DNA from: Favolaschia claudopus
Lineage: Eukaryota; Basidiomycota; Agaricomycetes; Agaricales; Mycenaceae
Reading direction: 5' to 3'
Length of the DNA: 64,000 bases
Assembly (NCBI GenBank): GCA_037176885.1
Contig: JAWWNJ010000141.1
Span: 62,001 to 126,000 of the forward strand
Positions 1 through 64,000 of the stretch are shown one piece after another. Position numbers and translations under genes: made by a program. The notes below the pieces were generated by a model. It searched no databases, was not told the DNA's origin, and was given only the letters and a program-made list of their open reading frames with translations. Numbering within the stretch: position 1 is the stretch's first letter; each line of letters begins with the position of its first letter.

Positions 1-3000
1 GCCCCCCATTCGTGACTTCGATCAGCCGCGCTTCGCAACCGGGAACGATTGCGATTCGCCGCATGAATACAAAGAGAGTAGTTGGCGGAGATCGTCAGGG
101 TAGGGATGCGTCAGAGGACGAGTAAGTCGAAGTGTGCCAATTCATATTGCGTCGAGCGTTTACAGTAACCTTATCTACTTTGGCCCCCCAACGCGGACAT
201 TCAAAGGGCGGAGGCATGCAGCCAGACGCGAAGCGTCAGCGCTTCCTCGTCGACCTGTCCCGTAGCCCCCCAATGTAGAAGCTTTGTCCTGGAGACGGAT
301 GCGTGTCACGAGCCGTGGGGAGGAGACACTGATTGGTACGTTGCAAGTATTTGCATTCTGCGAAGATTTCACTGACGACAAGGCGAAGGGACAGGCCACG
401 TCGCCCCCCAGTACACGCGTCCCGCCTCGGATTTCTAGACATGGCGCCCGATTCATTCTCGTTGCCCCCCTGCGCGGTTATCTGGCGCTGGCAGTTTATA
501 AGGCGGATATCTGAGGCGTGCAGCTAGCTACCCAGCGCTTCCTCAGACGTGAACTTCGCCCTCATCTCAACTCATTTGTCAAACTCTGTAGCGTCAAATC
601 TGTATGTCCGTAGAGGGAGTCAACAAATGTTATTTCCATGTCAACTCGTCCGCGCGCGAACACGATCTTTGCCCCCCGTCCATGGTGTTTCCTCCAATGA
701 TCGTCTATGCAACCACGCAGAGGCTGGTCTTGTTTTCGAGTCCGTCCCCAAACGCGTCAAGTCAGTAACGAACTTGTTCCTTCAATCTCAGCAGTGCCAT
801 AGGCAGTGCGTCGTCGATCTTGGGGAGTCCAGTCTCTTCCCAGGCGGCCGCGTCTGACGGCGCTCAAACCGCACCCGGATCTCAATCCATTATGTGGACG
901 AGCGTCAAGGTGGGTCAGTGCAGCCTGTGAGACAGTACATACCGCCTATGAAGAGATGTCGTTCGCCTATCGAGCTCTCGTCCAACCCAAATCCTTCCAA
1001 CATCTACCCCATCCTCACGCCTCACCGTCCCCTAAATCACGCGTCCCACGCGATGATCATCAGCAGCCGTTTCACGGCGTTCAGCGTGCAGACACTGAGG
1101 GGGGTCGAGGAGGTCGTACGAACATCGGAGGTATGCAGCCAGACACCGCAGGGTCAGCGCTTCCTCCGAGTTCCATCCGCATCCGTGCAACGAGAGGGTC
1201 CTGACTCTTGGGAAGTGAAGTGAGAGTACAAGCACCCTGTGGCGTCTTGCAAAATCGATAGAACCGAGCCAGTCGCGCACGGCGCGAAGATTCGTCGTCA
1301 ACCCGGAAGATGCCTTAAAGTAGACAAGCGAGGACGAAGGCGCGTGGAGACCACGTTGAATGAAACCACCCGCAGCCGCAAGCAGCGTTCGGTGGCTTCC
1401 CGTCAAGCGCCAACGCATCCAGCGTAGGCGGAATCTTCGTCAGCGTCATGCTCTCGAAGTCAACCACTAGAAACGACCAGCTACGCGCGTAGCACGAAGA
1501 GTGTTCCTGCTAGAAGAAGACGTCGAATGGAAGAGGGAACTAGCCCCCCAGTCTAAGCCTGGAGCTGAGAAGTCCAGGACTAGCGTGAAGAGAGGCGGGG
1601 AATGATGAAACTTGAGAATTCAAGGACGAGACAGTTTCGGACAGGAGAGGTGCGAGGGCGGCGTGTCTCCTCGCTAATGGACGTAGGATAAGTGAAGTCA
1701 GATGCTGACTGAGGCGTGCGGCTAGTGAAGCGGCACTTGTCCGCCAGCGAGGACTCTGAATGTTCCAATGGATTCGTCGAGGAACATGCGCTGAATTTAC
1801 GCCCACATCTCGAGGAACTCCAAGCACAGCGATTGATAGTAGCCGCAAATGGCAGCGCTCCTCAGCTGCACCAGCGCGGCGATCCATTATGCGACTCCGC
1901 CTCAAAGTTGTCGGAAAACTGAGAGGTAGTCGAGGCGGAAGGGGCGTTCACGTGGTCCGAGAGAATCAGCAATACGCGCGCGGTATACCTGGAGAATCGA
2001 CGGAGATATTGGCTTCGAAGTTGGAGTTACGACGAAATGAATGACAGAAAGCGACGAAGGGCGAAGGGGCTCAAGATACGATCGTCCGTCATTGACGACT
2101 CCGAGCAGCCGCGCTTCGGGAGGCGCCAGAGTACGAGTATGTCGAGGGGCGTCATATCAACGAAGTATAGAATTGTCGAACGATCCAGCAGCACGGCCTC
2201 CCAGTCAGGCATCAACAAGCTCGCGTTGCGACAAGTAATGAATGCCGTTCGACTCGAAATCTCGTGAACCGACTTATGCCCCCAATTCAGGTATAAATGG
2301 GCTCGAGCGAAAGTCCGGATATTGAGCATAAATGCAGTCGATACGAGTATCTTGGGCATGCAGCCAGACGACGGTGGTCGGCGCTTCCTCAGACACCAGG
2401 AGGTTCATATTTGAACGAATATCCATTCCGTATTGAGACCCAACTGAATGCTCACTAAACTTCCGTCCACCCCCAAATCCTTCCAACCTCTCAACACCTT
2501 AGACTCCCGCCCCCAGTCACAGAATCGCCAAACGGAGTGACACCCGCAGCCGTAAAAACAGCGCTTGGTGCTACCCAGATGAACACCAGCGATTCCGGTC
2601 TTCATTCGTTGTACGAAGGTCTGAGTCCATAGAGGAAAGGTTTTGATGAACAAAGAGGGGGGGCCGGCCCCCCGTTATCGAACTCTTCGGGGTAAAACAA
2701 CCAGAAGAGATAGCCAGCTGCGCGTAGCGCGGAGAATCTTCATCCACCCAAAAGAGAGGTCTTGAATGCTTCAGGAGGTAGGCGAAACACTTCAAGACGG
2801 GACCACCAGCAGCTAAGCCTGTAGCAGCGCTCGGTGGTCAGTCGCCTGCGTCGGAGATGGTGGTGGAAGGAAGAGAGGGTGGTCGTCACGTCACAGCGTG
2901 AGACGGTCGGCGTCGTGCTACGTCACGCCCGTCGACGCAGTTGGCGGCGCTCGCGCCGACGCCAAACGAGTCGTAAAAAGTACGCGCTTGCGCGTAAGCG

Positions 3001-3540
3001 CAGCTAGCCAGTAGATAGAATATGAAGAGGAGGAAGGGAGGTCACCCAGTGACATCCATTCCTCCGATGATACGATGTGCCAGCTCATCGAGTCGGGCGC
3101 CCCGCGCCCCCCATTCCTTCCAACCCGTATCCAGCGGTCCAGTCCACTCTGTTGGAAGGTCTTCTTCGTCCCCAGTCCCACCCGTAAGCAGCTACAAGAG
3201 TCGAGGAACTCGACTCAGCGCTGGGTGAGACTAAATGTTTCCTTCCCTCCTCCCGGAAGCCCTCGCGGTGGGCTCCATTGTGATGCGAGTCGTTTCGGCG
3301 GCTTCTTGGGAGAGAGGTAAGAGGGTGACCTGTGCTATTGAGGCACAGAGGTCGTGAGTGGTGGGACGAGCGCGTCGAGAGCGCTCGTCATCGTTGTGTC
3401 CCATCGACGAGGGACCGTGTTACCCGCGGTCGGAGCCCCTGCAACACCGGGGCCGTGGAACAGTTGACGCATGTTCAGGCAAGTAGGGGGTCCAACCGAG
3501 AGCTGTGGTTCGCAGCGTAGAATATCTTAGTCTTCACACA
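1..3540. repeat. GC-rich gene-free tract of decayed interspersed repeats
   Basis: No open frame here looks protein-like, and the longest are short and compositionally odd. The tract is built from short motifs that recur in diverged form. A run reading GCCCCCCA or close to it occurs near 2, 182, 266, 402, 463, 672, 1541, 2277, 2665 and 3105. A segment ending CAGCGCTTCCTC recurs near 236, 531, 1155 and 2382, three times preceded by a version of ATGCAGCCAGAC. AAATCCTTCCAAC-like segments recur near 990, 2475 and 3113. A CACCCGCAGCCG segment recurs near 1369 and 2539, with a weaker copy near 2801. Spacing is irregular (about 0.3-1.2 kb), so this looks like an old, mutated repeat array or the remains of one large element rather than a satellite. 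Confidence 0.5.
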
Positions 3541-3902
3541 TCATGGTAGATTGCAAAGTAAAGATGATATTATGTAATGATGACAAGCAGAATATAAGGT
3601 ATCAAACGTGTAAGTAAGTAAATAATTATATGTACCCGTCACACTCAGTGACGCGCGGAGGGCTGAAATTCTGTCAAAAAAACTGAGCCGTGACCGATCG
3701 CGAAGACTGCGTCCAGGTTCTTCCAGGGTTCAATAAAGGTGTCGAGGAAAACATTGAGAAGCCAGGCTGCCGGGTACGCAATACGGTCGGAGCTCAGCAG
3801 TGGAGGAAGAAGAAGAGGTGAGAAGTGGATTTGTCGAAAAATCTACGAAGTCCCCACGCACGTGCGATGACGTGGCTGTTGATTGATTGATTATCATTGA
3901 TG
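3541..3902. other. Intergenic, no gene seen
   Basis: AT-richer sequence between the decayed repeat tract and the first hAT-like element. No protein-like frame or structured repeat was found. The last bases (3896-3902, ATTGATG) are the left copy of the target duplication of the next element. Confidence 0.5.
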
Positions 3903-4842
3903 TGGGTACGGGCATTGCCCTTGCCGAAAGCGGCAGCTTTGTACTTGTTTGTTCCCAGTCAACTCTTGGGTTTCCATGTTCCACTCTGTTCCGGCTTGCA
4001 CAATACCCATAGAGACTAACTTTTGCGGTGAATGTTGTGTCAAATACCTAAACCTACTTGGACCCCCCGCAAAAACAAAATTTTGCTCTCAAATACTCAA
4101 TTTATTGTGCTGCAACCAGCATCTTCCCAACATTTTGTGTTCCATTAGCTTCAAAATCTGAAAATATTCACTCTCCATACATTTATGCTGCATCTGGGCA
4201 GTCTGGGTTGGCATCCTGGACCAACCTTGGCTTAAATTTCCGACTTGCGAAGAGGCCTAACCAGTTTCGGCCGAACTGGCCGAAAGTTCGGATATAGTTG
4301 GTCTTCGCCTGTTTGAACACTGTTTGACTCCCTTTTCGTGGTCGGATAGTGTTCCCAGGGAAGGAAGTACAGTTTATGACATTGGCAGCGTGCATACTTG
4401 AGTGAAATTGGACGAGCAGAGAGGTGTATTGACAGCACACAGTAAGTGTGACATCTGTGACTCCCGTGTACAAGGACGGAACAGAATAAAATCCATCGTT
4501 TATTCAGAACACATCCTAGCCATATAACTTGAGGGGGAAATATGCTCCATTTATATAGGTCCTCAAATGTTATCCCTTGAATTTGTAAAATTCCTTTGCC
4601 TTCCCCTCGAAATGGTGTAGTGTTGAGAAAATGCAGCAGGTTTGAGATGAAGGTTGAGGGAGGGCATACCAAAAGGGATAACTTTTATTTTTATGGCTCT
4701 TATGAAGATTTTACATCAGTGGTACTAAGAGATACACCCCATTTTTCGAGCGGTGAAACCTTTGCAAAATTGGAACCAAGCGCCTCTGCGAACCAAACAA
4801 GTACAAAGCTGCCGCTTTCGGCAAGGGCAATGCCCGTACCCA
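3903..4842. mobile_element. Non-autonomous hAT-like DNA element (about 940 bp)
   Basis: The termini are inverted copies of each other: TGGGTACGGGCATTGCCC at the left and its complement at the right, with matching sequence continuing for roughly 50 bp through CGGCAGCTTTGTACTTGTTTG-like bases. The element is flanked by a direct repeat ATTGATG at 3896-3902 and 4843-4849, a 7-bp (possibly 8-bp) target duplication. That length fits hAT-type insertion. The interior has no transposase. The subterminal sequence beside the right end is shared with the left end of the element at 6606-7680, so the two are one family. Superfamily assignment is an inference from duplication length only. Confidence 0.7.
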
Positions 4843-4849
4843 ATTGATG

Positions 4850-5812
4850 TTCGTCGTCAAGGGTGACATTTGTGACCACCCTCCTTGTCTTTTCCCCCCA
4901 TCTTCCCCACCACCGTCGCCTTCAATCGTCCCCCCTCTTTCCCTCTCCCTATGAGGCACGGCCTACCACCATCATATCCTTCTCCCGCATATCTCCAACT
5001 TGAAGAAGGATCAAGGATCAAGTCGTCTCGTAGAAGCAAGTCCCCGCAAGCAACGGTGTCAAGTCTCTCACAGCAAGCTCGCAAATAGCGGTCAAGCGTA
5101 ATCAACCCTTCTAGCTCACTAGTCCCATGTCCTCAAACCTCAAACCTCCTCTTTCTGTGGCTTTCTCTAGGTCTAACCTTCATGTCGTTCATCAAGCTCT
5201 TGGTCCCCCCATCGCTTCAAGCAATGCAAGACCATCATCTCAGGCTCCCATCCCGTGAATTTAAGGTGCCACGCATTCAAGACATCGCGATCGTCAAGAC
5301 CTTCTGCTCTACCACAGCTCATCAACACTACTCAAGTCGTGGATGGCCGTCAACATAATCAGCAGTAGGGCATATCTGATGGGCAGAGAGTTTGCGGTGT
5401 TGTACAGGTGAGCTTTTTTTTATCTCTTGAATTCATCCATGGCTGATGCTTCGTACCAAACAGTACCACTCGTCGCTGGTGTCGATCCGTCTCGTACGGT
5501 CACGTATGTACGCGTATTTCTGTCTATATATTTATCATTTTGTACTCGCTTAGCTACCGAAATATATCTGTTTTTAATCATTTCTGAGTGTTTCTGTGTG
5601 TACTCTGTTAATCTTTGAGCAACTCTTGAAAGCGGACGAAGCACTCTGTAAATTGCTTCAGGAACTCTGTCGAGACCTCAGGTCTTTACAGGGTTAGTTG
5701 AACCTTCGTTGTAAAGACCTCGAACTCTGAGCTTTTCTAGGTCTTTGAGGTCTTTGAGAACTTTACAAAGTCCTCAAAGACCTCAGAGTAAAACTTGTAG
5801 TTTTACTGATGC
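4850..5812. other. Gene-free; hairpin-rich 3' part
   Basis: No protein-like frame. From about 5640 to 5810 the sequence is rich in inverted repeats: CTTTGAGGTCTTTGAG pairs with CTCAAAGACCTCAGAG around 5750-5785, and AGTAAAAC pairs with GTTTTACT near 5787-5808. This is probably a small fold-back element inserted just upstream of, or into the 5' part of, the transposase gene that follows. The N-terminal part of that transposase is not recoverable here. Confidence 0.4.
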
Positions 5813-6159
5813 ATTAGATACTCTTTGTTACCTGCGCTCACAATAGATGGGATCATCTACAGCCATATCAAGACTGGTGGGTATAATGGAGATCAATTTT
5901 TTCTATGGCTCGAAGGTTTGCTTCCTCTCATGAATCCTTATCCCGGAAAAAATAGCATCCTTGTTCTTGACAATTGTCGTATCCATCATGCATATGTCGA
6001 GGGTGTTGAGGAAATGTGCGAGGCTGCGTGAGTCCTTGGCTGTTGTGTTTTTTTCCCTCACCTGACGGCGTCGCAGCGGCATCAAACTAATTTTCCTACC
6101 GCCGTATTCGCCCAACCTCAATCCAATTGAGGAGTGCTTCGCATGGATCAAGGCATATA

Positions 6160-6527
6160 CAGCCGTTTCAGAAAAAGAATGCGGGGTTTGATCTTCTTTC
6201 CTTTTCGATTTTAATTGACAGTTGTTGACGATTCCGTCAACGGCACCGTGCGGCTCCACAAGTCTCTACAACTGCCGTGAGCTTGTCGGTTTAAATAACT
6301 GGGCTCAAGCACGCATTTGAGCCCTGCTGGAGGTCAGATTGGAGCTCTGATGTATTCACAAAGGTTCAGGGAGCCTCACCAACTCACTCTCTGGCAAGAG
6401 AATGCGCTGAAAGAGACGAATAGCTGTTTCGGCAAGGGTGGAGCCGAGAACGTGGGACCAAACACAGGTAGGCAGATTTCGAAAACGAAAATCAATCAAA
6501 ACCCGCATTCTTTTTCCGAAACGGCTG
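6160..6527. mobile_element. Mariner-type MITE inserted in the transposase gene (368 bp)
   Basis: Inverted termini begin CAGCCGTTTCAGAAA at the left and end as the complement of CAGCCGTTTCGGAAA at the right; similarity extends over roughly 40 bp including a GCGGG and GATC-containing stretch. TA flanks both ends (6158-6159 and 6528-6529). The insertion point is inside a codon of the DDE transposase, and deleting the element with one TA rejoins the reading frame exactly. No coding capacity. A second member of the family is at 38669-39031. Confidence 0.88.
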
Positions 6528-6605
6528 TATCAGGCGTCATGATCAAACCTTTCGTAACATTGTTGAACGCGGCGATGAGGCAGAGCCCTTCCTTTTCTTG
6601 TACTG

Positions 6606-7680
6606 ATGACGGGCATGGCCCTTGCCGAAAACGGCAGCTTTGTTCGTGTTTGGTTGGCTGAGCACCTTGGTTCCAACTTCGCAAAGGCTTCAACCTCTTC
6701 AAACGGCATCAAATCCCTTGGGTCACTTGGTGAATATTGTAGGAAACAAGTATTGAAACAAAAGTACCATGCCGGATTTTTGAATTTTATGTGATTTGGT
6801 CTAATAATCGCCTTGTTATTGAGAACCCGACCGTAACACAATATATAAGGGCAAATCAAAAAAACCGGCATAGTACTTTCGTTGAGTTGGGGACTCTGAA
6901 CAGATTTGTCCGCGGTGGTCAAAGGATTCGGAGAGATTTGAAGGAGGAGATACATTTCTACGGCGATCACTCGAAACTGCCCATTGTAGAATTTAGATTC
7001 AGCTGGTATGCTCTATCAAGTCTTCAGAAAGCTTTGGAAACTCAGTAGCAACACGTCCTGAGGTTTTGAGTAGGATCAATGAACCAGCGACAATCATAAG
7101 GAGGTGATCAATGCAATTATCAAAGTAAAATGCTGATAAATTTTTCATTTCACAAGGGATTCGCTAAGACCAAAGTAGGACTATGCCTCAATTTATTGCC
7201 TTTGCAGAAGTACTGTCCCGGATTTTATTTTCGAGCTTCGGGGCTCACAGGACGTTGATTTCACGAAAGTTCAGCGAAAATTCATGTTTTCTGGCATGAA
7301 AACAAAGTTTCCTGTAAACATGATGATATATCGACATACGCTGAGAACATTTCACACGGAGGTCGGAATATTTTGGGCCGCCGTTCAGCCTGGGGAGCGA
7401 GTAATATGCGCCGTTGTTGACTGTTGTGACAGCTGTGACATGAGTCACAAGCAAGCGAGATCCACGTATTTCTGGTTCAATTTTGAGTCTGGAGCAAAGT
7501 CAAAGGATGTAAGGTGTGGATCTTGAGTTATCGAAGGGTTTGTAGGTGTTATATGAATTTTTTCCTGCAGGTCAAATTCTCACGTGGAGGGCAGAAATCG
7601 ACGGAACATGCAGAGAAGGAGTTTGATTGGGGACAAACACGAACAAAGCTGCCGTATTCGGCAAGGGCCATGCCCGTCAT
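6606..7680. mobile_element. Non-autonomous DNA element nested in the transposase gene (about 1.08 kb)
   Basis: Left end ATGACGGGCATGGCCCTTGC and right end are inverted copies over about 45 bp. The terminal core is the same as in the 3903-4842 element, and a subterminal block (accttggttccaacttcgc, read here) is also shared. Flanking bases TCTTGTACTG at the left and TCTTATACGG at the right may be a diverged target duplication, offset by a couple of bases. It separates two blocks of the mariner transposase. No transposase of its own was found. Confidence 0.72.
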
Positions 7681-7768
7681 ATCTTATACGGTGCGCTGGG
7701 CCGCTCAATCGGCGAAGGGATGGTTCGCACATTCAGGATATTAGAAGCGAATAATATTGTAAACAGTA

Positions 7769-8159
7769 CAGTATTTTGACGCTCCTTTACACATTACACA
7801 CCTTGACTATTAGCCGTATTCGGGGAAGTTGTCGCAAATCATGTAACTGTATACTCAATCTGGGTCATTTAGACACTATTTACACATCTGAGCACAAGTT
7901 TTGACCATAGATGGTCGAGAGCTGGTGAAAAGTGAGACATCAATGCCATCAATTTTGCTGATTTCCATCATTCGGTCCTTTACACACTACGAATCTGTGA
8001 ATATCGGCCCTCTCCCTTCATCTAAATCCTCGAAAATATTGCCAGACACTCAGTGGGGTATTTGTGAAAGGTCTATATCCTCAGATGTTGCATAACAACA
8101 AAAAATGGCACGCAGATCTCAAAATCATTTTTGGTGTGTAAAGGAACGTCAAAATACTG
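7769..8159. mobile_element. TA-flanked MITE (391 bp)
   Basis: Terminal inverted repeats start CAGTATTTTGACG and continue into a CCTTTACACA stretch; the right end is the complement. TA is duplicated at 7767-7768 and 8160-8161, typical of Tc1/mariner-type insertion. It begins 25 bp after the stop of the broken transposase. The interior is AT-rich and non-coding. Confidence 0.82.
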
Positions 8160-8252
8160 TAGCTCGAGTAACGACAGGAGTGGAGCGAACAACTGAACGA
8201 ATTATTAGATGTAGAACGAATGAATTTCAGGGAAACAATTTCAGGGAAACAA

Positions 8253-8585
8253 TTAGGCTGCAAGATTACGCCTCTCTCGATCGACTCGCTTCATCTCGGC
8301 ACGGATCTTCTCCAAAATGAACCCTGCGTTCCCGAGGCTGATGCCGGTCTTGCTGGATAGATCGTCAGCTGTCCCGAGCTTGGGAATTTCGTCAATATGG
8401 TAGAAATCGAGGTTGTCGAATATTGGGATACAGCTGAGAAGCTGGCGATGCGGCCAAGAGGTGCGCGGGAATAAAGTTTCCGACATCAACCTCTCAAAGT
8501 TTTGACATGCTGTGCCCCCAAGGGAGGGAGGGAGGGTCCGGATCATTTGAATACAAACGGTCCGTGCATCCGCACTCTCGTCCAT
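8253..8585 (-). CDS. Short unassigned open frame, possibly a gene fragment
   Basis: An open frame of 110 codons whose second half is protein-like. It contains FDNLDFYHIDEIPKLG, then GISLGNAGFILEKIRAEM, and ends in a charged helix. I do not recognise a family. The first part overlaps a GGGAGGGAGGGAGGG run and is less convincing. There is no visible promoter or intron, and MITEs lie on one side and a retrotransposon on the other, so this may be the last exon of a displaced gene. Confidence 0.35.
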   Translation of the reverse strand: MDESADARTVCIQMIRTLPPSLGGTACQNFERLMSETLFPRTSWPHRQLLSCIPIFDNLDFYHIDEIPKLGTADDLSSKTGISLGNAGFILEKIRAEMKRVDRERRNLAA

Positions 8586-9085
8586 TTCGGACGAAGTCGG
8601 ACTTGTCGGGGTCCTCGGACGAGCTCAGTTTGTCATAGCCGTTTACTTCACCATCAATATATCATTCCTCTTATTGTACGACGTTCAAGATAATAGGCAC
8701 TATTCTGAATACACAGACTTGTGAGGAAAATACTAAAATGGGAGGGTAGGCAAAATTTCAGAGTAATATAGTATGACCGGCGGTCCCCACAACAGAGTCG
8801 ATATTTCACCCGCCTAAAAGTGGGTCATCAATGACAGCTGCCTATTTTGGGGGTACTGTCAAGGAGGTCTGTGTGCCCGCGGGAATTGCCGCCTACCTCT
8901 TGGATGCGGCTGTCTCGGTAACCGTTATAGCGTGACCTTGTAAATTGCTTGAGGGCGGTTTTCCTATCTTATCTCTCTCGGAATTGATCCGGCGGAGTTT
9001 CAATAAATGATAAGAGAATATGAGGCAACGATCACACTATAACGTCTGGGGCATTTGGTGTAGTAACACCCCCCATACGGTCACA
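8586..9085. other. Intergenic, no gene seen
   Basis: No protein-like frame. This segment abuts the truncated 3' side of the non-LTR element. No poly-A tract or target duplication is visible that would mark a normal retrotransposon 3' end. Confidence 0.4.
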
Positions 9086-9370
9086 TCAGTCACTCATGTC
9101 ATTCGCATCACCGGTACACAGACCCGTACCTGGCTTTGACTTTCCGATGGGGCCAATGATGGCGTCGCCAGAGTCGTCGGTGCCGATTCTAGCCCAGCTT
9201 GGTTCTTGGAGGAAGAGAATGTCGAAGTCGAGGATGTTGCCGTTTAGGAGCGCGTGTGTGGTGGGTGGTCTCCGGTTTACGTTGATCTGTCCGCAGCGGA
9301 TAGATTCAGTGTATATTGCATGTCTGTTCAGAGGTCGCTGGAGGAGGGGTGCGGCTGGTTGTTCAGACAT
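9086..9370 (-). pseudogene. Non-LTR retrotransposon ORF2, endonuclease N-terminus only
   Basis: The frame starts at an ATG overlapping the ORF1 stop and reads 94 codons. It contains QINVNRRPPTTHALLN and DFDILFLQEPSW, the start of an APE-type endonuclease domain: the conserved Asn of the first motif and the Glu of LQEP are both present. It ends shortly after, where the sequence leaves the family. The rest of the endonuclease, the reverse transcriptase and RNase H are missing. Confidence 0.8.
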
Positions 9371-10796
9371 CGACCTTGTGCAAGTTGGGGTCCGTCGCCT
9401 TGAGCATGGCAGTCGCCGCTTCCCGTGATAATGTGCTGCCCTTCGCGGTGGCGCCAGCTAAAATCTTGTCAACTCTTTCGTCCATAGATAGCTCACGGAA
9501 ACGGTTCTCGTCAGCAATAATCGGTGCTGCGCGATGAGCCGGTCTTGGGCGTCGGTTAGCGGTTGTCGACCACCCGTTGTCCGGGGTTGTTTGCGCGAAA
9601 CGGTCGTTTGCGCGTGCTGTTCCGTAGCGCGCCAGGCGTTCGGGGCAGCGGCGGGAGTCGGCTGGGTGATTTGCGTCGAGGTGGTCCTTTTTGGCGCAGA
9701 ACCTGCATTTCAGGCCGTGTGTGCAGACAGCTGGAGGGTCGACCTCCATGTCGCTGCCGACCGACTTGCAGGCACATTTCGTCCGGTGTTCTGATTCCGA
9801 GTGGTCTTGGCTGCACAGGCGGCACCTGGCTTGTTCGTCGCATTTGCTCGCAATGTGATTGTAACCCCAGCAGCGCTTGCATTGCACTACTGGGGATTTG
9901 TCAGCGTATTTGGTGACGGAGACGTTCCTGCCGAACGCAGCTAAGAACTTAACTTTGTGGAGCAGGTGGTAAGCCTGCTCCCCTTCTTCTACCGCAAATA
10001 CGATCGAGGAATGAGCCATGTTGGCTAGTTCCTCGTTGCTGCGCAGCCATCTTGGTTGTTGGGCAATTTTGAGGGAGGCGTAAATCGGGTTGTTGGCGCG
10101 GAATTCGTCGTCAAGAGTCTTCGAGTCGTATAGGGCGCCCATGAAGTCGAGGCTACCGGTCCGTACACCGTGTACTATGAACTTGATCCACTTTAGGTCT
10201 TCGCGAACGATTACCTCTTTATCTTTGGCGATTAGGTCTTTGAAAAGGTGGGCGTGTCTTGCCAGTTCCGCCCCGGTTTGGTCTGTGCGTGTCAGTAATA
10301 TGCAGTTACCATGTGCGTTCCATTTGGAGGAGACGACCGTGAGTGAAACTTTGTTGTCCGTTAGGCGTTTGTTGATGTCTCGTACGAGGGCGAGTTGGTC
10401 GGGGCGTTGGTCGGGTGCCATCCCGTCGGGAAGCACTTGGAGGATGAGGCGAGAGTGGTGGTGGGGTGAGAGTGGGCTGTCGATTGTTGGTTTGGGTACC
10501 ACCGGCGGTGCTGCTGTGGTTTGTTGGGTCCTGCGGGGCGGAGTGATGGTGGGTCCTGTTGCGTGCGACGATTGGGGTTGGGGGGTGGTTTGGGCTGTCC
10601 TGGATTCCGTTACGGTGCGTTCCAGTTTGTTCATCTTGTCGAAAAGCTGCGCTTCCATATTGTGCATGGTGGTTGACATCCCTGCAACCAAGGACTTCAG
10701 CTCATCGAATTTTTGGGACGTAGGTTGTAGTTCCTCATTGTGTTTTTGAATGAGGTGTTCCACTTCCGTGCCTCCGTGTGCCAGTCGGTACACCAT
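9363..10796 (-). CDS. Non-LTR retrotransposon ORF1 (Gag-like, zinc-knuckle protein)
   Basis: A 477-codon frame without lesions. The N-terminus is coiled-coil-like (about residues 10-70), followed by a Thr/Pro-rich linker (about 70-110) and a globular middle. Near the C-terminus lies a cysteine/histidine cluster: CKRCWGYNHIASKC is a classic CX2CX4HX4C knuckle, followed by CRLC and CRFC variants. Such proteins bind the element RNA and deliver it to the target. The stop codon overlaps the ATG of ORF2 (bases about 9363-9370), the usual arrangement for coupled translation. No in-frame ATG lies upstream before a stop, so the start is reasonably fixed. It could still encode protein if transcribed. 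Confidence 0.85.
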   Translation of the reverse strand: MVYRLAHGGTEVEHLIQKHNEELQPTSQKFDELKSLVAGMSTTMHNMEAQLFDKMNKLERTVTESRTAQTTPQPQSSHATGPTITPPRRTQQTTAAPPVVPKPTIDSPLSPHHHSRLILQVLPDGMAPDQRPDQLALVRDINKRLTDNKVSLTVVSSKWNAHGNCILLTRTDQTGAELARHAHLFKDLIAKDKEVIVREDLKWIKFIVHGVRTGSLDFMGALYDSKTLDDEFRANNPIYASLKIAQQPRWLRSNEELANMAHSSIVFAVEEGEQAYHLLHKVKFLAAFGRNVSVTKYADKSPVVQCKRCWGYNHIASKCDEQARCRLCSQDHSESEHRTKCACKSVGSDMEVDPPAVCTHGLKCRFCAKKDHLDANHPADSRRCPERLARYGTARANDRFAQTTPDNGWSTTANRRPRPAHRAAPIIADENRFRELSMDERVDKILAGATAKGSTLSREAATAMLKATDPNLHKVDV

Positions 10797-11039
10797 GTCA
10801 ATTCTATGGATGTCTTCGGGGTCGAGGGGTGGTAGGCCAGTAATACACGCGGAGCTGTCAAACGGCTGCTCGGCATTGGTCGGCAGTGTTGATCGGTATC
10901 AGCCGGTGGTGTCCATGGATTAGGTTCCACCGTGCGCCATTGCACTCCAGTGGCTTCCAGGGAATTTAAACTGACGCGGGGATCAGTCACGGTGTCACGG
11001 TCACAGAATTTTTCCACCACCAAACAAAACGCGGGGAAC

Positions 11040-11440
11040 GCCTGAAAATAATTGATACTACATACAAAACCTCCCTATATGCAAATCGTCATATACTACC
11101 ACGAGAATATACAGGCTTCGCGCAGTGGGCCTCCGCGGCGAGCGGTAGCACCACGCAGTGGGCCTCGCGGCGAGCGCAGCCCCGCGCAGCGGTCGGGGTC
11201 GAGGGTGGAAAACCCCAGCCGTCCGGGCCGGCGCCCGCAAAAGTTCCCCAAACTATTTACTTACTGTAAGTTGTATAGAAATGTAGCAAAAATAAGCAAA
11301 CAAACACTCAAAGTAAGTACAGAAGTAATTATAAGCCGTCAGGCAAAAGGAGGGGGGTCTGGGGGGAACAACGTTCCCCCCAGCGATGCGTTGACCAAAA
11401 AAATCGACGCAAGGAAGCCGTGGGAAGTCACGGTCACAGT
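11040..11440. repeat. GC-rich dispersed module (copy 1)
   Basis: This shares two blocks with other places in the window. The first is an array of CGCAGTGGGCC / CGGCGAGCG units followed by AACCCCAGCCGTCCGGGCCG (about 11120-11235; also near 17125-17240 and 47675-47745). The second is GGAGGGGGGTCTGGGGGGAA preceded by GCCGTCAGGC (about 11336-11383; inverted near 16995-17045 and 22695-22745). No coding capacity. The order and orientation of blocks differ between copies. Confidence 0.6.
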
Positions 11441-12098
11441 GTGACATTTCCCCGCGTCTGTTTAATCTCCTGCTTCCAGTGGAATCCATTAATTATCATC
11501 ATTTTTTCCTTCAATCCCCACAAGGATTGCGCTAAATTGAAAGGCCTTTCACGTCGAATTCGAAATCAATTTGCGTGCTGACCCTCAGTAGACCCTTCAA
11601 CCGTTACAATTATAATGAATATATCACTCAAAGCCTTCAACCAGTATGTGTAAACGATATCAATTTGACAGAGTTCGCATTGTTGAACAGCACGGGAAAC
11701 CGAACCAACACGTTTGACCGAAGCCATTTAACGGAAGGTCATTAGCGTAGGTAATTACCCAAGTTATCATCAATTCTTCACAAGAACACTGCGAAACCAT
11801 CCGTAATGGTTGAAATGTTTTGAATTGCTTGCTTTGGGGTTCACTAATGTGTATTGAATAATGTTAGATGTATTATCCAGAGCATAAACAGAGAACCAAG
11901 ACTTACTGGCTGGATTCAAGCCTTTTTCATGACTCGGAGCCCACCAATTTCCATTGTGTTGCACTGGAGTTTGCCGTATTGAATGCCGCTGATGATCACT
12001 GGAATTCGTTTGCAGGCACCGATTCACATCATCAATCAACGGCCGCCAACAGCCAACGGCGGCCACTGGTGGCCGCCAGTGACTTTCCTAGTGGTGTA
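11441..12098. other. Gene-free; GC palindrome at right edge
   Basis: AT-rich and non-coding until about 12040. Then a GC palindrome, GGCGGCCACTGGTGGCCGCC, lies near 12057-12077, directly before the truncated end of the next frame. The abrupt change from coding-like to unrelated sequence at the palindrome suggests it is an insertion or breakpoint scar. Confidence 0.4.
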
Positions 12099-12764
12099 TT
12101 ACTCTGGTAGGCGGCCTTCGTTTGCGGATACGTATCTGTCGAAGCATACCATGGCGTCAGATAGCGATGACTTGATATTCCAGACGAGTTGTTGAGGTAT
12201 GTCGAAAGCTTCGTCCTCTGTTGGTTTGAGAGAGTTGGCGACTGAGTTGTCGTCACGTTCATCGGCAGTGTTGTCGTCCATGGGGATGTCGCCTGAATAG
12301 AGCGAGGCGGCGGCGTCGGGGTCGTACGCGGGCACGTGACCGCTCGTTCGAGTGCTTCCGGGGGTCGGCGTCGTCTGTTCGCGGCTGTAGCCCCCTTCTA
12401 GACGGGGTGAGTCGGGCTGAGGCTCAGAGGTCGTGCTTTTGGGCGGTGATGTGTTGAATCCGAGGACGGAGAGACTGGAGGAGAGCATTTTTTTTGCTAT
12501 TTTGGACGGAGTTATCGGCGTCACCCTCGTGGTGGCGGGGGCAGGGTCTGGGGTGGATGTGGTGGAGCGGAGCGACGAGGTTCTGGGGACGGTGTACGGT
12601 TTCGTTGTCTCGCGATTTATGCTGATTCTCGATTCGTTTCTAAGTGGGCCGGATGCTGGGGGTTCAGCGGGAGGTTCGTTGCCAGAAATTTTGGGACGCG
12701 TTCTGGGGGGGTTGCTCGCACTGGTGCGGCTTTTAATGGAGCCTGGGGGGCTCCTGAGTGCCAT
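12099..12764 (-). CDS. Ser/Pro/Thr-rich protein fragment, unassigned
   Basis: A 221-codon frame with ATG start. The first two thirds are low-complexity (many SPxx, TTxx and PPAEPPA-type stretches). The last part, from about residue 165, becomes acidic and then folded-looking (QQLVWNIKSSLSDAMVCFDR) and is cut off at 12099 beside a GC palindrome. I do not recognise it. It could be the N-terminal part of a retrotransposon ORF1/Gag or of a disordered nuclear protein. It is divergently oriented to the gene starting near 12816. Confidence 0.35.
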   Translation of the reverse strand: MALRSPPGSIKSRTSASNPPRTRPKISGNEPPAEPPASGPLRNESRISINRETTKPYTVPRTSSLRSTTSTPDPAPATTRVTPITPSKIAKKMLSSSLSVLGFNTSPPKSTTSEPQPDSPRLEGGYSREQTTPTPGSTRTSGHVPAYDPDAAASLYSGDIPMDDNTADERDDNSVANSLKPTEDEAFDIPQQLVWNIKSSLSDAMVCFDRYVSANEGRLPE

Positions 12765-12815
12765 TCTTTCAAATCTACTCTTCTCGTCGACAACCTACTG
12801 ACGCGGAGGTCAGGA

Positions 12816-13525
12816 TTGATCGGAAGCGGAGATGGAGGTAGAGATCAAGAAGGACTTGACGTGACCTCATCTGTAAATTCCTTTTACGATGTCCAGCTCG
12901 GACCACAACTTATATTCGTAGACAGCGACACAGACCTCGATAACCTCATCTGGAACACTGAACAGGAGGCTCAACTACCAGGTAAAAGTGAAGGTCCTTT
13001 TGCGAAGGTTTGGGCGGCGGAACGAGGAAGTTTGGAGGATTTAACGGAAGAGCATGGGGATTCCTGGACAGACACATTACAGAAATTGGCAGATGAGCGT
13101 GCTTGCCCCAAAATCACAATTGCAACACCCTCTGGACGTGGTGCACGCCGAGCAGCCAAGTACAAGGTTTTTCCTTGACTTTTTTACTGCTTCTTGGGGT
13201 TCACTCTTCCCAGACACATTATCAGCAGCCCGAAAGCAGTCCAGTTCAGATTTCAGCTTTCGCATCATCCGCGGATGATAGTGGATCGGCATATGGCGAC
13301 TCCTCCGAGTCGGGAGAGGATAGTCCTGTCCTTGCTCCCTCGACGGAGTGGAGACAGCAAAATGTGCCGTTGCGCTACTCAAACCAGGATACCTCCCCTA
13401 ACAACCAGCAACCAAATGGCCTGCAACACAAGGGGTCCGAAGCTCTAGCTGACTTTAGGGCGAACGTGTTTCTGCACAATGCACCGCTGGAGGAACAGAT
13501 GCGAAGACTCCCCCGTGTATTGTAA
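12816..13525 (+). CDS. Small spliced gene of unknown function
   Basis: Two frames join cleanly across a 47-nt intron at 13167-13213 (GTTTTT...TTGAC...CCCAG, phase 0). The spliced product is acidic and Ser/Gln/Asp-rich: exon 1 contains FVDSDTDLDNLIWN and TIATPSGRGARRAAKYK, exon 2 contains SSADDSGSAYGDSSESGED. No ATG is present in the first frame, so an upstream exon is probably missing from this model and 12816 is only the open limit. The frame stops at 13525. A GTAAGT at 13522 with an AG at 13550-13551 would make a very short alternative intron, less likely. No known domain is visible. Confidence 0.45.
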
Positions 13526-13566
13526 GTATACATGAGATTCACACTCTTCAGGTTGCTAGGGTAAAT

Positions 13567-14478
13567 AGCATTGACCGGCTATTGCATGAACGTGGACATT
13601 TGAACCACATTGTTGGGCAACCTCTGCTCGTTATCACGCCCGAAATCTCCCGAAATCATATACAACTCTAGAGCGCACAAGATGGATTGACGGGGGGTAT
13701 TACATGATATTTCAATCGAATTTTTTTCTTACTCCATTTTGGGGGGCAAATATTTGTGCCAAATTCCGACACTCGATTTGATTTGAAGTTCTGATACAGT
13801 CCATCATCTCATAATGCATAAGGTCCGTGGACCCCTCCACAGCCCTCCGCCTTACGCATTATGAGCGATATATAGTTCCAGATTTTGTCACACCGTGTGA
13901 CATTCTGTGACACCGTCACAAAATCGTAAAATCAAAAGAAAATACAGTCGTAAACTGGGAAGGGCAACGATTGGCAGCTCGTTTGGCGGCTGGTAAGACT
14001 GGTTCAAATTTGGTTTTGCGAGTCTATTCTTAGTACTTAGTCATCTATATCTTGAGCCATACACACACGAAGAAAATTGGACCCGAAAATCTGACGCTAT
14101 CGCGCATTCGAGCCGAAGACTTCGGTTGACGCTGGAAATTGCTTCAATTCAAAACAATTATGCACGTTTGGACAACGAACTCTCATTGGCTGAAGGTATA
14201 GTCAAGTATGCAAGGTACACAACCGCTACCCAATCGCTAAGGACCGCGCGCGACGAGCCGCTGAACGAGCCGCCACATGACGTAGCCGCTCCAATCCGCA
14301 TGCCGTTAGAGCCGCCAGGTGGCTTCTGGCGGCTCACCGCAAACTCTGGCTACGGATTTCCGTATTGGGAAAGTTTGATGGGCTAAACTTTTATGTCGGA
14401 GTCAAGAAGAGCTATTCGGAATGAAAATTGGATGCTCAGACCGGGGGTAGCTTTTGTCAATACGCCGGAATTCGGGCA
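13567..14478. other. Gene-free; short MITE relic and one strong hairpin
   Basis: Around 13796-13881 the sequence has CATAATGCATAAG and its inverted counterpart, matching the termini of the larger TA-flanked element at 48156-48978, so a tiny decayed relative sits here. At 14308-14334, GAGCCGCCAG and CTGGCGGCTC form a perfect 10-bp stem with a 7-base loop. Nothing protein-like. Confidence 0.4.
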
Positions 14479-16468
14479 CTTATTAGCCATTCAATGGCTG
14501 CATCGCAAACAGGCTAATTTCAAGGATCCCTCCTGCACGGAGCCAAATAATTGCGTGGCCGTTCAAAGATGCTAAGAGCAAAGAATTTAGCTACAGTCTT
14601 GGTTAATTTTCAATCAATCACAGTGCCGGACCCCATCACCTACACATGCAATATACTTTTGTCCCAGTGTTATGCCTCCATGGCTTCCGTAATTCGCCAT
14701 GTTTGCTCAAATGAGGGGCCGAAGAGTTTTACAATTTGTAAGCTTGTTTTCCACCCTTACTAGCCAAAGCAAGTGTGCAAAAACATTTGAATAGATCACA
14801 TGTGCAAGCTAGAGGTAGTCGAAAGTGGTCTGGAAGGGCAGTTGCCCAGATTTCCGTTGAACAATGAGCGGAAGTTGAAAGACACAGGTGAATTTCAAGC
14901 TGTCGGAATCGGTGAATGGACGGGGAAAGGCAGCCCGTCAAGACCACGACACGAATACGTGGAGACACGTAGTCGTTAGGTGTGGATGACTCGAGCACAC
15001 AGCTGGACTACGTGGTTGAGGTTGTATTGTCGAATAAGGAGGAGGAAAGCACGTCGACGCGACGTGTACAAGGTATTTAATTATATTTCCGAGAGGGTAT
15101 AAATACGGCCTGTAATTCTACGAGAATACAACTACTTTTACCCCCTCATTTCACTACACAAGCTGTTGCCAAAATTGTGCTGGCTCTGAAGAGCGTCAGG
15201 AATAGAGGTTGCCTACAACAACTTGTGCAGGTCTAAGGAATATCCCGACGTATTTTTCAAACTCAAAATCTTGGAAAAATATCACGTGGTCGCGAAGCAA
15301 TCGTGGGATTAACGGTTACTTTTGTCAGAAGTTTCGACACTACTTAGACCGAGAATTCGTGATCAATTCGTGCGTATTCGAATCCTCCCGTGTTTCCTAT
15401 CGTGTGTGCGAGTTGATTTTCGCCAGGTCAGGAACATATCTCTCGATACTCCTCCTTACATAACATGAGTTGCGTTTCTAGTAACCTACCACTAGAATTC
15501 TGTACCTTGTATGCCTGTTATGATGTGCGTCGAACTGGAAGAGCTGTATCAAAGCCGTATGAATGTTCAAATTTGACGGCCCAATTCTTATTCTATTTAC
15601 CGCAGCCTTTTCACTGACTATTTATCCCTTTCCTTCTGGAGCCTCGCTCGTGACCCGCACTCTGTCAATCATAACGTGCACGGGCCTTGAGGGCAGACCT
15701 CGCGATAGAATCCTGTCAGTGCCCATTTCATAAATAGAATTCTGCAATTTAACACTATGGGAATCACCAGATAGTCATCGTTACTGAAAAGCACAACAGT
15801 CATTCAATATTGTTTCTTGTAAAACCGCAACGAAATATAAGACGTACTCCATTTTACGGCAATATATAGTCCTCTCGACCCGGCACAAATCGCATGTGGG
15901 TCGACGATGTTGACGTCTTCTGGAGGGATGGGTGGCACAGTCTACGGCCTAGCATAGTTGAACATAACGAAAATCAATTGGAGACGTGCAAATTCAGGTA
16001 CCATATGGCCCCCGTCACATCTGGAACACGATTTGACCCCTTCTGTACACTCTTCGCGATCGTGACCTCTCTGTCCACCTCATCATAATTACGAGCAGTC
16101 AACATCTGAGGCCAACAAGAGATAAAGGCGCGGTCGACGTACATCTATGGCTGTAAGGGGTATACAATCCTCCAGGTCAAACTTTACACGCCATACATAA
16201 AGAGCACTTTAAGAGCTGGCATACCATGCGGGTCCCCCCTGGGGACACGAAGCCGCTTTGTGGCTCACTGGCCCGAAATAACTTCGGAGAAGATCAAACG
16301 CGAGGAAACAACCACAACGCACAGCGTAAACAGTGAAAGCATCGCTGCGATTCGAACATGACGACGTTGAACTTGATGAATGAACAATGGTTGAGGGGAG
16401 AGAAGGGAACACCTTCTGGTGTTTGTGTGATGGAAATCATCAATATTTTAGTCTCGAATACCCAGACG
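14479..16468. other. Mostly featureless, no gene seen
   Basis: Near 14479-14515 the sequence shares a block (AGCCATTCAATGGCT, then CATCGCAAAC) with the inverted repeat inside an intron of the MRG gene at about 38010-38226. Around 15105 a TATAAATA lies in AT-rich sequence that could be a promoter of a retrotransposon terminal repeat, but no partner copy was found. No supported coding frame. Confidence 0.35.
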
Positions 16469-16469
16469 T

Positions 16470-17540
16470 ACTACCGCATTATTTATGGGCTGCCGGATAT
16501 CTTTCCGTATATGGTGAATAGAGGACGTTTTTGACAGCTGACTGATCTTGGGTGGTGGGAGAATTTGTTGGCGGTAGTACGTCTGGGCCGGTTGAGCCGT
16601 GGCACCTACCATCACCATATTATTCTGCGCGTCGACGCGTTTCTATCCGCCGAAATCCTCAGGGAATGCCTCTAGGTGACGAGGCACCCCATCCCGCCCT
16701 CTGTCTATGCTTAGGTGCATCCTCTTATCCTGTACACGGAACCCAATTTCCACAGGAAGATGACGCGAGTGGGGGTGATGGTAGGTGTCACGGTTCAATC
16801 GGCGAGTATATGCCAGAACAGTGGGAGTGGGACTCGGCTATTTAAGCGAGTCCCACTATTGATCGTTTCTGCATCAACTGCAATCAACTAGCGATCAGTG
16901 AATCAAAGGTTCATCAAACCTCGGCATTAAGGGCCGAGGAGGTATTTTATTTGTTTAATGTCTTTCTACAGTAGTTTCTGTGCTAATATATATCGCTGGG
17001 GGGAACGTGGTTCCCCCCAGACCCCCCTCCTTTAGCCTGACGGCATATTTGATTAATTTGACTCAGTAACTCGAGTTTTCTTTGCTTTTTACTCTGTAAA
17101 TTTAATTCATGTAGCGCGGGGGAGACCCCCGCGGACCCCCCTTGACGCTCGCCGCTAGGCCCACTGCGTGGTGCCGTCGCTCGCCGCTGGGCCCACTGCG
17201 TGGTGCTACCGCTCGCCGCGGGGGCCCACTGCGTGGAGCCAGGAATATTTTAAAGCGTCGGGGCGTGTTTTTTATGCTAATTACGTGCAAATGATTCAGA
17301 TCATATTTACTGATGTGCCGGCAAGCCGAGTCCCACTAGAGCTCGAATCTCAACATCCGAGCATCCGAGTCCCACTATCGGCTTTTATCCGGGGTTTACC
17401 CGAGTCCCACTCCCACCCTTTTGGCCATTCCTCTCAATTGGCCCAGACGTATACAAGCCTCGCCATTTTCCCACATGCCAGAGATCAATCAAACTTCAAA
17501 AACGTCCTCTATTCACCATATATGGAAACACCTCCGAAAG
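16470..17540. mobile_element. Inverted-repeat element with internal repeat modules (about 1.05 kb)
   Basis: Left (about 16495-16590) and right (about 17437-17537) segments are inverted copies over roughly 100 bp; the best-matching core is TATGGTGAATAGAGGACG. The interior carries many copies of AGTGGGACTCGG or its complement (near 16825, 16848, 17330, 17370 and 17400), a TTTAAG promoter-like motif between two of them, and the GC-rich module described at 11040-11440. A separate hairpin at the left pairs ACCCAGACGTACTACCGC near 16470 with its complement near 16572. A related half copy is at 22500-22760. The target duplication was not resolved. Confidence 0.6.
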
Positions 17541-18544
17541 GTGTCCAATTGCTTGTATGATACACCACCGCGAAGTTGACACGCAAATATGGCGTGTGAC
17601 ATGATGTCACCCGGACAATGAGAGGTCACACGTCAAAATCACATCAGCCTTAAGCTGGCCACGACGCAAAAAACATGCACCACGCTTTTTTAGCGCTATT
17701 GTAGCGTCCCGTAGACATATTGAAAAGCAGCAAGCTGATAGCATTTCTTCCATTCATATCACACTGACATCTCACATTTAATATACTTGACTGTGTTATC
17801 ATGATCACATTTGGATACAGAGCTCCAGGAAGGGAGAAATAAATTGTGGCGGAAATGTATATACATCGTACGAGAAGAATTACAGAGAAGAATCCATTAT
17901 GCATAGTGACCTCCAATCACACCCAACAAAGCTCACCTGCTCACCATAATGTTCTGCCCTCCCGAAGAGCTTGACAGTGAAGCGGCTGCACTGTACAAAC
18001 TTTGGCTGAGATTAACGGTGGCATATTTAAAGAAAACACCATACACTTGCCACTTATAACAATTGAAAGCAGGAAAGTAAGAGCTGTTGGTATGTCAGTT
18101 ATGGGGAGGGCCGCAATGATAAGCAGACGCACCAAGGGTGTATGCGAGAGAGCAGGAGCTTGAGAGCGCAGGGTGGCAGGGGATCTATCAGAAAAATCAG
18201 ACCAAGCTCAGGCCGAAGGAGGATGGAGAAGTTACATGGCGGATTGGGTTAACTCAGAAGAGAGCGAGAAATTGAGTGGTGGAGGAGACGGTGGCAAGGA
18301 GGATGGTGGTGGTGGGAGAGGGAGAGGTGTGGTGCGGTGTTTGTGACGTGTCAACCTTATAACTTAACCGAGCCGGAAGTGGCCGGAGAAGACCGCGGGC
18401 TTGATGTGAGAATGGCCGCCGGACATGCAAAATTTACGCAAGTGGCCTGATTTGCATCCAGTTGGCGCTTCAGCTTCAGTCCACACGCTAGGGATATGTC
18501 ACACATCACACGCAAACTCAACATCACATTCCGTCGGTGGTGTA
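17541..18544. other. Gene-free
   Basis: No protein-like frame. A GGTGGTGG/GGAGGAG purine-rich stretch lies at 18270-18345, and several CACGTGTGAC-like words at 17590-17635. Nothing assignable. Confidence 0.35.
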
Positions 18545-19097
18545 GCGGACAGAACTTCATGTCAAGCCGTAATTTTGGTTGAAATTCTTCAAGATTTGGA
18601 ATGTGGCAGGAACATAGGGTGGGTTTATAAGTAAAATTTTCATTTCAGAGAAAACGGAGTAACCCTAACCTAGGGTAAGAAAAGCGCTAAATTTTTGCGG
18701 AAATTTCCAAAATTGGGTGTACCTAACTTGCGATTTTGCGCTGAAAAATTTGCAATTTGCCCTCCAAACAGCACCAGATTGCTCTGTGATGGTATTAGAC
18801 TCCCCCGATACTGTGAACCATTTAGTTCAAGGTTGTGGTTTGCTTTTTTTCTTCTGCTCGGCGGCTATTTGATGCGTTGATGGGATCACAGGGCCACCGG
18901 TTACCGGTCGGTCCGGACCAAAAGCGCTCCGGGGAGCAAAAATAATTTTTCAACTTTTCAAACTTTTGCACCGGGGGATCTTTAGCTGGCCTTCTTAGAG
19001 TGCTTTCTACACAATTTTTAATTCACCTAGGTAAAAGGTGAGGTCACGGTAATGATTTCCAAATTGGGTAACCGACTTGTCACGAAGTTAGGTCCGC
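18545..19097. mobile_element. TA-flanked non-autonomous mariner element (553 bp)
   Basis: Inverted termini (GCGGACAGAACTTCATGTC at the left; complement of GCGGACCTAACTTCGTGAC at the right) are flanked by TA at 18543-18544 and 19098-19099. Subterminal blocks, such as the ATTTCCAAATTGGG stretch near the right end and the AAAATTTTCATTTCAGA stretch near 18640, are shared with the transposase-bearing element at 41346-42511. This is a deletion derivative or MITE of that family. Confidence 0.8.
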
Positions 19098-20288
19098 TAT
19101 CATCATATACGTCTGGGTATCCGAGACTACAATATTTCGGAAGATCCCGGATAAACGGTCACCCGACCTACTATGATGTCAATGCGCAAAAGATCTTTTA
19201 CTTTGCAGCATTGCATCATCCTACAAGCCTCCAGCACTCGGATGGAAGGCTCCCTCTCACCCCAGAACTCTCTGGAAGCTCAACGACTCAACAACGAGTC
19301 ATTAAGTATCGCAACCGATCGGGGATCTCGGACAAGGACGTCAGTAGATATAAACTCGTATGTACCGCATATGTATCTTTACCTCTTAATTCACTACTCT
19401 CATCATCTCACCACTTCGTGTGATTCCAGATCGATTAGAAGCATGTCTCAGCTTATCACCGGCTCTCCTTACAAGTAACGCTGCGGCTTACTTATTGGTG
19501 AGTACAGCAATCTTAAGAATACGGAGACGTTTCCCGTGCTCACGTCCTACGAAGATTCACTCTCGTAGTTCGGTTGCTTGAGGTAGACTGGCATCTGCTC
19601 TTGTTGTTTTATATAGGAATTAAACATACCTCTACTCTATTCAACGACACACTCAAACGCGTGATTATCTAAGAAGATCCGGAATTGCACTCCGCGCAAA
19701 CGGTTTCGCTAACACTGGTGGACACACTGTGGTGGTGGCATTGGGAACTTCCTTGCTTAAACAGTTGAGTACTTAACCTGTCTACTCTTTTCACGCATGG
19801 CACACCTGCGGCCAACCTGCGCCGGTCCTGCGGCGCCGCTCTTCAAGTTGAACCATCAAGTCATACTACAGTACATCCCATCTAAGTACATTGAATCGAA
19901 AAGCTAGCCCCGACTACGGCTACCTTGTAACCTTGCAACCTTTATCACCCAGTTCATCTGGAGCGCGAACTCTCATGATGCGATCGGGCTAGTGTGAAAC
20001 AACACTCCTATCTTCTTTCTCCATGAGACTCTCACTCGTCGTCAATGGTGCTCTGATAATTCTACTGGCCATGACCAACCAAGCTCGGATTGCAGCTACA
20101 ATACACCGCAGGTATGTATTGTAGCGTCTGTTTACAAGAGACTAGATTGCAGCTCTTTCTTAATGGATCTACTCCGTAATGCTCTCATCATTCACAATTC
20201 CCGCCATTCTTGCGCTCTAAGGGATTATTCTCGCCTATTTACTTGTTACTGTGTATGTACCGAGGACCTCGGCATATGCGCCAATACG
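19098..20288. other. Gene-free
   Basis: No supported coding frame. TATATAGGAATTAAACATA near 19610 and runs of CTC/TCT hint at a decayed retrotransposon regulatory region, but no second copy was found in the window. Confidence 0.3.
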
Positions 20289-20465
20289 TCCGATCCTGAT
20301 GCGTACGGATTTCGACCCAAAATATGCTCCATGTCCGATAAAAATGCGTACGATTTGACCCGCAATCGATGGTGTAGTCGGATCTTGCGGGCGTACGGAA
20401 CGGCTCTACCGGCACCTATGTCCAATCATGATGCGTACGAATTTCGACCGATTCGCAGTTTGCCG
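20289..20465. repeat. Decayed tandem repeat, about 44-bp unit, four copies
   Basis: Units start at 20289, 20334, 20378 and 20421, at spacings of 45, 44 and 43 bp. Each begins TCCGAT or a near variant and contains GCGTACG about 12 bases in, usually followed by GATTTCGACC-like bases. Isolated GCGTACG words at 20558 and 20634 suggest the array once extended further. Copies differ by many substitutions, so it is old. Confidence 0.65.
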
Positions 20466-20649
20466 GCAGAATTGCTGAGGTTTGCCGTCTATCTGAAGGT
20501 CGGAGCCGTGATGCTCACGGAAACTGACCTGTGCTGCCAAGATGTTCGTTCAGTCGTGCGTACGCAAGCAACCGTTTTGCTTGCCACCCGATCAGAAATG
20601 CGCACAGAAATGGTCAAAATCCGGCAAAAACCCTGCGTACGGAAGTGAC

Positions 20650-21199
20650 GAATTTTGGGCGTTTTGGATCGAACATATTACCACATATGCCGAGGTCCTA
20701 TGTACCGTCTCGAGAATACTGTAGAGTTTCGCTCAATTCGTATGTCACGCGTCACAGGCCTGAATTTTTTTGTGCCTGTCACAGGTCACCGAGGGTTCTT
20801 ACGAATAGCGAAAACCAGTCACAAATTGTGACGGAAGCGAACAAGTGGATCAAACAAAAGAACTGGTGTAAGTCTTAGATTGACCAAGGGAAAAGCTACT
20901 ACGACAAGAACTAAACTACTTATACAGGAAAATCAAGGCTGTGTACATGGAGTCATGGGGACGAAACGGGCAGATCTCGCCGTGAGCGGATGCGAACGCC
21001 GATCCGTCACATCCGCCCTCCAGATCGTCGACCACGACGAGCTCAATCTTCATACAAAAATCAATAAATCTTGTTCAAAATTAATTCAACGTTCGAAATG
21101 GTCTTCGAAATGGTCTTCGAAAAATCAAAATCAAACCATTTGGGTATCCTCGCCCTCCTCGACGACCATTTCGATGTCGAGGAGAGAAGTCTCGCTGAT
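20650..21199. other. No intact gene; downstream of gag relic
   Basis: This lies 3' of the Ty3-type gag, where protease and polymerase would be expected, but no recognisable polymerase motif was found. TTCGAAATGGTC is repeated in tandem at 21092-21116. The pol region appears deleted. Confidence 0.35.
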
Positions 21200-22499
21200 T
21201 TACAAGGTTTCAAGAATTTCTGTGCTCTCCAAAAGAGCATCACGGTCATCAGTCGTAGTGAACTGAACACCGTGGGATGAGAAACCAGGTGGTTTACCCT
21301 TTGAAATCATTGTGTTCAGGTCCGGACAGTTGCGAGAAAGATGTCCATGTACGCCACAGTTGAAGCACAACCCGGCAGCAAGATATTCAGTTCGTTTCTT
21401 AACCGAAAGATTTTTGCCGTTGTCGCGAGACTTTAGCGCATTCGTGGTAGGTTCAGGTTCTACACTGGAAACCGAGATAACGCGCCCTCCAGTACGACGT
21501 TTCCCGTTCAAATCTGAGTCCAGTTTCTGGTCATCGGGCTTGAATCGAGTCTTACTCGATTCAGCCATATCAATTTCATCGTTGTCGTCGTCAACCTTGA
21601 CGATAATTTCAGCGCTTTCAGCACCAGCAGTGACTTCAGCCCAAGAGGAGGTCTCCGGATCGAGTTTATCCCGGAACATTTCCTTGCGTATGTCGGCGTT
21701 GAGGCTCCGCCAGAACATTACAACCTTCTCCTGGTTGGCTTCAAGACCAATGGTGTTGTATATCCGCTCCCATTCGGCCTTGTGAATCAACACTGACTTA
21801 GTGCCTTGCAGGCAAGAACGCAATCGAGTGCGTTGCTTCTCGCGGAAGTTCACAGGAAAACAAAAATTGAATAAACCCCCAGAAGAATTCACTCAAAGTC
21901 CAAACATGCTCGTCATTCTCAACTTTACTGTTGTAGAATTCAAGTGCACGAGCCATCAAGTAGTACGACAAGTAAAACACTCGTTGGTCGGTTGGAACTT
22001 TTCCGAGTTGAACATAATTCGATCCTTCCTTGACGAATCGATGGAATGCAATGGCATCCGGTGAGCCATCGTATTCCTTTGGAGGGATAGGCTTGAGAAT
22101 CATTTTATTCTTCCTACGAGAATTCCGGCTCTTCTTAGAGGAACGGCGCTTGCGCCGATGACGCGACGGGTGTGACTTCCCGGAACCTGAACCATCCGAG
22201 GGCTCAGAGTCTGAGCTCGACGAATCAGATGGGTCGGATGGGGTGGGTGAACCATCTACGCGCTCGGCATTGCGCAACGTACGCTCTATAAAGCTGCCTG
22301 GCGCGACGCGTGCAGCAGGAGTGGGATCGGGACGGAATCCGCGAGCTCCGTGATCCGCACCGATCTGTCTATCAATGCTGTTTTTAACAGCAGTCTGTGC
22401 CCTGGTTAAGTTAACCTTGGGCGTTATCGTCCGAGAACGTTGCAAGCTGCTGATCTGCGCTTGCAGATCAGCAATCTTTTCATCTACACTCTGGCCAGA
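21200..22499 (-). pseudogene. gag: Ty3-type retrotransposon gag, one frameshift
   Basis: Two overlapping frames make one Gag. The first (22499 to about 21880) has an acidic/Ser-rich and basic N-terminus (RRSSKKSRNSRRKNK) and a capsid-like segment (EYDGSPDAIAFHRFVKEG, then YYLMARALEFYNSKV). The second, from about 21880 on, continues GLFNFCFPVNFREKQR and AEWERIYNTIGL, and ends after a zinc knuckle, CFNCGVHGHLSRNC (CX2CX4HX4C). The frames join at a run of five G on the coding strand (21876-21880), where one G fewer restores continuity. This is a lesion or, less likely, a slippage site. The usual protease, reverse transcriptase and integrase do not follow, so the element is truncated. Confidence 0.85.
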
Positions 22500-22761
22500 G
22501 TTAGAGTATATGCCAAAAGGATGGGAGTGGGACTCGGCTATTTAAGCGAGTCCCACTGTTGATGTCTTTTGGATCACACACAATCAAAGCTGTATCAGGG
22601 GATCAACAGCGCATCAATCCTCGGCATTTAGAGCCGAAATTTATGTTTAATGTGTTTAATTGCTTTCTCGGTGTATTTCTGAGCTAATAGGTTTCTGGTG
22701 GGAACGTAGTTCCCCCCAGACCCCCCTCCTTGAGCCTGACGGCATATTTTATGAGTTATAT
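22500..22761. repeat. Terminal or regulatory repeat adjoining gag
   Basis: On the upstream side of the gag relic. It contains the same AGTGGGACTCGG...TTTAAG...CGAGTCCCACT arrangement as 16820-16860, and the GGGGGGAACTACG / GGAGGGGGGTCTGG module plus GCCTGACGGC. It may be the 5' terminal repeat of the gag element, or an unrelated repeat that the retrotransposon landed beside. No TG...CA limits were resolved. Confidence 0.45.
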
Positions 22762-22953
22762 TAGGGGAGCTCAATTCTTAGCTCGTCGGCTCGTCTCGTC
22801 CCAGAAATTATTTAATTGCATGATGAGCTGATGAGCTGCTGATCCCACTCCGCATTTCTCTCCACTTCCCATCAAATTTTGATCCCCTCATCAAAAAATC
22901 GATATTTTACGGACGAGACGAGCTGACGAGCTAAGAATTGAGCGCCCCTATTG
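22762..22953. mobile_element. Very short MITE (about 190 bp)
   Basis: AGGGGAGCTCAATTCTTAGC at the left is the inverted copy of the right end. The match covers about 39 bp with two differences and includes GCTCGTCTCGTCC. ATT flanks both sides, a possible 3-bp target duplication. No coding capacity. Confidence 0.75.
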
Positions 22954-23434
22954 TTTTTGATAATTTGTGTGATTGTATGCCAAGATGGCTGATTTGAATT
23001 TCAAAAAGTATGTAGGGGACCATATACTCATGTGTAGTAAATCACCAGTCAATGTACGAGCAATATCTTGAGTTGTTGTGTTATGGGGAAATTGTACATC
23101 CGAGAGCTACGCCATATATGGAACAAAATTTCTCTATCTGTAAATTCTCTTAGCATAGCAGTATTGTACATTGCCATTGTTTTATTCGCACTGCAGAGGT
23201 CGAGCGTTCGATTCTCGCAAGCAACCAGTAATTAATTGTTAGAGTCAGTATTGTAGTATAATAGAAATAGATAGTCTAAGTAGTATTAGTAAGACAAGGT
23301 GCAAGCAGACACCTTGCAAAGAAGGTAAAGTGGTAATACTTTTGCTTAACCCCGCCGAACATGCCTTGTAAGGCCTTACAAGCCTCATTAAGCCCTATAA
23401 GGTCCATTATGTGTCATAAGGCCCACCGCTGCTA
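22954..23434. other. Gene-free; tRNA-like fragment near 23149-23230
   Basis: Around 23149-23230, TAGCATAGCAGTATTG resembles a pol III A box and GCGTTCGATTCTCGC a B box at roughly tRNA spacing, ending AAGCAACCA. The acceptor arms do not pair, so this is at best a tRNA relic or SINE head. The rest has only short AAGGCC-type direct repeats (23360-23425) before the next gene. Confidence 0.3.
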
Positions 23435-24202
23435 ATGCATTGTCACTCAATGTCTCGGGCAGTGATTCAGACGACAGTTTTGATCCTTCGCAGCCAGCAG
23501 TGCAACCCGCTCCGAAACCGGCTCCACAACCAGCTCATCGTGAGTCTATTTTGAATATTCTTTTACGACGATTTGCTGACAATCTTAGGTGCACCTGCTG
23601 GCCGACGCCGGCGAGGCACTGAGCCGGCTTTGGAAGTTGTCACCCCCCGCCCCACCCCAGCTGCCACAGCAGCAGACGGTTGTACGGCCTTCCATCGACA
23701 ACGACGGGTTTGTGTGGATGAATGAGGATGGGCTTGCCGCTTTAGCCCTTGCCAGTAAAGTGGACCGGTCTGCGGACGCCAAATATTCTTTCGCCCAGCG
23801 ACCACAAGACAAATGTTTCAAGTGTCGTCTTTGCTCGTGAGTATTTCTTTGGTTGCTTTCATTGCATAGAAATTAACACGCTGTTCCAGCAAAGTTTATT
23901 CGGGAGGGTCGAGTCTTACCACCCGTCGAGACCACTTAGACTCCGACACAAAGCATTACGAACAATATATCGAAATCATAACCAAATACAATCTGCCGAA
24001 CAAACTTTCAAAGGAGCGTCGCAAGCAGCGTGAAGCTGGTGTAGAAGCCGAACGCCTTCCCTTCACTATTCCGGCTCTCACTGCCCAGCTCGTGAAAGTG
24101 ATTGTTTCAAACAAGCTTGGGACCCGACTTTGCAATTTGATAACGGCTCGCCTGGAGGTCATGAAGCAGTCGGGGCTACGGCAAGGCCCGAGGGACGACT
24201 AA
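23435..24202 (+). CDS. Small BED-type zinc-finger protein, three exons
   Basis: Exons 23435-23539, 23589-23836 and 23890-24202 join across introns of 49 nt (GTGAGT...GCTGAC...TTAG) and 53 nt (GTGAGT...CCAG). They give an uninterrupted 221-codon reading frame ending TAA. The conserved part spans the second junction: CFKCRLCSKVYSGG followed by RRDHLDSDTKHYEQY has the CX2C...H-X5-H spacing of a BED finger, a DNA-binding module typical of hAT transposases and of host factors derived from them. A basic helix (KLSKERRKQREAG) and about 60 further residues follow, and no catalytic domain is present. The first exon reads better in another frame (SDSDDSFDPSQPAVQPAPKP), so an indel or different start is possible. 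It is either a truncated transposase or a stand-alone, perhaps domesticated, finger protein. Confidence 0.6.
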
Positions 24203-24477
24203 GAAAACATCGCCTGACAATGTAGTGAGGGGCTGGAAATAAAGCAGCGACTAGAGCAGTAGACTCACCATGGAGAAAGGTATATTGACGGCGAGAATGA
24301 AGAGGAGAGAGGATAGAAGAGGCAGGAGAGAGAAGGAATGAGAAAATAATAGAAGAGAATCAGGCTATGAATATGGCCAGACGCAGGAAAAAAGGATGCT
24401 TCGTCAGAAATGCTTGTGACGGCAATGAAAAACGACTGGAATTACCTCATAAAGGGAAAAAATTTGAAATGGGTAAG

Positions 24478-24890
24478 GACAGGTATATCGAAGAGCGGAG
24501 GCAGTAGAAGGCGTGGAAGGGCTGGATGCAAAAATAAAGGAGTGGATGTCGTAGGATGTCGTTCTGGTGAAAGAGAGATGCTTGGTGATGGGCTGATGTA
24601 TCACCTGAGTGCCGTCGGCAATCCAAATAAAGTATGACGATCTGCGTATGACGCCGATCGACTGGGAGCCCAAAGTCGTAATAAGGCGCGACCAGCGGCC
24701 CCGGTAAAATCATGCGAGGTAAATCAGCCGCATGGCTCATAAATAGCATGCCCTCAATCGTTGAAAAGAGATTTTTGGCATTTCCAGCATATAGTTTAGT
24801 GAGGAGAGATCAAACCAAGAGTCCGAAACAGAAACCAAAACTTTTCCCAAGTCAAAAGTTGCCACCAGACAAAGTTGTCGCCAGATTCTG
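24478..24890. repeat. Dispersed repeat, copy A (uninterrupted)
   Basis: This matches, in the opposite orientation, 56160-56551 plus 58205-58240 at high similarity, for example through AGTTTAGTGAGGAGAGATCA and GACGCCGATCGACTGGGAGC. Compared with copy B it lacks about 45 bp near 24610 and does not contain the 1.65-kb insertion. It therefore serves as the empty site for that insertion. No convincing coding frame. Confidence 0.75.
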
Positions 24891-25519
24891 TCGGAAAAAT
24901 CCTGGGCAGCTTGTGTCGCCTCGTAAGTCAATATAAGCCGCCATGAGGTCATAATCCATAAGGGGATTATAGCGCATAGGTGTAAACCTTTCAAGCCGCT
25001 ATAATCCATGCTGGGGATTATACGGGATTTAGGTGTCTACAAGCCATTACTGTGCATTACCGCGCATTACCGCACATTTAAGAAATGAAGGGCTCGATTA
25101 TTGTGACAAAAACATGTATTCATGGGCTACGACAACGGCTGGGTGTTACCCGCCACACCACGGATCGCCTACGGGGTAACCTCGACTTGGAATCCGATGC
25201 CGGAACTACCTATGAGCAAACACTGTGCAAACGTACCACACGAATCATACCCGATGCAACACAACGCTGGAAAGCGGTCATTAGAACCGGAAGAGCAGAA
25301 AAGAGACTGCTAAACGCACTAAATGGTGACAAGAATTGATTCCAGAGAATTCAGACAATTTCAGACGCAACTGAAAGTCGACTCGGGCGACAACTCACCA
25401 GGGAATCCGCGAACATTTGGCCCTCGTAGTACACCTCAGACTTCGACAGAGCGAGCGGGGGGAGCAGACAATTTCGTAGACCGCGCCGACTGCAAGTTAA
25501 CAAGGTAAGGTGAAAGAGA
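24891..25519. other. Gene-free; small inverted repeat
   Basis: Near 24948-25022, ATAATCC...GGGGATTATAGCG is followed by its inverted version CGCTATAATCC...GGGGATTAT, a small fold-back structure. Three near-identical GCATTACCGC words follow at 25050-25075. No protein-like frame is supported up to the long inverted repeat. Confidence 0.35.
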
Positions 25520-26290
25520 CTTTTACAGCAGTTTGCAGATGTAATGACACCACGTCGCATCACATGAGAAGAAAGCACAAAAAACACGTCTTCTTCTCTC
25601 CTTCGTATCTCTCTCGTTTCGACGACAAATAGCATGGTTTTGGTATCGGAGGACTCGCCGTAATCCGGGCTTCAAAACGACTATCTTTTATCGCCGAAAT
25701 CCTGACTTAATTTTGGCCGACATCCACCTTGCTCGTCATCGTCATCGCCGTCTTGGACGCAATTCTGGAGAGAATGCCTCGTGTGTAGGCGCGTTAGGAG
25801 GGCAGTTCTAGTCGCTTTCAATCTACATATATGCATTTGTAGCGCAGATTCCGGTTAAATAACTTATTGTTCTCGTGTCTCTTCTCTACTTCCACCGTGA
25901 TCACAGTTTCGTTCTCTGGTTTTGTTCCTTCTCAGGCGCGGGTCACAATTCCCTGCCGTGCGGTGTATAGCACCAGTGGGGTGCGTCTTCAAAAGGAAAG
26001 GACGCTAATTTTTCGCTAAATTTCGCTGTGGCGTATTCTTAGGCTCGTAAACCAGCCGGTCCGGTGTGACTGATCCCATCGTAACACTCAGGCGGACACC
26101 TTAACCGGCTGGGCCCGCATGACGCCGTTTTGGCAGATGGATTTTCGCCCCGCCATCTCAGAGGCTTGACTTAGAAAAAATGCGTCGAAAACCTCTCAGA
26201 ACTCGTTCTGAGGTCTCCGCATGAAAGATGGGTTATTTCTGATTCTCCATCGATTGGGAAAAAAATCCATTTTTGTCCAATTTCGGTATA
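25520..26290. repeat. Left long inverted repeat of the helicase/DUF6589 unit
   Basis: The outer about 215 bp (from AGCAGTTTGCAGATGTAATG at 25528 through GGCCGACATCCACC near 25730) and the inner about 180 bp (26108-26290, with GGCAGATGGATTTTCGCC and ATCGATTG) align in inverse orientation to 34262-34990. The middle part matches less clearly. Confidence 0.7.
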
Positions 26291-26449
26291 AATTACGGGC
26301 TTTCGTGCATGTATCTGAGGGTATATAGTTGTTCTACAGTACAGATGAGTTTACAACAACACTGTGCTTGTATATAGAGTAAATTCGATGAGCAAAACTA
26401 TTGCGGCGGCGCGTAAATTAGGAAGTTTGTGGCTGTGTTCAAAATGGAT

Positions 26450-27083
26450 GGTCTGGAGAGACCACGGGGATTGGTAGTGAGCACGTGCCCTCTCTCTTTG
26501 TCAGCCTCAGAGATTTTTTCTTCCTTCGCCCCCATCTCCCCCTCCAGCTTTTGGCCTCCGTGGCTTCGTATCTACCTCCGTGGCCTTGCCCTCGTTCTCA
26601 TACTAGTTTTTGTTGTTTCGCATTGTACACAGCTCTAGTTCGACGGGCCTGAGGACCTCGCGGGGTTCGGAGGCACTTCTCTCATCCGCTGGCTCCTTGC
26701 GGACTTCTGCAGCCCCCAGTTCAAGTGGGCTGCTCCGTGCCCGTTCCACTTGCAACCCTCCACAAGCTCCAGAGGTATGTGAAGCTTGTGGAACGGGCCG
26801 TCATCCCCCTCTCCTTCTTTTCGACTCTCTGGCCACAATGTTCCCGCCCTTCGCCGTCACTCTCGTATTTCGATCTGGCGGTCTACCACCCGGCTTTCTG
26901 TGGAGGGCCTTTGGCGTCCGTGCAAGTATCTCCCCCGCCTTTCGGCTGGTCGATTGCACTCGCTTCATTGGGCTGCCGAGGCCCTCCCTCTTGTAGGAGC
27001 ACTGCGGGGCTCATAGTTTAGCCCTTCCGCCAATTTATACAGATCTAGTACCTCTCTCTCTCTCTCTCAGAGCGAGCGAGACC
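26450..27083. repeat. Direct repeat copy 1 (634 bp, long interior)
   Basis: Starts GGTCTGGAGAGACCACGGGG and ends CAGAGCGAGCGAGACC after a CT dinucleotide run. The first 167 bp and last 114 bp match copy 2 (27094-27453) essentially base for base as read. The 353-bp interior is different. TGGAT precedes each copy. Apparent open frames in the shared part are duplicated with it and look non-coding. Confidence 0.8.
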
Positions 27084-27093
27084 AATCCTGGAT

Positions 27094-27453
27094 GGTCTGG
27101 AGAGACCACGGGGATTGGTAGTGAGCACGTGCCCTCTCTCTTTGTCAGCCTCAGAGATTTTTTCTTCCTTCGCCCCCATCTCCCCCTCCAGCTTTTGGCC
27201 TCCGTGGCTTCGTATCTACCTCCGTGGCCTTGCCCTCGTTCTCATACTAGTTTTTGTTGTCCCACCCACCATCCCCAGCTTACTTGTCCCATTTGCGTGT
27301 TTGTGTTAGTTAGGCTTATTTAGTTTTTAGCTACACGGTGGGCTGCCGAGGCCCTCCCTCTTGTAGGAGCACTGCGGGGCTCATAGTTTAGCCCTTCCGC
27401 CAATTTATACAGATCTAGTACCTCTCTCTCTCTCTCTCAGAGCGAGCGAGACC
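27094..27453. repeat. Direct repeat copy 2 (360 bp, short interior)
   Basis: Same ends as copy 1, but with an unrelated 79-bp interior (27261-27339). It lies 10 bp after copy 1 and is followed by AAGGATACTG. GGAT on both outer sides of the pair may be a target duplication. The left-reading Pro-rich frame of the helicase side runs straight into this repeat. Confidence 0.8.
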
Positions 27454-27459
27454 AAGGAT

Positions 27460-28157
27460 ACTGTACGGCGCTCGCATCGACGGCGGCATCGTCGAAGGGG
27501 GCGTAGGGTAAAACTGAGTGTATGGATTATGCGAGTGAGCCCCAGGCATTCCGGGAGGTATAGAAATTGGGGTGTACGGGGGGTAAGGATTGTAGAATGG
27601 GCTCGGAGAATGCACTGCAATGGGATTATAAGGTGTGAAACGATGTTGGGGTGGCGTTGGATAGTTATGAGCTGAGTTCATCGGGGTATGCATATGATTT
27701 GACAATGTGTGTGATGTAGATGTGGAAGAGGAAAGGAGAGGGGTAGTGGGCAGAGGAAAGGGAGGGAAATTTGGATGCGGCAGCGAAGGGACTGCCAGTG
27801 TTTGTGGTATGAAGGAGGCTGTTGGACGGGGACGAGACGGGGTGACAAAAGACGGAGGTTGATGCAACGTTGATGCGCAGCAAGTGCCGCATGCGCACCA
27901 TTGCTGTGAAAGAGTGGTTTAGGCTGTATTCGGGGTATGATCGGAGTTTGCGATACAGAGAAAGAGGAGGTGCTGGCTTGCGGGACGGGCAGCGAGTTCG
28001 TGTAGTGAGATGGGGATGCATAATTGAGTCGAACACGAGTGGCTGCTGGTGGCCCTTCACCCGCAGATAGATCCCGCGACGTAGAGGATCGTTTTCGGTG
28101 ATTTGTCGCAGTGGGAGAGCGAGGGGTTATGGGAAGCGTAGTGGGCAGTATGGGCAA
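27460..28157 (-). pseudogene. Pro/Ser-rich open stretch downstream of the helicase
   Basis: Reading leftwards, two frames that appear to join near 27870 encode a low-complexity Pro/Ser/Tyr-rich sequence (SNPQPxx-like SPTPS and PPYTPISIPPGMPG stretches). It may be a C-terminal tail of the helicase reached by an unresolved intron, or a separate decayed frame. The frame is interrupted at 27453 by the direct-repeat pair. If both repeats and one GGAT are ignored, it continues for about 30 codons beyond 26449 to a TAA. That continuation is an inference. Confidence 0.35.
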
Positions 28158-28236
28158 TGCAGCTACACCAAGAACCGATTATGGAACGGAAGCTGGCCGT
28201 TTCTGTCGCGAGGGTGGGGGTGGTAAGGCAGGAATA

Positions 28237-30300
28237 TCAAGACCCTTCATACATATATACAAACAAATCTTGTCCCAGTTCCCCCCAGCGCGACCAACAG
28301 GACCCCAAGAGCTGTTGTAGAGTCTCGATAGCATTGATTGGGCCCACGGAGGCCAGCAGCTCACATGTGGCGTCATCTAAAATCGCATTTGCTGCAAAAT
28401 AGCAGCGGGTATAACGTGTCTTCAATATGTTCCGCCGCCAAAGATATAGCGCCTCCCGAACACTGTCGACTGGAGGACCTTTTCGGACCCCTTTCTGGCG
28501 AGTGGCTCGAACAGGTTTGCTCGGGCGAACCTGATCAAACAATTTGGGGTTGCAGATGTCACAACATTGTGCTGCCGGAACGTCTGCAGTGATGTATAGT
28601 TAGCGGCAAGACAATACCAAAGAAATTTGAGAGACGTACTGTGTGCAGGATTATTGAAAATTTGACTGAGAATGCGGCGGCGACATATTGTCGCCTGTAT
28701 CAACATATAGATACCCTCGCGCGGCATATTATATGTGATAACATGTTCGTCGCGCGGAGGCACGGCGTCGTCCGATCCCCTGAACGAGCCTCGTTTCTGA
28801 CCATGCAGAACGGCGTAATCACGCCCTTGTTTCTCTCCCCCCCGGCCGCCGCGAACATCTCGCCCACCTCGACCTCTGCCGCCGCGTCCGCGTCCGGATG
28901 TCTGCGTAGAAGCCGCGACTGCGGCATCAGCTGCAGGATTGACTTCAAACGCAGCTTTCTCTGCAAGCATCACCGCTAGGCCGAGCATGCCCTGACGGCG
29001 CGCAGCACGACCAGCGCGTTGTATCCAAGCCGAGACGGTTTGTGGTACTTTCCACTGGACAACGAGCGCAATGTTCGGTAAATCACAGCCCTAGAATATG
29101 AGATGAGTGAAGATGAACAGATTAAGAAACATGGAGTGAGCTTACCATGCCCGCCGCATCTGTGCACACCAATACCCGAATAACACCGGCCTTGAAAAGA
29201 GACATGACATGGGCGCGATACTCTCGAGACATTCCCGCGTTGTAGGGACGTATCAGCCCTCGCTCTCGATATCTAGGGTGGACTCGCGCATTGAGGTGAT
29301 CCACCAATTGCCCACCGTCCTTGATATCGTCGGTGTAGACGAACGCAAGTTTGATGTCGGCTGGACCTTGATTATCCTCGGGGACGACAAAATCAATGTC
29401 CTTGTATGAATTTGCGGGGTGTTCCATGGCACGAATTACCATGGACACGTTGGGTCGGCCGTTGCCGATGGTGCGGTACATGTATGTGTGCCGATTGAAC
29501 TGAAGCTTTGAGACAAAGTCGTCGCGGACCCGTGGGGTGAGAGTCGCCGTTACAGCAATTACTGAGGTCGTACGAGGTAGAAAGGCACGAATCAATCCGA
29601 TAGAAGCATACTTCTTTCGAAAAGATGCTCCCCAATGGGAGATGCAATGTGCTTCGTCAATGAAAACCGAAAGACAGCGGGATCCAAATTCGGAATTTGC
29701 GTAAGACACTATCCACAAAGCGTCGAGACAGGAGCATCTCAGGAGAGAGCAGAACAATTTGCCACTCCCCTGAAACCACCTTCTGAGAGATTGTCAGCCC
29801 GAGAAGGATTCGCCGCTGCCGCCACACTTCACCTGCATAACCTCCTTTGTACATCCACCATTGGAGCTATTGATTGCGGCGGCCTTCAGCCCGAACTCGG
29901 TTTGAAATGTGGATACCTGGAAAGAGGCGCATGAAGTCTCAGGCAAAGAAGAAACAACAGTGCCTACATGCTCGTCGTGGAGGGACAGGAGGGGGGACAC
30001 CATCAACGTCACCTTTCCTTTACTCGACGGCAATAAGTGTGGGCCTGCGGCAATCCCTGTCTTGCCAGCGCCTGTTGCTGCATGTAATAAAATTTCCTCC
30101 CCTAATATCTGCCCCTCCATGCATTCCAATTGAAAATCTTTCGCACCCTCAGTCCACTTCGTGTAATTTTTGCGTATCAGACCCGGCAGAAGTTTCAGCT
30201 CTTCCTTGAGAGCTTGTAGATCTTCATCACTGCGCCTTGCTGCCGCCCGAGTGCGCTTTGTTTGTTGAGTGGTGTTGCGAGGGGTCACTGTGCCAGACAT
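28237..30300 (-). pseudogene. RecQ-like ATP-dependent DNA helicase, one frameshift
   Basis: Five exons: 29968-30300, 29833-29916, 29146-29782, 28640-29090 and 28237-28583, with introns of 50-56 nt. Motifs in order: Walker A HAATGAGKTGIA; SPLLSL; DEAH box FIDEAHCISHWG; TATLTPRVRDDF; motif V CTDAAGMGCDLP, rebuilt across the third intron; and motif VI QRAGRAARRQG. A Gly/Arg-rich linker (RGRGGRGRGGRD) and a CCDIC cysteine pair follow, then an all-helical C-terminus. Length, about 615 residues, fits a compact RecQ helicase. One extra A in CGCAAATTCC (about 29693-29700) breaks the frame just before the DEAH box, so this copy is probably inactive or there is a sequence error. It would unwind DNA in the nucleus. 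Its placement inside inverted repeats suggests a role in the element's own movement or replication. Confidence 0.82.
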
Positions 30301-30308
30301 TTCAGCAC

Positions 30309-33300
30309 ATGCATCGAGGAGAGAGCAAAGAAGTGATCACGTTTTTTTCTCTCTACCTCCAATGATGCGCCAAAGGCGATCAACCGCTGGACCGTTCTTT
30401 CGTCTGAAATCGAAACCGAGAATGAAGGTTTACCTCCTTCGGACCCGCCAGACCCCTCGTCAAGCGACTCCGAGTCCGAGCATTCAATGGCCATGCCCAA
30501 AATGCCGGCACTCACTACAGTGCTCGGAATCTCGTCTGCTTCTCATGCCAATCTTGGTCCACCAAAGCAACGACGAGGATCCTCTGTGCCGCCCCAAGAC
30601 TCTCCAGACGATGTGGACATTCGTGCTGAGCACCCCCACCAGCGATGACATTCTATATACCCCACGCAAGGAACGGCTGATCCTCCGCCAACGAGCGGAG
30701 CAACAGCGCCAGAAAACGCGGCTATCGAAGCGTGAACAGAAGGTAATCCGGCTCATGATTGCCTGACCTGAGCTTCTTGTAGAGGATTTGAAGGCGGAAG
30801 ATGTAAATCTACAACGAATAGAAGACGAGAAGCGTATTGAGCTGGAAAAAGAGAAGCGAAGACTTCGACGCAATCAGGTCAGAAGTGTTATCAAGGTCAG
30901 AAGAGAAGCTGACATACCACACAGCTCTTTGATAAATTCTTGGAAGATATGAAAGCAGACGACATATCGCTCGCAGAGTTTCTTGATCATGTTTTCAATC
31001 CTGAAACTCGATTGAAGTCAGACTGGCGATGGCGGGGCTTTTTTGCTCACCAGTCTGTAGTCGAGCGAATTTTTGGCTACTGGACCACGTCCAAATATAA
31101 TCAGTCGACGCGCAACTTTCTTCACAACTGGGCAACCAGCCAGGTGTCGAAGGCGGCGTTGGGCGAATCCCGAGTCATAACAAAATCAGGCATCCTAAAC
31201 AAACCAAGAAGGCTATCAATGAAAGCTTCTTCGTTGACTTCAGTCTCACTAACCTCGTGCATACCATTCGTGGGATGGCTCCAACTGTATTCAAGATCTT
31301 GGACAGCTTCTCGACGACGACACGTCAGTTGAAGAGCGCTACGGAAAAGTTTTTGAAGAAGAAGGAACTGGTAAGCAAATTTAGTATTTAGCGGGTGCGG
31401 GGTATATGCTAATAAGTAATCCTGCAACAGATGAAAGGCGCTGCGGCGTTGACCTTGTTGCGTGGAGCAAGTCAGAATAACAACTATGTTCAAGCAGTGA
31501 ATGGAATGTACCTTGCGGCTACTGGCGCACAGCGGCAACACTTTCCGGTTCTCGGTGTATATGGGTTTTCGATTGGTTATACGAGCATCATCTCGAGTGT
31601 ACTTGGAACAGGTAATGGTCGTGAAGCTGCAGGAGAAAAAACAGTGCGTGAAAGTCTGTGCGTGATGACAAAACTGAGCAGCCTCCAGGATGCGGCAGAC
31701 GACATGAATGAAGTTGACGAGGCTCCTGGGGTACCGGTGGCGCAGAAGAAAAAACGGAAAAAGCGCACAAAGAAGGACAAACGCAAACGCGTTCGCGGTC
31801 CTGGTTTGCTGAGTGTGCTCCGAGATGCATGCATGGCAACAGCGCGTTCCCTCGCAAAATCAAACCTGTCACTATTGACGTACGACAACATAAACCTTAT
31901 GAATCGTATTGCAGAACAGATTCTGGGTCGTAAGAGTAAGTCGAGTGTTCCACTTTTTGCAACAAGAAACTTACACAAATGTATTCTAGGTGCACAGGAG
32001 AACGGCACATGTGCCACTCTCATTGCCTTGCACAACGCAAAATTGGAGCATATGCTGACAACGAGCCTCGATGCTTCGATACTGAATGCGCGCCCCCTGA
32101 CCCTGGAAGACATCATTCTTAACGAAGACGAAACAAAATTTCTCACGAAAAATATGGTACATACCATCCTACGCATCATCGTCCTGCATGGTGGCGAGGG
32201 CTTTCAGAAGTGGCGCGAAGACCTAGACAAGTCACAGCCCGTCAGCGAAGATGTCATTGAAGTCCATAAAACTCCCCTTCATCCGCTGCCGACAATGGAA
32301 ATTGACGAAAGTTCCATCACCGGGAACGTGGAGGTGGTCGAGGAGATTATGCGGGTGCTCGGGAAGACGGACGATCCCGACTACGGGAAATACGTGCAGA
32401 TTATCGCTGGAGATCAATTAACGATCGCACGGCAGCGTTCAATATTGAACGTACGTTTAGGGCATGAAAGCGGCCCCCACGCCTGGAGGCACATAGTGCT
32501 GATGCCGGGGCTGTTCCATGCCAAGATTGCGGACTGCCATGGTGTGCTCGAGACGCACTTTGGTAAACCGTCCGCGGGGGCACGTAGTCCTGGGAGCCTT
32601 GGGTTCCACAATACAGTACTTGACCGCCTGCCGATTACACTCACCTCACTACCGCCATTCCGAACGTGCCGGGACTTGATTATGGTGTCGCTCTATGCTC
32701 GTGTCTTGCACTGCCTGCTTATTGTGTCTGGTCACGACTCCCTGGAAGCATGCGCAGCGTCAATTGACACCTGGGATAGGCTTGTCAGTCACGCTGAGAA
32801 GATTTATGAAACGTACACCGACGTGGACCGTGTTCAGGAGCTCCGGGAACGTCGAATTCCAGAAGAAAGGGCGCGGGACATTGCTGCCAAAGCAGCCGTT
32901 AAAGGCAAGAAGAAACCCGCCGAAACTGCGAAGGAGCATCCTCCGCACATCCGGAAAGGGGACATGGTCTTCGAGAATGCCGTCCTATTTCTTCGCGACG
33001 CGTTACTGACCCGCGAGTTTGCCGACGCGATCAAGAGTGGGGACTCTGGGCGCATTGTTATTATCTTACGTCTCTGGGCGTTCTCGTATCGGGGAAATGG
33101 ACGCACCAAATATGCGCATGAGATGCTCCACATATTACACAACTTGATATGTGTCTGGACGAACGAACTGCGGTAAGTTTCACAATTGACAAACACGCGG
33201 AACACACTAACGTTGCTTGAAGTTACATTGTACTGCAGAACTGGTTAGCAAATCACAGGGAAAGATCAAGGCCTTTGTCGAGATAGACCTTGTGCAAGAA

Positions 33301-34059
33301 CATCTGAATTTCTGGATAAAGGTAGGCAGGTAAAGACTATTCAAAACGGTAGCTGAAACGCACCTTTAGAAGATATACAAGGCCGACGGAGCTGGTCACT
33401 CATGGGACTGGCTTGCACTCGTGTCTCCGTGTGTTGATATTCTTCGGCAGTTAGCGACTCGAATGAATGTCGAGCTCGGGACTCGGCAAGGGTCCAAACA
33501 CGCTACCCCGGACCTCGCGGCCGATATTGCTGCTTTGATGGCAAGCCTCGATGAACACGAAGTCTACGTTGAGAAGGAGGGACGTGTTCTGGATGACGAC
33601 GAGAAACCGGCACCAGATGTCATCTCTGTGGGTATGGCGGCATTGACCCATGGAACGACAACTACTCCGCTCGCTGAATTCAATCAGCAGTTCGAGGTCC
33701 TCCGTGAACGGCGCCGTCTGACTCCAGTTGCCGACCTGCTGAGCCTCATCAACGCCCGCGAGGACCTCCTTCCTCAGACGTCGGCTGACGAGAGTGATGC
33801 GTTTGAAAATGCTTCCGCGGAATCAGATGAAGAGTTCCCTAGGCCGGCGGACTTGCTTGGGCAGGGTGGGGACGAAACGGAGGAAGAGAGCGAAACGGAA
33901 GACGACGCGTTGATAGACTCGCCGACTTTAACTCGATTTGACGAGGGCGACGTCGAGCTCGATATCGATGGAGTCCCAGAGTGGTATTTGGATGACGAAG
34001 ACAGCGAGGATGGGGACTCTGGGACTGATGACGAGGACTCAGAGGATGATGAAGAGTAG
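30309..34059 (+). pseudogene. DUF6589-domain protein, several frameshifts
   Basis: Exons end or begin at these introns: 30743-30784, 30878-30924, 31371-31430, 31936-31989 (54 nt, so the frame stays open if unspliced), 33173 to about 33221, and 33322-33369. The N-terminal part is Ser/Glu-rich, then coiled-coil (KRIELEKEKRRLRRNQ). The core has TGAQRQHFPVLG, AGDQLTIARQRS, MPGLFHAKIADCHG and VEIDLVQEHLNFWIK, which I take as the DUF6589 family common in Agaricomycetes. The C-terminus is a long Asp/Glu tail. Reading frame is lost near 30330 (T run) or the start is unresolved, near 30600, near 31190 and near 33250. Function of DUF6589 is not known to me. The conserved Asp, His and Glu positions would allow a nuclease fold (inference). 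Confidence 0.75.
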
Positions 34060-34261
34060 TATAATATAGAGGAATAACAAGTAGCTTGACGTTGGACTGC
34101 AGGAACGCGACGAGAGTTGTTGACGCGCTGGCTGCCTCGTGGAATGATCGGCTTCGCACAGCCACATATCGAGCCCAATTTGGACACACAGAGAACCTTC
34201 GTCAATGCAGCGGGCTCTAGCCACATTATGGGAAGCTTTTTGGTCACAGGGGAATCCAATG

Positions 34262-34990
34262 TACCCTGTTAATATATTTTTAGCCTAATCTGCATTGAAG
34301 TTGGAGTTATTTCGACAAGAAACCCGAAATTGATCAATCGATAGAGAATCCAAAACAACCCATTTTTCATTAGGACACTTTGGGACGAGTTTTTGAAGAC
34401 TTTCGACGCGTTTTTTCTAAGTCCCCCCCGGCGGGGCGAAAATCCATCTGCCAAACCGGCGCCATGCGGGTCCAGTCCGTACACGAGGTCACCCTCATCA
34501 CTGTTCTCATCATTGTTTGTCGTGATGTTTTCCCTCCTTCCTAAATAGTCCCTCCCTCTCGGATTGTGACCGAAGTGTACGTCGACTGGCCTGCGAGTCT
34601 AGCGTATTCTATTTTTCTCGTTTGCCACTGGAGTCTGCGTGGCTTACTTACTATTAGCCACTTTGTACCACACATACACTACTAAGCATGCCAGATGACT
34701 ATTTTCTGGAGATCTCAAGACTCATTCTGTGTGCATAACCCTGCTAGGAGCGCGACAACGTTGGAGAAGCTGGATGTCAAGTGGATGTCGACCAAAATCA
34801 AAGTCGGAATTTTGACAATAAAATACCAGCGTCTTGAGGCCCGGATTAAGGCGACCTCATACATACAAGAATAGTCGATATTGGGCAAGAAACGAGCAAG
34901 AACGAGGCGATACAAGAAGACGTATTTTTCGTGCTTTCTTTACATGTGATGCGACGTGGTGTCATTACATCTGCAAACTGCTATAAAGAG
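34262..34990. repeat. Right long inverted repeat of the helicase/DUF6589 unit
   Basis: Inverse, diverged copy of 25520-26290. Best blocks: 34905-34985 (contains CATCTGCAAACTGCT and GATGCGACGTGGTGTCATTA), 34775-34860 (GGATGTCGACCAAAAT, GGCCCGGATTAAGGCGA), and 34320-34475 (CGGGGCGAAAATCCATCTGCC). Confidence 0.7.
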
Positions 34991-36163
34991 TTCGAACGAC
35001 GGAAGACATGATTCGAAGGCAGACGTGAATCACAGGAGGTGGTAGCACCGAAGAGGATGACCTGAATATGAGAGTTGTGCGGTAGTTGTGGTGGTGGTTG
35101 GGGAGGAAGAGGCGTGGGTTTTTTTTCCAATGTACTGGGTCCCGTGATAAAAAACGCGAAAAAGAAAGAAAGAAGAGGGAGAAAAAGAGAGAACTCATGA
35201 CGCTTGGCCACAGTGTTCTGGGTTGATACAAGTGTATAGCGTTGAGTGCTTGCAGGTCAATTGCTAGGCTAATCTGTCCTCAGATTATTCAGACTTGGTA
35301 TCAGCGAACAAATTATAATTTTCTCTTCATTGAAACAAGGCAAATATATGGTAGACACAGATAAGAAGTAGAGATACAAAGCGCTATGCGCGGAGGTTCG
35401 TATCCGAGTTCGAGAATGCATCAAAACCACTGGCAACGCCCCCGTTCGTGCTCGTAGTGTTGGCGGCAAAGGCAAGTGCGGGAGCTGTGCAGTAGGCCAT
35501 CTATGTGAAGCCAGACATGCAAACAAAAAGTCGAGCCATTGGAGTCCAGTCGTATGTACACCCACTCTGAAATTGAAAGTCTGGCGAGTATTGTGACAAC
35601 ATGAGCAATAGCATGTGTTGGTGGGGTCAGGGCACGCACCACGTGAAAACTACGACTCTGCTATGAATTCTCCCGGTTAGCGTTAGGTTTCGCTATGGAT
35701 GCCGGACGAAGTATGGGAGCGGGGGTAACATCGGCTCGATGGCTTGGGCGTAAGTTTGATTCGACGAAGACGAGGGTGAATGATCGAGGAGAGTTGCGTT
35801 GGAGTCGGATTCGGGGCAATAGAATAGAGCAGCGTGCTAGAGAGAAGGGTTAGTGGAAGTCTGAGGGGAAGATGGGTAGTCAGCGCACCTGTTACCGTGC
35901 TCTCGTTGCAATACATTGCCATGCGAATCACTCAGCGAGCGATTGCACGAATGGCGACGCCGGGGACAGGCGAGGAGCTATGTATGTGCTTGGAGGTCAT
36001 TGAGGTGGGGAGCCTGTTGGTCAGTCGAGTCATTTTGCAGTCACTTTGAAAGAGCGAGGGAGCCTAAAAAGAGCGGCGGTGACGGTGACGGCCACAGAAA
36101 CAATGACAGACGGCGACGGTGGCGACGGCATCGAGGAGAGAGCTGGCGGCATGGTGGTGCGGG
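34991..36163. other. Gene-free
   Basis: No supported coding frame. Purine-rich runs (AAGAAAGAAAGAAGAGGGAG) at 35160-35190 and simple CGACGGTGGCGACGG at 36110-36130. Nothing assignable. Confidence 0.35.
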
Positions 36164-36778
36164 GCACCCTGCCCGGATTCGGATAAGAAATCGACCCATC
36201 GACGACGCCTCCCCTGCCCCACAATTCGGATAAATCAGGAAAATCCGTTTGGGACATCTTATCCGGAACACAAATCATTTCTTATCCGAATTGGCACCAG
36301 GCCTCGCAGGAGGTCGACGTTTTATCTTGGTTTTATACGAACCCTTGACCAGGCATCAGAAAATCACCTAAAATCAAGTGAAAATCGAAATTTTGCTCCT
36401 ATCCGTATTTGCGTGTCGTCTACCTTACGGCTGGGACGGCCTTGCAGATGCTCCTTCAGTTCTCGGTGACGGCGAAAATGCTTCCTTTAACTCGGGTATC
36501 AGCTTCACCAGGCATTGGCCATGCCAAAACGTTGCGTCTCATATATATTCCCGAAACTGCCTGAAAAAGTCTTCACTGATTTACCATGATTTGGTTGACA
36601 ACTGACCCGAATTTCATCAATGGCCAGCCGCAGACCCTCATCCAAGCCGTCTGAATTGGCAGCCCAAGTTATCCGAACCTCGGCCAGGCTTGTCGGCAAC
36701 CACCCATGCTTTATCCGAATTTTTGACCAGGCTTGGCCGCCAAAAAGTTGATTCTTCATCCGAATTCGGGCAGGGTGC
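36164..36778. mobile_element. Non-autonomous DNA element with subterminal ATCCGAATT repeats (615 bp)
   Basis: GCACCCTGCCCGGATTCGGA at the left is the inverted counterpart of the right end at 36758-36778 with one difference. Inside, TTATCCGAATT or its complement recurs about nine times (for example near 36181, 36226, 36256, 36282, 36714 and 36756), a pattern often seen where a transposase binds subterminal sites. No coding capacity; target duplication not resolved. Confidence 0.7.
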
Positions 36779-37250
36779 GGGCGAATTTTGGGCATGTTTT
36801 ATCCGAATTGAAAATTTCGCGGGCAGGCATCATAGGTGGTTGTCGGGGGTCCTCCTTGAGACTTCCGAGACCCTGAAATTAAAGCCTTATTTAAGCGAAC
36901 ACTCAGGCTGACTGAGAAGCAGCAAATCATGAGAAAAGAAGAGAAGCAGAGACGTACATTACGATGAGCTAAAGCTACGCTCAATAAAGTCATCACTGTA
37001 AAGTACCCTTGAACAACACGGTGGCGCCATATTCAGTCAGAAAGCTCACTGAGAGGACTCTCTTTGCCCTTCTGAATCGGATGAATTAATGATGAATTAT
37101 AGCTTTGAGTACTCTGGGCCGCCCCGAAATTTGTCGGGGCCACAGCCCTGCATTCCATACTCAATGCCGTGATGCTAGACTTACGTATTGTTAATGCATC
37201 GACGGGGAGGATCTGAATAAATGCATTATTAGGCTTGGTCGGTCTTGGGC
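36779..37250. other. Upstream region of the MRG gene, no gene seen
   Basis: Contains another ATCCGAATT word at 36802. No chromodomain-coding exon was found here, although EAF3/MRG15 proteins usually start with one. Confidence 0.4.
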
Positions 37251-38451
37251 ATGTCTACTATGTCTCCCTCATTCACCCCAGAAGAACATGTCTTGCGTCT
37301 GTTGAATGTCGGCCAAAACACTACGTCAGTCTCAGATGGTCCACAATCGTCTTCTTCAATCGAGTGGGCTCCCGCTCCTCGACCACGGAAGAACCGTAGC
37401 AACAGCCGCCGAACACGAAAGCATACTCCAGCACCTGTCCGGGTTGAGAACTGTGGCAGACTAGCTTGGGAGCTGGGCATGGCGGCGAGAGATATTAAAC
37501 CGTTCAGCGTACGTAGACTGCTTCATCCAGGGGCGCAGTGCTAAATATCTGGTAGAGCCGATGAAGCTGAAGTTTCCAAAGCAATTGATTTCAAAGCTCA
37601 AGAGTGATGAGGCTACATTGATGGAGGATATGAAGGTACCGTCTCCAAATCTCTTTCTGGATTGACTTACTCTTCAAGACCCTGTCTCTTCCTCGGCGGC
37701 CTACAATTGAAAATATTCTGGCCAGTTTCAGGCTTTACATGAACGCCAATCCTGAAATCGAGTCAGTTTGCTCCCTGCTTTGGCATTAGCGTGATTTACT
37801 ATCTCCTAGCCCTACCTTGACGCCTGTGGTCGTCGATGGAGTGCTGGTCTACTTTAATCGCTACCTGTGGCCCATCCTTCTATATTCCTGCGAAAGGGAG
37901 CAGTATATCCGTGTCCGGCAAGAATACGTCATAGGGCGCGATGTGGCTGAAGAACAAAAGATGAGCCAGGTATACGGTGCTGAACATCTGCTTAGATTGA
38001 TCAGTCAGTTATTAGCGAGTTTGCGATGCAGCCATTGGATGGCTAATGGCTACACAAAAGTCACAATTCTGGCGCATTGCCCAAGGCTAGCCCCGGTCTC
38101 AGCATCCAAACTTCATTCTAGGCAGCTCTTGTGTAACTCGACATCATTGTTTGGGCCATCAAAGTTTCCCGATCGGGAAATCGTTAGCCATTCAATGGCT
38201 CCAATGGCTCATCGCAAACCCTCTATTGTACATGCAGACAGCGCTCCCGCTCATTGCGTGTCACTCCACAGGTCATCTTCCGCGCCTAGTATCGTATTCA
38301 ACGCTTGACAGTGAGTCAACAAATATCATCGAAGATTATGCGAACCGTCTGCTTTCGTGAGGAACAAACCTTGCTTCTACACTGAAACTTACTGTACTAT
38401 TGTAGTTGGATGCTTCAAGAGCATGATTCCTTGTTCCAGGCTTTGTATTAA
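37251..38451 (+). CDS. MRG-domain protein (EAF3/MRG15-like)
   Basis: MRG proteins are subunits of nuclear histone acetyltransferase and deacetylase complexes, docking partners through the MRG fold. Exons downstream of about 37534 are clear: to 37635, 37679-37761, 37810-38003, 38272-38356 and 38406-38451. Introns are 43, 48, 268 and 49 nt and all phases agree. The product reads AKYLVEPMKLKFPKQL, LPRRPTIENILASF, PVVVDGVLVYFNRYLW, EMSQ-like QKMSQVYGAEHLLRLI, HLPRLVSYSTLDSES and ends in WMLQEHDSLFQALY. That is a whole MRG domain with no lesion. The first exon (37251 to about 37500) is Ser/Arg-rich, and its junction to the MRG part is unresolved. No chromodomain is visible. The 268-nt intron contains an inverted-repeat insertion. 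It may be a functional short paralogue or a 5'-truncated gene. Confidence 0.75.
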
Positions 38452-38668
38452 TGGAAGTCGTGCTCTTGATGCTGTGATTAAGCTATTAGTATTTGCGGGG
38501 ATTCGGTATAATTCATTGAGGGGGAAGAGCGTGCAACAACCTTTGTTCGGATCCCGTAACTAAAACGCAAGAGGACAAACGTATAACGGGGTCTTCTTTT
38601 TGTTCTTTTCCTTTCTTTTCCTTTTTCTTTTTGCATTCTCGCGTACGGTTCCGCCGTAATGATATGTA

Positions 38669-39031
38669 CAGCCGTTTTGGAAACAATATACGGGTTTTGA
38701 TCAACTGGTGCTCACTCGCGTTTTGCTTCCCATCACCAGCTCCACTTCAGCCGAATTTGAGTTTTGCTTCCGCCACCCAAAGAACACCAGGAAAAACAGG
38801 GGGTTAACAGTATTGAGGATTAAGACTCAACTGCTGCTTGCCCAGAGCTCGACAGGGCCATGACTTGCGGGCAAGGACCAAAACAAGGGACCAGCGGCAC
38901 TTGATGTGGTATGGCAACGCCCCAAAAGTTGGTGCCCCCAGCTTTGCCGATGACAGAATCGTCAACAAACGTAAGCACAAATGAACGAGCACCACTCAAT
39001 CAAAACCCGTATATTGTTTCCAAAACGGCTG
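38669..39031. mobile_element. TA-flanked MITE, same family as 6160-6527 (363 bp)
   Basis: Ends CAGCCGTTTTGGAAACAATA and the inverted copy, TA at 38667-38668 and 39032-39033. It shares terminal sequence and length with the MITE inside the transposase gene at 6160-6527. It lies about 220 bp beyond the MRG stop codon, after a CTTTTCCTTTC-rich run. Confidence 0.85.
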
Positions 39032-39071
39032 TATTCATCCCTTACTCGAGTCCACTCGCTGAGGGGGAGTG

Positions 39072-39167
39072 GTTAGCGGTACTTATTTACCACTGTTTAC
39101 TTTCCAGCATACTGTACTTGTTAGCGGTAATTATTTACCACTCTTTACTTTACAGCATACTGTGCTC
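39072..39167. repeat. Tandem duplication, 48-bp unit, two copies
   Basis: Units at 39072-39119 and 39120-39167 both read GTTAGCGGTA, then TTATTTACCACT, TTTACTTT and CAGCATACTGT, with about five differences. Non-coding. Confidence 0.8.
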
Positions 39168-39917
39168 TCGTAAGCGATTACGTAGTCTTTTATGCGTTTG
39201 TAACCGAGACCACGACGTTCTCTACACAACGCAGTTTCTTTCGACTTCTCGTCTTGACCACTCGATACGGGCGATACCGAACAGCAAATTACGCTGACAT
39301 AGAACTGGATCAGCTGGATGTTTGCAAGCCTACAGTGCAACTGGTGACTTCTTGAATGCCGGTGACAGGCAAGGGGATACCGATCCGCGAAATCCGTACC
39401 GGGGGTCGAAGTTTTTTTTTCAGCGACTTCGGCAGACCCCTCCCTCCCTTCTGTTGCCGTAATATCGCCATATAGGGTAATTTCACGTGATCCTTCCAAG
39501 CTTTAAAGCATCGCCGACGCCATAATTTGGCCGCTTTGATGGCAAATTGGTATTATATAGATGCTTCAAGTGTTTTTGAACAGTTCGGAGGCTTGTGGCA
39601 CTGAAAATAAAACTCAGCAATCCGCCCGTGACTGACCCTCCGTGGGGAAATTGCCATATCGGTGATGGCTGTGCGATACCGAATTCCCAAATCAAGTAAT
39701 AATCTTTTGCCTTCTAGCTCAACGTTCCCAATGCCCCTAACCTTGGGGAAGGTGTATTCCTGCTCCGATTGAATCCTAGTTTCAGATTTTGAGTACATTC
39801 AAAATTTCTAGATTCGAAAGCCCCTTGGTGACAGGTAACACCGGCCCTCAGAAAACTTTCTCATTTACATTTTACAATGTGATTGGAGAGACTTGGGAAC
39901 AGTGGAAAACAACTCTA
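39168..39917. other. Gene-free
   Basis: No supported coding frame. The sequence is ordinary in composition up to the TA target of the next element. Confidence 0.35.
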
Positions 39918-40800
39918 CTCATCGTTCCCAAAAGTGACCGGAAATGCCGGAATTTCGACACGATCACATGATTTCCCCACGGTTTTTGGACCCGGTGAAA
40001 CATTTTGGACAATCAATAGGTGATCCCCAAGTTTCCCGCATATGCATAGTATATAGCTCACTCCAGAGCCATTTCAATTCACGTTGTGCTTGTTTGTACA
40101 CAGTGAACATCAAAGTGTTTCTGAAAGATTGGCTCCAGATCGGAGAACTGCTCATGGGCAGCCAATTAGAGTGCGAGTAATGTATGTAAGGACTCTATGG
40201 CTACATACCAAGCACTTTGTATCCCCACTGTGGGTGAAATATTCCAATAGAAATGACAGAAACAAAATTTTGCACTTTATCGCTAAAATTCAGTTGGGCA
40301 GTTAGAATGGTGGGGTCTTGAGGGTGGTTAACCCTGCAAAAAACTTCTTCACTAGCTAAACATATCATGGTTCATATACGGAATGCAAAATGACCCCCAT
40401 TCTAGACCTGATACAACAGAAAGGATACCACACACAAATTGAAAAGTTGAAGATGGCTCGATCAAAATAAACAGCCCAAATTTTGTGTGTTTACGAGGAG
40501 TTTCCAACATTGTGCCTTTGTATATTAATGAGGGGCATCTGACTAACAATATCCATGCATAAGAATTGCAGTCCTTGTCTTATAAGCAGCCACATTGCAC
40601 AAGTTTTGTTGATTACCATCAAAATTTGACTGATCGGTTTGTCTTCAATTTACAGTGCGTCCAGAAAGATTTTGGACCAAACTCTTGGTCAATATGTGGG
40701 CAAAACATGCCAAAGTGCATGAACATTCACTTCAATGATAAAAATACAACAAAATTTCCACAGAATAATTGAATTTCCGGTCACTTTTGGGAACGATGAG
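39918..40800. mobile_element. TA-flanked non-autonomous element (883 bp)
   Basis: CTCATCGTTCCCAAAAGTGA at the left and the inverted copy at the right, similarity about 30 bp through CCGGAAAT; TA at 39916-39917 and 40801-40802. The TIR resembles that of 54736-55250 (CTCGGCATTACCAAAAGTAA), so the two may be related families. No transposase. Confidence 0.82.
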
Positions 40801-40947
40801 TAGTATGCTCTGAGCATCCTCTGATTCAATAGCTAAGCAATCAGCCAAGGTTTGGTTTTTAGAGGGTCCGAAAAAGTGAAACATGCGTGGGAAAGTCGTT
40901 CGGCAGCCACCGGCATCATTCAGACACGCAAGAAAACGCCTCGGATG

Positions 40948-41301
40948 CAGTGTTGCGATTGACCCGGGTCTTGACCTTGGGTCAAGAGTCAACGGTCAAC
41001 CAGGCTCTAGTTGACCTGATCTTGACCCCGGGTCAGCGGGGGTCAGATCAATTTGTTGATGTTTGGCTCTCCTCCATAAGCGGACATCGCATCAGTTCTC
41101 ATGGTGGATTGAGCTCGATTTTGTGCTGGCGGTGGACCGTGCAGGAAAAGACCTCGGAAACAGGCCACAGAAGTGCATATTGAACATTGTAAAGAGCCTC
41201 CTGCCTCGAGCCATTACTAAATACATAATTAAATACCGGCCCCAAAGGTCAAGAAGGTCAACCTCTCTTGACCTGGCCTTGACCTGACCTCCGCAACACT
41301 G
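40948..41301. mobile_element. hAT-type MITE with exact 8-bp duplication (354 bp)
   Basis: Termini CAGTGTTGCG and CGCAACACTG are perfect inverted repeats, flanked by CTCGGATG at 40940-40947 and 41302-41309. Both the 8-bp duplication and the CAGTGTTGC terminus fit hAT elements. Near each end TTGACC/GGTCAA words are repeated many times, likely subterminal binding sites. Confidence 0.9.
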
Positions 41302-41345
41302 CTCGGATGTATCTATGAGTTGTCTATAAGTGTGTTTTGAGAATA

Positions 41346-42511
41346 TGGTGGCGGCCAAGACTTTATGACAAGCCGGAATTTTGGTCAAAATTGGCCAGGA
41401 TTTGAGATTTAGCAGGAAATAGGGTATGGTTTATAGGCAAAATTTTCATTTCAGACGAATCGGAGGTACTCCTAACTTAGGGTTAGGAAAACGCGAAATT
41501 TTGACCGCAAAAAACAAAAATTTGTGTGTACTAAACTCGGGACTTTCTGGTACCTATTTGAGCCTTTGCCTTCCATTCAGCCTCTGCAACCTCGACCTCC
41601 TTCTTCTGCACCCCTCGATGGGAACGATACCTCTTGACCGCAAACTCGGCAACTGGCCCTGTTGCTCCGTGGCGGTAAAACACTGGCATACCGATCGGCG
41701 CGGCGGAAGAATCGTCGAATGGTCGGAAGCGGACAAGCGTGGAGAGCTTCGTCAACGAGCTGCTGGGCCCTCTTCCACTGACCGTTGGATCGTTCACGGA
41801 AGTATCGCTTGATCCAAGCCAAAAATATTCAATCGGGTTCATCTCGGGATGGAATTTGGGGAGGAAGTGGCAGAACATGCCAGGCGCAGCTTCACGCCGT
41901 AGGGCCCCCGCTTTTTCCCTAGACCAAATTAAATCACTAATTGGATTGTCAATAATGAAACGCACCTGTCTGATTATCTGCCGCCATAGACCGTCCCAAT
42001 CTATTCTCAGCACTCCGAATCTCAGCAATCCGACGCTTCTCCTCGGCTGCTTCCCTCCGCGCTGTCCACCGCTCCTCAAATGTCATTGGGGTCGGTAACT
42101 TCTCCCACTCGATGTCGGAATCGTCGCCATCTTCTTCACTTTCCAATCCAGAGTCTTCGTCTTCCCATGCCATGGGATCTTCATCCGATGTTGGATCGGG
42201 GGTTTAGTGCACAACCAGAACATTCCATTCTTTCTTATGCAGCCTGGGCATGGAGGGCGTTGATGGTGAGGACGAGGGCGCGATTGATGGCGTTTCACAG
42301 CCACCGGAACGATTGATCCGCTATCAAAAACGCGAAATTGCTGGACGAAACATTGAAAATCAAGTTTTCAAACTTTTGCTCCAGTAGATCTATAGAATAC
42401 CCTCTAAAGGTGCTATTTAAACAGTCTCAGGATGCCTCAACCAAAACTGGATCGACAGTATGGATTGCCAAATTGGGACTCAAAGTTGTCACGAAGTTGT
42501 GACCGCCACCA
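41346..42511. mobile_element. Mariner-type element with transposase relic (1166 bp)
   Basis: Inverted termini TGGTGGCGGCCAAGACTTTA and the complement of TGGTGGCGGTCACAACTTCG, TA at 41344-41345 and 42512-42513. It contains a decayed DDE transposase on the minus strand. The 553-bp element at 18545-19097 shares its subterminal blocks. Confidence 0.82.
41531..42173 (-). pseudogene. Mariner-type transposase relic, internally deleted
   Basis: The upstream frame (42173-41950) has an acidic start (EDEDSGLESEEDGDDSD) and a Glu/Arg-rich helix. The downstream frames hold the C-terminal catalytic part: FLPKFHPEMNPIEYFW carries the catalytic Glu, followed after a frame change by KRYFRERSNGQWKRAQQ and TIRRFFRRADRYAS, and after another by GATGPVAEFAVKRYRSHRG. 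The region with the first two catalytic Asp residues is missing. At least two frameshifts are present. It could not have mobilised itself, but it identifies which autonomous family drove the related short elements. Confidence 0.75.
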
Positions 42512-42549
42512 TACCTAAGCCCTAGATATGATATTTACATCCATTATAA

Positions 42550-42793
42550 TGTTGTGGGGGACCACACCATACGCATGCGCGGAGTACACACCTGGGCGTC
42601 CGTAAGCGGCTTGTGCTTCGATCCCCACCCACACCTTCTTTTTCCACCTGATCATCTCCCTCAAACTCGGTTTCATCCACGAAGTCCGGGTCCTCGGTTT
42701 GGGCACTGGCTTCAGCTGCCTTTGAGCGTGCTGTCTGGGCTAATTTTCTTCGTCTGGGCCGCTTGCAGCGTTGTTTCGTGGGGGCAGGCATGA
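42550..42793 (-). pseudogene. Basic/acidic N-terminal fragment, possibly of a transposase
   Basis: A frame starting MPAPTKQRCKRPRRRKLAQ, followed by an acidic stretch (DPDFVDETEFEGDD), then loss of protein character. It lies just outside the mariner-type element and just before the copia piece. The composition resembles the N-termini of fungal mariner transposases, but the family is not established. Confidence 0.3.
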
Positions 42794-42984
42794 GAAGACA
42801 AGAGCAAGATGACAGATCCGAAGGGAACGGGTGCAATTTCTCGGCCAGCTGGGCCCGAGAAAGTGAAACACCGTGGGAATATTTGGTCTGAAGGCGTAAA
42901 TCGTTGTATTTTGAGGCGCTGAGTTCGCCGAAAATGGTCAAAAAAATCACAATTTTTTTCCCGGCCGTACCGGCCGGTGTAAGA

Positions 42985-44351
42985 CAAGTGCCTAGTTGCA
43001 CTGTACCTCAATGGTAAACTGGAGGAAGAAATCTACATGATGCCTCCAGATGGTGTTGAAATTCCAGAAGTCACTGCTGGCGACTCAAGCGTTCATTGTA
43101 TGGTCTTCAACAAGCTGGGAGAACTTGGAACACGACTTTTGACACAGAGATTCTAAAACTCGGATTTCATCGCTTGAATTCAGAGACCTGCCTTTATGTT
43201 TATAAGAAGGCAAACAGACTTGTTTTGTTGTGGTCTATGTTGATGATCTTCTTGTTGCTGCAACTTCTAAAGAATTCTCTTCCAAAGTCAAAAGAATGCT
43301 TTCATCTACTTTTAAGATGCGAGACCTACTCTAGGTCCAGCCAAATACCTCCTTGGGATCGAGATCGTTCGAAACCGTAAGAAGCGCACCATTGCACTGA
43401 ACCAGCGTCAGTATATTGACAAAGTCCTTTCTCGCTATGGCATGACAGACTGCAAACCTGTATTCACGCCTATTTGTTGTTGTTGAGATCAATTAACGTG
43501 CTCGAGCCGCTGCAAGCGGCTATAGTACACGACATGCCGACATCGACTACATGATTAATCGTTTCACGCCTATATCTACTGAAACCCCGCTCACAGAGAA
43601 TGACCCTGATGACGACAGTATCATTACCCATATGGCTATTGTCGAAGGTGGATCTATTGTTCCATATCAAAGTGTAATCGGGTCTGCTATGTATGCCATG
43701 CTAGGTACTCGACCAGATCTTGCATACAGTGTAGGAGTGCTTGGTCGATTTAGTGCAAAGCCAAAGAGAATTCATTGGGCAGCAGCAAAACGACTTCTTC
43801 AAGGCACCCGTCATTGGGAACTTGTATACAACGGGGCTGACATCAGCATGGACATGCAATTTCTGGGATACAGTGATGCCAATTGGAATGGAGACAGAGA
43901 TACATCTCGTTCTACTTCTGGTTATGTGTTCATTGTCAACTCTGGAGCAATCGGATGGTCTAGCCGTCGGCAATCCATGGTCGCTCTATCTTCTACTGAG
44001 AGTGAATACATTGGACTTGCAAATGCAGGACAACATCTAGCATGGTTAAGATTCTTTTTTGACGAACTAGGTCAACATCAGAGAAATCCCACTGAGTTGA
44101 GATGTGATAATCGAGCTGCCATTATTCTGTCCCAGGATCCACAATACGGCGCTAGGACTCAGCATATACAAAGAAAATATCATTTTTTCCGTGATGACTT
44201 GGTTCGCACCGGAGAATGTATTGTCTTGTGGTATCCTACAGATGAAATGGTGGCCGATATTCTCACAAAACCTTTATCTCATGACAAGCACTCCAAATTC
44301 TGTCTATCTATGGGACTACGGCCTGGGTCGAGTGGGGGTGTCAGAATATGA
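42985..44351 (+). pseudogene. pol: Ty1/copia pol: reverse transcriptase and RNase H
   Basis: Starts inside the reverse transcriptase (YLNGKLEEEIYMMPPDG, then RLKRSLYG-LQQAGRTWN) and continues through the YVDD catalytic box (about 43230-43245), KYLLGIEIVR and NQRQYIDKVLSRYG. A long open frame (43551-44351) then gives RNase H with GYSDANWNGDRDTSRSTSG and ALSSTESEYIGL, ending in ILTKPLSHDKH. Frameshifts lie before the YVDD box and near 43290, and an 89-bp insertion interrupts the frame at 43474. Gag, protease and integrase are missing, cut off near 42985. It reads toward a 3' terminal repeat beginning at 44339. Confidence 0.9.
43474..43573. other. 89-bp insertion with 11-bp duplication inside copia pol
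   Basis: TTCACGCCTAT occurs at 43463-43473 and again at 43563-43573, exactly 100 bp apart, and the sequence between does not belong to the polymerase frame. It contains GAGCCGCTGCAAGCGGCT, a small hairpin. Removing one copy of the duplication and the insert rejoins the frame. Confidence 0.7.
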
Positions 44352-44510
44352 ATTATTCCGGGTAGCCGCCCCGCCGCTCCGGCCCTTGATAGATATCTGA
44401 TACTGATCATACAGCCTTGTTCTTACATAAACCGCGCTCGTCTGTCCACCACCCTCAGTCTTTGGGAGACTGAGGGTGAGTTCTCTATCTACTAGCAGTT
44501 ACCCGTGCTA
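44339..44510 (+). repeat. Probable copia 3' long terminal repeat, end uncertain
   Basis: A purine tract GTCGAGTGGGGG immediately precedes TGTCAGAATATG, the usual start of a copia terminal repeat. Inside, CCCTCAGTCTTTGGGAGACTGAGGG is a perfect hairpin near 44453-44476. The right limit and any second copy were not found. Confidence 0.6.
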
Positions 44511-46149
44511 CGCTACGGTGTGATCCGGGTACAAAGGAAAGGCCCGACCCAGAGCACGACATACATAATGGAGAAGACTTTTTGCTTGCAATTTTGTTAC
44601 AAATACATCGGAATTCAAGTCTAGTTTATTCAATAATGTCTACCACCAGTGCGACGACCACTCGAGCTCCCTTCCCCCTTGTCCTTCTGCTCGTTTGCGT
44701 GGTAATCAAGCTTGGGCTTCTTCAAATTCAGCTCGGAAGAGTCAGTGCTGGACTGCCCTCCAAAAAAAAGCCCGTGAATTTGAGGCGTGCCGGAGTACCG
44801 TTGCTAACTACAAATGCTTTGAGATTCGAGTAATTGAAACAGAGAGAACAAAACAAACCAATTTTAGTCGGGCTCTCCTCTGCTTTTGGCGCCGTCGAGG
44901 AGGCCTTGCCGAGGAATGTCACCTTCTCAGCATCAACAATGAAATGCTTCACCGAGCGGTCATGGTTTAGCTCAAGGGCTGTAAAGAACCCTTCCACCGG
45001 CACACTCTTTCCCTTGCCTGGAATGATTTTATGTTCCAAGTTCTCCCACCTCGGCGTCGCAGGGAATACAGTGACCGGTGGCTACCGCAAAGTCTCTAAT
45101 AACACGACATCATGCGATTTTTGTGCTTTCCTTCTTTCAAGGCACATATGCGCTTCCGATTCAAATGGGACGACGTTGGTTTGCTCGATCTCATTGCCTT
45201 CCTTCGCAACTCGCTTCTCATTCATATCCACTGTCGGTATTCACTGTGGAGCGCTGCGTACGCGTTGTGCGCTTAACTGCCCCAGCTGTACCCTGTTATT
45301 CATCCCTTGCATTCGTGTGTCGCTGTCTGTCCTCGAGCGCGTTTGGAACGCTGCTTGGGTTGGGATTTTGGATTCTAAAATTTTTCTCCTTTCGTCACCG
45401 TCGCTGGGGAGATTCTTCATTGCGCTGTCGCTGGGGGGCTGAGATGGGATCTGAAGCAACAACCCAACGAAGACAATATCACTTCGGGCGGCTTCAATGT
45501 GTACTGGCATGTTGTCTGTCTCGACACTCGTGTGACCGACCTGCTAGCTTCTGCTTCCCAACCCCACCGCTCGAGTCGCAAGCGCGTTTTTGAACGGCGC
45601 TTCGCATCCCGCATAATTCCTTCGCATTCCATCTCGGTGCCTACTCGTGCATGTGTCACCAGCGCGTAAGCTCGTGATGCAGCGCATTCCGAGCATGCTT
45701 GATATGAGGGAGCTACGCTTTCACGACACATCTCGAGAGCGACTTGCGAGATTCAAGTCCTTCTCCCCTTCGCACCGAGGGCGGTTGATCCGCTGCTGGT
45801 CTATACCTCAGTGTTTCCTTGACTTCCGAAGGAGGCGAAGTTAAGGATCTGCATCTGCAGCTTCCGCTTGCGGTGGATGAAGCTGTAGATGCAGATGCAA
45901 CACTATCCGACATGGGTCTGTGCGCTAGTCGCTATGTCCTGTGTCTGCTTTCTTCATTATGCCATCTCTCTCAATTCTATCTACTTATTTACTTACCTAC
46001 CGGCCACGATCTTGATGGCCAATTATGACATATGCTTTTCAACCCACTTCATTCGCCTACGCCGCCACACTCTCATCCTATTCTGCTTCCCTTCCGTTCC
46101 TCCGCCTTGCTCATGAAATTTCCACCTGCACAATCTTGGCATGCTGCTA
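44511..46149. other. No supported gene; one weak frame
   Basis: A minus-strand frame at 44728-45039 (about 103 codons, with VPVEGFFTALELNHD and HFIVDAEKVTFLG) is somewhat protein-like, but I do not recognise it and it has no visible context. The rest of the interval gives only short, compositionally biased frames. Confidence 0.3.
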
Positions 46150-46414
46150 CTGTACTAATTCGACCGGTTGTTCACGTTATGCGTGACGGCCCGTCGTGAA
46201 CTGAACTTTTTTGAACCTTGGTGACGGGTGACACCGAGATTTTTGGCCCAAAATGGGCAAGAAAATGAAAAAATCTCCGGCCGGCGCGTGCCGAGCAATG
46301 CAGGACTACCATATATGGTAATTTTGATGTGATTGACGTGTTGTGAACAACTTGTCCAGTGAACAATTTGGGTGACGGGTGACACCCAGTGAACAACCGG
46401 TCGAATTAGTACAG
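46150..46414. mobile_element. TA-flanked MITE (265 bp)
   Basis: CTGTACTAATTCGACCGGTT and its inverted copy, continuing to GTTCAC, with TA at 46148-46149 and 46415-46416. The two ends match over 27 bp without a difference as read, so this is a young copy. The interior has two GGTGACGGGTGACACC-like words in opposite halves. Confidence 0.88.
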
Positions 46415-46674
46415 TATACTCTGTTCCCCATATCCCTTCCTCATCCAGCCTGACACCTCACCACCCGTTCCGTCTTCTCTTGGCGCTGAATCCAGATTAT
46501 GGCCAGCACATTCTCTCGCATCTCAACGACACCCACATCTCCTCCTGAAAATTTTTTCCACCCTAAACCAACCAACAAGGAGTGATAATTTTTCATCGTG
46601 TAGTTCATGCTCAGCCGTCTTTGCATGGACTACGCGAAGAAAAAGTGGGGGGCTGTAGGGGATGTATAGGGAGT

Positions 46675-47100
46675 GCATACCCTGAGTCTATGCATAGCGT
46701 AGACTCAGAGGCCGCTTGAGCATCAGCTCAATATAGCGCCGGGATGCACTCAACATACCCTATGTGCCAGACGGGAGCAATACGGGCTGGCCTAAACAGC
46801 TACAGGGTGCTGCCTTGAGGGAAGTCCTGGAGCATTGCTAGGGCGATACTGCAGAGTCTATGCATTGGAGGCTATGCCTCCATAGCTCTGCTATTCCCCC
46901 CAGCATGCATACCCCGAGTCTGTGACTCGCAGCGTGCAGAGCGTCTGGGATGCACCATAGCTCATACCTCTTGCCAGACGAGAGCAATAGAGGCTGGCCC
47001 TGAGAGCTTAGCCAGGGCGCACTGCAGACGCAGTACAGAGTCTACAGATGAACACCTTCCTTGTGTAGCTCTGCTAGTCTGCCCTGGCTGCCAGCTGGGG
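46675..47100. repeat. Structured imperfect tandem duplication, about 232-bp unit
   Basis: Units start GCATACCC at 46675 and 46907. Both contain GAGTCT, GGGATGCAC, GCCAGACG-GAGCAATA, GGCTGGCC and TAGCTCTGCTA in the same order. Many short palindromes occur (for example GGAGGCTATGCCTCC near 46866-46880). No coding capacity. Confidence 0.65.
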
Positions 47101-47465
47101 ATAGGCATCTGGACTAGATCATATAATCGGATTTGAGGTCAGAATTGGTCTGCAATCTCACCTTTTGGAAAACATGAATCAAACAGCTCGGCACTGAGAA
47201 TGAGGCTATGGTATGTAATTCCATTTTTACGAAGGCGATTGGTCCTTGACTCCTTGCCTTGCATTTTGAAATCGCAGAACTCGTTGTCTACGTTCTGGCC
47301 TCCATAATCATTCAGATTGAAATGATTCTGACAAGAAATGAGTAAGTTGTGTCAGTTTCAGTATTCATATCAACGCCGATCAGTTGAAATCAAGGATCGC
47401 AAAATTTTGGAGTTAGAGGGCGACTTTGATATAGGATGAAAGCCCCGTTGATGGAAATTTGAACT
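47101..47465. other. Gene-free
   Basis: Nothing assignable was seen between the tandem duplication and the next inverted-repeat element. Confidence 0.35.
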
Positions 47466-48040
47466 CACGCCGCGAACTTGTGACGATCTCCTGTCACGTC
47501 ACGCTGGGGTTGACCTATCCCGCAATGAGAAAGTACCCAAAAGCTTCTGTGTTCTAGTGGTTGAAGAATCTGTCTTCTCAAGTTTCATGTTTTCCTCAAC
47601 GTCATAAGTTCGAGTCTCAACCCGCGAACTCTTTTTTTTCCCCTTGTATTTCTGAGAACTTAGACCCATAGCATTGCACCACGCAGTGGGCCCCCGCGGC
47701 GAGCGGAAAGAAAACCCCAGCCGTCCGGGCCGGCGCCCGCAACCCAAACCCAATGATCAAATAATACAAACAAAAAAAAATATCATTCACAAATGATACA
47801 AAGGAGGTAAGAAAACCGGAATTTTGAAGCTGCTCCAGCGAAACTCACAGGAAAATTGCCGTTTTCACCGAGCGGCAGGTCCACGAAGTGGGGCGCCGCA
47901 AATTTCGGTGAAAAACGGCAATTTGACTGTGCGTTGAGTCGGAGCAGCGGAAAAATGGAGGCGAAAAAAGGCAGCGAAGGAAAAAAACTTTGGCGGAGCA
48001 TGTCACGTTGTGTCACAGATGCGTGACAGTTCGCGGCGTG
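47466..48040. mobile_element. Inverted-repeat element carrying a tRNA-like head and GC module (575 bp)
   Basis: CACGCCGCGAACT at the left and AGTTCGCGGCGTG at the right are perfect inverted repeats, with weaker similarity continuing through GTGACG/CGTCAC words. Inside are the SINE-like segment 47571-47640, the GC module at 47675-47745, and a second inverted repeat: AAATTGCCGTTTTCACCGA near 47851 against TCGGTGAAAAACGGCAATTT near 47905. Target duplication not found. Confidence 0.6.
47571..47640 (+). ncRNA. tRNA-derived SINE-like segment
   Basis: TCTAGTGGTTGAAGA resembles the pol III A box, and AGTTCGAGTCTCAACC the B box, about 45 bp apart; a run of eight T follows at 47632. The cloverleaf arms do not pair well, so it is not a working tRNA gene. 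It may be the promoter head of a short retroposon or a captured tRNA relic. Confidence 0.45.
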
Positions 48041-48155
48041 GGTTTGGTCTTCCCGTTGATGCGCTTCAAATCGAGCCTACAAACGTGTGAATTGAGCAAG
48101 AATTGAGTGTGAAACAGGCAAAGTAAGTTTGGGTGTTCAAGTTGTTCTTTATTTA

Positions 48156-48978
48156 CAGTCGGATATCTCATAATGCATGAGGTCAAAATGCATAAACCTC
48201 ATTATGCATCGACTTTCGGTGTCCACCGACTTGGTAGGCTGGGATTTTATGCATTATCCTCATACTGTAAATACTTGTACCGAGGCAACCGTCACGGTCA
48301 CGGAGGGGTCGGTTGCGTTGCCCAAAATGCGCCAGGTCACGGTCACGGAGGGTCTGGTTGCCTTGATCTGGATCGTGACATAGCCAAAAATATTGAATTT
48401 CTGCCCATTTTTGGCATGAGATTTGCAAAATTTTGCGCATAGCGCACCATTTGACTCAATCCGCATCCAGAAGCCCTGATTCTGGTGTAAAAAAGGCAAA
48501 TTCGGAGAGACTTAGTTGCCCATCATGGCAACTGTCACGCTCACGCCTGGCCTGGTTGCGTTGCTCAAAGTGGGTCACGGTGTCACGGTACTTTGGCTGG
48601 TTGCCTCGGTACAAGTATCTACAGTAATGCCTATTGCATAGGGTGAAGAGTGCATTTATGCATTTTGAAATCGCAAAAATGGTACAATTTGGTGAATTTT
48701 ACCGCTCTCAGGACCAATTTAGACATGTTCCGCACCCTGAATACACAGCTGTGTCATTTTTACCCCAAAATTTAGCCAAGTTCCTTGATCTGCTGGTTAT
48801 TACAGCTAATTTTGACAGGCTCCCGGAGTCGATTCGGTGTTGGCCGGACTACCATATATAGTATTTTCGTGACAATGTCACGCATGTCACCTAGTGTGAC
48901 ATTATGCAGAAATGCATATTGCTCATAATGCATAGGGTTTGGGGGTCCACGGCTTATGCATTATGAGCTATCCGACTG
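48156..48978. mobile_element. TA-flanked element with another element nested in it (823 bp)
   Basis: CAGTCGGATATCTCATAATG at the left and the complement of CAGTCGGATAGCTCATAATG at the right, TA at 48154-48155 and 48979-48980. CATAATGCAT-type words recur inside. The short sequence near 13796-13881 is a decayed relative. No transposase. Confidence 0.85.
48265..48624. mobile_element. Nested TA-flanked MITE (360 bp)
   Basis: CTGTAAATACTTGTACCGAG and the complement of CTGTAGATACTTGTACCGAG, continuing through GCAACC and TCACGGTCACG words, TA at 48263-48264 and 48625-48626. It lies wholly inside the 48156-48978 element and so inserted later. Confidence 0.85.
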
Positions 48979-49977
48979 TATAAAAATCATCGAAAGTGCC
49001 ATTAGCTTTGCAAACAGCTGTAAAGTAGACTAAGAATCAAGACAAGGCGGAATAAGATCATACATGACCGCAAAGTAATGTATGTACGGAGCGGAAGGTG
49101 GATGGTATGTACGTCTAAGTCAAACACGGTCACGGGATAAAAGAGAAAAATAATAGTGTTACAGTTATCCCAGCCAAAAGTCAGTAAGAGTCCTTCAAAT
49201 ATGTATGGGTTAAAGCAGATCATGCATATATGGGTTAGGAGAGCTATTGGTCATGACAGCTTCGACTGTATTTCTTTCTTGTCGTTTCACGCCACTGCTA
49301 ACCCGTTCAGCGAATTGCCGAGAGGCTGTAGGTAAGGTCAGAGAAGCTTGTACCTTTTGCAACCAACTATAGATCCATGGTGATTACTCGAAAAAAAGAC
49401 TGAGAAAGTACCCAGCAAGAAGACCCCAGCAGCATTGTCATGCCGAAATTTTCGAAAGTATGCAGTGCCAGTGCGTGACCTCGTTGCAGTCGAACGAAGT
49501 CCAGAAGCTTGAAGAGCGTTCATTGCTCATCCACCGAAGTCGCGGAACCGGGGCTGGAACGTCGGAAGAAGATATTCTTGCGGATAGTTGCGGATTCACT
49601 TGAATGAGATGCATTGCTGTTCAGTATCTCGGATGATACGAAGGGACACAGAAGTCATGACAGCCGACGATGGAAGAAGGACGGACAGCAAAAGTAAGTG
49701 CTAGTGGGAGAAAATGCTGTAGTGTGCCAGTCGAGAGCAGAAGCGTATGCTTTATTGTTTGCGCAGGCGTACGACTTTTGATCTATCGCAAGGCAAGGCC
49801 CCATTTCGCGGCTCTTCCGGCGCTTTTCTGCTCAGGATCGCAGGAGGACACTGTCTAAAACATGAGCCAACAGCTGACCCCCCAGAGCTGAAAAGAGAGC
49901 GCAATGGGCTCCCCTCCTGTGTTTGCGCAAGCGTGTGCCCAAACGTCAAACGACACGTTGATGGGTTAACCGACCGA
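48979..49977. other. Gene-free
   Basis: No supported coding frame or repeat. The right part is directly downstream of the truncated copia gag-protease. Confidence 0.35.
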
Positions 49978-51852
49978 TCAGCTGGATCTAGTGTTCCCAC
50001 TTGGTTCCCACCGAGTCGAGTCTGACTCTAGTTGATATCCGACTCGACTCGAAAAAGGAATGCCGACGGCTTCGATGGAGGCGCCGACCCCCTTGATAGG
50101 GCGGGAAGGAATCGACCTGAATGAAGAGAAGTCGGTGCGGTAGGGAGAAATATGGACATTAGCGCCGGAGTCGGCGAATATAGCGAAATCGTCTCCATCG
50201 GAGGCAAGGGCGTAAGAGGGCGCGTCGAAAGAGACGCTGACGTGAAGGTCGTCGGTGGCGGCATAAGTACCCCAGTCGGCGTCGGTCATAGTGGTGATAT
50301 CGTCGGTAACGAGGTTCATGAAGGGAGCAGCGGCAGCAACAGGCGCCGAAGGCACAGGTGCTGCGGGCTGCGCCAACGCGGAGGGGGGAATGGGGATTTC
50401 ACGTCCGAAGAACAAGGTGTAAGCCTCTTGTATTTGATCTGCTTTTGCATGTTCTTCTGCGTCTCCGCATTGTTCTGGGGTTTCGTTTTGCGACGATCCG
50501 CCGACTATGCTGTTTTCGCCTCGTCTACCGTCTTCTCCGCCATCCCACCCCCCGGCGCGATACAGAAAGGCCAGGTATGCGAGGAAGGGTTCCTGCAAGT
50601 CGTATTCACGCATATCTCCTTCACTCGCGCCGAACTCGCCGGGGCCGCAACGTAAGAGGTCGGGGAAGCGTCAATGGCAGGAGGAGCGGGAGTCGCAGTG
50701 TACGCGGTGAGACTAGACGAGCTGGAGCCAGGCATCGACTCTTTGAAATCGAGACGACCCTCGATGATGGTGGAAGTGAGTCCGTTGTTGGTGACGAAAC
50801 CCTCGGCGAGAGTGGGGTAGCGTTTCTGCAAGGCTCTCAGCATACAGCAGACCACGAAGTGATCCATGTCGGGCATGCCCGAGGCCCAGATGGACTTGGC
50901 GAGCTCTCGGATGCGCCGGGTGGTCGCGGAGAAAGAAGCCTGGTCCTCGTAGTCGATGCTGAAGACTTCCTGCATCGCTCGTATCTGCCGACCAGGGCCG
51001 CTGTTCGTGTGCCTGAGACGCAGCGCGCGCCACGCATCGGCCGCCGTGTGGTAGTGCATGAAATGGCCGTGCTCCGCCACGTCCGACACTTCGCGAAGGA
51101 AGCAACGAATGACGTGGTCGTTGTCGTTCCACGCGGCGTGAAGACGAGGGTGAGTGTCCGGCGCGGGGCAGGGGAAGAGCCCGGTGAGGCATTTGTCGGA
51201 CGCGGCCTGCATACCCAATGTGTTCAAGATCCTCCGCTCGAAGTCCGCCCAGTTCCCGCTGCATGAGGAGAGCTTGTCCTCCTCAGAAGACGACACGGTG
51301 ATCACCTTGCAGTTGTGGTCGTTCTCGGGGACGTAGGAGAAGTGCTGGGGAACCGCAGCGGGAGGGGGAGGAGCAGGAGGAGCGGTCAGGTACGCTGGCG
51401 GAGAGGAAACAGAGCCCGGCATGGCAGGAGGGTGCTCGAAGTCGGCAGAAGGCCATGAGGCGAGAGATGTGGGGCGCCAAGACGGGTAGGATAGCATCTG
51501 CGTCGGCTGGGGAGGCATCGGCGCTGCCTGAGGCGGCGGCGGCGGCAAGTTCACAACATACTGTTGCTGCGGCTGCGACGGCGGGCGAGCCTGAGGAACG
51601 TAAGGGCGCGGTGCCGGTGCCGGAGATGGATGACGAGCGGGTGGCGCGTTGAAAGGAACAGTGGATTGCACAGGCGTATCGGGTATGTATGTGGGGCGTC
51701 GGCGAGTCAAAAACACCGTCGAAAGCCGAAGGATTCGCAAAAAGACCATTGTCCGCCATAGTGACAAGACGGGACGCGTTCAGGAACGGGTTGTTTGAGC
51801 TCATAGAGCCCATGGAAGGAAGGTTGCCCAAGTCGATGAGATTGCTTGTCAT
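49978..51852 (-). pseudogene. gag: Ty1/copia gag-protease, two frameshifts, pol missing
   Basis: Starts MTSNLIDLGNLPSM at 51852 and, after a frame change near 51700, continues through a Pro/Gln-rich segment (ARPPSQPQQQYVV). The Gag core follows (CSGNWADFERRILNTLGM, HYHTAADAWRALRLRH, LDFKESMPG), then a degenerate Cys/His motif and GGGMAEKTVDEAKTA. A second frame change near 50510 leads into QIQEAYTLFFGRE and the aspartic protease, with FADSGANVHISPYR. The sequence leaves the family at about 50040, so integrase and polymerase are absent. Whether it belongs to the same family as the copia piece at 43-44 kb cannot be told, because the two do not overlap. Confidence 0.85.
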
Positions 51853-51989
51853 GATGGTACGTAGGGACTCGCCCAGCGCAGAAGTAAGGACAGACGTCGA
51901 AAACGTGAAGTAAAGTGACCGTCGAAGTCGTGGAAGCGCGTAGTTCACAGATATAGACCTTTAAAAGCCCATAACCTGTCAAGACTAGA

Positions 51990-52165
51990 TCTATGAGACT
52001 ATACTGTGAGTACTAGCTCTCACTGCTCCCAGAATGTGGAAAGACGGTATTATTCACCTATGAGACTACTGTGAGTACTAGCTACATGTGTATAAGTACC
52101 TCGCGTAGTGTAATAAGGATGAACGGCTTACCCCTCACTGCTCCCAGAATGTGGAAAGACGGTGA
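51990..52165. repeat. Direct repeats upstream of gag, possible LTR remnant
   Basis: TGAGACTA-CTGTGAGTACTAG occurs near 51993 and 52060, and CACTGCTCCCAGAATGTGGA at 52021 and 52136. The duplicated blocks are in the same orientation, as in a terminal repeat with an internal duplication or two nested copies. They lie just upstream of the gag start and interrupt the coiled-coil gene fragment. Confidence 0.5.
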
Positions 52166-52169
52166 GAGG

Positions 52170-53172
52170 CGTGGTCACACGGTCACGACCTGTTATAGGT
52201 CGCGCCGTGTCACACTCTAAACTACAAGTCCGTGACGCCAGATCCGCCTCCTCAAGTCGCCGTTCAGCTTCGGCAAGTCGTCTTAGCCATCCCCGCTCAT
52301 CCTCTGACCTCTTCTTTAAAACCTTCGTCACTTATGCCTCACCATGAGCAACAGCGTCTTGTAGTTCCTTTTCTGCGGCCTTGACTTGATTCTTCAGGTC
52401 AGATATTTGTTTCTTGTGCCGTCTTTCACTAGTCTCTCGTAGACAGACGCTCTATATATACCAGCTCGGTGCCCTCGCTATATAGAGTCTGTTGGTTACC
52501 GCGCCCCTGCGACCGCGTTAGGTTCTTATTAGCTAATATTATATAAGCAGATTTCACGGCGCGTATATCTCAATGAAAGCTAAGTCTTTCCCATCACAAC
52601 TTTGGAGCAGCGTCAATGGATTCAGTCAAACTACATTCCTGTCTACTCAGATTCTCTAAAATCAGACGGTGCGCTACAGAAAATGTTGTCGCGTCTTCAT
52701 CACGTGAGACTCGGGAGTTTCGGCCGAGATGCCCAAAATGCATTCAACTTGAGCTCAAACCACTGTGAAAATTCGGGAAACAAAGCAAAGATGCTCAGAC
52801 CATCGTATCGAGTGTCTGAGAGTTCAAATCAGCATCATAATAGAGCGGGGGGAGGAAGAAATGAGCTATCGGCAATGTCCGGCTTATATAAGATTAGCTA
52901 ATAAGAAGCTGACGCGGTTTGAGGGGCGCGGTAAACATAAGACTAGTCTTTCACGACGCGTGGATTTCTTTTGCTCTTTTTTTGAGCCGCACATTTTCCG
53001 CTTCCGCTGCATCTGCCCTGCGCCTGTAGTAGTGTGCAGCCTTCGAGGAGGGACTGAGGATAGGTTCGTTCTCTTTCTGGCCGTCAGAACGCGCTGCGAC
53101 GGAGGCGTCCTGAGCTTTCTTCAGCTGCCGCTTTTGCTTGTGAGATTGGCCCTTCCGTGGTTTGGTCATGGT
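52170..53172 (-). pseudogene. Coiled-coil protein fragments, disrupted
   Basis: Three pieces point the same way. The first (53172-52951) starts MTKPRKGQSHKQKRQLKK and ends in a helix (KAAHYYRRRADAAEAEN). The second (about 52445-52345) reads ETSERRHKKQISDLKNQV and KAAEKELQDAVAHG, and is followed by a GTGAG splice-like site. The third (52331 to about 52210) reads KKRSEDERGWLRRLAEAE and RRLEEADL. A MITE (52499-52931) separates the first two, and the repeat at 51990-52165 cuts off the third. Together they suggest a nuclear protein with basic N-terminus and long coiled coil, family unknown. Spliced limits are uncertain. Confidence 0.45.
52499..52931. mobile_element. TA-flanked MITE in the coiled-coil gene (433 bp)
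   Basis: CCGCGCCCCTGCGACCGCGT at the left is the inverted counterpart of the right end; the match continues through TTCTTATTAGCTAAT and TTATATAAGC for about 53 bp. TA lies at 52497-52498 and 52932-52933. No coding capacity. Confidence 0.8.
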
Positions 53173-53199
53173 AAACTTAGCAATATAACCTGTCGGGAT

Positions 53200-53907
53200 C
53201 ATAGTTAAATATCAACCTTTCCGAGGCCAACGGCGAATGTCTAGAGGGTTTGCGAGACGCGACGAGCGGGGAGTGACAGCGAAACGCGTGACGACGCGTC
53301 AAGTCACATTCCTAATTGGGCCTTTGGCGGGCGATTTGATGGGGGGCATTTTTGAGGAAGGTCCCGGCCGTCGAGACGTGATGGCAACTCATGCCGACGC
53401 GATTTCAGTCCAGATCTCGGCTTCAGCAGTGCCAAATCATTGATTTTCATGGTCAACTCATCAGAACTGGTGTCCGAGATGCCGAGAACATCAGTGAGTG
53501 CCGAGATTTCACTGCTGCGCTTTTCATGCTCGGAAATCAGGATTTTGTGGCTATTTATTGCATTTTCCCCTCTGCTAAGGTAGTTCTCATCCATTAGCAA
53601 CCTACCCCACGTGATTGATGTCACAGTGCCCATATCCGTCCAAAACAGACCGATGCTCAATTCATGCGGATCCGAGGTGCATAGTCGGTAATTTGGCTAC
53701 GTAACATTTATCTAGTTGGTTAAAGGTGTAAGAATCCAAGTTTTTAGATTTTTCCCCGCAATCTGTGAATTCTTGAAGCAAAAACAAGTGCAAAATCACC
53801 GAAAATGACCGATAATCACAGTGTGCAATCGTGAAATGAACATTGTAAGGCCACTGGGCCGCGCAAACTCATAGAGGAAGTCATTTGAGACAGTATGGTT
53901 ACCTCTA
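53200..53907. other. No supported gene
   Basis: A minus-strand frame at 53304-53620 has a moderately protein-like middle (INSHKILISEHEKRSSEIS, LGISDTSSDELT) but no recognised family and no context. The rest is non-coding. Confidence 0.3.
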
Positions 53908-54463
53908 CAGTCGCAAACCCCGAAGCGAAACGGCACTAGGAAGCGAAACACTCGCCGAATACAGGGTTAACGCTTTCCCCCGTGGCCAAATCTTTGCATG
54001 CAGGCACCCCACTATCGGAGCACCCAACTACAAAAGAAATTGGGTCAAAAGTCCTCTCGCCGCCGGCAATGGCCTTGTTTGTTTCGGCTTTGTTTACGCC
54101 GGCAGATGCACCAATGCAAAATATTATTTTTTGCTCTGGAATTGTGGCCGGTGACATACAGTAGTAATATAGAAAGTCACTTTGAGGCAGATTTCATGAA
54201 CAAACTGGTCGATTTGCGCAAGAATGGCTCAATTTGTTGTGTTTTGAAGTGTTTCGCTATCACGTTATTTGGCGATATTTGACTTGCCCCATACATTGCC
54301 CTCGTTCTCAATGAAAACATAGTCGATTCACTCGATCCTTGATTGTAAGTGGTAGCCAGGAGAGTAAACTACAAGTCTACAACAAACGCCACCCATTTCC
54401 GCTTCCTAGTCCACCCACAATCAAGCGCAAAAGCTAAACGTTTCGCTTCGGGGTTTGCGACTG
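53908..54463. mobile_element. TA-flanked MITE (556 bp)
   Basis: CAGTCGCAAACCCCGAAGCG and its perfect inverted copy at 54438-54463, TA at 53906-53907 and 54464-54465. GAAGCG words recur just inside. Non-coding. Confidence 0.88.
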
Positions 54464-54735
54464 TATATGGCTTTTTCCTGCTGTATCTTGCTGCATACTC
54501 TGCATCAGGGCAATTCATACATTTCACATCATCAGACATACCAGTACAGAACCTTTGCTCCGGCACTCCGATCAACACAAAAGTATAAATCAAGCTGAAA
54601 TATGACTTTGAAGTTTGAACACACTTCAGAGCTATCGCAGGCAATAAATTCACGCAAGATTCGGACAGACTCACTGATCGGCCTTCAATAATTCAATCTA
54701 GAGCCAGAATTTTAGATTCCTCAAGTTTACATCTA

Positions 54736-55250
54736 CTCGGCATTACCAAAAGTAACCGAATTTAGAAATGCCTTGCTTGCGACCAGCTAATTCAGTTGGC
54801 CTGGTGGGAGAGAGGAGGAATGGTCATATGCTATTGCACATAACACGCGCCGAAGTTATTGGGCTTTCCCTGTGCTGATTTTCTATGTTTATTTATTTAT
54901 GTGTCAAATCAACAATTTCTTGCTCTGTTTTAGTACCCTCATTGAAGGATGATGATAGCCCAGCAAACTCTGAGTTCTCAGGTACAAAGTCATGAGATAG
55001 TAAACCTATTTTTGAGGTACTCACCCACCTGAAATCATGGTGACTGTGTTCCAAAAAAGGCAAACACCGCCAAATTAATGGTATTTTGAAGATTAATTTA
55101 TTCACCCACTGTGTGATAGCTTACCCCAATTTTATATCATAAAAGTTGGAGCAAATACGCTGTAAATGAACCCTTCATTGCTCAAAGTTCCTTGACCATC
55201 GTGATTTCTGTGAAGGAACCCCGAATTCGGTTACTTTTGGTAACTGCGAG
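54736..55250. mobile_element. TA-flanked MITE (515 bp)
   Basis: CTCGGCATTACCAAAAGTAA at the left, CTCGCAGTTACCAAAAGTAA as complement at the right, continuing to CCGAATT; TA at 54734-54735 and 55251-55252. Terminal sequence is similar to the 39918-40800 element. Confidence 0.82.
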
Positions 55251-55252
55251 TA

Positions 55253-55875
55253 TATCTGTAAAGTTACGTAGGCACAATGTGTGTTTATGCTGCCAATGGA
55301 GCGAAAAGACGGGTTGATCTTAATTTCTACTGTATCAATCCCGATATGGGCTGTCACATCAGATCACGTGGGGTGGGTTGCTGTTGGAGACTAAGTTACC
55401 TTAGATGTGCTCAAAAAAGACCGGCAATCCTGCTCCTTTGACAATGGCTGTAGGTGATCCCATCATCTAGATCAACATTTCCATCAATTTCACGGTCGGT
55501 GCCCACCACCACTATAGCAAGGACGCAAGTGCGTGGGTGTCGGGTAATGCCAAGAAAACCGGGTTCACACGTCGGACGTCCCGGAACGACGACGCCGATG
55601 TCATAACTGTTGATCACATCGCTCAATTCTCCCACAACTTGTCCTGCATCGTCTAGGTCGCTATTGTGTCCCTGAACCCGAACCATACACCAAAACACCC
55701 AGTAGGCCACATAAAACACAAATGGCCGAGTAAGGGGGGGTGGCCGACTAACTCCTCGCTGATAGTTGGCCCGTTGAGTTGCCAATATTTTGTCTTAAAA
55801 TGTCAATTTACTCAAAAAAATATGGACGATATACTACTGTACATTTATTATTTGCGACATGTGTGGTAAATTAGG
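55253..55875. other. Gene-free
   Basis: No protein-like frame; ordinary composition. It ends at the start of the ACAACTTT array. Confidence 0.35.
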
Positions 55876-56182
55876 GTACAACTTACACTTTTAGCTACAA
55901 CTTTGTTGCACCGCCGGCAACTTCGAGCTGAATGGTAATTAGTATACAACCTCGCAGACGACAACTTTGAGGAGTGACAAGTTTGTGATGTGACAACCGA
56001 TTGTGATTCTATGCCGGCATCAACAACTTTCACTCTGCCAACAGTGTCGACAACAACTTTTTGTCCGCAATGGAACTCCGGCTACAACTCTTTCTGGAGG
56101 CAACTTCTTTTGTATACAACTTGGGATTGCAACAATCGTCTGGCTACAACTGAATCTGGCGACAACTTTGTCTGGTGGCAGC
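55876..56182. repeat. Degenerate array of ACAACTTT units, about 16-bp period
   Basis: ACAACTTT or a close variant occurs about fifteen times. In the right half the spacing is regular: near 56082, 56099, 56114, 56129, 56144, 56160 and 56175. The fuller unit is CTGGCGACAACTTTGT. The left half is more diverged and looser in spacing (15-22 bp). The last two units belong to the dispersed repeat shared with 24478-24890. Confidence 0.65.
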
Positions 56183-58240
56183 TTTTGACTTAGGAAAAGT
56201 TTTGGTTTCTGTTTCGGACTCTTAGTTTGATCTCTCCTCACTAAACTATATGCGGGAAATGCCAAAAATCTCTTTTCAACGATTGAGGGCATGCTATTTA
56301 TGAGCCATGCGGCTGATTTACCTCGCATGATTTTACCGGGGCCGCTGGTCGCGCCTTATTACGACTTTGGGCTCCCAGTCGATCGGCGTCATACGCAGAT
56401 CGTCATACTTTATTTGGATTGCCCTGGCCGCCTCTCTCTCGCAATCAGCCTTATCTCAGCCGCTGCACAGCACACAGGTGATACATCAGCCCATCACCAA
56501 GCATCTCTCTTTCACCAGAACGACATCCTACGACGTCCACTCCTTTATTTTGGCTAGATACCTATGCTGTGGGCGTCGAGAGGAAAAAATATTAATTCCC
56601 AAAAAAGGAAAGAAGGAGGGAGAGGAGAGGAGAGATAAGAGAGAATCTCATTGTTTTTTGTGGCTCAAACTCGGTGTATCTGGTGGTTGTTCTCAATGTA
56701 TGAAGATGTTCAATTTTGCTATTTTTTTCCGGCGCCTGCGGCGCGCAATGCGTTATTTGGCCTGTCGGCCACGTAAAGGACAGATATTCGTGTGAAACTG
56801 CCGTTTTGAGCTCTATCCACCGTTCACCGGGCCCGGTCGCGTGGTTGATCTGGATACCTCTGCCCCCAATTGGTTTTTTCCGCGGCCGGCATGACATGAC
56901 CAAACCGCAAACTTGACTTGTTCAACTATCAAAACGGGTGCCTCGCGCGCCTCCTTTCAAGCAATTGCCTTCGGGGGTAAGCTCACCAGATTGTCTCTCG
57001 TGAAAATCCGACCATTTACGAGGTAAAAACAGCTCAAAAGCTTTGCGAATCGAGTGCAGCATTTAATTTTCAACTTCAAGTTGACTTCTTTAAATTGTTG
57101 AGTTCTTCTGGAGATGCAATTAATAAATGACCTGTGCTATTCTTCTTTGTTAGAGATTCTCATAAATGCTACACTTTTCAGTCACTGTAATTGCTGTTGT
57201 TTGATATCCTGTCTCCCGGCCAAATCTCAACATCAATACAATTTATTTTACATTTGAGCTGCACTTGCAACTCATTTGTTGTAGTAAATACCTCTCGCTA
57301 TCAAAGTCTTACCTTTGACTGCCATTTGATTGAATGTCTATCTGGCAAAGCAAGCTTGATTCTGACCTTGAAGCGGCAAAATCAGCATCTCGGTCTTCTC
57401 GGGGAGCACCAAACGTCCCAAAATCCGTTTCGAACTTGAACCACATTTGAATCAAGGTACTCACTGGATACTACTAGTTATTTTCCGGTGCGCTTCCTTA
57501 CCACTAAACTCAGTGGAACATTTGTTGGACTGAACATTGCTGGATGCTAAATTGGTCATAAACTAACATTTAGATTGTTGGTAGCAAGCAAAGCAGAGCA
57601 TTCAAGTTATGCACATTTGCAAACTGTGAAGTTTTGAACACGAAAGTCCAGCCAAGAGGTGTTCACCGGCAAAAGCCGAGACACAGCCTTGGGAGGGAGG
57701 GTGGCTCCCGGACCTCTTATTTCACTTTTTGGACAAAGTTGCGGAATGCTTCAAAACCACGTTTGGGAGGGTCAAGAAAAAAAGAGCGAAAAAATGTAAT
57801 AGATTACATAATACTAACCATCTGCCGAGTTCCCCGACCCAAGCCAGATGGAGGAAATTTTCTGCCAGAAAGGCGCAAAAAACCAAGGGATCATTTCACG
57901 ACCGGTTTTTGGCGGCAAATTATTCCCAAACCAGGCACTTTCAAGCGAAAGTATCCTCAGATCGTGAGAAAACTGTCAATAAATTACCGTATTAGGCAAG
58001 CTTACATCAGCATTACGTAGCCAGGGAGGGGCAAGAGGCTCTTAAGTCACTTTTCCGACGTTGTATGGAAAATTTTAAGAATGAACACCTCTTGAGTCCA
58101 GCGGCAATGATACCCATCGCGGAACAACCCGATTAGGCGATATCTTGACGTAATCGAGCTATCCCGAGGTATCCACCCACAGCATAGGTATCTAGCCTTT
58201 ATTTGCATCCAGCCCTTCCACGCCTTCTACTGCCTCCGCT
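56160..58240. repeat. Dispersed repeat, copy B, split by an insertion
   Basis: 56160-56551 and 58205-58240 together match copy A (24478-24890) in inverse orientation, with the 56552-58197 element between them. The join falls within TTTATTTTTGCATCCAGCCC-like sequence of copy A. Confidence 0.75.
56552..58197. mobile_element. hAT-like non-autonomous element (1646 bp)
   Basis: GGCTAGATACCTATGCTG, continuing to GTGGG, forms a perfect 22-bp inverted repeat with the right end. Flanking 8-mers TTTATTTT (56544-56551) and TTTATTTG (58198-58205) differ by one base and fit a hAT-type 8-bp duplication. Copy A of the host repeat at 24.5 kb shows the uninterrupted site. The interior has no recognisable transposase. 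Confidence 0.82.
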
Positions 58241-58409
58241 TACGAAGCGCCGGAAGTTCGCACTTCGATTTCAGTTTTCGGGGCCAAGATCGTGCGTTCG
58301 AGTCTTGCTGCTCGCACTTTTATCTATATTATCCTATTTCTGTATGCCTATTCCTGAGCTTTATCACCTCCAAGGCATCCACAGCAGGACCCCGGTTTAT
58401 CCCTTTGGA

Positions 58410-58499
58410 GGCTAGGTCCCGTCGGACCCAAATCGGCCGATTTTTGTCCGGACGATTTTTGGGCGAAAGTTACAATTTTTGTCCGGACAGGACCTAGCC
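58410..58499. mobile_element. Minute palindromic element (90 bp)
   Basis: GGCTAGGTCCCGTCGGAC at the left pairs with GTCCGGACAGGACCTAGCC at the right, and GTCCGGAC recurs inside. Such very short fold-back sequences are often end-to-end deletion products of DNA elements. No target duplication seen. Confidence 0.6.
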
Positions 58500-58621
58500 T
58501 AGTACATAGCGTTTTTTTCCGTTCCCCGCGCTTTGGGCGTATTTCTACGCTATTTTACAACTCCCAGAACAAATTTTCGCGGCTATAATGCTAATTACAA
58601 GATTACAGACTGATTTGAATA

Positions 58622-61600
58622 TTATTCATCCCCTTCCTCGCCCGAATCTTCGCCCGCACCGTCCGCAGACTTCTTTCCTCTCTTGCGAAACAATTTTTCC
58701 GCCACCTCGAACTTGGCTGAACCCCGAAGGAGCAACTTGAACCGGTTGGCATCCTCCAATCGAAGCTCGACGCCGGAGGGAATAGTCTTGGGAGATCCGG
58801 ATAGTAAGCATATAAATTGGTAAGGCTGAATATGAGCAAACTGCTTGGTTTGAACAACTGCAGTAGCAGTGGGGATTGCTCTGAATTGTGCGCCATGACC
58901 GTGTTCGTAGACCTGAACCGAAATTTTTGAGAGTGCCGAGATATTCGATGATTCCGTCACAGGTTCATGTTTTCCATATTTGCCGCCACCCTTCGAATAC
59001 ATCTCGAATACTAGAAGACAAATTTCGGCTTGGGATTGTGTAGTAGATAGCAAAATGGATATTTACCGTGTCCAACCATCAGTCCGCGACTGGTGTATAT
59101 CACTCCGAAGTCACCGATAGAGATTGGGCGTAAGGGTGTTACACGAGCGGCAATTACCTCGGGGAGGCTCGGCACGCCTGCTTTCGTGAAGATAGTCTTG
59201 CGTTTGGCGGCGGCCTGTAATTTCGTTGCTAAGCAGACATCAAAAAAGTTTAACGAATAATACCTTTTTCGCGATGGCGGTTGCAGCCAATGCAGCGTTT
59301 GCCGCATTCCCGGCAAGTGCTGCCCTCTCGGCAGTCTTCGACTCGCTTCCCCCCGGGGCTGAGGCGCGCCAACGAGCGGCTCGTTCGAGACCGGTGCCCG
59401 TCGCAGTGTCCTGTTCCTCTTTCAGAGCGAGATGGAACTTACGGATGAGTTGCTGCCGCAACGAGCGCTCCTTTGCCTTTTCTGAGTCCGCGCTATCTCC
59501 AACTCGTGTCCTCACCCCGACCGCGGCTTGAATTGTTTGATGACGGCGCCGTAAATCCACAAGGTAGTCGAAATCAAGGTTGTCTGGTACAGGCGCACCT
59601 CGACCCAATGGTTTTGAAGGCTCAGTAACGGAAAGGGCAGGGAGCTCGATAGCGGCCTGTTCCTCTGCAATAATTTCATCCAATACCTCTGGTACAGCAT
59701 CGATGTCTGGAAGACGATGGCTTTGCGAGTTGTGTTAGCGGCGATATCTACGTTTCACGACAACGATAAGACGTACATTTGCATGATGTCATCAGCGGAG
59801 AGGGCGAGAGCGGCAGAGGTTAAGTCCAAAAGCTCTGCGTTTTCCGCCCGGCTGCGCACAACATCCTCGTCACTCGCCCTATCAATGAGTTCCTGCAATT
59901 CCTGCGCAGACGAGATGCTTTCTGCATAGTCCGACTCGTCTGAACCCTCCCCGTCATCATACCAACTAGAGATGCTCGGTAAGACAGCTTGGTCGACAAT
60001 TTTGCCTGGATGTAACTGTGAAGGGACGAGACCGAGCAAGGCAAGCAAGCTATCAGCTTCTTCTGAAGCTTCCAAAGCAATTTCGGATATGGTGGCGTCG
60101 TCGGGAAAAGAGGAGAGCGGGAGGACGTCGATTCCAGTAGTGTCGAAGTACGTGTGCGCATAACCTGTAGCACGACTTTTGGGGTCGGATGCTTTCCCGC
60201 GGAGAACGGCAGCGCGAAGCTTCACCCGGAGTTTGGGGATGAGGTATATGAAGTCCAGCATCGTGAAGTCTTTGACGATTCGACGTGCTTCACCAAAGAC
60301 ATGCTCGCATGCCTCGCTCGAATGAAGCCATGGAAGGAGAGGGAAAACACAGCCAAGATGGTCGCGGTGGGTGTATAGAAGTGCCATAGAAGTGCCAGGT
60401 ATCCATCGATGATAATGCGGGTGATGTCTTCAGCCTCGTGTGAGAGGAAATAGACGGATTTAGGGTAGTCGGCGAGTTTAAGGAAAGACCTCCAAGAGTC
60501 GAGGAAGTAGCGTGCACGAAGAACGAGCTAGACTCGTTCCGCATGATCTATAGACCTATTCTGGTAGGCGTCAATCAATTCCCCGAAGACGAAGAGATAA
60601 ACAATTTCCCCAAGATATTCGGGATGGTGATCTGCCAGGTATTTGAGCGTGTCCGCAGAAAATAATCTTGCCGCCGCGTTGTCATCTTGACGGTCCATTT
60701 TGATGACGTCTCGATGGTAAAGAGGGGAACCGTCAGCGAAGGCCATCTCACAGATGCGAGAGTAGATTGCGGTGTGACTCCCCAAAGTCAGTAGCTTTGC
60801 CCCAGAGAAAAGATTATTCCGCAAGGTTTTGAGGCAATGCTTCGAGTCCTGTATCATGCAGATTAAGCGGCCCCGGACGACTGCTATGGTGATACGCAAC
60901 GGTGGGCCTTTCCCGCGTGGGTCTTCTATGAGGTATTCACGTCTGTCTGACGCCTGATTCACGAACATTTCTTGAACTCGACGCTCGGTTGCGGTGCCAT
61001 CGCAGGCGTACGAAATTATGTTGATGTTGTGGTCTATCAGCCCGTGCACGACCTGGTTCAGATACTGGAGAAGAGTTCCTGCCGTCAGATCGTTCCCAAT
61101 CGGCAGAGCCGCAACGATGATAGGAGTTATGCCGGGGAGGGGGATTGTAAGACACCAGACACGAACCTCAAGTGTTGATTGTCAGCCTAGGTCGACGTAT
61201 CAAAGTCCACTCACTTTAGTCGCCTTCTTTGCCTTCGCTGCGGCAAGTACTTCTTTTACCTGATCCGGGTTGGCGACTCGTAGCGGCCCATCCGTCCCCC
61301 CAACGAGAACGTGCGAGTCCTTCTCTTTATCCCAATACAATCGAAACGACGCAAATAACTTGGTGTCGTCACAGCTTAGATTTACTGGACCGTCGTAGTT
61401 CAGCGCAGCTAGGTGTTCCGCAACGAGTTGAAAGTTGCGTTCTGAGATATCCATAGGAAATCGCGGTTCGCGCGCTTCTTTGGCCCTGATTGAATAATGA
61501 GTTGGTGGGTACAACGCCTAAGGAGAGAAGGAAAATTTAATCTACCGAAAGCTTCGCTCGCTACGTCCGGGAAGATGCTCCTGGAAAGCGCGATAGGCAG

Positions 61601-62907
61601 CGGGGCTGTTAATCCGGATGATGTTGCAGAACTCGTCGTATGCAGGAGCATATTTAAAGTTCTGCATACCAACCCCTCGCTCTTCCCGATCCGTTTGCGT
61701 GGCCATCGCCTCAACGAGCCCGTTGAAGACCTCGTTTTTGTATTTACCGGCAAGAACGCCTTCGGCATAGCGAACGCACGGAGTATGCTTCGCATCCTGG
61801 GATAGGAAATGAGAGAGGTATGCAATACAGACTTTATGCCAGACGACGTACCGGGTGTTCTATTATCTCTCTCAAGCCAACACAGCGACCATACAATTCG
61901 CCGAGGATTTGGTTTCGAAAGCGATGGTTGGTGAAGATGAAGTGGTGAGGATTCGAGGGGCCTTTCTTCTTCAGTGCGCGTTTGAAAGCTCTGTTGTTGA
62001 TTAGCGACCTGCAAGTGGGACAAGGTAGAGTTCGAGGTTTCCGCTCCGGTACGGTCTTCTCACAAGCGACAGAAAATACGCGGAGTCCAGCATGATCATT
62101 CCTCCATTTCTGCTCGTGGTATTGGGTGTCGCGAACGTCCTTATGGCGCGAAGAGGAGAGTTTCGAGAATGGTTTTTTGAATTGTTCCATCGCGATTTTG
62201 AACACAGATCGAGAACCTCCCCCCGCAGCGCTGGTTCGCCTCAAGTACCGCTGGACATCGGAAATATCGTCGTCGGTGACTCCAGGACAAGGTTTAGGGA
62301 CGGTCGCGGACTTGTTTTTCCCCGGTTTCAACGATTTGAGCCGATTAGCAGCCGAGTTGGCTATTTTCTTCAACGTTGACATTCCAGCGTCGTCGTGCAT
62401 GATTGCACAGTCACCCTTCTCACAGTGTTTTCTGAACCGCGAGACTTCGTAGGGCAGCCTGCCTTTGATCTTCGAGCCACAGACCGAGTGCCGAATACGA
62501 CGCATCTCTTGCACATCCGTATCGCCCATGAATTCGGCGTGCGGATCAATTTCCAGACAGGCGTCCTTGAAGTCTTGCCAGCGTTTGGGGTGGCTCGGTT
62601 CGAGGTGGAGGACTCCCGCCTTCAATTTGTTCATCAGCTCCCTCGCAGCCTTCGAAGATTTGCTGCCGCCGACGTTGGGCGGCGTTGGCGCGCGCGCCTT
62701 CTTCAACTTCTTCGTGGGAACACTGCTACTGTCACTCGCTCCGTCATCCTGCTTTGGACGGCCTCGTTTCTTGGGTGGAGGATCGGGGGCATATTTCTCT
62801 GTGCCCTTTTTCGATCCCCTGAAGAAACCCAACAACGAGCTTTGCTTGCTCGGTTTGGGAGGAGGGACGGGGGGTTTGTTGATCGCCTCTGGTGGGTCCA
62901 CGTCCAT
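58622..62907 (-). pseudogene. P-element/THAP9-like transposase candidate, seven exons, inactivated
   Basis: Exons 61852-62907, 61546-61796, 61215-61485, 59777-61166, 59264-59720, 59067-59214 and 58622-59010, introns 48-60 nt, all phases consistent. The N-terminus is basic and Pro-rich, then a Cys/His cluster (PYEVSRFRKHCEKGDC), a CPTC motif and a helical region (NFKYAPAYDEFCNIIR). The core has LSCDDTKLF, SYACDGTATERRVQEMF, MIQDSKHCLKTLRNN and SSEACEHVFGEARRIV. Their order and spacing recall the RNase H fold of P-type transposases (Asp, DG, D-H-LK-RN, then a late Glu). The C-terminus is acidic. A TAG at 60528-60530 and an 11-bp tandem duplication at 60376-60397 destroy the frame. Without the duplication the exons total 3951 nt, an exact multiple of three. 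Family placement is by motif only. Confidence 0.65.
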
Positions 62908-62976
62908 CGCTCGCAGGATTGGCCTGAGCTTCACGAGAGAGAGGATTCGTAAGCAAGCCATTGATATATTGGGCAT

Positions 62977-64000
62977 GAACTTCAAAACGAAGCTCGCTGC
63001 ACTCCGCTCAAAGGCGAGGGAGCCAAGGCAGCCCCTACATAACTACAGGATACAGAACAAAACCGTAGCTATGTGAGTGCGCAGAAAATAGCAAAACTAA
63101 CTAGGAGTGGGTGGGTGGGCACGAGAAAAGAGGGATGACGGCGACGGGGGGAGAAGACTAGTAGCAGGGGACGAGACTCAGGGTCATGGAGGGGGACTGG
63201 ACAAGGGAAAGTCTCAAAGAGACGGAGTCGCCGCGCCAAAAGCGCGATGTGCGGAGGTGGGCGAGACGAAGAGAATGAGGAGACATGTGACTGATGAGAT
63301 CACCTTTTGCCAATCCCCTTGGTCTGCCAGACCATCCATGTCCGCTCCCTCTGCACCTGTCGACTCAGCATCTTCGGCAACAGAGAAACCTTCTGATGAC
63401 GTGGTCCCCCATCCTCCCAATTCGTCCCCCGAGCTTGGAAACTGTGAGCCCTCTTCCCCAAGCAATGACCCCGCCGATGTGTACTCGCTCGACTCGAAGC
63501 CTCTTGTGCTGTCTCTCCCTGCGCCCTCGTCTTCGCTTCCGCTACTATCACCGTCATCGTTAACCTCCCCACCACCGCCGTCCGCATCCCCATCCCCATC
63601 GCTATCACCGTCATCGCCGCCGCCGCCGCCGCCGCTTCCCATGCTGCCAGCTTCATCATCTTCCGACCATGCCGCTCGTCCGAGAAGGACGTCCGAGTTG
63701 CAGGACAGCGACGCCTCACTGGATTGAATTGAGAGGGAGTCGTCTGGAGGATTCAAAAGGTCTGTTATTCTAATGCGAGTGTGCTGTTCTGACGGCGGTA
63801 TATCTGCAAAGTTCTCAACGTATGAACATCAGCCTCTCCATGCCGGGTTAAACTTGATTTCGTTGGTTGTAGTACCATGAAAAGAGCTTCTCAGAGGAGG
63901 CTTATCAATGTTTTCGCCCGCTTTCTCATCCGACTGCTAGAGGCATGCGCTCGCTACGTCGCCGGTCGAGGCATTCAGGTCTTCAAAATTCTCCCAATTC
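62977..64000. other. Low-complexity, coding doubtful
   Basis: Both strands are open over 63214-63756 because the sequence is built of simple triplets (CCGCCGCCGCCG, TCACCGTCATC). One strand gives Ser/Pro-rich, the other Gly/Asp-rich sequence. Neither shows introns, domains or a link to the transposase-like gene next door. From 63760 to the end nothing is assignable. Confidence 0.35.

Follow-up and report, generated by a model that had tools for sequence, protein, structure and literature searches.

A transposon with RecQ-like helicase and DUF6589 genes, most likely of the AcademH lineage, nested in a small TIR element of Favolaschia claudopus

Organization of the locus

The window, the whole stretch of DNA analyzed here, comprises 64,000 nt of the Favolaschia claudopus genome (264.6 Mb in 460 contigs), from position 62001 to 126000 of contig JAWWNJ010000141.1, named C141 below. 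The features of its central part are collected in Table 1. Two genes of several exons, a RecQ-like helicase gene and a DUF6589 gene, lie there in divergent orientation, as a first-pass annotation had assigned them. The long open frame of the DUF6589 gene matches PF20231 with E 1.2e-106. The DEAD matches, in two of the six element frames searched against Pfam, are weak (E 5.2e-6 and 9e-4); the helicase relatives P0121, P0122, P0190, and P0219 match both PF00270 and PF00271. P0122 matched 117 PDB sequences with RecQ-family chains first, WRN and BLM included, as well as 1oyw ('ATP-dependent DNA helicase', E 1.3e-33) and 4tmu ('RecQ', E 1.7e-33). In the protein database, the helicases listed are mostly labelled P-loop hydrolase, 'ATP-dependent DNA helicase Q-like 3', or hypothetical, and the DUF6589 proteins listed are labelled hypothetical or DUF6589 protein. 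The DUF6589 domain occurs in hundreds of proteins, and those with an organism name among the 120 listed all come from mushroom-forming fungi.

Table 1. Features of the nested locus, in window coordinates
Feature	Position	Strand	Remarks
Outer element, left TA target duplication	25524..25525	.	Target TTAA; read from the flanks of 30 end loci and from seven of seven aligned empty sites
Outer non-autonomous TIR element, left part (CAGCAG end)	25526..26039	+	Includes one 9-bp target copy of the inner element
Inner element, left copy of the target duplication GCGTATTCT	26031..26039	.	Single in 19 of 19 two-ended outer elements
Inner element, AcademH-like, with RecQ helicase and DUF6589 genes	26040..34601	+	Ends TAGGCTCG..CGAGTCTA
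Inner subterminal inverted repeat, left arm	26104..26256	+	Inverted match; present in the C42 copy, itself without the outer element
Later insertion, 1,004 bp, two partial direct copies	26452..27455	.	Missing from the C117 allele; direct repeats D1, D2
RecQ-like helicase gene, several exons	28237..30300 (approximate ends)	-	Near 29700 the frame differs from the C117 allele
DUF6589 gene, several exons	30363..34059 (approximate start)	+	Annotated protein of C117: P0001, 982 aa
Long DUF6589 open frame, 581 aa	31431..33176	+	Reads through two short probable introns (compared with P0001)
Proposed DDE residues D152, D328, E564	31884-31886, 32412-32414, 33120-33122	+	Match D303, D461, E696 of P0002
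Inner subterminal inverted repeat, right arm	34335..34480	-	Inverted match; C42 copy
Inner element, right copy of the target duplication GCGTATTCT	34602..34610	.
Outer non-autonomous TIR element, right part	34611..34983	+	Terminates in CTGCTA; all other right ends read have CTGCTG
Outer element, right TA target duplication	34984..34985	.	End-locus flanks; aligned empty sites

BLASTN of positions 25400-26500 against the reverse complement of 34100-35100 gave two separate blocks, both far above chance. The first pairs 25522-25727 with 34781-34987 (210 columns, 79% identity, E 4e-40), and the second pairs 26109-26256 with 34335-34475 (148 columns, 78%, E 7e-31). The first-pass annotation had described inverted copies of about 0.75 kb enclosing one element from 25520 to 34990. 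The inverted matches are real, and the outer edge AGCAGTTTGCAGATGTAATG matches as it had noted, but they are two blocks of two elements and not one pair: the 210-column block is part of a ~0.89-kb non-autonomous element, and the 148-column block is part of the helicase/DUF6589 element, which is confined to 26040-34601.

Where the two elements meet stands the 9-bp repeat GCGTATTCT, present twice in the window. In all 19 outer elements checked with both ends (17 sites, with flanks shared in the pairs L006/L015 and L007/L021), it stands as a single copy, and the inner terminus is found at none of the 19 loci. Since the repeat is double in the window and single in the short copies, we take it as the mark of an insertion by which the DNA from 26040 to 34601 jumped into the small element. 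We thus regard the window, with good confidence, as a nest of an 8.6-kb inner element, most likely of the AcademH lineage, inside the ~0.89-kb non-autonomous TIR element. The locus illustrates how nested insertions can mimic long terminal repeats.

C117 is an allele of the window, with the same insertion and with both flanks more than 99% identical where aligned; on this account, the assembly seems to contain both haplotypes. Further insertions distinguish the two alleles. The 1,004-bp insertion in the window, whose shared blocks measure 172 and 117 bases, may be a small LTR-type element, and the C117 allele carries another insertion, of ~3.1 kb, within the outer element's left arm (L062, C117:728703-731834).

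The outer TIR element and its target site

The left 101 bases of the outer element were found in at least 40 places of the genome, the window included, with 40 of 355 candidates scored; the outer TIR family (loci L002-L030) is thus abundant. Among 30 fetched loci, 26 contain the window's left ~513 and right ~381 bases, whole or in part, three contain the left part only, and one is the window itself. Two-ended copies measure about 0.89-1.5 kb. The left end sits in TTAC in the 30 loci, where read, and the right ends read sit in GTAA, the window's own alone being ATAA.

Empty sites were searched with the joined flanks of 14 copies; the search was repeated for most of them, minus four already matched, with an approximate query, and 40 candidates were scored in each scan. 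All seven copies for which an empty site was fetched and aligned show TTAA there, with 93-100% identity over the probe; two further probes gave weaker matches (87-90%) and are outside the seven. From the TTAA in seven of seven empty sites it follows that the outer element makes a 2-bp TA duplication at TTAA.

Inspection by eye of the open frames in five 3-kb partial-match loci showed no transposase and no autonomous partner of the outer element. In PMC12730594, ESTA and PHISTA are TA-duplicating fungal families, the PlavakaA duplication is 2 bp, and most of the CMCT group has CA..TG ends; the outer element resembles the first three in its 2-bp duplication and the CMCT group in its ends. At one locus (L029, C86:108943-112040), another RecQ-like match (C86:111546-112070), different from that of the window, lies in the DNA that begins ~370 bases after an outer left end; this may be a second case of a nested helicase element.

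Ends, copies, and gene pairing of the inner element

The inner element starts with TAGGCTCG and terminates with CGAGTCTA, and without the later insertion its 8.6 kb would be about 7.6 kb. Insertion sites were read at nine places in the genome, eight of which show a 9-bp duplication and TAG..CTA ends. The copy at C42 (helicase 72% identical) contains the inner repeats, lacks the outer repeats, and is flanked by its own 9-bp repeat, GTCGTTTCC. The copies at C73, C22, C190, C59, and C26 each have their own 9-bp duplication. The ends of these five were located by a scan for TAG[AG]CTCG with at most one mismatch, which gives several chance matches in each stretch, and from these we chose the pair whose flanks match; the window's inner ends align by BLASTN in four of the five (C73, C22, C59, and C26), and the motif and the repeat alone were the basis for C190. 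C29 looks like an allele of C73 and is outside the nine sites.

In the more distant C21 copy (DUF6589 31% identical), where the gene orientation is opposite, a 9-bp duplication and TAG..CTA ends were found by eye. The ninth site, C79 (DUF6589 32% identical), is also of opposite gene orientation and is odd, having an 8-bp duplication and CAAGG ends, as read from a repeat scan. It represents a convergent DUF6589/helicase element (L082, C79:1189905-1196487) unlike the other eight sites.

These copies bear on whether the locus could be a single ~9.5-kb transposon (25520-34990) with CAGCAG ends, from which the short copies arose by internal deletion. Such a transposon would account for the recurrence of those ends with a TA duplication and for the presence of both ends in the short copies. 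However, the joint in the short copies is exactly the window's 9-bp repeat, and the six further close copies end differently, each with its own 9-bp duplication. The outer repeats occur in none of these six, within 0.5-1.5 kb of flank on each side for five and more for C42; among the stretches searched, the C117 allele was the one place that had them. The single transposon, which we dropped on the ends and 9-bp duplications of C42 and the other copies, is extremely improbable. The gene-pair element does have recurring ends and a nearly constant duplication (9 bp at eight of nine sites), but the ends named by the first-pass annotation are those of another element, the one it inserted into.

In a genome-wide search with 75 of 261 candidates scored, 59 DUF6589 pieces formed 49 loci. 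A RecQ-like match (from 150 scored matches of 279 candidates) lies within 6 kb of 31 of the 49, against an expectation of 0.0074 per locus or 0.36 in all; the pairing of helicase and DUF6589 is real, and the two genes are a mobile pair at many places, as had been supposed. The paired loci are not all independent, as C117 is the window's allele and pairs such as C151/C160 or C206/C222 seem to be allelic or duplicated. The genes are divergent at nine of the loci (C141, C117, C73, C29, C22, C59, C26, C42, and C190) and convergent at 22. For the 18 DUF6589 loci without a RecQ-like neighbor, some neighbors may lie among the unscored candidates, and some of the loci are fragments. The genome has at least 150 RecQ-like matches (of 279 candidates), and 31 DUF6589 loci have one nearby, so that helicases probably also occur in other mobile elements or as further gene copies.

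In the best 120 rows of each of two longer protein-database lists, after rows without an organism name were dropped (36 of 120 for DUF6589 and 1 of 120 for helicase), 32 of 119 helicase rows share the species and the exact contig size with one of 84 DUF6589 rows. This corresponds to 31 shared contigs from 24 species, and sharing is seen for 23 of the 49 best helicase rows compared with 9 of the 70 others. Coincidence on contigs of several Mb would by itself be little proof; two of the shared contigs are merely 5,792 and 7,141 bases long.

The pair survives both DUF6589 divergence (identity in matched pieces down to ~25%) and a change of orientation, with the 9-bp duplication seen in both orientation classes (C21 for the convergent one). 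For this reason, we tentatively raise the idea, which we consider possible though doubtful, that DUF6589 represents a large lineage of mushroom DDE transposases, as yet unnamed, with the RecQ helicase as its obligate partner. If so, roughly one in five of the 150 scored RecQ-like matches would be cargo of this lineage.

The probable transposase and comparison with known elements

The DUF6589 models show a moderate-score likeness to RNase-H-fold DDE transposases, with Hermes and the P element as the best fold matches. At the proposed residues D303, D461, and E696 of P0002, conservation is 98-100%, and the three are nearly invariant in A3. From the fold and the conserved D, D, and E, we infer that DUF6589 is the probable transposase of the inner element. 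In a Foldseek search with the model of the window's frame, no transposase came near the top and Hermes ranked 37th (E 3.2); this model spans two probable introns and may have suffered. The absence of a fold family from the results excludes none. With the DUF6589 profile, no PDB sequence was matched at E up to 1. The 43 DUF6589 members matched 23 Pfam families at E up to 10, none of them a transposase family; RUN, matched by 14 members with a best E of 0.0065, was the most frequent apart from DUF6589.

The moderate fold evidence could also fit an accessory role for DUF6589, with the transposition carried out by another, unseen protein, as the Pfam scan covered six open frames of the element. 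Helicase and DUF6589 are, however, the sole families in those six frames, and the conserved D, D, and E stand at plausible RNase-H positions, so we judge the accessory role improbable. As the transposase, DUF6589 gains a probable function, and if the role holds, DUF6589 and helicase genes should be masked as mobile elements and not counted as host gene families.

In our reading, the ~0.89-kb TIR element sits at its TTAA site, and the 8.6-kb helicase/DUF6589 transposon jumped into it, leaving the 9-bp target duplication. As a mechanism, we propose that the DUF6589 protein would serve as the DDE transposase: it would bind the ends, make the cuts, and link the ends to target DNA with a 9-bp stagger. 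The helicase may assist, either by opening DNA at the ends or while gaps are being filled.

Compared with the hAT and P element transposases, DUF6589 has predicted strands and a late helix that can be fitted to an RNase-H-like core in which a helical segment precedes the final acidic residue; in contrast, the sequence identity in structural alignments is 6-13%. In PMC12730594, the hAT duplication is usually 8 bp, with 5, 6, or 7 bp in sublineages, and hAT was set aside against the 9 bp at eight of nine sites here.

In the case of KolobokH, PMC9587614 describes a fungal lineage that encodes a RecQ helicase, as the inner element does, and gives Kolobok a 4-bp TTAA duplication and 5'-RR..YY-3' ends. 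Neither was found here, the inner element having 9 bp and 5'-TAG..CTA-3' instead. KolobokH was dropped on duplication length and ends, and the chance that the inner element belongs to it is very small.

The remaining alternative is a distinct, undescribed superfamily with a DUF6589 transposase and a RecQ partner, making 9-bp duplications and resembling AcademH in outline alone. The distant fold matches, the lack of a Pfam transposase family among those matched by the 43 members, and the fact that DUF6589 is named in no paper of the CC-licensed PMC literature searched would agree with it; in the same literature, no paper joins Favolaschia, genome, and transposable elements. On the other side, the helicase type, the duplication length, and the fungal occurrence all fit the outline of AcademH, and we consider a distinct superfamily unlikely.

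AcademH is said, in papers citing Kojima 2020, to be the helicase-encoding lineage of Academ. According to PMC10045372, AcademH encodes a helicase and its target duplications are 9 or 10 bp long; a RecQ helicase is named for Academ (PMC3627910), and AcademH is a low-copy element of Basidiomycota and other fungi (PMC10799480). The inner element, set beside it by description, has a helicase of the RecQ type next to the putative transposase, a duplication of 9 bp at eight of nine sites (8 bp in the C79 relative), and a low copy number in a basidiomycete, with nine close helicase loci (alleles included) and at least 49 DUF6589 loci in 264.6 Mb. Because a helicase, duplications of 9-10 bp, and fungal hosts make up the published outline of AcademH, the inner element most likely represents a new family of AcademH, judged by this outline. 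The first-pass annotation's view that no described element has this gene pair is therefore unlikely, with AcademH and the 'RecQ Helicase in Academ' in print, and its new class of fungal DNA element is most likely the AcademH already described. To what is known of AcademH, the locus would make the modest additions of DUF6589 as the probable transposase and of two gene orientations.
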